Part shown: positions 1 through 36,866 of the stretch, piece by piece
Layout: each line of letters opens with the position of its first letter
Position numbering within the stretch: position 1 is the stretch's first letter
Origin: an uncultured bacterium
GTDB taxonomy: Bacteria; Bacillota_I; Bacilli_A; RF39; UBA660
DNA length: 36,866 nt
Reading direction: 5' to 3'
Assembly: GCA_949288335.1 (NCBI GenBank)
Contig: CASEJU010000080.1
Coordinates: 1-36,866, forward strand
The notes under the pieces: model-generated
Seen by the model: the letters and a program-made list of their open reading frames with translations, nothing else
Databases searched by the model: none
What the model was told of the DNA's origin: nothing
Made by a program: the position numbers and the translations under genes

Positions 1-49
1 ATGACAAATAAATCGCCTTGGAAGTATTATATATGATTTTAAAACTTAT

Positions 50-78
50 TGCACATTATTTGTGCACTTCTTTTTTTT
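50..78 (+). terminator. Hairpin with T-run, possible terminator
   Basis: TGCACA at 50-55 and TGTGCA at 61-66 form a 6-bp stem around a 5-nt loop, followed by a run rich in T. It could end a gene that lies before the window. The stem is short, so this is tentative. The rest of 1-120 shows no gene. Confidence 0.45.
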
Positions 79-121
79 AAATACGTTCGTTTTTTTAATA
101 TATTAGATAATTGTAAGATTA

Positions 122-149
122 TTGACAAATTTGTAAAAAAGTGTAAAAT
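122..149 (+). promoter_or_regulatory. Sigma-A-type promoter of the HTH gene
   Basis: TTGACA at 122-127 and TAAAAT at 144-149 are separated by 16 bases. Transcription would begin near 156, and an AGGAG Shine-Dalgarno lies at 173-177, 9 nt before the ATG at 187. Confidence 0.7.
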
Positions 150-186
150 TATAGTTATAGTAGATAGAGTAGAGGAGAGATAAAAC

Positions 187-954
187 ATGGATAAGCTTAA
201 CGAAATTTTACAAGAAGTAGGGATTTCAAAGGTAAAATTAGCGAAGTATTTAGGGGTTTCAAGACAAATGATCTACAATTATTTAGAAATGAATGATATT
301 TCTAGATGGCCAAAAGATAAAAAAATGAAATTATTTAATTTGCTTGATATTAAGGAAGCATCTGAAATAGATAATATAAAAGTGGATACCGAATTTATCA
401 ATAAAGTAGACATGGTGTTAAATGGTGAGGCATCAAACATAAGCGTATCACACTCAGAAAGTATTGAATTTAAGGAATTAAAGCCAAGGGAACAAGAACT
501 TTTAAACGATATTATATTTATGATTAAAGAGCGTTTCATTGAAAATTCCACTGATTCTTATGTAACATATAAATATCTGCTTCATTTTATACAAGGCTTA
601 GAAAACGTAAAAGAATTAAAGTACATGATGGGATATATTGTTAAGTTACTAGGATTTGTTAATCCAGAAGAATATGCGTTTAACGAAGATGAACAATTTG
701 TCTTTGAAAGCATTATGCATTCCGCAATGGTTTTATACCGTAACGGTGGTGCTTCCAAAACAAAATTAGCTGAACAACATAAAAAGTTCGTTGCCGAAAT
801 AGAACATAAAAACGAAGAAAAATTAAGTAGAACACAAGAGATTAATTCTGCTAAGATACAAGCATTACACGAACTAGGATATACGGAGATTAACCAATCT
901 AACGCATCAGAAGTGCTAGCTAAAATAGCTGAAATACAGTCCCGTGACGTTTAA
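187..954 (+). CDS. HTH-domain DNA-binding protein, function unknown
   Basis: 255 aa. Residues about 5-45 read as an XRE-like helix-turn-helix (ISKVKLAKYLGVSRQMIYNY), so it probably binds DNA. The rest is mostly helical and charged; residues about 95-190 could be a ligand or protein-interaction domain, and the last 60 residues look like a coiled coil followed by a short helical tail. I do not recognise the C-terminal family. The gene stands alone on the plus strand with its own promoter and a strong terminator, facing the minus-strand cluster that follows. A transcription regulator, possibly of phage or mobile-element descent, is the simplest reading. The DNA-binding part is fairly safe; the target is unknown. 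Confidence 0.75.
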   Translation: MDKLNEILQEVGISKVKLAKYLGVSRQMIYNYLEMNDISRWPKDKKMKLFNLLDIKEASEIDNIKVDTEFINKVDMVLNGEASNISVSHSESIEFKELKPREQELLNDIIFMIKERFIENSTDSYVTYKYLLHFIQGLENVKELKYMMGYIVKLLGFVNPEEYAFNEDEQFVFESIMHSAMVLYRNGGASKTKLAEQHKKFVAEIEHKNEEKLSRTQEINSAKIQALHELGYTEINQSNASEVLAKIAEIQSRDV

Positions 955-1017
955 CTTAACTACTATATGTTAGTTCATATAATACATATTATGTTAACAT
1001 TTAGTTTTTGAAACATT

Positions 1018-1041
1018 GATAGCTTTAAAGCTATCTTTTTA
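1018..1041 (+). terminator. Terminator of the HTH gene
   Basis: GATAGCTTT at 1018-1026 is followed directly by its complement AAAGCTATC (1027-1035), then five T. This is a classic intrinsic terminator about 65 nt after the stop codon. Confidence 0.8.
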
Positions 1042-1258
1042 ATACTCCATTACTCTATTTAAAGCTAGTACACGCGTTTTTTTATCTTGTTATAACCATC
1101 ATATCTTTTTATTACACTATATAGTTATCTTATACAATACTATTCACCTATACCATTCATAATAAAATAACATTACTAAACTAAAACATAACATAGATGT
1201 ATATTAATCACCTTAAATTATAATATTATACTTAATTGTTATGTAGATATTACTTTAT
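1042..1258. other. AT-rich intergenic spacer
   Basis: No gene is evident. On the minus strand a GGTGAT ribosome-binding-like motif precedes a 16-codon ORF (1144-1194), but it is too short and AT-rich to call. The spacer lies between two terminators that serve converging genes. Confidence 0.5.
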
Positions 1259-1300
1259 AATAAAAGTCCCCTACTTTTATTAACATAAAAAATAGGGGAC
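1259..1300 (-). terminator. Terminator of the zinc-ribbon gene
   Basis: GTCCCCTA at 1266-1273 and TAGGGGAC at 1293-1300 form a strong GC-rich 8-bp stem, unusual in this AT-rich DNA, with further A/T pairing inside. On the minus strand a TTTTATTAT tract follows. It sits just past the stop codon of the gene ending at 1306. Confidence 0.8.
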
Positions 1301-1305
1301 GTATA

Positions 1306-1734
1306 TTATTTTTTTCTTATTAATTCTATTTTTTGCTTTCTTAAAACAAGCGTTTTAAACTTATTTTTACACTTAGGACACGTTACGTATTTAAATCCTA
1401 TAGAACTAGGTAAAGGAAGTCTAATGGTAGTTTTGCATTTAAAACATTTTTTATAAACGTGATCTTTATCTTTATACTTATTTTTCTTAAAAAAACTCTT
1501 TATGTTATTCTTTATCTTTAAGTATGCCTCCTCTTCCCTACTTCTTTTATATATTTTTTTAGAAAACATTCTATAAAACATTATTATTACTATAACAAGT
1601 TCTAATATAGTAATAATAAAATGATTAACAAATATATTTATAATTACCAAAATAAAATATAAACTAAATAAAAACATATATAAATGATCTATTCCGTATC
1701 TACCATTCATAAAATTAGCAAACTTTTGTCTCAA
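1306..1734 (-). CDS. Membrane protein with C-terminal zinc ribbon
   Basis: 142 aa from a TTG start. I chose TTG at 1734 rather than an upstream codon because GGTGAT lies 4 nt before it, the same spacing as other genes here. The N-terminus carries a NGRYGID segment seen in a family of small Firmicutes membrane proteins. Two membrane segments follow (about residues 18-35 and 39-55), then a basic linker and two CxxC knuckles (CFKC at 97-100, CPKC at 119-122) that should bind one zinc ion. The ribbon is likely cytoplasmic. No partner or pathway can be named; its own terminator ends the cluster. Confidence 0.7.
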   Translation of the reverse strand: MRQKFANFMNGRYGIDHLYMFLFSLYFILVIINIFVNHFIITILELVIVIIMFYRMFSKKIYKRSREEEAYLKIKNNIKSFFKKNKYKDKDHVYKKCFKCKTTIRLPLPSSIGFKYVTCPKCKNKFKTLVLRKQKIELIRKK

Positions 1735-1846
1735 TTTAATCACCAATACCTATTATATTATAAAATATTAAAAAAATAGTCATAAATTAATTAAAATTTA
1801 TTAATATCAGAAGCAAATAAATTATTAAATAATAGCAATTATATAC

Positions 1847-2389
1847 TTAATTATTTACGTATTTATTATACATTTCTTTTAAAACCTTCTTTCTTATTAC
1901 TTTATTGATTCCTTTTTTACTTATCTTAGTATACACCGCAAGTAATAAATCTTTTATCTTATCATTTATATAATCCAAATCTTTTCTATTTTTAAAATAA
2001 TCAAGTTGAGATTTAGCAGTCCAATTTTTACCTAAATAAGTAAGTGATGCTGCAATGTTATCAATTATTAATTCTACCGTGTATTTATAAGGAATAACAG
2101 GAGTTTTATCCGGAGTATTAAAATCATACCAGTACTCAAAATGATGCTTGTTTCTTCCCTTGTGATGAAGCCATGCTTTAGAATATCCATTTTCTTTTTT
2201 ACATATTTTAATTGGACTTACCTTTCCATTAAAATATTTTACTCCTTCAAAGAACTCTTGAGGAGAATACTTAGATAAATCGTGTAATAACCCCCTTAAA
2301 GGTATACCAGCTTTTAAAGATAGTTTAAATACCAAGAATCTATGTTTATTTACCGTGTTTAAATGTCCAAAAAAATTTCTTAATTTCAT
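1847..2389 (-). CDS. DUF5662 family protein
   Basis: 180 aa, soluble. The hallmarks of the DUF5662 family are visible: LRGLLHDLSK (31-40), SPQEF (42-46) and a His-rich block WLHHKGRNKHHFEYW (73-87). The HDLSK segment and neighbouring histidines resemble an HD-type metal site, so a phosphohydrolase-like role is possible but not shown. Such proteins are common in Firmicutes and in phages and other mobile elements. GGTGAT lies 4 nt before the ATG. Its neighbours are the zinc-ribbon membrane protein downstream and a short ORF and broken NERD gene upstream, so it sits in an accessory group. Family assignment is good; biochemical function is unknown. Confidence 0.75.
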   Translation of the reverse strand: MKLRNFFGHLNTVNKHRFLVFKLSLKAGIPLRGLLHDLSKYSPQEFFEGVKYFNGKVSPIKICKKENGYSKAWLHHKGRNKHHFEYWYDFNTPDKTPVIPYKYTVELIIDNIAASLTYLGKNWTAKSQLDYFKNRKDLDYINDKIKDLLLAVYTKISKKGINKVIRKKVLKEMYNKYVNN

Positions 2390-2418
2390 TTATATCACCA
2401 ATATAATTATATAATAAA

Positions 2419-2447
2419 AATAGCTAAAAAGTTAGCTATTTATTTTT
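2419..2447. terminator. Bidirectional hairpin terminator
   Basis: AATAGCTAA (2419-2427) pairs with TTAGCTATT (2432-2440) around a 4-nt loop. T-rich runs follow on both strands (TATTTTTT on plus, TTTTATTAT on minus). On the minus strand it would end transcripts from the NERD region. Confidence 0.65.
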
Positions 2448-2491
2448 TCTTCTAAATAATCTATTTTTTTATTTAATATCTCATAATTCAT
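2432..2491 (-). CDS. Possible 19-aa micro-ORF
   Basis: An ATG at 2491 opens a 19-codon frame, Lys/Glu-rich and helical (KKIDYLEEK), whose TAA stop lies inside the terminator stem, as several real stops do in this window. A weak GAGTGA ribosome site lies about 6 nt upstream. It could be a real micro-protein, the tail of a decayed gene, or chance. Confidence 0.25.
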   Translation of the reverse strand: MNYEILNKKIDYLEEKINS

Positions 2492-2621
2492 AAATTCACT
2501 CTACCTTGTATTTATTGATTTTATCTTTTATATTACGAACGTGTTTTTTTTCTTTCTTTTTTATCAGTAATATTTAGACTTACTATAACTTCTTTTATTT
2601 TGTAAATATCATAATTTGAAA

Positions 2622-3156
2622 TTACTTTTTATATGACCTAATAACATCATTTACGTAATCAAGGTTAATAATGGTGTTTTTTGACGTTACAGATATTTTA
2701 GCTTGATTTGAAAAACAAACAATTGGTATAAACATATCTTCTTTTAAGTTTAAATTACATTCTAAAGCTTTAACATGCCCATAATTTTGATAAATTGGAT
2801 TATAAAACATTCCTTTATGCCCATTAACATATTGGTACCAATATTTTTTATACTCGCTTCCATAAATACGACCATAATAATTTTTCATCTCTATTACAAA
2901 TATTCCATACTTTGATATTACTATATGATCAATTTGATAAGTTTTATTATTACTTTTAAGCATCACGTCATTTAATATTAAATACTCTTTTTTAGGTAGT
3001 TTATTAAGCTCTTTTTTTAAGCCAAAACTCCCCCATAAATCTCCTAAATTTATTATATAGAAAAAAGCCTATAAAAGATATTAACAAAGATAATATTGAT
3101 ATAATAAAAATCCATGTGTTTTCGTAGTAAACTTCTAACATACTTTTTAGTATCAT
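2622..3156 (-). pseudogene. NERD-domain protein, frameshifted
   Basis: The 3' part (from about 2966) encodes the core of a nuclease-related NERD domain: QIDHIVISKYGIFVIEMKN, where the Asp and the E-x-K match the metal-binding nuclease-like site. Upstream, an ATG at 3156 with GGTGAT 4 nt before it opens a frame with one N-terminal membrane segment, then reads MGEFW and stops early. Removing one base from the AAAA run at 3024-3027 (TTTT on the coding strand) joins the frames as GEFGLKKELNKLP, exactly what a NERD domain starts with, giving about 177 aa. So this is one gene broken by a +1 insertion, or an assembly or sequencing error. It starts 12 nt after the unknown upstream gene, suggesting co-transcription. 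Role unknown; NERD proteins are linked to DNA processing. Confidence 0.75.
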
Positions 3157-3168
3157 GTTAATCACCAA

Positions 3169-3939
3169 CTAATAAAATGATTTTTTTATATTTTGATTTA
3201 TATCTTTAAATTTATTTTCATCATAATATATATTTTTTAAATCATGAGAATTTAAAATCATGCTTTTAAAACAATCCTCTTGCGAAAAACCATAGTCTAA
3301 ACGCATTCTTATAATGTAATATAAAGGATATTTAATAGGGATTTTATTATCTTTACTGTAATCAGTTAAGGTTATTTTATAATTAGAAAGCCTAAGTTCA
3401 TAATTTAAAGCATCATTTATAATTTCTAATACGTCTGCGTTAGAATAATTATAAATACTTAATCTAGAATATAAACTATACACATTTTCTTTGTTAATTA
3501 AGTTATTTTTAAAAAGATCATAAGAAGTTACTACCGTATCATCATCCGGATAATAATACTTGTTATTACCATATTGATATGAGTTATAAAAATTCTTTAA
3601 AGACTCTTTTACTAAATCGTTATCATTTAAATTTTCATCTATAAGATAAGTTCTTATTATTATGTATAATAAATTTTCGTAATTAAATTTATATGTTTTA
3701 CAAAAGTCTTTTATATTATAGCTTTTGTTATGATTATAAATTTTTAAATTTTTATTTAAAAGATAAATTATTTTTGAAAGCAAATAAGAAGTGTCATTAA
3801 CATTTAGGTTTCTTGCTAATCTTTTTAATATTCTTTGTAACATATCAATATCAATTTTATATTTTTGAGCTGTTATTCTAATAATATCATGTTCTTCTTT
3901 GCCTATTTTCATAGGATAAAATCTAGTGTATTCGTACAT
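3169..3939 (-). CDS. Hypothetical protein, 256 aa
   Basis: I do not recognise this protein. It is soluble, very rich in Asn, Tyr, Ile and Lys, and mostly helical, with no signal peptide or membrane segment. The first 60 residues (IGKEEHDIIRITAQKYKIDI) look like a small helical or HTH-like unit, but no clear DNA-binding motif is present. A region of acidic and tyrosine residues lies near 130-140 (YYYPDDD). AAGGA precedes the ATG at 3939, and a good promoter lies at 3969-3997. The broken NERD gene starts 12 nt after its stop, so the two were probably one operon. Confidence 0.6.
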   Translation of the reverse strand: MYEYTRFYPMKIGKEEHDIIRITAQKYKIDIDMLQRILKRLARNLNVNDTSYLLSKIIYLLNKNLKIYNHNKSYNIKDFCKTYKFNYENLLYIIIRTYLIDENLNDNDLVKESLKNFYNSYQYGNNKYYYPDDDTVVTSYDLFKNNLINKENVYSLYSRLSIYNYSNADVLEIINDALNYELRLSNYKITLTDYSKDNKIPIKYPLYYIIRMRLDYGFSQEDCFKSMILNSHDLKNIYYDENKFKDINQNIKKSFY

Positions 3940-3968
3940 ATTTATTTTCCTTCTTTTTAATAGTCATT

Positions 3969-3997
3969 ATTGTAGCACGTTTATATATAAATGTAAA
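3969..3997 (-). promoter_or_regulatory. Promoter of the 256-aa hypothetical gene
   Basis: On the minus strand, TTTACA (3997-3992), a 17-nt spacer and TACAAT (3974-3969) with an extended TGC just before it. Transcription would start near 3962, 22 nt before the ATG. Confidence 0.65.
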
Positions 3998-3999
3998 TG

Positions 4000-4764
4000 T
4001 TATTTCATAAGCATATGACTTATTATCATAACTAAAAAACCTATTATAACGTATTTTAAAACGCCTTTTAAAGTACTTTGTTTGTATGCACCAGGAATTA
4101 ACTCATAAATGGATATATGAATCATTATACCCGCTATTATGGCGTATAAAGCGGCCATTATATAATCATTTATAAACGGTGCTAAAAAAAGATATGCAAG
4201 TATGCTTCCTAAAACCTCACTCATACCAGATATTAAAGCGTAGAAAATAGCCTTAAACTTGTTATTTGTTGAATGATATATTGGAACTGCTATAGATATT
4301 CCTTCTGGAATATTATGAAGTGCGATTGCTAAAGATAAAGTAAGACCAAGTTTTAAGTTATTAGATGAGGTTATAAACGTTGCAATACCCTCTGGAATAT
4401 TATGCATTATTATTGCAACCATGCTTATTATACCTATTTTATATAAACCTTTATTACCTTTTTCTTCGTCATTTGAGGGCAAATATTTATCTATTAACAT
4501 TGATATAATTATTCCAATAACTAAAAAAATAAGTGTTAACATAAACCTCGGGAACATTTTACCTTCTTTTAAAATCATGCTAAATGAATTAGGTAGTAAA
4601 TCAATAAGTGAAACACACACCATAACACCTGCTGCAAAAGATAAGCTAACTTCTATTATTTTATTATTTTTATGCTTGTCAAAAAATATTACCAAGGCTC
4701 CAATTAAAGTTGATATTCCTGCTAAAAAAGACAAAACAAAAGCATACAAAGTACTATTTGGCAT
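4000..4764 (-). CDS. ZIP family metal transporter (ZupT-like)
   Basis: 254 aa integral membrane protein with about eight membrane segments. It imports divalent metal, most likely zinc, possibly also iron or manganese, across the cytoplasmic membrane. Two HNIPEG motifs (121-126 and 150-155) form the binuclear metal site typical of the ZIP/ZupT family, and the intracellular loop (about 93-106) is short and acidic. Length fits bacterial ZupT (about 255-270 aa). A perfect AGGAGGT Shine-Dalgarno precedes the ATG at 4764. It follows the xer gene by 79 nt with no clear terminator between, so it may have its own promoter. No metal-regulator site was recognised. Confidence 0.88.
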   Translation of the reverse strand: MPNSTLYAFVLSFLAGISTLIGALVIFFDKHKNNKIIEVSLSFAAGVMVCVSLIDLLPNSFSMILKEGKMFPRFMLTLIFLVIGIIISMLIDKYLPSNDEEKGNKGLYKIGIISMVAIIMHNIPEGIATFITSSNNLKLGLTLSLAIALHNIPEGISIAVPIYHSTNNKFKAIFYALISGMSEVLGSILAYLFLAPFINDYIMAALYAIIAGIMIHISIYELIPGAYKQSTLKGVLKYVIIGFLVMIISHMLMK

Positions 4765-4843
4765 AACTTACCTCCTAGTTAATTTATATGCTTTTTTTAT
4801 TTTAAATTGTTTTTAATTATCATCATAAAAAATATAAATGTAT

Positions 4844-5728
4844 TTAAACTATTTTATTTCTAGGATGAAAATCTTCGTAATCTTTTTTTACTTTATTGTT
4901 TGAAACATGCGTATATATTTGAGTTGTTTTAATGTTTTCATGGCCAAGCATCTCCCCTATTGCTCTTAAATCAGCTCCATGCTCTAGTAAATGCGTTGCA
5001 AAAGAATGTCTTAAGGTATGTGGTGAAAAATCTTTTTTTATTCCTTTTTCTTTAGCAATTTTTTTAAGTACCTTAAAAAAGCCTTGCCTTGTCATACCTT
5101 TTCCATAACTACTTATAAATACTTTATCAGTTAAATAACCTTTTAATAAAGAAAAACGATATTCATTTATATATTTTTTAATAACGTTTGTTGCAATATC
5201 ATTTATTGGTACGATTCTTTCTTTTTTTCCTTTACCAAATATCCTAACATAATTATCAGTTAAGTTTATGTCATTTACTTCTAATGAGACAAGCTCTGAT
5301 ACCCGAATTCCAGTTCCGTACATTAGTTCAAGCATTGCCTTATTTCGCCAGTCTAAGGCCGTTTTTGGAGTTATGTCCAAGAGTTTATTTACCTCTTCTT
5401 CATTTAACGTTTTAGGAAGTGTTTTTCTAAGTTTTGGGGATTCTATTTTTTCGCATGGATTAACATCTATTATCTTTTCTTTCATTAAATAATCAAAAAA
5501 AGTTCTTATACTAACTATTTTTCTTGCGATTGTTTTATCCTTTTCATTTATTTCATTAAGGTGTTTAATATATGATTTTATGTCATTAGATGCTACGCTT
5601 TTTATATTTTTATCATTTAAATAATCATTAAAAGAAATCAAGTCCTTTTCATAAGCTAGCTTAGTGTTATTACTTAATTTTTTTTCAATGTAAACATAAT
5701 TAATGTAATTTTCTATTTCTTTTTTCAT
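4844..5728 (-). CDS. xerD: Tyrosine recombinase, XerC/XerD type
   Basis: 294 aa, normal length for Xer recombinases, which resolve chromosome dimers at dif during division. The N-terminal SAM-like core-binding domain spans about 1-85. The catalytic domain has Arg142 (GTGIRVSEL), Lys166 in the beta-hairpin, His237 and Arg240 (HTLRHSFATH), His263 (LGH) and the nucleophile Tyr272 (IYTHV), so it looks active. GGTGAT sits 3 nt before the ATG. The gene starts 14 nt after the unknown 170-aa gene, so both share a transcript. XerC and XerD cannot be separated reliably by eye; the symbol is a best guess. No dif-like site was seen in the window. Confidence 0.85.
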   Translation of the reverse strand: MKKEIENYINYVYIEKKLSNNTKLAYEKDLISFNDYLNDKNIKSVASNDIKSYIKHLNEINEKDKTIARKIVSIRTFFDYLMKEKIIDVNPCEKIESPKLRKTLPKTLNEEEVNKLLDITPKTALDWRNKAMLELMYGTGIRVSELVSLEVNDINLTDNYVRIFGKGKKERIVPINDIATNVIKKYINEYRFSLLKGYLTDKVFISSYGKGMTRQGFFKVLKKIAKEKGIKKDFSPHTLRHSFATHLLEHGADLRAIGEMLGHENIKTTQIYTHVSNNKVKKDYEDFHPRNKIV

Positions 5729-5742
5729 GTAATCACCATATT

Positions 5743-6255
5743 TTATTCTACTGCTTTAATACCTTCTTTTATTGCATTTGGGACCTTATCATCAACAAAT
5801 GCTAAATTATCATTAGTTACGTGTTTTTTCTCTGGTAAACCAAACCTCACTGCAAGGTTATAAATTTTATTAAAAAACGTAAAAACATCTAAGTGATCAT
5901 CTTTTAAAACATATTGTTCAATATCAAAATCATTTGAATTAATTAAGTTATATAATTCTTTATCTTCACCCAATAAGAATGATTCATTAAACTTATATTT
6001 ATTTTCTTTTATAAAATAAATAAACTTAATAAGTGTATTTTTACACTTTATTAATTTACTTAGCCTACTTATAAATTCATCAACGCAATGAAATAATATA
6101 CTATTTATTATTTCTTTATCATATGTTTTTTCATAATTTTTTCTTTTTAAACTTATATATTCATTAAAAATGTAATATATTTTATCTTTATACGCTGGAT
6201 TATTAATTTCATTATCAACGTAAGATTTTAACTTATTTAATAACTTTTTATCCAT
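5743..6255 (-). CDS. Hypothetical protein, 170 aa
   Basis: Unrecognised. Soluble and helical, rich in Lys, Asn and Phe, without membrane segment or known motif. AGGTGGT precedes the ATG at 6255. It is the first gene of the operon with the xer recombinase (14-nt gap) and is divergent from rarA; the two promoters share a palindromic -35 element. The context suggests a housekeeping or chromosome-maintenance setting rather than an island, but no function can be assigned from the sequence. Confidence 0.6.
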   Translation of the reverse strand: MDKKLLNKLKSYVDNEINNPAYKDKIYYIFNEYISLKRKNYEKTYDKEIINSILFHCVDEFISRLSKLIKCKNTLIKFIYFIKENKYKFNESFLLGEDKELYNLINSNDFDIEQYVLKDDHLDVFTFFNKIYNLAVRFGLPEKKHVTNDNLAFVDDKVPNAIKEGIKAVE

Positions 6256-6297
6256 TTATACCACCTACTATTATCAAAATACTATTATTTACTTATT

Positions 6298-6327
6298 TTG
6301 TCAATAATGATAATGATGTGTTATAAT
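6298..6327 (+). promoter_or_regulatory. rarA promoter, with -35 shared by the divergent gene
   Basis: TTGTCA (6298-6303), an 18-nt spacer and an extended TGTTATAAT ending at 6327 make a strong plus-strand promoter. The same TTGTCAA read backwards gives TTGACA (6304-6299), which with TATTTT 18 nt away serves the divergent 170-aa gene. Both directions use the same -35 bases. Confidence 0.7.
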
Positions 6328-6351
6328 TAGCTATAAGGCATGGTGATGAAA

Positions 6352-7569
6352 ATGAATAATGAACCTTTAGCTAATTATTTAAGACCAAAAAAATTAAAAG
6401 ACGTAATAGGTCAAGAACATTTAATTGGAAAAGATAAAATAATAACCAACTTAGTTGAAAATAAAAAATTATTTTCAATGATATTATATGGTCCTCCGGG
6501 TGTTGGTAAAACTTCTATCGCAAACGCTATCGTAAATGAATTAGTCGTTAAATACCGTTTTTTAAACGCTGTTGTTAACAACAAAAAAGACTTTGAAATT
6601 GTTTTTGAAGAAACCAAAATATACGGAAACATCGTTCTTGTTGTAGACGAAATACATAGACTTAATAAAGATAAACAAGATCTTTTACTTCCGATGCTTG
6701 AGAATGGATTAATTACGTTAATTGGTCTTACAACGTCTAATCCATATCATAAGATAAACCCGGCAATAAGAAGTAGGTGCCAGATATTTGAACTATATTC
6801 ATTGACCAAAGAAAACATTATAAATGGTTTAAAAAAAGCATCCAAGTCATTAAAAGACATAATTATAGATGATAAAACCCTTTCCTTAATCGCTACTATG
6901 TCAAATGGTGATTTTAGGTTTGCTCTTAATTTATTAGAAGTTTCATATTATAGTTCAAGTAACAAAAAAATAACCGTAGACGTTATAAAAGAAATAAATA
7001 ATAAAGCATCGAATTCGATGGACGAAGATGAAACTGGTCATTATGACGTTTTATCCGCTTTTCAAAAATCAATTAGGGGATCTGATGTAAACGCCGCATT
7101 ACATTACTTGGCAAGATTAATTTCATCTGGAGATTTAGACAGTATTTATAGGCGTATGACGGTAATTGCTTACGAAGACATCGGACTTGCAAATCCTAAC
7201 ATGCCAGTAAGAGTTGATGCATGCGTAAACGCCTGTGAAAGGCTTGGCCTTCCAGAAGCTAGAATACCACTAGGTAATATGGTAATAGACCTTTGTTTGT
7301 CTCCTAAATCTAATAGCGGCCACATAGCATTAGACCTAGCTTTAAAAGACGTTGAACATGGTAACATAGGAAAAGTACCAAGTCACATTAACGCACAGGC
7401 TTTTGGCTACAAATACCCACACGATTATCCTGGAAGCTATGTGGTTCAACAATACTTACCTGACGAACTAAAAAACAGAGTTTATTATAAGCCAAAAAAT
7501 AACAAATACGAAAAAGTACTAGCTACAACGCTTAGTAACATCGAAAAAATAAAGAAGGATCAAAAATGA
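6352..7569 (+). CDS. rarA: Replication-associated recombination protein A (AAA+ ATPase)
   Basis: 405 aa. RarA/MgsA works with SSB at stalled replication forks and in recombination. Walker A GPPGVGKTS is at about 47-55, Walker B VVDEIHR at 97-103, sensor 1 TTSNP near 127-131 and an arginine pair (AIRSRC) near 138-143. The C-terminal part (SIRGSDVNAALHYLARLI and the tetramerisation region with PEARIPLG) matches the family. Three in-frame ATGs exist (6340, 6346, 6352); the third is chosen because GGTGAT at 6342-6347 lies 4 nt before it, as in other genes. In B. subtilis the homologue yrvN also lies near yrvM(tcdA) and aspS, as here. It converges on the surface-protein gene ending at 7578. Confidence 0.93.
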   Translation: MNNEPLANYLRPKKLKDVIGQEHLIGKDKIITNLVENKKLFSMILYGPPGVGKTSIANAIVNELVVKYRFLNAVVNNKKDFEIVFEETKIYGNIVLVVDEIHRLNKDKQDLLLPMLENGLITLIGLTTSNPYHKINPAIRSRCQIFELYSLTKENIINGLKKASKSLKDIIIDDKTLSLIATMSNGDFRFALNLLEVSYYSSSNKKITVDVIKEINNKASNSMDEDETGHYDVLSAFQKSIRGSDVNAALHYLARLISSGDLDSIYRRMTVIAYEDIGLANPNMPVRVDACVNACERLGLPEARIPLGNMVIDLCLSPKSNSGHIALDLALKDVEHGNIGKVPSHINAQAFGYKYPHDYPGSYVVQQYLPDELKNRVYYKPKNNKYEKVLATTLSNIEKIKKDQK

Positions 7570-7577
7570 TTCTTCTT

Positions 7578-8891
7578 TTAATAATATTCATCATCATCAC
7601 TATCGTTTGATAATTTTTTGTTTAATTCATTATCTATAATACTTCCTATGTCATCATCTTGTAAAGCATTTGCTCTTTCAAGCTCTTTTCTTTCAGCGTA
7701 GGATAATATTCTTGTTTCCTCTTCTTCATCATTGTCAATCAAAGGAATGTCATCATCATCTTCACCAGTTTTTTCTATTTCTTTAGTAACATCACTTACT
7801 TCGCTATCGTCGTTATTTAAAGGTGGCATCTCAATTGTTTTTTCATCATCATAATCTTTTTGTTCTATTACTTTTTTTGCTTTATTATTGTTATTATTTT
7901 TTTCTTTTAAAGCCGCCTTTTTCTTTTTATTATTTTTAACAATAATGAATATTATTATTGCTATTAATAAAATTAAGATAACACCTCCAATTATAAACGG
8001 AAGATAATTAGTATCTTTTTTTTCAATTATTATTCTGTAAGTATCAGTATTACCATTTTCAGCCGTTACAATTATTTTAATTACACTACCATCTTCTAGA
8101 TTTTCATTACCTTCTATTTCATAACTTGAGCTTTTGTCACTTAAGGTAACCGTTATATCAAGTTCTGTATCTTCTTTATCAATATTTAAATAAAAAGTCT
8201 TGGAATTCTTATCAAAATTAAAGTGATAATCTTTTATTTTTATTTTTTTTATCTTTGTATTAGAAGATTCTTCTTCATCTAACCTTGTAACGATTACTTT
8301 GTAAAACTTGGTTGTTTCATCTTCTGAAGTTACTGAAATGGTAAACTCGTTATCCCCAACTTCAAGCGTTCTTGGGCCATCAACATCAACTGTAGCAGCA
8401 TCATCTTCTGCTTTTGCATCCACTAAAATACTAGTTACATCATTTTCAACATCAATAAAATACTTTGTTGTGTTTTTTGAAAAATCATCAATTTCTTCAC
8501 CATCAATCGTTATGCTTGATAAGTAATTATTACTAGATTTTGCTTTAGTAGTAGTCGTGGTTGTTTTGGTAGTAGTTGTTTTTTCTGATACGTTTATCGT
8601 AATAGTTTTGTAAGTGGTTGATTTATCCTCACTAACAAGAGCAATATCGTATTTATCAGCTTTATTTGCTTTAAATTCAATTGAACTATCTTTCGATATT
8701 TTAGTAGAACCTTGATATACTTGTAAATCAGTATTTACGTAAACGGTTTGATTAGTTGTTATATTGCATGTAAATGGCACATCAACTGTTGCTGAATCAC
8801 ACTCAATATTATATTCATCAACTCCTTTTACATTTGAAACAAACATAAACATACATAATGTAAAAAATAATAATAAATTTCTTTTTTTCAT
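7578..8891 (-). CDS. Membrane-anchored surface protein with cadherin-like beta-sandwich domains
   Basis: 437 aa. Signal peptide about 1-23; a beta-rich domain with two Cys (31 and 42) to about 102; a Thr-rich linker (104-116); then two repeats resembling cadherin-like beta-sandwich domains (LSSITIDGEEI, about 123-205; and KIKKIKIKDYHFNFD, about 213-290), ending in a membrane segment (297-318). The 119-residue cytoplasmic tail has a Lys/Asn stretch and then is very acidic with many Asp/Glu, including DDDDIPLIDNDEEEE. The outside part should be exposed at the cell surface; the inside tail may bind a partner. Adhesion or envelope sensing is possible, but no function is shown. GGGAGT precedes the ATG. 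Confidence 0.75.
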   Translation of the reverse strand: MKKRNLLLFFTLCMFMFVSNVKGVDEYNIECDSATVDVPFTCNITTNQTVYVNTDLQVYQGSTKISKDSSIEFKANKADKYDIALVSEDKSTTYKTITINVSEKTTTTKTTTTTTKAKSSNNYLSSITIDGEEIDDFSKNTTKYFIDVENDVTSILVDAKAEDDAATVDVDGPRTLEVGDNEFTISVTSEDETTKFYKVIVTRLDEEESSNTKIKKIKIKDYHFNFDKNSKTFYLNIDKEDTELDITVTLSDKSSSYEIEGNENLEDGSVIKIIVTAENGNTDTYRIIIEKKDTNYLPFIIGGVILILLIAIIIFIIVKNNKKKKAALKEKNNNNNKAKKVIEQKDYDDEKTIEMPPLNNDDSEVSDVTKEIEKTGEDDDDIPLIDNDEEEETRILSYAERKELERANALQDDDIGSIIDNELNKKLSNDSDDDEYY

Positions 8892-8920
8892 AAATTCAAC
8901 TCCCTATTATTACAATAATA

Positions 8921-8949
8921 ATTGTATCATTTAATAAGAATTTATACAA
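8921..8949 (-). promoter_or_regulatory. Promoter of the surface-protein gene
   Basis: Minus-strand TTGTAT (8949-8944), a 17-nt spacer, and TACAAT (8926-8921). Leader of about 25 nt before the ATG at 8891. Confidence 0.6.
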
Positions 8950-9009
8950 CAATAAAAATAAATTATTTTTTGTTGTTAATTTGTTTTTATATTTTTAATA
9001 TTAATATAT

Positions 9010-9699
9010 TTATATGCTATTCTCATTATTTATAACATCATTTATTACGTAACTTGCAAGCATTATTCCTGCAGCGTTTGGTACGAGTGCTAAAGAAGGT
9101 ATTTCTTTTACGCTTTTAACAATTACTTCTTCACTTGATGATACAACTGGTAATTTATAGTTTATTTTCTTTTTTCTTAAAATGTTTCTTATTTTTTTAG
9201 CTAAAGGATCATATTTAGTTTTCCAGATGTCTGTTATTTCAAGTTTACTAGGATTAAGTTTATTTCCGGTTCCCATACAAGATATTATTTTTATGTTATT
9301 ATCTATAGCATACTTTATTAGCTCAATTTTAGCCTTTACATCATCTATTGCATCAATTATGTAGTTAACATCCAATTTATTATTCTTAAAAAAAGAACTA
9401 TCTAATTTTACGTTAGACATAATAACACTACATGATGGATTAATTATTTTTACTCTTTTTTCGGCTTCATCAACTTTACTTTTATTAATGTTTTTTATAG
9501 TACATAACACTTGACGATTAATGTTACTTTCTTCAAAATTATCATAATCCATAATACTTATGTTTTCTATTCCTGATCTTGCAATCATCTCAAGACAAGA
9601 ACCTCCTACTCCGCCTAAACCAACTATTAAAACATGGGTATTTTTTAATTTATCTACACTTTCTTTTCCAATTAACAGTTCACTTCTTTGTAAATTCAT
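9010..9699 (-). CDS. tcdA: tRNA threonylcarbamoyladenosine dehydratase
   Basis: 229 aa. TcdA (CsdL/YgdL; YrvM in Bacillus) uses ATP to turn t6A37 of tRNA into its cyclic form. It belongs to the E1-like ThiF/MoeB superfamily: the nucleotide-binding glycine motif VLIVGLGGVGGSCLE is near the N-terminus, then SINRQ-type ESNINRQVL with the conserved Arg, and DAIDD. I start at 9699 because GGTGAT lies 3 nt before that ATG; an upstream in-frame ATG at 9732 lacks a ribosome site. A weak promoter (TTTACT-N17-TATAAT, 9743-9715) begins inside the T-tract of the 6S RNA terminator. Its position next to 6S RNA and close to aspS and rarA equals the Bacillus order, which supports the assignment. Confidence 0.9.
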   Translation of the reverse strand: MNLQRSELLIGKESVDKLKNTHVLIVGLGGVGGSCLEMIARSGIENISIMDYDNFEESNINRQVLCTIKNINKSKVDEAEKRVKIINPSCSVIMSNVKLDSSFFKNNKLDVNYIIDAIDDVKAKIELIKYAIDNNIKIISCMGTGNKLNPSKLEITDIWKTKYDPLAKKIRNILRKKKINYKLPVVSSSEEVIVKSVKEIPSLALVPNAAGIMLASYVINDVINNENSI

Positions 9700-9744
9700 A
9701 AAATCACCAAAATAATTATATAAATAATCCATTAAAAAGTAAAT

Positions 9745-9918
9745 AAAAAAGACCCAAAGGGTCGTTTACTAACAAGATAAACCTGCACATCTCGCAGGTG
9801 GGTATCCCACAATGGCTTTAGACTTCTTAATTAAATTAAGCATGAACACCACCATTGATTCTGATTCCCTTATAATATTTAGCGGGTTAAATGTGCTAGC
9901 TTACGATACCTTTAGGTC
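9745..9918 (-). ncRNA. ssrS: 6S RNA
   Basis: About 174 nt. The 5' end GACCUAAAGG (9918-9909) pairs with the 3' end CCUUUGGGUC (9760-9751) in a 10-bp closing stem with one G-U, followed by a six-T run (9750-9745). Further in, GCACA (9896-9892) pairs with UGUGC (9789-9785), and CAAUGG (9857-9852) with CCAUUG (9815-9810), leaving an open central bubble: the 6S rod shape. A local ACCUGC/GCAGGU hairpin on the 3' side of the bubble is also typical of Firmicutes. Bacillus 6S-1 RNA (bsrA) lies between aspS and yrvM; here the RNA lies just before the yrvM homologue and one gene after aspS. 6S RNA binds housekeeping RNA polymerase and mimics an open promoter. Assignment rests on fold and synteny, not on a covariance search. 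Confidence 0.82.
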
Positions 9919-9924
9919 ATTTAT

Positions 9925-9954
9925 ATTATACCACGAAAATAAGTTATTATTCAA
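9925..9954 (-). promoter_or_regulatory. 6S RNA promoter
   Basis: TTGAAT (9954-9949), an 18-nt spacer and extended TGG-TATAAT (-10 at 9930-9925). The predicted start, 7 nt further, is G9918, exactly the first base of the 6S closing stem. Confidence 0.8.
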
Positions 9955-9960
9955 TATTTA

Positions 9961-10626
9961 TTAGGAAAGTTTACAGTATGAATTATTAAAATACAATATA
10001 AATTCTTCAATAACTTTAATAATACCAGCAAAAATTTGCAGATTACTTTGAACGTCAAGCATTTTATTATTAATAACTATTCTAATAGAAGGAATGTTAC
10101 ATAATAAAGAAGAAACTGTTATTATCTCATTTTCTTTTTCTTTATTAGGAACGTTTTGTTCATCTACTTTTACGTTGTATTTTATACCTAGTTCCATTAA
10201 TTTATCATACAAATTATTCATACCAAGAAGCGTTTCTCTTTGGTTGGTTACTATGTCTAATACGGTATCATCTTTAAACGTACTTGAATGTACGTCAATA
10301 AGTAATTTTAAATCATATGAATTTATTAAATTAATAACCGCGTTTTTATAATCATTTTCTTGATCAGTATTTGGATCGGCGTGAGTAAAAAGTTGAAATA
10401 TTCCGTAAGAACTAGTTGCGTTACATAAGTACCTTACCAATGAACCAGTATATTTTTCAGCATCCCTTACATCATCACCTCGTATTTGATTAACGGCGTG
10501 AGGAGCAGATAAAAGCACTGGTACGTTTCCACTTAAAACACGATATTTTTCTTCAGTCCATACGTTAGTACCAAAATACTCATTATTAGCAAAGTCTGCT
10601 TCTAAACCTAATATTTCTTCTTTCAT
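9961..10626 (-). CDS. N-formylglutamate-amidohydrolase-like zinc hydrolase
   Basis: 221 aa, cytoplasmic. LLSAPHAV (His43), an RGDD acid group (49-52) and LIDVHSS (His113) match the layout of the FGase/zinc carboxypeptidase-like fold, where His-Asp-His residues bind zinc. True substrate unknown: proteins of this group in Firmicutes are annotated as N-formylglutamate amidohydrolase although no histidine-degradation genes are nearby. GGAGTGGGAG precedes the ATG, and a clear promoter lies at 10656-10684. It lies between aspS and the 6S RNA, an insertion relative to the Bacillus order. Confidence 0.6.
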   Translation of the reverse strand: MKEEILGLEADFANNEYFGTNVWTEEKYRVLSGNVPVLLSAPHAVNQIRGDDVRDAEKYTGSLVRYLCNATSSYGIFQLFTHADPNTDQENDYKNAVINLINSYDLKLLIDVHSSTFKDDTVLDIVTNQRETLLGMNNLYDKLMELGIKYNVKVDEQNVPNKEKENEIITVSSLLCNIPSIRIVINNKMLDVQSNLQIFAGIIKVIEEFILYFNNSYCKLS

Positions 10627-10655
10627 ACTCCCACTCCTATTCTTAATCTACGTTA

Positions 10656-10684
10656 ATTATATATTATTTTACTTTAAAATTCAA
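10656..10684 (-). promoter_or_regulatory. Promoter of the amidohydrolase-like gene
   Basis: TTGAAT (10684-10679), a 17-nt spacer and TATAAT (10661-10656). Start near 10649, leader about 23 nt. Confidence 0.75.
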
Positions 10685-10741
10685 TAAAAAGAACTTATAA
10701 AAATCATTATGTGTAAATTTAATTTCAAACTTAAACCTCAT
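10664..10741 (-). other. 25-codon ORF, possible gene relic
   Basis: ATG at 10741 opens 25 codons (MRFKFEIKFTHNDFYKFF...). The pattern of alternating Phe/Lys and TxNDF resembles the start of YcxB-like membrane proteins. The frame ends inside the next promoter. No good ribosome site. Probably a decayed remnant or chance. Confidence 0.2.
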
Positions 10742-10848
10742 AAACTGCAACCCGCTTTCTATTTTTTTGGTTGGAAAACAAAGCTAGTAAATAACTACTT
10801 CCTCATACTTATAATTAGACATATCTTTTAAAATTCCCTTAAAAAAAT

Positions 10849-10875
10849 AAAAAGTTAGATTTTTTCTAACTTTTT
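10849..10875 (-). terminator. Terminator of the hisS-aspS operon
   Basis: AAAAAGTTAGA (10849-10859) pairs with TCTAACTTTTT (10865-10875); on the minus strand TTTTTATTTTTTT follows. It begins 3 nt after the aspS stop codon. Confidence 0.8.
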
Positions 10876-10878
10876 TGT

Positions 10879-12180
10879 TTATGGATAAAGTCTATTAGGA
10901 CCCCTAAATAAGAACATTGTTTCCTTAAGTGATGGTAAACCTAACAATAGCATGGTCATTCTATCGATTCCAAGCGCAAATCCTCCGTGTGGTGGACAAC
11001 CGTATTTAAAGAAATCTTTATAAAACTCAATGTCTTTTCCAAGGCCTTTTTCTTTAGCTTGCCCTTCTAATACGTTATAACGGTGTTCTCTTTGCGCTCC
11101 GGTAGTAATTTCTGTTCCTCTCCAAATAAGGTCATAACCTTGAGGAATACCGTCTTTTCTCATGTGATAAAATGGCCTTTTAGTTTTACTAAAACCAGTT
11201 ACAAAGATAAACTCATGCCCGTAAACATCCATTGCATATTCGCTAGTTAGTTTTTCTGCTTCGGCATTCATATCTCCAATATCATGATCAGGCACCTTAT
11301 AACCATATCTTTCACTTAGCTCTTTATACAAATCTTGTAAATCTATCCTTGGAAAAGGAATTGTTGGAATAACAACGTCTACACCATATAATTCTTTAAT
11401 CAAATTACCATATTTTTCTTTTACCGCGGTAAGACCTGAAACTAGAAGTTCTTCTTCTACCTTCATAACGTCTTCATATGAATTAATGTTTGCAAACTCC
11501 AAATCAAACGAAGTAAATTCAGTTGCATGACGATTGGTGTTTGAGTTTTCTGCACGAAAGCAAGGAGCTACTTCAAAGACTCTTTCGTATCCTGCCGCAA
11601 TTGCCATTTGTTTATAAAACTGCGGTGATTGAGCTAGGTATGCTTTGTTTCCAAAATAGTTAACCTCAAAAACTTCACTTCCTGATTCTGATGCCGCTCC
11701 AATTAATTTTGGGGTATGTATTTCGGTAAAATCATTACCGTATAAATACTCTCTCATCGCACGTACAAACTCAGTTTGCACTTTAAATATATTAAAGTTA
11801 ACATCATTTCTTAAATCAAGAAAACGATTATCCATTCTGGTATCAATTAAAGCAGCATCTTTATTAGCTATGTTAATTGGAAGTTCTGGTGCGGATGTAC
11901 TAGTAACTTCAATGGAATCAGGAATTAACTCCATACCTCCCATTTTAACTTTTTCATTTTCTTTTATGGTTCCTGTTACCGTAATGGTTGATTCATTTGT
12001 TAGTTTATCTACTATTTCAACCATTTTTTGGTTTTCTGGAATGGACTTTTCAATCGTAACTTGGATTCTTTTTCCTTCGTTTCTAAGTACGATAAATTGT
12101 ACCCATTGTAAGTTTCTTATTTTTTCAGCAAAACCAGATATTGTTATTTTCTTATTTATATGCTTTTTATAATCTATCAT
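10879..12180 (-). CDS. aspS: Aspartyl-tRNA synthetase, archaeal/non-discriminating type
   Basis: 433 aa class II synthetase. It is far shorter than the usual bacterial AspRS (about 590 aa) because the bacterial insertion (GAD) domain is absent; this is the archaeal/eukaryotic-like form. N-terminal OB-fold anticodon domain about 1-100; motif 1 near 150-160; QSPQFYKQM (184-192); motif 2 with CFRAENSNTNRHATEF (207-222); motif 3 ALGIDRMTMLLLGLPSLKE (402-420), then the RGPNRLYP end. Many such enzymes also charge tRNA-Asn with Asp, which GatCAB then amidates; the sequence alone does not settle that. The ribosome site AAGGAGGAT is built from the last hisS codons; the two genes are 2 nt apart and share the T-box. 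Confidence 0.92.
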   Translation of the reverse strand: MIDYKKHINKKITISGFAEKIRNLQWVQFIVLRNEGKRIQVTIEKSIPENQKMVEIVDKLTNESTITVTGTIKENEKVKMGGMELIPDSIEVTSTSAPELPINIANKDAALIDTRMDNRFLDLRNDVNFNIFKVQTEFVRAMREYLYGNDFTEIHTPKLIGAASESGSEVFEVNYFGNKAYLAQSPQFYKQMAIAAGYERVFEVAPCFRAENSNTNRHATEFTSFDLEFANINSYEDVMKVEEELLVSGLTAVKEKYGNLIKELYGVDVVIPTIPFPRIDLQDLYKELSERYGYKVPDHDIGDMNAEAEKLTSEYAMDVYGHEFIFVTGFSKTKRPFYHMRKDGIPQGYDLIWRGTEITTGAQREHRYNVLEGQAKEKGLGKDIEFYKDFFKYGCPPHGGFALGIDRMTMLLLGLPSLKETMFLFRGPNRLYP

Positions 12181-12182
12181 GT

Positions 12183-13532
12183 TTAATCCTCCTTATGACA
12201 CTTGCAGTTATCACCACAATTACAATTATGCTCTTCATTAGCACTACAGTTACATTCGTCTTCTTCGGTTATGTTTTCATCTAAATAGTATATCAATGCA
12301 TCTAATGAAATAACGTCTTCTTTTTTTGTTTTATTATTTTTTATTTTAACCTCGTTTTGTTTTAAATCATCACTATTTAACACGATGGTAAACTTACTAT
12401 TTAACCTGTCTGCTTGCTTAAATCCTGCTTTTAGACTTCTGTTTAAATAATCAGTTTCAACGATAAAACCATTCATTCTAAGCTCGTTAGTTAGGTATGC
12501 TGCGTATTTTTTTTCATCTTCGTTTACGTATAGCAAGAACAAATCAACGCTTGTTTGAATTGGAATGTTTGCTTTTTCATATTCTAACGCAAGCATTAGT
12601 CTATCAAAACCAGCTGCAAAGCCAATTGAAGGCGTTTTAGGACCACCTAATTGTTCTACTAAGGTGTTATATCTTCCGCCACCTCCAATAACGTTTTGAG
12701 CTCCAAAACCTTCTATTTTGGCTTCTACTTCAAACACGGTGTGATTATAATAATCAAGACCTCTTACAACCGATGGATCAACTACGTATTCTACGCCCAT
12801 AATGCTTAGATATTCTTTTACTTTTTCAAATCTTTCTTTAGACTCATCATTCAAATAGCCAATTGTTTTAGGAGCGGTTTTCATAACTTCTTTATCTTGG
12901 TCAACCTTACAATCTAAAATACGAAGAGGATTTTTTTCTAATCTTTGTTTACAATCATCACATAATTCATCAATATGAGGTTTAAAGTGTTCTACCAAAG
13001 CCTTTCTATAATTATCCCTTGATTCGGTATCTCCAAGCGAATTAATATTAACTTTAATTCCTTTTAAACCGAGTATTTTATATATGTTAACCGCAAGAGA
13101 AATTACTTCTGCATCTGATAAAGGATCATCGCTTCCAATTAGTTCATAACCAAATTGGGTAAATTCACGATATCTTCCTGATTGTGGCCTTTCATAACGA
13201 TACATTGGACAGTTATAATAAAGCTTTATTGGTTGATTATTATTACCATACATTTTATTTTCAATATAACTTCTTACAACTCCCGCAGTACCTTCTGGTC
13301 TAAGCGTCATACTTCTTTTGCCGCGATCAGTAAAATCGTACGTCTCTTTTGTTACTATGTCAGATGTTTCACCAACACCACGGTGAAATAATTCACTTGA
13401 TTCAAATACTGGTACCCTAATAAAGTTATAGTTATATTTTTCCATTACTTCGTCTATTACCTTAGAGACGTACTGCCATCTTTTTGCTTCTTCGCCGTAA
13501 ATATCTTTTGTTCCTTTTGGTTTTGTTATCAT
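12183..13532 (-). CDS. hisS: Histidyl-tRNA synthetase with Cys-rich C-terminal tail
   Basis: 449 aa, class II. Motif 2 region YRYERPQSGRYREFTQFGYE (111-130), the HisRS signature RGLDYYNHTVFE (257-268), GGGGRYN (284-290) and motif 3 IGFAAGFDRLMLALE (303-317) are all present, followed by the anticodon domain (about 325-415). Cys191, Cys194 and Cys208 sit in the insertion usual for Gram-positive HisRS. Odd feature: the last 25 residues form a tail with three CxC pairs (427/429, 437/439, 443/445) plus His446, which looks like a metal-binding appendage; ordinary HisRS ends near 420. AGGAGG precedes the ATG. First gene of the T-box-controlled operon with aspS. Confidence 0.95.
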   Translation of the reverse strand: MITKPKGTKDIYGEEAKRWQYVSKVIDEVMEKYNYNFIRVPVFESSELFHRGVGETSDIVTKETYDFTDRGKRSMTLRPEGTAGVVRSYIENKMYGNNNQPIKLYYNCPMYRYERPQSGRYREFTQFGYELIGSDDPLSDAEVISLAVNIYKILGLKGIKVNINSLGDTESRDNYRKALVEHFKPHIDELCDDCKQRLEKNPLRILDCKVDQDKEVMKTAPKTIGYLNDESKERFEKVKEYLSIMGVEYVVDPSVVRGLDYYNHTVFEVEAKIEGFGAQNVIGGGGRYNTLVEQLGGPKTPSIGFAAGFDRLMLALEYEKANIPIQTSVDLFLLYVNEDEKKYAAYLTNELRMNGFIVETDYLNRSLKAGFKQADRLNSKFTIVLNSDDLKQNEVKIKNNKTKKEDVISLDALIYYLDENITEEDECNCSANEEHNCNCGDNCKCHKED

Positions 13533-13549
13533 ATTTCCTCCTAAATTAT

Positions 13550-13686
13550 AAAAAGAGCCTTAAGTTATAGGGATGAACAAAAGTCCACGGTGCCACCCTA
13601 CTTCACTTTAAGTGCTCTTTATTTTAAATATTTAATTGTCTTAGTTTTATTTATATTGTAAGCTGTCACTTCTTACTAAAACTAAT
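13550..13686 (-). promoter_or_regulatory. T-box riboswitch leader of hisS-aspS
   Basis: The minus strand carries the T-box motif AGGGTGGCACCGTGG (13600-13586). The terminator form pairs AAGAGC (13620-13615) with GCTCTT (13558-13553) and TAGGG with CCCTA, then a T-run; uncharged tRNA would favour the antiterminator. Stem I is very short: TTAGTTTTA (13685-13677) pairs with TAAAACTAA (13649-13641), topped by GTAAG/CTTAC with apical loop AAGTGACAG, which contains GAC. The UGGC contact expects discriminator G73 in the tRNA, fitting tRNA-Asp or tRNA-Asn but not tRNA-His (C73). The leader is only about 135 nt. Confidence 0.85.
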
Positions 13687-13689
13687 AAT

Positions 13690-13719
13690 ATTTTATTATA
13701 TTTTGCATTTATTTGTCAA
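13690..13719 (-). promoter_or_regulatory. Promoter of the hisS-aspS operon
   Basis: TTGACA (13719-13714), 18-nt spacer, TAAAAT (13695-13690). The predicted start, near 13684, falls at the foot of T-box Stem I. Confidence 0.65.
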
Positions 13720-13733
13720 TCTAATTTTAAATT

Positions 13734-15449
13734 CTAACGGAAGCCTCCGCCTCCGCCGCCACCACCGAAGGAGCCTCCGCCACCTCCTCCGGAAGAGAAA
13801 CCTCCGCCTCCGGAATGATAACTTTGAGCTCTTTGCCTTGATGAGACTGCTACCCGCATCGAGGATCTTGCTATCGAATTTATGATTAAGAAATCAGTAA
13901 AGCTACATCCCATGGTACTATACGTTTCTTCAATTATCTCCGGATATAACTTTTCGAATTGTTTAGCTACTTTATCTGCAATACCAAGAATTTGGGCATA
14001 TATTAAATAATATTCCCACATGTTTACTTCAATCGCCGTTTTATCATCTATTCTAGAAAACTCCTCTAAAAAATTCTTAAGTCCTTTTAATTTAACACCT
14101 TCATCTTTCATTATCGGGTTAACAACCAAAACCGTTTTCTTAAAGATTTTACCCTTTTCTATTTGAGATAGTTTTCCTTCGTTAAGTAATTTAGCATTTT
14201 CACTAACTAGTACCCGATCAAACCATTTTAAAATTTCATCATAGTTGTTACGGCACCATTTTTCAAATTCTTTAGACTCCAATACACCATCAATACTAGC
14301 TTCATGCATTTTTCTATGTAAATCCTCTTCTAAAGGATTATCGGAAGTAAAGGTATCAACGTTTAATACTATTAAAGTTTCTTCTTTTTTCTTAAGTAAT
14401 CCAGTTTCCTTTTTAGTTATAGATATTTTCTTTTCTAAAAGCCACTTTAATAACACCGCACCCAAAAGATCGGTTTTATTTTTATTTAAATGGTAGCACT
14501 CTGCCACCCAAAAAGCTCTGTAAATATCTTTGTTAAAAGGAATCTCACGGTTATTAGGAACGTTCTTAGGAAGTTTTCTGCCACCGTTTCCAAAATCAAA
14601 AAGGTCGGTTCCAATCATGCTATTTGTCTTTTTTAAAGTGTTTGCTACTGAAAATATCATTATTCCCCAAAAAAAGATTACAAGTAGCATTGGGAAAAAA
14701 TTAATTATCTTTTCTATAAAACTTTCTTTGTATTTATCCGCTCCTTCTTCAGCCATTTCATGATAATAATTAAAATCTTCATTTATTGTGTTATAAGTGT
14801 TAAACGTTCCTTTATCAAACTTAACAAGGATTGTCATGTATTCATTAGAATCAAGCGTTCCTTCCGAGTTCATTTCAATATAACCATCGTATACGTACGC
14901 GGTGCCGCCGTAATTACCATATCCCCAAACATCTATGTCCTTGCTAAAATAATCGTCGGCGTGTATTTTAATATGAACATCACCTGGCCTTGAAGATAAT
15001 TCGTGAGGAACAAGCGTCCAATATATCATATCAGCGTCGGTAAGGCTTGTAACAAAACCTTCAATATCATACGTTAAAACATAATTATGATACCCATACT
15101 CGGAAATACCCCAACATAACTCTATACCATCAGATACATAATTTATACCGTTTTTATATGCCTTGGCATTAAAACTTGCGTTTGGATTCCAATAATCATC
15201 ATAGGTATATTCTTTTCCATTTTCACTAACCTTAAAATTAGTTATTTTTGCATTACCAATGTTGTAGTAAGGTTTATATCCTTCTGTTCCTTGGTTTAAG
15301 TTAGCACTCCAAGTTTCGGTAACATGGGCCGTTCCATTATTATCTAGGTATATGTCCATATCTATTTTTGATATACTATTAGCCTTTACAACCAACGGAA
15401 AAATAAATAAAATCACCGATAGAAAAGCCAATTTAAATAATTTTCTCAT
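13734..15449 (-). CDS. DUF2207 family membrane protein, Gly-rich tail
   Basis: 571 aa. Signal peptide about 1-23; an extracellular DUF2207 domain (about 24-240, starting SISKIDMDIYLDNNGTAHVTE); one membrane segment (251-271); a cytoplasmic region with GLKNFLEEFS and WEYYLIYAQILGIADKV, typical of the YciQ-like family; and a C-terminal tail (about 545-571) that is nearly all Gly with Ser and Phe. Family members usually carry further membrane helices in the C-terminal half; none is evident here, so it looks like a reduced version. AAGGAGGAG precedes the ATG. It lies just downstream of lemA, a pairing common in bacteria; role unknown, possibly envelope related. The Gly codons make a GC-rich patch at 13735-13810. 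Confidence 0.85.
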   Translation of the reverse strand: MRKLFKLAFLSVILFIFPLVVKANSISKIDMDIYLDNNGTAHVTETWSANLNQGTEGYKPYYNIGNAKITNFKVSENGKEYTYDDYWNPNASFNAKAYKNGINYVSDGIELCWGISEYGYHNYVLTYDIEGFVTSLTDADMIYWTLVPHELSSRPGDVHIKIHADDYFSKDIDVWGYGNYGGTAYVYDGYIEMNSEGTLDSNEYMTILVKFDKGTFNTYNTINEDFNYYHEMAEEGADKYKESFIEKIINFFPMLLVIFFWGIMIFSVANTLKKTNSMIGTDLFDFGNGGRKLPKNVPNNREIPFNKDIYRAFWVAECYHLNKNKTDLLGAVLLKWLLEKKISITKKETGLLKKKEETLIVLNVDTFTSDNPLEEDLHRKMHEASIDGVLESKEFEKWCRNNYDEILKWFDRVLVSENAKLLNEGKLSQIEKGKIFKKTVLVVNPIMKDEGVKLKGLKNFLEEFSRIDDKTAIEVNMWEYYLIYAQILGIADKVAKQFEKLYPEIIEETYSTMGCSFTDFLIINSIARSSMRVAVSSRQRAQSYHSGGGGFSSGGGGGGSFGGGGGGGGFR

Positions 15450-15464
15450 ACACTCCTCCTTAAA

Positions 15465-15491
15465 GAAAAAAGCCTACTAATAAAGCAGACT
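15465..15491 (-). terminator. Hairpin between lemA and the DUF2207 gene
   Basis: AGTCTGC (15491-15485) pairs with GTAGGCT (15477-15471) using two G-U pairs, loop of 7, then TTTTTT. It includes the last bases of the lemA stop. It may act as a partial terminator that lowers expression of the downstream gene. Confidence 0.6.
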
Positions 15492-16044
15492 AAAATTTAA
15501 CTTCTACGTTTTTTCTTTCTTCTTCGGTTGCCTCAAAGAAAGCTTCAGGTTTAAAACCAAAAATGTTAGCTACTATATTTGACGGAAACATTTCAAGTTT
15601 ATTTTTATAAGTTAAAACCGAATCATTGTAAAACTGCCTTGCAAAACGTATTTTTTCTTCAACCTCATTTAGTTTGTTTTGTAAATCCAAAAAGTTTTGG
15701 TTCGCTTTTAAATCAGGATAGTTCTCTGCCAAAGCAAATAACCTTCCCAAAGCCTCTGTTACCTCTCCTGCAGCTTTAATTTCTTCTTCTTTAGTATTAG
15801 CACTAGTTGCTTTACTTCTTGCGTCAATTACCGCATCTAAAGTCTCTTTTTCATGTTTAGCATAACCTTTTACGGTTTCTACCAAGTTAGGTATTAAATC
15901 ATTTCTATTTTTTAACACCACATCAATTTGTGACCATTGATCTTGTACTTTGTTTCTTAACCCAACAAGAGAGTTATAAGTAGAAACAAAATATATAACA
16001 AGTAAGACCAAGATAATCCCTATAACTATTAATGCTATTGTCAT
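15490..16044 (-). CDS. lemA: LemA family protein
   Basis: 184 aa. N-terminal membrane anchor (about 3-21) followed by a four-helix coiled-coil domain, with YNSLVGLRNKVQDQWSQIDV and KNRNDLIPNLVETVKGYA, and the C-terminal RFARQFYNDSVLTYKNKLE, all typical of LemA. Length is normal. GGAGGAT precedes the ATG. It is followed by the DUF2207 protein, the usual partner, with a short hairpin between. The function of LemA proteins is not settled; an envelope role is often suggested. Confidence 0.92.
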   Translation of the reverse strand: MTIALIVIGIILVLLVIYFVSTYNSLVGLRNKVQDQWSQIDVVLKNRNDLIPNLVETVKGYAKHEKETLDAVIDARSKATSANTKEEEIKAAGEVTEALGRLFALAENYPDLKANQNFLDLQNKLNEVEEKIRFARQFYNDSVLTYKNKLEMFPSNIVANIFGFKPEAFFEATEEERKNVEVKF

Positions 16045-16100
16045 AATATCCTCCTATGATTTAATTATATATTATAATTTTTTAAAAATAAAGTATTTTT

Positions 16101-16122
16101 ATAAATAAACGATTTTATTTAT
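16101..16122. other. AT-only hairpin after dtd
   Basis: ATAAATAAA (16101-16109) and TTTATTTAT (16114-16122) form a perfect 9-bp stem around CGAT, 5 nt past the dtd stop. There is no clean T-run on the minus strand, so it is at best a weak terminator or 3'-end stabiliser of the secDF-rel-dtd transcript. Confidence 0.4.
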
Positions 16123-16127
16123 GGTAA

Positions 16128-16571
16128 TTAAAAATCCTTACTATCAATTATAATGGTAACCGGACCGTCATTTATTAAACTAACTTTCATGTCGGCACCA
16201 AACTCTCCTTTTTGAACGTTTATATTATTAGATTCTAAAGCGCTATTAAAGTATTCGTACAACTTTTTTGCATCACTATAATTCAAAGCATCCGTAAAAG
16301 AAGGCCTTCTTCCGTTTAATTTTGCGTACAAAGTAAATTGAGAAATCGACAAAACACCTCCTTTTACATCTTTTAAACTTAGGTTAAGCTTATCGTTTTC
16401 ATCAGAAAATATTCTTAAATTTATTATTTTATCAACCATTTTATCAACGGTTTTAGTGTTATCATTATTAGTAAACGCAACTAGTAAAACAAATCCGTAA
16501 TCTATTTTTCCCACTTTCTTTTCATCTATTGTAACACTTGCTTTTTTACTTCTTTGAACGATAACCTTCAT
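16128..16571 (-). CDS. dtd: D-aminoacyl-tRNA deacylase
   Basis: 147 aa, normal length. DTD removes D-amino acids (and glycine on tRNA-Ala) from mischarged tRNA. The two signature motifs are intact: SISQFTLYA (75-83) and the Gly-cisPro motif NDGPVT (134-139). The ATG overlaps the rel stop codon (TAATG), and GAGGAA lies about 8 nt upstream, so it is translationally coupled to rel, as in Bacillus (relA-yrvI). Confidence 0.95.
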   Translation of the reverse strand: MKVIVQRSKKASVTIDEKKVGKIDYGFVLLVAFTNNDNTKTVDKMVDKIINLRIFSDENDKLNLSLKDVKGGVLSISQFTLYAKLNGRRPSFTDALNYSDAKKLYEYFNSALESNNINVQKGEFGADMKVSLINDGPVTIIIDSKDF

Positions 16572-18730
16572 TATTTATTTCCTCTTTCTACACTAGTTAC
16601 GTAATTTAACTGTCCTATTACGTTTATATATTTATCAAGGGTTTGTTTTGAATCAACCAAAACGTCTAAATCATAAACGTTATAATCAGTGTTCGTAATG
16701 GTATTAACGCTTTTTACACCAACGTTCATGGAAGAAGTTTTAGATATAATATCCAAAAGCAAATTATCTTTTTTCTCGGCGTAAATAATTACGTTTGTAA
16801 CGTATTTTTTATTTACGTTTTCATTCCAATGAACCGGTATTATACGCTCGTTTACATCACATATGTTATGACATGTTCTTCGGTGAATGGTAATACCTTT
16901 TCCTTTTGAAATGTACCCAACTACATCATCACCTTTAACAGGCATGCAGCATCCTCCAAAAGATACCTTTATGTCATCCATTCCATCAACTATTATGTCA
17001 CCTGAGCCTTCCATTACTTTGGATGAATACTTTAATACTTTCTCTAAAGCCCTTTTTTCCTCTTCTTTTTCACCCAATATGGTTTTAATGATACTAGTCG
17101 GGTTATATTTACCTATTCCTATTTCATAGTATAACTCATTTTCACTATTAAGTCCTAAATCATCAAGCGCAATCTTTATTTTTTCATCATCCATGATATC
17201 GTTCGTTGATAATTTTTTTCTTCTGATTGTTTTTAAAAGCAGTTCTTTTCCTTCGGCGGTTGTTTTTTCTTTATCAATTTTACTAAAAAACGCTTTAATT
17301 TTATTTTTAGCACTCGTTGTATATGCTATGTTAACCCACTCTAACGAAGGACCTTTGCTGTTTTTATTAGTGTTTATTTTAACTATGTCTCCATCTTTTA
17401 ATTTATAATCAAGCGGCACGATGTTATTATTAACGATTGCTCCTACCATTTGATGCCCAACACTTGTGTGTACGCGATAAGCAAAATCAACCGGTGTAGA
17501 ACCTACTGGTAATTCAAATACGTCACCTTTAGGTGTATAAACGTATATGTTAGTTGGATTAAAAACTTCGTTTTTTATCGTGTTAACGAACTCTTCTCCT
17601 TCAACTTGTTGTTCGTTTAACTCTATTACCGTTCTAAAAGATTTTAACTTAAGTTCCATGTCGTTTACTTTGTTTACGCCATGCTCTTTATAAGACCAAT
17701 GTGATGCAACACCATATTCCGCTACCTTATCCATTTCATAGGTTCTAATTTGTATTTCAAAAAGTTTTCCGTCAACCCCAAAAACGGTTGTATGAAGGGA
17801 CTGGTATCCGTTTGCCTTGGGACGTGCAATGTAATCTTTAAATCTTTTTGGAACCGGTTTAAACTTAGCATGAATTGCCCCAAGAGCCAAGTAGCATTCA
17901 GAGACGCTATTAACAAAATAACGTAGTGCTAAAATATCATATATTTCGTTAAATGTTTTTCCTTTTTGAAGCTTATTATAAATACTATATACGCTTTTAC
18001 TTCTTCCTTTCATCTCGTGAGGAATATTGTTTTCGTCTAGTATTTTTGATACGCTCTCCATCATTTTATCAACTGATTTATCAAGTTCTTGCCTTGATTC
18101 ACTAAGCTTTTCTAAGATGTCGTTATAAACGTCTGGTTTCCAGTATTTTAAACTTAAATCTTCTAATTCGCTTTTAATGTGATTAATACCAAGACGGTGA
18201 GCGATTGGAACTAATATTTCAAGGGTCTCTTTGGCTTTTTCTTTTCTTTTTTTCTCGGGAATTGCCCAAAGCGTCCTCATGTTATGCAAACGATCTGCTA
18301 TTTTTAATATGATAATGCGAACGTCTCCAGATAAACCAACCAATATTTTTTTATGATAAGAAACCAAAGTCTCGTTATCCGCGGATAAAGAAAGCTTGTT
18401 TATTCTTGATATTCCATCTACTAACTTCTTAATGTCTTCTCCAAACTCTTTTTGGATGTCTTCTATTTTTACGTTAGCAAAATTAATTACATCATGCAAA
18501 AGCGCGGTAGCAAGAGTTTGGGCATCAGCATAAATCTCGGTTAGAATCAAAGCAACGTTTAAAGGATGCAACATATAATCATCACCGGTTAACCTTAATT
18601 GGCCAGCATGAGCCTTACTTGCAAACTCATACGCATGTTTGATTAAGTTTATGTCATCCTCGCTTTTAATGTAAGTTTTAGCCTTCTTTAGTAAGTCATC
18701 TAAAGTGTACGCATCTTCTTTTTGCTTCAA
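16571..18730 (-). CDS. rel: Rel (RelA/SpoT homologue), hydrolase motif degenerate
   Basis: 719 aa long-form stringent-response enzyme. HD domain about 35-160: Arg46, His55, His79-Asp80, Asp146 and Asn150 remain, but the catalytic Glu-Asp of HDxxED is replaced by Asn83-Phe84 (LLHDVINFANV), so (p)ppGpp hydrolysis is probably lost or weak. The synthetase domain (about 230-365) looks intact, with GRSKSVYSIY, RFKD (the RxKD type), YQSLHTTV and EIQIRT. TGS about 410-470; CC/zinc-finger domain with Cys594-Cys595, His616, Cys620; ACT domain about 643-719. Start is TTG at 18730 with AAGGTG 8 nt before; no ATG fits. It begins 17 nt after secDF and overlaps dtd, so the three form one operon. Confidence 0.93.
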   Translation of the reverse strand: MKQKEDAYTLDDLLKKAKTYIKSEDDINLIKHAYEFASKAHAGQLRLTGDDYMLHPLNVALILTEIYADAQTLATALLHDVINFANVKIEDIQKEFGEDIKKLVDGISRINKLSLSADNETLVSYHKKILVGLSGDVRIIILKIADRLHNMRTLWAIPEKKRKEKAKETLEILVPIAHRLGINHIKSELEDLSLKYWKPDVYNDILEKLSESRQELDKSVDKMMESVSKILDENNIPHEMKGRSKSVYSIYNKLQKGKTFNEIYDILALRYFVNSVSECYLALGAIHAKFKPVPKRFKDYIARPKANGYQSLHTTVFGVDGKLFEIQIRTYEMDKVAEYGVASHWSYKEHGVNKVNDMELKLKSFRTVIELNEQQVEGEEFVNTIKNEVFNPTNIYVYTPKGDVFELPVGSTPVDFAYRVHTSVGHQMVGAIVNNNIVPLDYKLKDGDIVKINTNKNSKGPSLEWVNIAYTTSAKNKIKAFFSKIDKEKTTAEGKELLLKTIRRKKLSTNDIMDDEKIKIALDDLGLNSENELYYEIGIGKYNPTSIIKTILGEKEEEKRALEKVLKYSSKVMEGSGDIIVDGMDDIKVSFGGCCMPVKGDDVVGYISKGKGITIHRRTCHNICDVNERIIPVHWNENVNKKYVTNVIIYAEKKDNLLLDIISKTSSMNVGVKSVNTITNTDYNVYDLDVLVDSKQTLDKYINVIGQLNYVTSVERGNK

Positions 18731-18747
18731 TTTTAAACACCTTCTTT

Positions 18748-21015
18748 TTATTTTTTCTTTTTCTTCTTATTACTTTTTTTATTAACGCCATTACTAGGTT
18801 TTACTTGCAAAGAAATTTTTTCATCATCTTTTTTATTACTTAATTTAACGTCTTTACTTTTTAACTTTCTACTTTCAATTAAATACCATAATTCTGGTGC
18901 TAATAAAACAGAAGAATAAAGTCCAATTACAAGACCAAAAATAATTGCTAAGTTAAATGGTAAAATTCCTTTAGAACCTAAAACAATTAAACATAAAACC
19001 GGAATAAGCGTAGTAAACGTTGTGTATAAAGACCTTGTAAGCGTTTCACTAACACTTAAATCAACGATGTCTTTTAATGATTCTTTGGTTAATTTTCCGC
19101 TAAAATTCTTAAGGTTTTCTCTTACCCGGTCAAAAACTACGATCGTGTTGTTAATTGCGTAACCAATAATGGTTAAAATAGCGGCGATAAATATTACGTT
19201 TACCTCGATTTTAAATAGCGAGAACAAAGCCATAACAACTATTACGTCATGAAGCAAGGTTGTAATAGATGATATCGCGTAGCTGAATTTAAACCTAAAG
19301 GATATGTATATAATAATTGCGATGCTAGCGATTATAACCGAATAAAAGGCGTTTTTTATTAAGTCTTGTTTTACTACGTCAGTTACAACGTTTATCTCCG
19401 TTTTAGCATCATACTTATCCTCGAAATAATCGTTAACTTTATTAATTCCCTTTTCTTTTAGCTCGGTATTTAACCTTACGTATATTTCGTCATTACTTTG
19501 TTTTTCTATTGAAACAATCTCATAGTCTAACTTCTTAAAATCATCTTTTACCATTTTTAAAGTCACGTCTTGTGCTTTAATGGTAACGTCAGATCCCGAC
19601 CTAAAGTCAATTCCTAAATTAAACCCGTTAATCAAAAGATAAACAAGTCCTACTATTAAATATATTATGGTTATCGTAAAGCACTTCTTTGTAATACCAA
19701 TAGCCTTAATGTTAGGCTTACTAAAAGGCGTTTTATCCCTTTTTAAAAATCTAACGAAACGATTAGGATTTTTATCAAAATATTTTGTTTTAACAAACTT
19801 ACCAAGGATTATTCTATTTAGTAGCACCATGACAAACATGGTTGCAAAAATAGTTATCATAAGCATGGTTGCAAAACCTTTTACCGAACTTTCACCAAAT
19901 ATAAATAGCACGATTGCAACTATTAACGTAGTTACGTTAGCATCAAAAATAGAACTCCAAGACTCACTGTTTCCTTCCTTAAAAGAAGCACTTAAACTAT
20001 TACCTTTTTCCAAGGCTTCTTTGGTTCTTTCGTTTGTTATAACACATGAATCAACGGCCATTCCGATACCTAATACCAAAGCGGCGATTCCAGGAAGCGT
20101 TAAAACTCCTCCGATTAACCAGAAAACACCCATTACTAAAAGCATGTATAAAAGTAAGCTTAAACCCTCAATAAAACCAGCAAATTTATATAATAAAGTC
20201 ATGAAAACAATTACTAATACCATACCAACTACACCGGCAATGAAAGTGTTTGTTAAAACACCTTGTCCGTATGAGGCGTTAACGTTTTGACTTGATATTT
20301 CGGTTAACTTAGTTGATATAGAACCAGCGTTAATGTTGGAAGCTAAATTTTCAGCTTCTTCTTTATCAAAGTTTCCGGTTATGATAACGTCACTAGAAAA
20401 CCCTTGCGATACCGTTGCCGCAGACAAACACATACTATCTTCCGTACCACAAGTTTCGGCGTCTTTTTCGTAAGAATTAACGCCAGATTCAAAGTTATAC
20501 CATATAACCATTAAGTTTTCACCTTGAGGCTTTTCACTAACTAAAGTAGTAGCCTCTAAAAACTTTTCTTTATCTGAAACCTGTAAAGATATGGCAGGAT
20601 TTCCTTCTTCATCATAAGAAAGTTTTGCCCCGCTAATTACGCTTGCGTCCATCAATAATTTATCATCAACGTCTCTAAATGATACGTTAGCAACGTTTGA
20701 CAATGCTTTTCTAGCACCTTCTATGTCCGTTACTCCAGCAAGTTTAACACGTATTTTATCATTTCCCTCAATCGTTATTTCAGGTTCTGATACGCCAAGG
20801 GAATCAACGTTTCTTTTTAATACGTCATACGTACTATTTAAATCATTCGTTGTTAATTTTTTTCCGTCACTTCTTTTTACTTGGTACAAAACCTCAAAGC
20901 CACCTTTTAAGTCAAGCCCAAACTTCATGTCACTAAAAAGAGGTATGTATACCAAACTAAAAATTATTATAACCATTAAAAAAATTAATAGTCTTTTGAT
21001 AAATTTCTTCTTCAT
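18748..21015 (-). CDS. secDF: Fused SecDF protein-export subunit
   Basis: 755 aa. SecDF uses the proton gradient to help pull proteins through SecYEG. SecD half: membrane segment near the start, PLFSDMKFGLDLKGG, periplasmic domain, then five helices with GMAVDSCVITNERTKE keeping the key Asp of TM4. SecF half from about 425: LGIDFRSGSDV, then helices with GYAINNTIVVFDRVREN and ETLTRSLYTT holding the key Arg. In SecF the usual SIND reads AINN; this site varies in Firmicutes. The end is a poly-Lys tail. Start moved to 21015: AAGGAT gives good spacing there, while the upstream ATG at 21024 has its AAGG directly adjacent. First gene of the operon with rel and dtd. Confidence 0.95.
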   Translation of the reverse strand: MKKKFIKRLLIFLMVIIIFSLVYIPLFSDMKFGLDLKGGFEVLYQVKRSDGKKLTTNDLNSTYDVLKRNVDSLGVSEPEITIEGNDKIRVKLAGVTDIEGARKALSNVANVSFRDVDDKLLMDASVISGAKLSYDEEGNPAISLQVSDKEKFLEATTLVSEKPQGENLMVIWYNFESGVNSYEKDAETCGTEDSMCLSAATVSQGFSSDVIITGNFDKEEAENLASNINAGSISTKLTEISSQNVNASYGQGVLTNTFIAGVVGMVLVIVFMTLLYKFAGFIEGLSLLLYMLLVMGVFWLIGGVLTLPGIAALVLGIGMAVDSCVITNERTKEALEKGNSLSASFKEGNSESWSSIFDANVTTLIVAIVLFIFGESSVKGFATMLMITIFATMFVMVLLNRIILGKFVKTKYFDKNPNRFVRFLKRDKTPFSKPNIKAIGITKKCFTITIIYLIVGLVYLLINGFNLGIDFRSGSDVTIKAQDVTLKMVKDDFKKLDYEIVSIEKQSNDEIYVRLNTELKEKGINKVNDYFEDKYDAKTEINVVTDVVKQDLIKNAFYSVIIASIAIIIYISFRFKFSYAISSITTLLHDVIVVMALFSLFKIEVNVIFIAAILTIIGYAINNTIVVFDRVRENLKNFSGKLTKESLKDIVDLSVSETLTRSLYTTFTTLIPVLCLIVLGSKGILPFNLAIIFGLVIGLYSSVLLAPELWYLIESRKLKSKDVKLSNKKDDEKISLQVKPSNGVNKKSNKKKKKK

Positions 21016-21039
21016 TTTAACCATCCTTACAAATAAATT

Positions 21040-21066
21040 TAATAATGGTGATATTTACCATCATTA
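21040..21066 (-). promoter_or_regulatory. Leader hairpin before secDF
   Basis: In the minus-strand RNA, UAAUGAUGGU (21066-21057) pairs with ACCAUUAUUA (21049-21040), 10 bp with one G-U, loop of 7. It lies between the promoter and the ribosome site, with no T-run, so it is not a terminator. It could modulate translation or RNA stability of secDF-rel-dtd. Confidence 0.5.
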
Positions 21067-21078
21067 TCAACAATTTAT

Positions 21079-21107
21079 ATTATATAACATATACTTGTTA
21101 AAATCAA
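21079..21107 (-). promoter_or_regulatory. Promoter of secDF-rel-dtd
   Basis: TTGATT (21107-21102), 17-nt spacer, TATAAT (21084-21079). Start near 21072; the 5' leader is about 57 nt and holds the hairpin at 21040-21066. Confidence 0.75.
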
Positions 21108-21160
21108 AGATAAAAATATTATTAAAATAAATATATGGTAAATTAATATTAAAATCCCCA

Positions 21161-21166
21161 TATAAT
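21161..21166 (+). promoter_or_regulatory. -10 box directly before the flippase gene
   Basis: TATAAT at 21161-21166 ends only 5 nt before the ATG at 21172, and no Shine-Dalgarno precedes that ATG. Transcription from this box would begin at or next to the start codon, giving a leaderless message. No good -35 was found. Confidence 0.45.
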
Positions 21167-21171
21167 TTAAT

Positions 21172-22476
21172 ATGATTAAATTAAAAAACAACCTACTTAT
21201 AAAAAACATAATAATTTTACTTGTATCCGGTGCAATTGCTAAAGTACTTGGAATGATTGGAAAAATAATTTACACAAGAATAGCCGGAGTAAACGTAGTT
21301 GGATTATACGCCATGATAACTCCTACTTTCATGTTAATAATAAGCCTTACACAATTTAGTTTTCCAATATCTATAAGTAAAATAAGCGCCGAGGGAAAAT
21401 ATAAAAATAATGATTTATTAAAAAACGCTTATTTAATTGGTGCTATAATTAACGTTATTCTTATAATAATCATATTTTTTTCAAGCACTTTAATCGCTAA
21501 TATGCTTCACAATAAAGCCTTAAGCCCAGCGATTATGAGCATTGCATTCATTACTCCTTTTATTACCATTTCAAGCATCCAAAGAGGATTCTTACACGGA
21601 AAAGAAGACATGTTACCCGCATCGGTTACCAACGTAACAGAAGAAATAGTAAAAATAATCTTAATTATTTCACTACTTCCAATTGCCATTGCAAAATCAA
21701 ATGTAACCGCCGTTATATTTATCGTTTTATTTAACGTTATTACCGAGCTATCAAACATCTTATTAATGCAAAAAAGTATAAATAAAAAGTACGTAAAAAA
21801 AGAAAAAAGTTATTTTAACTTAAAAATAATAAAAGAAATATTAAAGATATCAATACCTACAACATTAGTTAGACTAATTTCTTCGGTAGGTTTCTTTTTA
21901 GAGCCAATAATTCTTACCAATACCCTTTTATCAACTGGTTTTTCATCTAATTATATAACACTTGAATACGGTATTATTAACTCTTACATAATACCACTTC
22001 TTTCAATGCCTAGCTTTTTTTCATTATCGATAGCATCCGCTTTACTTCCTAATATAACAAAATCATACGCTAATAAAAAATATAAAGAATTTAACTCAAA
22101 GCTGTTAAAACTCCTTTTCCTATCACTTTTGACAGGATTTATTTGTCTTTTTATTATCATGCTTTTTCCGGAGACAATTTTAAAATTAATATACAGCGTT
22201 AACTTCGGAATTAATTACATCTATTTAATGGGACCTTTTTTTCTAATATTATACATGCAGCCTACTTTACAAGTGGCACTTCAAGCGATGGGTAAAACAA
22301 ATAAATTGTTTATAACTTCAACGATTTCAATGGTTTTAAAATACACCGTACTTTTTGTATTTGGCAAGTTAGGTTTTGGAATGAACGCACTTATATTTTC
22401 TATTATAACCGGAATCATTACAACGACATTCTTAGTGGTATTTATCGTTTTAAAAGAAATAAATAAAAAAATCTAG
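21172..22476 (+). CDS. SpoVB/MurJ-type polysaccharide flippase
   Basis: 434 aa with about 12 membrane helices, MVF/MOP superfamily. It most likely moves lipid-linked cell-wall precursors or oligosaccharides across the membrane. The N-terminus (LLVSGAIAKVLGMIGKIIYTRIAG) and the segment SIQRGFLHGKEDMLPASVTN are typical of SpoVB/YtgP-like proteins. In B. subtilis spoVB sits beside yrbG (DUF421) and yrzE near tgt-queA-ruvAB, all found further right here. It does not imply sporulation. An upstream in-frame stop limits the start to 21172, which lacks a ribosome site. It converges on the small membrane gene at 22477, sharing a terminator. Confidence 0.88.
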   Translation: MIKLKNNLLIKNIIILLVSGAIAKVLGMIGKIIYTRIAGVNVVGLYAMITPTFMLIISLTQFSFPISISKISAEGKYKNNDLLKNAYLIGAIINVILIIIIFFSSTLIANMLHNKALSPAIMSIAFITPFITISSIQRGFLHGKEDMLPASVTNVTEEIVKIILIISLLPIAIAKSNVTAVIFIVLFNVITELSNILLMQKSINKKYVKKEKSYFNLKIIKEILKISIPTTLVRLISSVGFFLEPIILTNTLLSTGFSSNYITLEYGIINSYIIPLLSMPSFFSLSIASALLPNITKSYANKKYKEFNSKLLKLLFLSLLTGFICLFIIMLFPETILKLIYSVNFGINYIYLMGPFFLILYMQPTLQVALQAMGKTNKLFITSTISMVLKYTVLFVFGKLGFGMNALIFSIITGIITTTFLVVFIVLKEINKKI

Positions 22477-22494
22477 CTACTTACTAGATTTTTT
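22466..22494. terminator. Bidirectional terminator holding both stop codons
   Basis: AAAAAATCTAG (22466-22476) pairs with CTAGATTTTTT (22484-22494) around a 7-nt loop. The flippase stop TAG ends the left arm and the stop of the opposing gene lies in the loop, so one 29-nt element ends two converging genes. Confidence 0.85.
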
Positions 22495-22698
22495 ACTTTT
22501 AGCATCTACCTTAACAGAAAAAGTAATTATGTTACACACAATTAATATAGCGTATGACCAGTATGATACATTCTTAATAATTATTTGTAAAACAAGTAAA
22601 ATAAGTGCTAAAACATCCAAAATTATCATTAATGTTTTTAGTATTTTCATACTTTTTCTTCTTCTTTCTATTTCTTCTTTAGTTACTTCGTTTTTCAT
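22477..22698 (-). CDS. Small membrane protein, two helices
   Basis: 73 aa. A charged N-terminus (EEIERRRKSMKILK), two membrane segments (about 20-40 and 45-63) and a Lys/Ser-rich end. Start 3 nt after the stop of the preceding gene, with GAAGAG about 6 nt upstream, so it is co-transcribed with the anchored protein at 22702-23502. No family recognised. Confidence 0.7.
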   Translation of the reverse strand: MKNEVTKEEIERRRKSMKILKTLMIILDVLALILLVLQIIIKNVSYWSYAILIVCNIITFSVKVDAKSKKSSK

Positions 22699-22701
22699 TT
22701 T

Positions 22702-23502
22702 TTACTCTTCATTTTGCTTATTATTTAAAGAACACGTAAATCCTTTATCTTCGTATTTTTCCTTTAAAATTTCTACCGTATCAGAAACGCTTGGCTTTAC
22801 GAATAAAATAGTTTGGTTATCGTTTATTACAAGTCCGTCAAATCCATCTCTTTTATAATTCGTTTCAACGTTAAATGTAAAACCTTTACTATTTTTTTCA
22901 TAGCTAACGTCGTTACCGTTAACCGACACATTATTAATAAAGAAATCTTCATACTGCGTTTTTAAATCCTCAACTACGGCCGATTTGTTATCAGTGTTAG
23001 AAACCACCACGTAATTAAAGTTTGACTTTATAACCAAGCCATCCTCATAATCGGCGGTATAAGTTACGTTTTGGCTTTCCGCATCACTTTTAGAAGAATA
23101 AGTACATGTTAAAGTACCATTTTCCAAAGTGTCATTTTGCGGTTGCTTTGCTACCGTTGTAGTTTTAGGCTCAACGTCTTTAGTTGTTCTTCCTAAATCA
23201 GACTTATTATTAATGTAATACAAAACAAGCAAAATACCAATTGCTATAATAATTCCTAAAATGGTGTAATTAGGCCTTTTACTAGAAAGAAGCACCTCGT
23301 TATTGGTTACCGGATCTATAACAACCGTGTTATTAACAGCCCCATCATATAAATCATCTAAGTTTATTTCACGGGTAACATATCGAGAGTCATTATCTTC
23401 ATTTTCTGATAATTCGTCTAAAACTTCAGATTCTAAATTATCTTTTTCTTCCTTTTTTAACTTTTCTTCATCTTTTTTAACGTCGTTTTTCTCTTCGCTC
23501 AT
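22702..23502 (-). CDS. Single-pass membrane protein with extracytoplasmic Cys-pair domain
   Basis: 266 aa. A highly charged cytoplasmic region (1-75), one membrane helix (79-97), a Thr/Pro linker, then an outer domain of about 135 residues. Cys133 opens that domain and Cys257 closes it (GFTCS), suggesting a disulfide that ties its ends. The domain resembles that of the protein at 26670-27485 (same Cys positions, LKEKYEDKGFTC against LKSNLEKSGYQC) and is somewhat like the YehR/DUF1307 fold; that is inference. AAGGAGGGT precedes the ATG. Operon with the 73-aa gene. Function unknown. Confidence 0.7.
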   Translation of the reverse strand: MSEEKNDVKKDEEKLKKEEKDNLESEVLDELSENEDNDSRYVTREINLDDLYDGAVNNTVVIDPVTNNEVLLSSKRPNYTILGIIIAIGILLVLYYINNKSDLGRTTKDVEPKTTTVAKQPQNDTLENGTLTCTYSSKSDAESQNVTYTADYEDGLVIKSNFNYVVVSNTDNKSAVVEDLKTQYEDFFINNVSVNGNDVSYEKNSKGFTFNVETNYKRDGFDGLVINDNQTILFVKPSVSDTVEILKEKYEDKGFTCSLNNKQNEE

Positions 23503-23559
23503 CTTAAGTTACCCTCCTTATATTATATATAATAACATAATATTTTACTTTTAAAAATA

Positions 23560-24408
23560 TCATTGACTTTTTTTGCCAATTTTTTCTCCATATTTTACAT
23601 AAGTTTCTAATCCTTTTTTAGAATTTTTTAAAATATCATCATCGATTACTACAGCATCTTTTTCTACCAGTACAACAATCGTAGATCCACCGTACTCAAA
23701 ATAACCTTTTTCTTTTCCCTTATAAACAAGCCCAGAAGTCTTTAAATTTCTTATTTTTCCAACTAATAAGGCACCAACTTCAACGTAAGTAACCATTTTA
23801 AAATTTTCGGTTTTAATAATGGTACACTCCCTTTCGTTTTCTTTAAAAACCTTAAACTTATCATAAACTATAGGATTTACGGTATGAAATTTACCATGTA
23901 TTTTATAATTATTTATAATAATACCATCATCACAAAACAAATAGTGATGATAATCTTCCGGAGATAATCTAAAAACAAGGGCGTAACCAGCAAGATACGT
24001 TTTAGCTAACTTTTTATCTTTTAAAATAGATGATACGCTATATTTACTATTTTTTACGTTAAAAGATAGGTTACTATTTATTTTATAGCAAGTAAGTTTA
24101 GCGTCACAAGGAGAAATAAAAGAATTTTTATCATTACTTATTGGTCTTTTTGAAGTGCGGATTTTTCTTGTAAAAAAATCATTAAAGCTTGAATATTTTT
24201 TACTTTCGTAATCCTCCATGTTAATATTATGCCTTTTAATAAAACTTTTTATTATTATTTTTGATAACCTAGAGTTCATAAAAAGTGCTACTAAATTCGA
24301 TACAAAGGCATTTTTTACAACTGGTTTTAAAATCATTCTACCTAAAAAAGTATTATACAAAAAGGATAACCCTTTATTAGGATTATCTTTAACCGTTTTT
24401 CTCATCAT
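23560..24408 (-). CDS. psd: Phosphatidylserine decarboxylase proenzyme
   Basis: 282 aa. Psd converts phosphatidylserine to phosphatidylethanolamine at the membrane. The proenzyme cleaves itself within GGST (about 240-243); the new Ser becomes the pyruvoyl group. FRLSPEDYHHYLF carries the catalytic His. GGST in place of LGST occurs in Firmicutes enzymes. Start set at 24408, whose ATG overlaps the pssA stop by 4 nt (ATGATGA) and has GGCGAT 3 nt before; a longer frame to 24471 would run deep into pssA. It acts directly after pssA in the same pathway and operon. Confidence 0.93.
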   Translation of the reverse strand: MMRKTVKDNPNKGLSFLYNTFLGRMILKPVVKNAFVSNLVALFMNSRLSKIIIKSFIKRHNINMEDYESKKYSSFNDFFTRKIRTSKRPISNDKNSFISPCDAKLTCYKINSNLSFNVKNSKYSVSSILKDKKLAKTYLAGYALVFRLSPEDYHHYLFCDDGIIINNYKIHGKFHTVNPIVYDKFKVFKENERECTIIKTENFKMVTYVEVGALLVGKIRNLKTSGLVYKGKEKGYFEYGGSTIVVLVEKDAVVIDDDILKNSKKGLETYVKYGEKIGKKSQ

Positions 24409-25037
24409 CTCATCGCCGCCCATATAATTGCTATTTCTATTACGGCTAGTATGGAGCATATAACGTACCAAATACCAGTTGGTTTTTTAATTTTTATGTT
24501 CAAAACAAATAATATTGCCGTCATAAGCATAACAAGCGGATATGCTTTATAAAAAATACTAGGATTTAAAAATATGTTTAAATTATAGGTAAAAGGTAAT
24601 ATTATGGCTATGCTAGTAACCGGAAGTCCATAATAATACGATGCTTTTTCCTGCTTTTTTTTATTAAATATTGTCTTTTCTTCCGCTAAAACATTAAAGT
24701 ATGCTAATCTTACAACCGCGGTTAAAATATATATTACGTAAATTACTATGTTTAACCTGCTTGTAAATCCCATGCATATACCCAATACAACCGGAAACAC
24801 ACCAAACGAAACCGTATCAACAAGTGAATCGATTTGAACGCCAAACTTCTTTTCCGTTTCCGTTCTTTTGCACGCCCTTGCAACACTACCATCAAACATG
24901 TCACAAACGCCAGATAAAATTAAACACATGATTGCCGCAGGAATATTACCGAAAAATGCAATAACCATTCCAACAACCGCAAACGCAAGTCCAATGTAAG
25001 TTAATATCACCGATGCACCATAAAAGCCTATAAACAT
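24405..25037 (-). CDS. pssA: CDP-diacylglycerol-serine O-phosphatidyltransferase
   Basis: 210 aa, about six membrane helices. It makes phosphatidylserine from CDP-diacylglycerol and serine, the substrate for psd. The CDP-alcohol phosphotransferase motif is complete: Asp46, Asp49-Gly50, Ala53-Arg54, Gly66, Asp70 and Asp74 (CDMFDGSVARA ... GVQIDSLVD). AAGGAG precedes the ATG. It overlaps psd by 4 nt and is headed by a palindrome that surrounds the -10 box. Assignment as PssA rather than PgsA is supported by the partner gene. Confidence 0.93.
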   Translation of the reverse strand: MFIGFYGASVILTYIGLAFAVVGMVIAFFGNIPAAIMCLILSGVCDMFDGSVARACKRTETEKKFGVQIDSLVDTVSFGVFPVVLGICMGFTSRLNIVIYVIYILTAVVRLAYFNVLAEEKTIFNKKKQEKASYYYGLPVTSIAIILPFTYNLNIFLNPSIFYKAYPLVMLMTAILFVLNIKIKKPTGIWYVICSILAVIEIAIIWAAMR

Positions 25038-25058
25038 AACTATCTACTCCTTATCATT

Positions 25059-25085
25059 ATATGTTATGACATAATTATAACATAT
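25059..25085 (-). promoter_or_regulatory. pssA-psd promoter region with operator-like palindrome
   Basis: ATATGTTAT (25059-25067) and ATAACATAT (25077-25085) are a perfect 9-bp inverted repeat with a 9-nt centre. On the minus strand TATAAT (25079-25074) lies inside it, so a bound protein would block the -10. It lacks a T-run, so it is not a terminator. Confidence 0.55.
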
Positions 25086-25103
25086 TTAAAATTTAATAGA
25101 AAC

Positions 25104-25129
25104 AAAAAGAAGACATTAATCTTCTTTTT
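25104..25129 (-). terminator. lysS terminator containing the stop codon
   Basis: AAAAAGAAGA (25104-25113) pairs with TCTTCTTTTT (25120-25129), loop of 6 that contains the lysS stop codon; TTTTTGTTT follows on the minus strand. Confidence 0.75.
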
Positions 25130-26612
25130 TGTAATTCGGATTATCAATCTCTGGTTTCATAAGAGGAAATAAAACAACGTCCCTTATTGAAGGTTGATCA
25201 TATATTAACATCATTAGTCTATCTATTCCAAAACCTAAACCTGAAATCGGTGGCATACCTTGCTCCATGGCAAGCATGAATCCTTCGTCTAGATCCATCG
25301 TCTCATCATCACCTTGAGCCTTCGCTTTTAATTGATCTTCAAAAGTTTTTCTTTGTGTTATAGGATTTACAAGTTCAGAATACGCCTTGCATAATTCAGT
25401 TCCAAAGGCCACAACCTGGAAAACGTCTATTATTCTATCATCTTTGTCATTTCGTCTTGCAAGAGGAATAAGCATAGCAGGATAATTATACATTATTGTT
25501 GGCTCAACTATGTTTTCTCTTATTTTCTTTTTATACACAAAATCAACGATTTGGCTAACTGATTTATAATCTTCTAATTCCTCGTAGGTAAATAATCCTT
25601 TATCTACTATCTTTTCTTTTAATACTATTGGATCTTCAATTTCTAAAAAGTCAAACCCAAATATTTTTCTCATTTCTTCAACGTAATTTATTCTATTCCA
25701 GTTTTCTTTACCAAAGTCTAAACTAACGCCTTGATACTCTACCGTTGTAGTTCCAAGAAGTTCCATTAATAAAGACTTTATAAAATCCTGGTAAAAAGCC
25801 ATATTATCTTCAAAGTTCCAATAAGAAGCATACCATTCTACCTGGGTAAATTCTTGTAAATGTTGCGTGTCCATTCCTTCGTTTCTAAAACATTTTGCAA
25901 CTTCATAAACCTTATCATATCCCGCTGCAATACACTGCTTTAAATACGTTTCTGGCGCAATCCTTAAGTTACAGTCAATGTCCAAAGCATTGTGATGCGT
26001 ATAAAATGGTTTAGCTGCTGCACCACATACCGCCGTTTGCAATATAGGTGTTTCAACTTCTAAAAAACCGTGTTCTCCTAAATATTTATGAATAAAAGCA
26101 TAAAGCTTACTTCTTCCTAAAAATACTTTCCTTGACTCTTCGTTCGAAATTAAATCTACGTATCTTTGACGATACTTAAGCTCGGTATCATTAAGACCAT
26201 GGAACTTATCCGGAAGCGGTCTTAACGCCTTACCTAAAAATTCAAACGAGTTAACCCGTAAGGTTTTTTCTCCGGTTTGAGTAGTAAAGATTTCTCCTTC
26301 TGCTCCTAAGAAGTCCCCGGCATCAATTAATTTTTTAAAGAAACCATATTTTTCCTCACCAATTATATCAATTCGAAACTCTAATTGCATACCTGCTTCA
26401 ATGTCTCTTATTCTAACGAAACTTAATTTTCCCATCTTTCTCATAAAGATAACACGGCCAGCTATTCTTACGTTTTTAACTCCGTCTTCTAGCTTACTTG
26501 CTTCTTTTAAAGAATGCGTTTTTTCATATCTTTCAGGATATGGGTTACACACCTTTTTTATTTCATCTAGCTTTGCTCTTCTTACTAATTCTTGTTCAGT
26601 TAATTCTCTCAA
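25116..26612 (-). CDS. lysS: Lysyl-tRNA synthetase, class II
   Basis: 498 aa, normal length. N-terminal OB-fold about 45-130; motif 1 about 183-192 (FLEVETPIL); THHNALD and LRIAPETYLK (205-225) bind Lys and ATP; motif 2 KCFRNEGMDTQHLQEFTQVEW (about 240-260); motif 3 SGLGFGIDRLMMLI near 458-471. The segment after motif 2 (WYASYWNFED) differs from Bacillus LysRS and fits a divergent LysRS branch. The start is TTG at 26612 with AAGGAG 10 nt before it; no ATG is suitable. An extended -10 (TGTTATAAT) lies at 26640-26645. It is transcribed alone. Confidence 0.93.
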   Translation of the reverse strand: MRELTEQELVRRAKLDEIKKVCNPYPERYEKTHSLKEASKLEDGVKNVRIAGRVIFMRKMGKLSFVRIRDIEAGMQLEFRIDIIGEEKYGFFKKLIDAGDFLGAEGEIFTTQTGEKTLRVNSFEFLGKALRPLPDKFHGLNDTELKYRQRYVDLISNEESRKVFLGRSKLYAFIHKYLGEHGFLEVETPILQTAVCGAAAKPFYTHHNALDIDCNLRIAPETYLKQCIAAGYDKVYEVAKCFRNEGMDTQHLQEFTQVEWYASYWNFEDNMAFYQDFIKSLLMELLGTTTVEYQGVSLDFGKENWNRINYVEEMRKIFGFDFLEIEDPIVLKEKIVDKGLFTYEELEDYKSVSQIVDFVYKKKIRENIVEPTIMYNYPAMLIPLARRNDKDDRIIDVFQVVAFGTELCKAYSELVNPITQRKTFEDQLKAKAQGDDETMDLDEGFMLAMEQGMPPISGLGFGIDRLMMLIYDQPSIRDVVLFPLMKPEIDNPNYKKED

Positions 26613-26639
26613 GATAATTCAACTCCTTTATTTCTATAT

Positions 26640-26645
26640 ATTATA
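26640..26645 (-). promoter_or_regulatory. lysS extended -10 promoter
   Basis: TATAAT (26645-26640) preceded by TGT on the minus strand, i.e. an extended -10; a poor -35 (TGTTAA) sits 17 nt before it. No T-box was seen. Confidence 0.6.
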
Positions 26646-26669
26646 ACATAATTTTTTATTATTTAACAT

Positions 26670-27485
26670 TTATTTGCTAGCGGTACATTGGTATCCAGAT
26701 TTCTCTAAGTTACTTTTTAATTTTTCAAAAGTAAGGTCCTTAGAAATTTCAAAATAACTAAGTGGCGTTGATTCTTGGTTTATTCCACTTAAACTTTTAA
26801 AATCAATCAGTTCAAAATCCAAATATCCGTTAACCTTAAAATAATCATCACTATTCTCATACGAATAAGTAAATCCAGGCATACCATTAGAATTAATTAT
26901 CGCTTTTAGTTTTTCGTTTTTTACATAATCTATTTGGTCTTTGTACTCATCGCTTAAAGCGGTGTAAGTATACGTACTTTGAACGTAAATAATCTTATTT
27001 TTTTTATAAGTTATTTTATATTCGTCAGTGTATTTATAGCCAATATCTTCAGCACTAGTAGAACAATTAACCACTTTTTCTAAACCAAACACATAATTTA
27101 CAAGCACGTATATCAAAATAATTCCTATAATAAACCCAATGATAAACCAAATTATGATTTTTTTGTTACTTAAAAAATTGTTATCTTTTTTTTCTTTAGG
27201 TGCATCTTCATCTTGCTCTTTTACTGAATCTATAATATTTAAAGATTCATCATAATTATCATTATCTTTATTTTCTTTAACCTCATCATCTTTCATAACG
27301 TCATCAGAAAAAAAAGGTGTTTTATTATCATCATTTTTTATTTCGGAATCTTTATAAAAAACCTCTTTTTTGTGGTATGTCAATTCTTCTTTTGCATCAT
27401 CTTTTTTACCCGTGTCTATCTCAATAAAATCACTACCAAAAATATCATCTAACGCGTTCTTTAAATCCTTATCTTTATTATCCAT
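26670..27485 (-). CDS. Single-pass membrane protein, relative of the 22702 gene product
   Basis: 271 aa. I start at 27485 because AGAAGGGG lies 4 nt before that ATG; the longer frame to 27539 has none. A long acidic and lysine-rich cytoplasmic part (1-105), one membrane helix (109-131) and an outer domain of about 135 residues. Cys141 just after the helix and Cys267 near the end (GYQCTAS) mirror the other protein, suggesting a disulfide-closed domain. Segments such as YKITYKKNKIIYVQSTYTY and LKSNLEKSGYQC align with it. A YehR/DUF1307-like fold is possible. Function unknown. Confidence 0.7.
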   Translation of the reverse strand: MDNKDKDLKNALDDIFGSDFIEIDTGKKDDAKEELTYHKKEVFYKDSEIKNDDNKTPFFSDDVMKDDEVKENKDNDNYDESLNIIDSVKEQDEDAPKEKKDNNFLSNKKIIIWFIIGFIIGIILIYVLVNYVFGLEKVVNCSTSAEDIGYKYTDEYKITYKKNKIIYVQSTYTYTALSDEYKDQIDYVKNEKLKAIINSNGMPGFTYSYENSDDYFKVNGYLDFELIDFKSLSGINQESTPLSYFEISKDLTFEKLKSNLEKSGYQCTASK

Positions 27486-27541
27486 GATACCCCTTCTTTC
27501 ATCTTTATATAGTATATCATAACAAGCATTTTTCATCAATA

Positions 27542-27575
27542 AAAAGACATTAATGTGCTTTTATTAATGTCTTTT
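27542..27575 (-). terminator. Terminator of the DUF421 gene
   Basis: AAAAGACATTAAT (27542-27554) pairs perfectly with ATTAATGTCTTTT (27563-27575) over 13 bp, loop of 8; TTTTTATT follows on the minus strand. The stop codon touches the stem. Confidence 0.75.
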
Positions 27576-28218
27576 ATTTATTTACCTCATCTTGTTTAAT
27601 TATAAAAAGTTCACCATTTTTGCAAAACGCATAAAAAACATCCACAACCTTGATTTTTTTGTCCGCTAATACGTTAAGTAGCCAACTTTTCGTTTTATTA
27701 ATACTATACAAATTATCAAAGTTTACCTCACCATCTAATATGATGGGAAGTGGGTATGTTTTTTTATCTTTATCATCCTTTTTAAAAACGGATAATTTAC
27801 CATTTATCTCTAGAATCGCATAATCTACCTCATCAATTGATCTTACGTCCTTTTCTCTTAACTGTAATAATAAATCATCCAAAGTATATCTTTGCTCTAC
27901 CATGTTTTTAAAGTTAATTAATCCTTTTTTTATAATAACAACGGGTTTACCATCAACGAAACTTCTAAACTTCGTACTTTTTAAAGATACTCTAGATATT
28001 AAAACCTGTAAAACAACAAGGACTAAAGCTGGAACCAAGCTAAAAAAGAAATTTGACTTGTTTTCAAGCGCTATTGCAACTAACTCCGCAATCAAAATAA
28101 ACACAACTAAATCAAAGGTTCCTAGTTGTCCTACTTCCCTTTTTCCCATTATTCTAAATATTAACGCAACAAGCAAATATATAACAATGGTTTTTACAAT
28201 TATAATTAATAAAGACAT
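27574..28218 (-). CDS. DUF421 family membrane protein (YrbG/YetF type)
   Basis: 214 aa. Three N-terminal membrane helices (about 3-25, 35-53, 60-78), with the conserved MGKREVGQLGTFDLVVFIL and RSFVDGKPVVIIKKG, followed by a soluble DUF421 domain ending in LREKDVRSIDEVDYAILEING. Family role is unclear; YetF-type proteins of this group have been tied to spore coat or envelope traits in Bacillus. GGTGAT lies 3 nt before the ATG. Position beside a YrzE-like gene and the flippase matches yrbG in B. subtilis. Confidence 0.9.
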   Translation of the reverse strand: MSLLIIIVKTIVIYLLVALIFRIMGKREVGQLGTFDLVVFILIAELVAIALENKSNFFFSLVPALVLVVLQVLISRVSLKSTKFRSFVDGKPVVIIKKGLINFKNMVEQRYTLDDLLLQLREKDVRSIDEVDYAILEINGKLSVFKKDDKDKKTYPLPIILDGEVNFDNLYSINKTKSWLLNVLADKKIKVVDVFYAFCKNGELFIIKQDEVNK

Positions 28219-28233
28219 GCTATCACCAATATT

Positions 28234-28253
28234 ATTATGATATTAATCATAAT
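28234..28253. promoter_or_regulatory. Palindrome between divergent membrane genes
   Basis: ATTATGAT (28234-28241) and ATCATAAT (28246-28253) are a perfect inverted repeat with a 4-nt centre, in the 72-nt gap between two divergent genes. It may be an operator that acts both ways. Confidence 0.4.
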
Positions 28254-28290
28254 TTTGTATTCAAATAATATATTTAATTAGAGGTGAAAC

Positions 28291-29837
<1,547 letters not shown>

Positions 29838-29838
<1 letters not shown>

Positions 29839-29999
29839 TAGTTTCCAAATCTTTTGTATTTATTTCTTACTTTTTTAACCGAATTAAATGCATGGTGTCT
29901 TTTTAATTGTTTTTTAACATAAACCGTATCTTTTTCATTAACCGTTTTAACCTTGTTATAATTAAACTTAACGCCCACACTATCTACATACGTTTTCAT
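29838..29999 (-). CDS. Small basic protein, 53 aa
   Basis: 53 aa, rich in Lys, Arg, Val and Tyr, with ends such as KKQLKRHHAFNSVKKVRNKY, so strongly positive and perhaps RNA- or membrane-binding. Start at 29999: AAAGGAT lies 10 nt before it, inside the end of the upstream gene, whose stop is 4 nt away. The longer frame to 30041 would begin in that gene. No Cys and no family recognised. Cotranscribed with the 165-aa gene, and ended by its own terminator. Confidence 0.6.
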
Positions 30000-30003
30000 A
30001 GTT

Positions 30004-30501
30004 TTATTTATCCTTTCTTGAAAGTAATCTTTTTTTTGCATACAAAAGTGCTTTATACTCTTTTTTATTTTCTTTTATATCATCTTTAAGCTGCAATTTT
30101 GCATATTTAATAAATGGTTTTGATATTTTTACTAAATTAACATCATCTTTTATATTTTGTTTTATTATTTTTAAACGATTATAAACATCCATTATTTCAT
30201 TTAAAAATAAAGGATTAGAATTCTTGTTTAAATACGTTTTTATCGCATCATCAAGATCGTTTAAAATACATAAGTAAGATGGTGTATCATAGTAAAAATT
30301 TTTCTTATCAGCTGATATTACATTATACTTAAAAAGTTCATCTAATATTACATTATGAAAGCACATGTTAGATAATAATTCTTCATCATACATTATTTTA
30401 GTTTCATAATTAATTGATATCGCTTTATCAAGTTGGTTCATATCAAAATAGTTAACACCGTCTTCTTTTCTTAACTTTTCTAAAGTCTTTTTGTATAACA
30501 C
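30004..30501 (-). CDS. Hypothetical protein, 165 aa
   Basis: Soluble, helical, rich in Lys, Asn and Asp; the last 30 residues are basic. No motif recognised. Start is GTG at 30501 with AAGGAGTGAT 3 nt before it. Lies 37 nt after queA and 4 nt before the small basic gene, so likely part of a ruvA-ruvB-queA transcript, and it separates queA from tgt. Confidence 0.6.
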   Translation of the reverse strand: MLYKKTLEKLRKEDGVNYFDMNQLDKAISINYETKIMYDEELLSNMCFHNVILDELFKYNVISADKKNFYYDTPSYLCILNDLDDAIKTYLNKNSNPLFLNEIMDVYNRLKIIKQNIKDDVNLVKISKPFIKYAKLQLKDDIKENKKEYKALLYAKKRLLSRKDK

Positions 30502-30538
30502 GTTATCACTCCTTTTTGCTTTTTAATAAAACATGTAT

Positions 30539-31561
30539 TTATTTAATAAACATACAATCTCCAAAAGAGAAAAACCTGTATTTTTCCTTAACAGCGTGCT
30601 CATAAGCTTTAAGTATGTTCTCTTTTCCTGCTAAAGCACTAACAAGCATTATTAACGTTGATTTTGGCAAGTGAAAGTTAGTTAATAAAGCGTCGATTCC
30701 CTTAAATTTATATCCTGGATAAATAAATATCTTGGTGTTACCAGATTGTTCTTTAAAGTATCCATCATCATCCGCTACCGTCTCTAAAACCCGGGTTGTT
30801 GTTGTACCAATTGCTATTATTTTATTTCCTCTTTTTCTTGTTTCGTTAAGAAGGTTTGCAACTTCAGAAGAAAGAATATAGTATTCAGAATGCATATCAT
30901 GGTTAGTTACATCTTCTACGACTACCGGCCTAAACGTACCAAGTCCAACATGAAGTGTTACATATGCTATGTTTACACCTTTTTCTTTTAACTTATTTAA
31001 ATATTCTTTAGTAAAATGAAGTCCTGCCGTTGGAGCTGCTGCACTTCCTAGGTTTTTAGCATAAACCGTTTGATACCTTGATTTATCTTCTAGTTTTTCT
31101 GTTATGTAAGGAGGAAGAGGCATCTCGCCTAACCTATCTAATATTTCAAGAAAAATACCATCATAAATAAATTTGTAGCGTCTTATCCCATCTTCACCAA
31201 CAAAAGTACACTTACATGATAATTCATCAGAAAACTTAACCATCGTTCCTTCTTTAATTCTTTTTGCAGGTTTGGTTAAACACTCCCATTCATCATCACC
31301 TAAATCCTTAAGCATTAAAACCTCAATTACCGCACCAGTATTCTCTTTATGACCAATTAATCTAGCAGGAATAACCTTGGTATCATTTAAAACGATGGTG
31401 TCTCCTTCATTTATGTAATTTATTAAATCGGTAAACCTACCATCTTTAAAATCACCCGTATTTTTATCCAAAACAAGCATACGTGATTTGCTTCTATTTT
31501 TTAAAGGAGTTTGTGCAATTAACTCTTTAGGTAAAAAATAATCAAAGTCTTGCGTTTTCAT
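30539..31561 (-). CDS. queA: S-adenosylmethionine:tRNA ribosyltransferase-isomerase
   Basis: 340 aa, normal length. QueA uses the ribosyl part of SAM to convert preQ1-modified tRNA to epoxyqueuosine. Family markers: [19 protein letters not shown] at the N-terminus, [29 protein letters not shown]-type [18 protein letters not shown] and [28 protein letters not shown] precedes the ATG. It follows ruvB after a terminator-like hairpin, as in Bacillus. Confidence 0.96.
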
Positions 31562-31576
31562 AAAACACCTCCTAAA

Positions 31577-31607
31577 TAAAAAAATAAGTACTTGTTAGGT
31601 ACTTATT
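31577..31607 (-). terminator. Hairpin between ruvB and queA
   Basis: AATAAGTAC (31583-31591) pairs with GTACTTATT (31599-31607), loop of 7; TTTTTTATTT follows on the minus strand. It could end or attenuate the ruvAB transcript before queA, whose ribosome site lies just downstream. Confidence 0.7.
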
Positions 31608-31621
31608 ATAGTTTATTTTAA

Positions 31622-32638
31622 CTAAAAATGCAATTGATTGTTCTCACTTTGTTTATCGATTGCCAAATGCTTATATGCAATATCCGTTACAACACGTCCT
31701 CTAGGAGTTCTTTTTAAATAACCTATTTGAAGCAAGTAAGGTTCACACACGTCTTCAATCGTTGATACTTCCTCACCGATTGATGCCGCAACCGCTTCTA
31801 CACCTACTGGTCCACCATTAAATTTATATATTATTGTTTTTAAAAGTTCATAGTCAACTTCATCAAGCCCTAGCTTATCAACCTTAAGAGAATCAAGTGC
31901 GTGTTTGGTTATTTCTAAAGTTATAATACCATCTGCTTTAACAAGTGCAAAATCGCTAACCCGTTTTAAAAGCCGGTTTGCAATTCTAGGTGTTCTTCGG
32001 CACCTGTTAGCAAGTTCTTTTGCGGCTTCATCTTCAATTTGTAAATCAAGTACCCGAGCACTTCTTTTTATTATTTTGGTTATTTCCTCTTCGGTGTAAT
32101 AATTAAGTTTAGATACTATTCCAAAACGATCACGTAATGGTGCTGATAAATCACCCGCTCTTGTCGTTGCACCAATTAAGGTAAACTTAGGCAAATCAAT
32201 TCTTAAATTACGATTAGATCCTTCCCCACCAACTATTATGTCTAAGGTAAAATCTTCCATGGCCGAATATAGTATTTCCTCTACAAACCTTGGTATCCTA
32301 TGTATTTCGTCAATAAATAATACGTCCCCTTCTTCTAAAGATGATAATACCGCTGCTAAATCACCAGACTTTTCAATTGCCGGGCCAGATGCAGTTTTTA
32401 TGTTCGCTCCCATTTCGTTTGCTATAACGTAAGATAAAGTTGTCTTACCAAGACCCGGTGGGCCATATAAAAGAACGTGATCAAGGCTTTGCTTGCGCAT
32501 TTTAGCAGCCTTCATAAAAACTTTCAAATTCTCGACGATATCTTTTTGACCAATATATTCATCTATCGTTTTAGGCCTTATCGTAGATTCAAAATTGTCT
32601 TCTTTTAATTTATCAGATGTAATTATTCTATCGTCCAT
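31622..32638 (-). CDS. ruvB: Holliday junction DNA helicase RuvB
   Basis: 338 aa AAA+ motor that drives branch migration with RuvA. Walker [10 protein letters not shown] (59-67), Walker B LFIDEIHR (107-114), sensor 1 GATTR (156-160), arginine finger RDRFG (169-173) and the C-terminal winged-helix ([14 protein letters not shown]). AAGGAGA precedes the ATG by 10 nt; ruvA ends 13 nt upstream. Confidence 0.97.
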
Positions 32639-32651
32639 AAGATGTTCTCCT

Positions 32652-33203
32652 TTACTTTAACAATAATTTTAACGCGTCTTTAACTTGTAACTCCAATGAT
32701 TTAGAAGCATCAACCATTGGTAATATCTTCTTTATATCCGCTTGTTTATAGCCAAGGGATTTAAGCGTTTCACTAAGTTCGGTAAAATCTTGTTTAGATG
32801 TTTTTTCATCACTAGCTAACTTACCTTTTAAATCAAGAATAATTTGTCTTGCAACCTTATCACCAATTTTTGGGAACTTCTTTAAATAATTAATGTTACC
32901 CGATTCAATGGCCTCATGAATCCCGTTCATGTTATCACCAGAAAGCATTGGAAGTGCCATTTTACAGCCGAGTCCTTTAACGCTAATTAATCTTAAAAAT
33001 AAATCTTTTTCTTCTTTAGTTTTAAAACCATAAAGTGTATTTTCATCTTCTCTTATTTGCTGATATAAATAAATTAAAATTTCTTCGTTCAGTTTATATG
33101 AATAAGGATTAGAAACATAAATCATATAACCAATACCGTGTGTTTCAACAACGATATAACCAGGTTCTATAATGCTTACAACTCCTTTAATATAAGAATA
33201 CAT
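32652..33203 (-). CDS. ruvA: Holliday junction DNA helicase subunit RuvA
   Basis: 183 aa. RuvA binds four-way junctions and loads RuvB. OB-fold [20 protein letters not shown] at the start, two helix-hairpin-helix elements ([33 protein letters not shown]), and a C-terminal domain III that binds RuvB. Start is 33203, matching family members that begin MYxYIKG, with AGGATGAT 4 nt before; the ATG at 33212 would overlap this ribosome site. First gene of ruvAB, with a possible LexA box in its promoter. Confidence 0.96.
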
Positions 33204-33233
33204 AACAATCATCCTACTTTCTAATACAAAACA

Positions 33234-33262
33234 ATTTTAACACGAACAAATGTATTTGTAAA
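33234..33262 (-). promoter_or_regulatory. ruvA promoter with LexA-like box in the spacer
   Basis: TTTACA (33262-33257), 17-nt spacer, extended TGT-TAAAAT (33239-33234). The spacer, 33243-33256, reads CGAACAAATGTATT on the plus strand and matches 12 of 14 positions of the Bacillus LexA consensus CGAACRNRYGTTYC. The same bases also hold the palindrome ACAAAT-GT-ATTTGT. Confidence 0.6.
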
Positions 33263-33265
33263 TAA

Positions 33266-33748
33266 TTACTTTTTAATATTTGAATTTTTTATGTATGGAT
33301 TAGATAAAGAATAATAATCATCCCTGTCATTTATAAATCCGGCGTTATATACCATCATTATGCTATTTATGTTATCAGGAGCTATTCTTGCTTTTATTTT
33401 ATGGATAAAAGGATACGTTTTAAATACATAATCACATACTTCACTTAAAATAAGCCTGCCGTAACCTTTAGACCTTTTATCCTTATCAACCAGTTGTCTT
33501 ACGTATACAGCTTCTTCCTTTTCGTTAAAGTTTCCAAAATCAACATAACCGATAAGCTCATTATTCAAAGACAAAAAGAAACCTTTACCAAAAATATCAT
33601 TAGCGCTTTTTAAAAGATGAGGTAAAAATCCTTGAAACCTTTTTATAACGCTTTCGTCTTTTAATATTTTCTTTAAAAATAACATGTGTTCTTTATTGTC
33701 TTTATCAAAAAAACATAAACTTAACTTTCCAATATTAATATTATCCAT
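33266..33748 (-). CDS. GNAT family N-acetyltransferase
   Basis: 160 aa. GNAT fold: beta strands in the middle (GYVDFGNFNEKEEAVYVRQL), then motif A KDKRSKGYGRLILSEV with the acetyl-CoA-binding R-x-x-G-x-G pattern, and APDNINSIMMVYNAGF as motif B. Start set at 33748: GGTGTT, close to the common GGTGAT, lies 4 nt before. Substrate unknown. Followed by ruvA 62 nt later with its own promoter. Confidence 0.8.
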   Translation of the reverse strand: MDNINIGKLSLCFFDKDNKEHMLFLKKILKDESVIKRFQGFLPHLLKSANDIFGKGFFLSLNNELIGYVDFGNFNEKEEAVYVRQLVDKDKRSKGYGRLILSEVCDYVFKTYPFIHKIKARIAPDNINSIMMVYNAGFINDRDDYYSLSNPYIKNSNIKK

Positions 33749-33778
33749 GTTTAACACCATTAACATTTTAACATAACT

Positions 33779-33806
33779 AAAAAAAGATTACCATAAGGTA
33801 AATCTT
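33779..33806 (-). terminator. Terminator of the PepSY gene
   Basis: On the minus strand AAGATTTACC pairs with GGTAATCTT with one bulged T, loop of 4, then TTTTTTT (plus-strand A-run 33779-33785). Confidence 0.65.
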
Positions 33807-33832
33807 ATTAAGTATTATAAAGATAATAAATT

Positions 33833-34435
33833 TTAATTAGCACCATTTCTTCTTAATTGATCTTTGTCTTGACTTATTATAACGCCATCTTTCGCTCTTA
33901 TTTCATATTCATACTCATATCCTCTATAATGAAACTCAACGTCATATACAAGTTCATTATCATCATAATCTTCTTGCTTTTTAACGAAATTAACGTCATT
34001 TTCACTAGCATTAGCATTATCTAAAGCAATCTTAATGGCTTCATCTAAAGTTATGTTGTTTCCTTGGGTTGTTTGAACGTTATTATTAGTATTATTACCG
34101 GCATTATTATTTACACTACCACTCGAAACATAATAATCAGTATAGAACACCTTACCTTCTTTTGCATCTATTTTAAATTCATAATCATTATTATTGTAAT
34201 AAATTTCTACCTCATACTCTTTTTTATCTAATTCAAAATCAATACTTTCAAAATAAATGTCACTTTCGTTTACATTCATTTTTTCTATAATAATTTCTTT
34301 TACCTTATCCTTACTTATAAAAGATGTTTTAACGTAAATAAAGAAACTTATTAATAAAGCTACTATAATTAAGATAATTATTAGTACGACGGTTAAAATT
34401 GTTTTCTTTTTTTCTTCAAGCTTTTTCTTTTTCAT
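33833..34435 (-). CDS. Membrane protein with two PepSY domains
   Basis: 200 aa. Start 34435 with AGGAAGGTGG nearby; the longer frame to 34486 covers the promoter. Lys-rich N-terminus, one membrane helix (13-35), then PepSY domain 1 (about 41-100), an Asn/Gln/Thr linker (107-127) and PepSY domain 2 (about 128-190: LDEAIKIALDNANASENDV ... YEIRAKDGVIIS). Outer location expected. PepSY domains often inhibit or bind proteases or envelope proteins; partner unknown. Confidence 0.8.
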   Translation of the reverse strand: MKKKKLEEKKKTILTVVLIIILIIVALLISFFIYVKTSFISKDKVKEIIIEKMNVNESDIYFESIDFELDKKEYEVEIYYNNNDYEFKIDAKEGKVFYTDYYVSSGSVNNNAGNNTNNNVQTTQGNNITLDEAIKIALDNANASENDVNFVKKQEDYDDNELVYDVEFHYRGYEYEYEIRAKDGVIISQDKDQLRRNGAN

Positions 34436-34457
34436 ATAAACCACCTTCCTATTATTA

Positions 34458-34486
34458 ATTTTACCATAAGAAAATTTCATAGACAA
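34458..34486 (-). promoter_or_regulatory. Promoter of the PepSY gene
   Basis: TTGTCT (34486-34481), 17-nt spacer ending TGG, TAAAAT (34463-34458). Start near 34451, leader about 16 nt. Confidence 0.65.
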
Positions 34487-34528
34487 TACGTTATTAATAA
34501 AGAAAAATAAAATACTTAATCAAATTAA

Positions 34529-34554
34529 AACACCTTATTAAAAAATAAAGTGTT
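34529..34554 (-). terminator. Hairpin in the long intergenic gap
   Basis: On the minus strand AACACTTTATT (34554-34544) pairs with AATAAGGTGTT (34539-34529) including one U-G pair, followed by TTTAATTTG. Within the 314-nt gap between the PepSY and permease genes, which otherwise holds no gene. Confidence 0.45.
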
Positions 34555-34557
34555 GAT

Positions 34558-34581
34558 GTTATAGTTATAGTTATAGTTATA
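34558..34581. repeat. Four copies of GTTATA in tandem
   Basis: Perfect hexamer repeat, 4 units, in the intergenic gap 34436-34749. Such tracts can change length by slippage; here it lies too far from any promoter to assign an effect. Confidence 0.7.
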
Positions 34582-34720
34582 TCTATTTATTTTCTTAATT
34601 ATTCTTCATTGTAATGACATCAGTTTTAGGTTTTTTTATAAAAATTCTATAAAATATATTTTTTACTTTAAATATAAAAAATATATTCGCATTTAACTAT
34701 TTAACAAACATTTCCAAACA

Positions 34721-34747
34721 AAAACAAGGAAGCATTTTCCTTGTTTT
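34721..34747 (-). terminator. Terminator of the GntR-ABC operon
   Basis: AAAACAAGGAA (34721-34731) pairs with TTCCTTGTTTT (34737-34747), loop of 5, directly after the permease stop codon; TTTTG follows on the minus strand. Confidence 0.75.
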
Positions 34748-34749
34748 AA

Positions 34750-35541
34750 TTATTCCAAATTAAGCTTATTATCCAAAATCTTAACACTTAAAACGTAGTA
34801 TATTATCGGTAAAATAAGCATTATAATGGTAGTAACACCAAATAAATAATATAGTGCATCAGAAGATGGAACGGCTTTATTAAGTTCTTCAATAAATCCT
34901 TTATTTAGATACATCGCAAAAAATAGCAAAGAAGAAGTTATAACTTGACTTACAGTATATACCGCTATTCCAAACACAACCGAATATAATCCTTTTTTCT
35001 CGTTTTGTGTTTGTCCTAAACAAATTGATAAATAAAACATAAGCAAGTTGGTAACATAAGAAGCTAACATCATTAATAATACGTATAACAATAATAGCAT
35101 TCCATTATATCCAGCATTATTAATAAAGTTTTTAACCGAATCTATTATTGGACCTAAAGAATCAACCGTATATAATCTTACTAATAACGCGATTATAACA
35201 ACGATTATGCTAATTAAAATAAATATTATGCTTGATATTAATTTAGAGTTTATAATCGTGGTTTTCTTTACCGGTAACGTATGCATTAAATATCCTTCGT
35301 CTTTAATTAAGTTGTTATAAAACCTTTGAATACTAATAATAAAAGTATATATAAAGCACCCGAATAATAACATTACAAAAAGAATTAAAACCATTGCATC
35401 AATTATTTTAAAAAACGAAAATTTATCCGCTAGAAATTCAGTAAAACGATTAAAAAGCCCAAAGCCAATCGTTAATAAATATAACGGAAACAAACTTCTT
35501 GACATTGACTTAATATCATATTTTAATAACTTCTTTAGCAT
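34750..35541 (-). CDS. ABC transporter permease (ABC-2 like)
   Basis: 263 aa with six membrane helices. The loop YNNLIKDEGYLMHTLPVKKTTIINSKL between helices 2 and 3 is typical of permeases paired with YtrB-like ATPases in Firmicutes. It overlaps the ATPase gene by 7 nt (ATGCTAA), and GGGAGGA, inside the ATPase end, precedes it. Substrate unknown; related modules respond to cell-wall stress or antibiotics. Confidence 0.8.
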   Translation of the reverse strand: MLKKLLKYDIKSMSRSLFPLYLLTIGFGLFNRFTEFLADKFSFFKIIDAMVLILFVMLLFGCFIYTFIISIQRFYNNLIKDEGYLMHTLPVKKTTIINSKLISSIIFILISIIVVIIALLVRLYTVDSLGPIIDSVKNFINNAGYNGMLLLLYVLLMMLASYVTNLLMFYLSICLGQTQNEKKGLYSVVFGIAVYTVSQVITSSLLFFAMYLNKGFIEELNKAVPSSDALYYLFGVTTIIMLILPIIYYVLSVKILDNKLNLE

Positions 35542-36230
35542 TTAAATTCCTCCCTAAATATCTCATCTATTGATGCGTTTTTCTCACGTCTTAAATCATC
35601 AGCATCCTTAACGAATAAAACCTTCCCATCTTTAATAAAGATAACATCATCTAGTATCTTTTCAACGTCTGAAATAAGATGCGTTGATATAATGATTGAT
35701 GAATCATCACTAAAATTATTCATGATGGTCTTTAAAATGTAGTCTCTTGCCGCCGGATCAACCCCACCAATTGGTTCGTCTAACACGTATAATTTGGCTT
35801 TTCTACTCATTACCAAAACCAGCTGTACCTTTTCTTTCATTCCCTTTGACATTGTTTTTAACTTATCATTTGCGTTAATGTTTAACTGCTTTAGTAACTT
35901 TTTTGCTTTTGTCTCGTCAAAATCATCATAAAAGTCTTTAAAAAATGCTATTAGCTCACTTACTTTCATGTTAGAGTTTAAATAAGTTCTTTCAGGTAAG
36001 TAAGATATTATTTTCTTGGTTTCTATACCCGGAGTCATTCCGTTTATTAAAACCTTACCACTGGTTGGAGCTAAAAGATCATTAATTAATTTTATAAGCG
36101 TTGTTTTTCCACTTCCGTTAGGTCCTAAAAGACCAATTATCTTCCCTTTTTCTAAAGATAGGTTAACGTTTTTAAGAGCTTTTTTATTTCCGTAATTTTT
36201 TGATAAATTTTCACATTTTACTATTTCCAT
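35535..36230 (-). CDS. ABC transporter ATP-binding protein
   Basis: 231 aa. Walker A GPNGSGKTT (36-44), signature TMSKGM (126-131, in place of LSGGQ), Walker B KLYVLDEP (146-153), D-loop GGVDPAARD and H-loop STH (182-184). Belongs to the YtrB-type group that pairs with GntR regulators. AAGGAGG precedes the ATG by 9 nt; the gene overlaps the regulator by 20 nt and the permease by 7, so the three are translationally coupled. Confidence 0.92.
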   Translation of the reverse strand: MEIVKCENLSKNYGNKKALKNVNLSLEKGKIIGLLGPNGSGKTTLIKLINDLLAPTSGKVLINGMTPGIETKKIISYLPERTYLNSNMKVSELIAFFKDFYDDFDETKAKKLLKQLNINANDKLKTMSKGMKEKVQLVLVMSRKAKLYVLDEPIGGVDPAARDYILKTIMNNFSDDSSIIISTHLISDVEKILDDVIFIKDGKVLFVKDADDLRREKNASIDEIFREEFKC

Positions 36231-36582
36231 TTTCTATTTCCTCCTTTAAGTACTTAATTAACTCTTCTTTGGATATTCCAAGACCCACCATATCTTGCAC
36301 ATATTGTTTTGTCTTTGCTTTAGCTAGTTTTCTTTTTTCTTTTAAAATTAATGATTGATTAGTAGTTACTCTTCTTCCAATTGTTTTTTCAGTTTTTATA
36401 AGCCCTTCTTTTTCAAGCTCGTAAAACGCACGCTGAATTGTATTAGGATTAACGTTTATTTCACTTGCAAGTTCTCTTACCGATGGTAACTTATCATCCA
36501 TTTTATATTTTCCAGAAAATATCCATAATTTTATTTGATTAATTATTTGCATATAAATTGGTGTTTCATTGTTAAAAACCAA
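36211..36582 (-). CDS. GntR-family regulator (YtrA-like)
   Basis: 123 aa from TTG at 36582, where AGGAGG has an 8-nt spacing; the ATG at 36588 would leave only 2 nt. N-terminal winged helix (NETPIYMQIINQIKLWIFSG, DKLPSVRELASEINVNPNT, IQRAFYELEKEGLI) and a short helical C-terminal region, as in YtrA regulators that lack a large ligand domain. It probably represses its own operon through the palindrome at 36596-36617. Confidence 0.9.
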   Translation of the reverse strand: MVFNNETPIYMQIINQIKLWIFSGKYKMDDKLPSVRELASEINVNPNTIQRAFYELEKEGLIKTEKTIGRRVTTNQSLILKEKRKLAKAKTKQYVQDMVGLGISKEELIKYLKEEIENGNSKM

Positions 36583-36595
36583 TAACATCGCCTCC

Positions 36596-36645
36596 TTGTA
36601 TTACTTATCTAATACAATAGTACAATATTGCTTTTTCTTTGTCAA
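36596..36645 (-). promoter_or_regulatory. Promoter and operator of the GntR-ABC operon
   Basis: TTGACA (36645-36640), 17-nt spacer, TACTAT (36622-36617). Just downstream, TTGTATTA and TAATACAA (36596-36603 and 36610-36617) form a perfect 8-bp inverted repeat with a 6-nt centre: a likely GntR operator that would block elongation. A second weaker repeat, CAATA-N6-TATTG, overlaps the -10. Confidence 0.8.
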
Positions 36646-36704
36646 CCATAAAAGGTATAATATGTGTTATTGCCTATCTTATTTAAATAAAAACATATAA
36701 AAAA

Positions 36705-36722
36705 CGAACTATTTCTAGTTCG
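36705..36722 (-). terminator. Terminator with GAAA tetraloop
   Basis: On the minus strand CGAACTA pairs with TAGTTCG around GAAA, then TTTTTTATAT. It must end a transcript that begins to the right of 36722. Confidence 0.8.
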
Positions 36723-36866
36723 AGTAAATATCAACATGTGACGCCGAAGAAAAGTTATCTACAACTTATTGGTAATTTAATATATAAAATCAATCTGATT
36801 TCATTTTAACACATAATAAGTATTTTTTCCATTATTCATAGATTTAATTATATTATTATTAATCAT
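36723..36866 (-). other. Right edge: possible small RNA or 3' gene end
   Basis: Before the terminator at 36705-36722 the minus strand shows no long frame: an open frame at the edge stops at 36801, and a later one (VVDNFSSASHVDIYSN) closes in the terminator stem but has an in-frame stop directly before it. An extended -10-like TGT-TAAAAT lies near 36805-36810 without a good -35. A small RNA of about 100 nt or the relic of a gene end are both possible. Confidence 0.35.

Follow-up and report, generated by a model that had tools for sequence, protein, structure and literature searches.

Can a leader of little more than a hundred nucleotides work as a T-box, and which tRNA would it sense when the first gene behind it encodes one aminoacyl-tRNA synthetase and the second encodes another? 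The question is raised by the hisS-aspS operon on the minus strand of the window, meaning the whole 36,866-nt stretch of DNA analysed here, which comes from an incomplete assembly of 1.08 Mb in 82 contigs. The first gene, hisS (12183-13532 (-); histidine--tRNA ligase by NCBIfam TIGR00442, 492 bits), starts with an ATG at 13532, with AGGAGG at 13542-13537 between the U run of the leader and this ATG. After a gap of 2 nt follows aspS (10879-12180 (-)), which scores above cut-off with both NF003483 (453 bits) and TIGR00458 (380 bits) as a non-discriminating-type aspartate--tRNA(Asn) ligase, a type that suggests tRNA-dependent Asn formation. Ahead of the leader lies a promoter-like site (13690-13719 (-); TTGACA at 13719-13714, an 18-nt spacer and TAAAAT at 13695-13690, 11/12 matches), which is weak taken alone, shuffled sequences yielding a mean of 1.0 such site; comparable sites also precede the leaders of the relatives shown.

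Read from its letters and predicted folds, the leader (13685-13550 (-), 136 nt, letters re-read) is very probably a minimal transcription-attenuating T-box that would sense uncharged tRNA-Asp and control hisS-aspS. It begins with an ultrashort Stem I of 45 nt (13641-13685) that is present in the minimum free energy (MFE) fold and the letters, and consists of an outer helix (13685-13677/13649-13641), an apical helix GUAAG/CUUAC (13676-13672/13662-13658) and an 8-nt bulge on the 3' side (13657-13650). The 9-nt apical loop AAGUGACAG (13663-13671) contains GAC, an Asp codon, at 13667-13665, where the earlier note had placed the specifier. An A/U-rich linker of 26 nt (13615-13640) between Stem I and Stem III forms no pairs as far as 13621 in the MFE fold; by fold and letters, its 3'-terminal part (13620-13615) is already terminator sequence. 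Neither Stem II nor Stem IIA/B was recognised in this linker from the fold and the letters, with no structure of its own predicted there, and neither an elbow-binding module nor a K-turn was recognised in the leader. Directly 3' of Stem I, the stretch GACAAUU (window 13640-13634) is kept in most leaders of the genus, and similar stretches occur in G101, G323 and G317. Stem III (CACU/AGUG, 13604-13614), supported by the Rfam match, the letters and the folds, is the element captured by the terminator, and is followed by the antiterminator (13568-13600; Rfam match, alignment and letters), in which UAGGG at 13600-13596 pairs with CCCUA at 13572-13568 and the T-box bulge UGGC (13592-13595) is complementary to the G73-CCA end of tRNA-Asp.

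The earlier note had proposed a compact T-box ahead of hisS-aspS and had called for a search with T-box models and for folding, and the proposal is confirmed by the 45-nt Stem I, the 136-nt leader, Stem III, the antiterminator and the terminator. The Rfam model RF00230 scores 36 bits (E 9.6e-7) over 13566-13695, short of its gathering score of 93 bits; among the matches listed, the same genome has at least 10 others at 66-150 bits. RF00230 was never over its cut-off at 20 loci with short-type leaders, and short-form switches are therefore missed by Rfam-based annotation, so that a group of stripped-down T-boxes in uncultured gut Bacilli escapes standard annotation. The MFE fold of 13540-13690 recovers the Stem I that had been claimed (z -2.32; 4/200 shuffles fold as well), and shuffle tests taken leader by leader are individually weak. 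Some MFE folds give Stem I in the alternative register AAGU[GACA]GCUU; the register GUAAG/CUUAC is preferred because it matches the stem that encloses the specifier, and varies, in long relatives.

Within the genus, hisS is present in 16/18 genomes, including the one studied here (G011 has none, and the weak match in G016 is its glyS), and every one of these 16 carries the leader, directly upstream of hisS in 13 and about 700 nt further upstream in three (G007, G012 and G009). A gene stands between T-box and hisS in three congeners (L040, L041 and L046); translated in two of them, it gives a 207-aa protein resembling a glutamine amidotransferase. The leader of G009, over the stretch shown, is identical to that of Candidatus Aphodocola excrementigallinarum (L073), which makes Candidatus Aphodocola, assigned by NCBI to Bacilli incertae sedis, the probable genus. 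GAC and the whole loop core GUGACA are invariant in the 16 leaders, the core being preceded by one to three A (with an extra G in G013) and followed by G, U or A, in apical loops of 8-11 nt. Changes on both sides of a pair occur in 3/6 counted outer Stem I pairs and 0/5 apical pairs, and the three counted Stem III pairs are invariant across the 16 sequences. Covariation in this alignment is weak, with 5 cells changed on both sides versus 1.9 in shuffles (6/500 shuffles reach this) and a score of 0.054 for the structure, which two slid controls exceed (0.066). By eye, a pseudoknot-like ACGUUAAUUACGUUAUAAU seems to persist 3' of Stem I in G013 (L052), which may mark an intermediate stage, and several leaders of other genera also seem to retain such a segment there.

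This conservation bears on the thought that the leader is a decaying T-box that binds no tRNA and merely sets a fixed level of termination, as might be supposed from its low Rfam score and from the lack of a recognisable elbow-binding module and Stem II. Such decay is improbable, since the genus retains the loop, the terminator and the bulge (UGGC in 15/16 leaders, UGGU in G013), and since aspS is preceded elsewhere by the same loop core on unrelated stems.

The terminator (13550-13620 (-), MFE folds) is predicted to form when AAAGAGC together with the Stem III strand pairs with a 3' arm ...GCUCUUUUU, enclosing the antiterminator helix, and its tail is the U run ending at 13550. Its energy is -22.4 kcal/mol versus -13.6 kcal/mol without the 3' arm; a simple terminator scan, which permits loops of 3-8 only, found none. 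All 16 genus leaders have the same predicted terminator, with GAGC and the Stem III strand paired to the 3' arm that precedes the U run. In every one of these folds Stem III is excluded and the antiterminator helix retained inside, so that the element incompatible with the terminator seems to be Stem III and not the antiterminator. A terminator that excludes the antiterminator helix was considered and rejected, the folds of the Asp-type leaders, and of the Gly-type leaders described below, excluding Stem III instead. The predicted folds thus differ from the textbook T-box scheme, in which the terminator breaks the antiterminator helix; in a long T-box of the same genome (contig C16), the terminator appears by eye to reuse the 3' strand of the antiterminator. 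In the proposed mechanism, uncharged tRNA-Asp would be sensed, the leader thereby attenuating transcription of hisS-aspS, and antiterminator and Stem III would be held together as one unit; with the tRNA charged or absent, the 3' strand would take Stem III and the terminator would form around the antiterminator helix.

Specificity for tRNA-Asp, as the earlier note had proposed, is well supported by sequence comparison. The specifier GAC has its cognate synthetase gene, aspS, in the operon, and the UGGC bulge fits the tRNA-Asp of the same genome, which has G73 and the anticodon loop CUGUCAC; the same loop and G73 were found in tRNA-Asp of the 11 readable genomes among 16 queried, and this tRNA recurs at 99-100% in 15/18 genus genomes. 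Above all, the assignment is well supported because the same loop core, on unrelated stems, precedes aspS itself in other genera. The earlier note had staked its reading on there being no His codon in the specifier position and no tRNA-His with G73: the loop holds no His codon, and although tRNA-His is absent among the tRNAs found in the incomplete assembly, that of congener G005 carries C73, a base that cannot pair with UGGC, together with the loop UUGUGGC. These observations make it very improbable that overlapping codons let the leader sense both tRNA-Asp and tRNA-His, a reading encouraged by GACAU or GACAC in 51/58 long relatives and by GACAU in congener G005; the loop in the window reads GACAG. 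Less probable still is sensing of tRNA-Asn, which also has G73 in this genome and would suit the non-discriminating type of AspRS as well as the AAC found in the loop of relative G191, but GAC mispairs with the anticodon GUU at its first letter and is the specifier in 32/33 Asp-type leaders read. Control of hisS-aspS by tRNA-Asp is itself already known, an excerpt of PMC5313534 (citing Gutierrez-Preciado 2009) stating that in hisS-aspS T-boxes the partner of GACAC is mainly tRNA-Asp; the short architecture is the part that appears to be new.

Similar leaders occur beyond the genus. A short-leader model, built from the genus itself and hence favouring its loop, was searched against 291 genomes of the family and 395 of the class. 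Reading of 70 family loci, a subset of the places listed, gave three known genus members and 16 further short Asp-type leaders; a motif classifier had divided the 70 into 51 long, 18 short and one without the core, and L265 (G179), which it called long, has the short form and was counted as such. Class-wide, 13/395 genomes match the Asp model, with only G414 outside the family; its locus (L401, another family) has a short Asp-type leader before hisS with a K-turn-like segment and UGGU. The gene after the 16 other-genus leaders, which were picked by eye, is aspS in 11 and hisS in five, and 10/11 of the downstream AspS proteins were checked, eight fitting best as aspartate--tRNA ligase (two of these being fragments under cut-off) and two as the non-discriminating type. 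In 16 hairpins from 12 genera, chosen and registered by hand, 79/80 cells of the apical stems are standard pairs, with 3-5 pair types per position. A short hisS leader in G191 (L370) has AAC, an Asn codon, in its loop, where its congener G292 has GAC. At L331 (G480, another family), a T-box with UGGC has a Stem I of intermediate length whose side bulge contains UGUGACAC; this locus fits neither the Asp-type nor the Gly-type short form, and by BLAST the gene that follows encodes none of HisS, AspS and GlyS.

More distant relatives, with HisS identities of 65-73%, carry long hisS leaders (66 loci, 59 with the core and seven without), and all 59 cores fit a loose 5' T-loop pattern and have A before GACA. 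In G034 the helix that closes the specifier loop is GUAAG/CUUAC, as in the apical helix of the leader in the window. Because this closing helix is identical, the short form looks like the long form minus everything above the specifier loop, and the short leader looks to have been derived from the long one by such a removal.

A core-pattern search found a second ultrashort T-box in the same genome, of Gly-type (contig C24:25529 (-); L149/L223), upstream of an ORF and then glyS. A glyS query over 59 genomes gave the Gly-type core pattern at 24/30 loci, 16 in the genus and eight in other genera of the family; it was unmatched in G009, G017, G027, G022, G049 and G037, of which G027 has the motif with a variant core. 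By eye, leaders of this type have a K-turn-like GCGAUGA...AGC; their apical loop contains UGGAA, their bulge UGGA matches U73 of tRNA-Gly, and no Stem II was recognised in them. Their pair counts show 43 cells changed on both sides versus 12.6 in shuffles (0/500 reach this) and 3-5 in slid controls, and all 24 predicted terminator folds capture Stem III and keep the antiterminator helix. A pairing of UUGGCAA in the glyS leader of the genome studied with tRNA-Gly(GCC) was dropped, the stretch being unconserved in relatives. Over the 395 class genomes, among the matches listed, all 39 above 59 bits with a Gly model lie in the same family; 20 weaker matches examined outside it comprise 14 with an AGAGA/GAGAG motif, four without (L321, L326, L331 and L333) and two without the core. 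One of these, L333 (G053, another family), has a short-looking leader with UGGA directly before a GlyS-like gene; the UGGAA apical loop is absent and a specifier was not found, so that it fits neither the Asp-type nor the Gly-type.

How could so short a Stem I hold a tRNA? GUGACAG (13669-13663) and the anticodon loop of tRNA-Asp, CUGUCAC, are exact reverse complements, and among 26 anticodon loops only that of tRNA-Asp matches GUGACAG 7/7, the next being tRNA-Glu with six and with A73. Likewise, UUGGAA complements positions 33-38 of tRNA-Gly(UCC), and in G024, with a GGC specifier, UUGGCAA is complementary 7/7 to tRNA-Gly(GCC) of G005. The base before the codon (-1) is U in 33/33 short Asp-type leaders (16 genus and 17 others) and in 24/24 Gly-type leaders, versus A in 59/59 long hisS leaders. 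The search behind the 16 other-genus Asp-type leaders required T at -1; a freer check of 18 leaders without elbow motifs, three of them genus members, gave U at -1 in 18/18, with the specifier hairpin among the three best in 15/18. At -2, G prevails in the Asp-type (29/33, with three C and one U) and U in the Gly-type (19/24), a preference that fits C38 of tRNA-Asp and A38 of tRNA-Gly (Fisher tests at genus level p 0.03 and 0.016, the genera not being independent). The chances are about even that pairing extends beyond the codon, as we infer from these matches: U at -1 would pair with A37, A at +1 with U33 and G at -2 with C38, and the resulting loop-loop contact of 5-7 bp (6-7 bp in the genus) would strengthen tRNA binding and replace the missing contacts.

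It is possible, if rather doubtful, that U at -1 and A at +1 instead pair with each other within the loop, presenting the codon as a triloop with only three pairs to the tRNA, the number given for known T-boxes. Some Gly-type loops can shrink to UGGAA or UGGCA, in G034, G024, G097, G229 and G136, and a U-G pair could still form where +1 is G (G075, G209, G145 and G292), both of which suit an intraloop pair, but this would leave unexplained the preference at -2, mostly G with C38 and mostly U with A38, as well as the 7/7 match of GUGACAG.

Set against the four T-box classes described in the excerpted parts of PMC10482949, the leader meets the full definition of none. It resembles class III (ultrashort; for example, Nocardia farcinica ileS) in its short Stem I, apical specifier and lack of an elbow-binding module, but in those parts class III requires Stem II, acts mostly on translation and has a loop of 5-6 nt, whereas the leader has a terminator, a 9-nt loop and no recognisable Stem II. 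As far as the same excerpts go, translational class III T-boxes are those that TBDB names class II, and the likeness to ultrashort class II drawn in the earlier note thus stands for Stem I and fails on the need for Stem II and on the mostly translational action given in excerpts of PMC10482949 and PMC7583486. With class II (B. subtilis glyQS) the leader shares transcription attenuation and the lack of Stem II; the glyQS type, however, has a long Stem I with an elbow-binding module and is described as glycine-specific, in contrast to the 45-nt Stem I with its 9-nt loop. Class I, like class II, has the transcriptional mode in common with the leader, but has a long Stem I with an elbow-binding motif plus Stem II, neither of which is seen here. 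Long hisS-aspS T-boxes (GACAC/GACAU) have the operon, codon and UGGC in common with the leader, but differ in that Stem I is long, the specifier sits in a side loop and the codon is preceded by A, as opposed to an apical specifier preceded by U.

Passages of a 2020 review (PMC7583486) state that in the translational T-boxes tested a truncated Stem I scarcely binds tRNA when Stem II is missing, that transcriptional T-boxes generally need the elbow-binding motif and that every known T-box contacts the anticodon through three Watson-Crick pairs in a row, and they ask whether any T-box can work without a K-turn. A natural leader seemingly without elbow, Stem II and K-turn contacts makes these points directly testable on a short RNA, and could supply a very small tRNA-sensing scaffold. 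In the titles and abstract openings of open-licence literature, a scope outside which most subscription papers fall, no transcriptional T-box with an apical specifier and without Stem II was found. Tentatively, then, and with doubt slightly outweighing confidence, the short leaders may represent a further class of transcriptional T-box. Its members would be built only of a hairpin with the specifier at its tip, Stem III and the antiterminator; 5-7 bp with almost all of the anticodon loop would replace elbow and Stem II contacts, switching would capture Stem III rather than the antiterminator, and at least two tRNAs (Asp and Gly) would be served within a single family of Bacilli with small genomes.

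Around the operon, a 6S RNA (window 9747-9921 (-), 78.9 bits, above its cut-off) lies downstream of aspS, and genes for a D-aminoacyl-tRNA deacylase and a RelA/SpoT protein lie close upstream (window 16128-18730 (-)).
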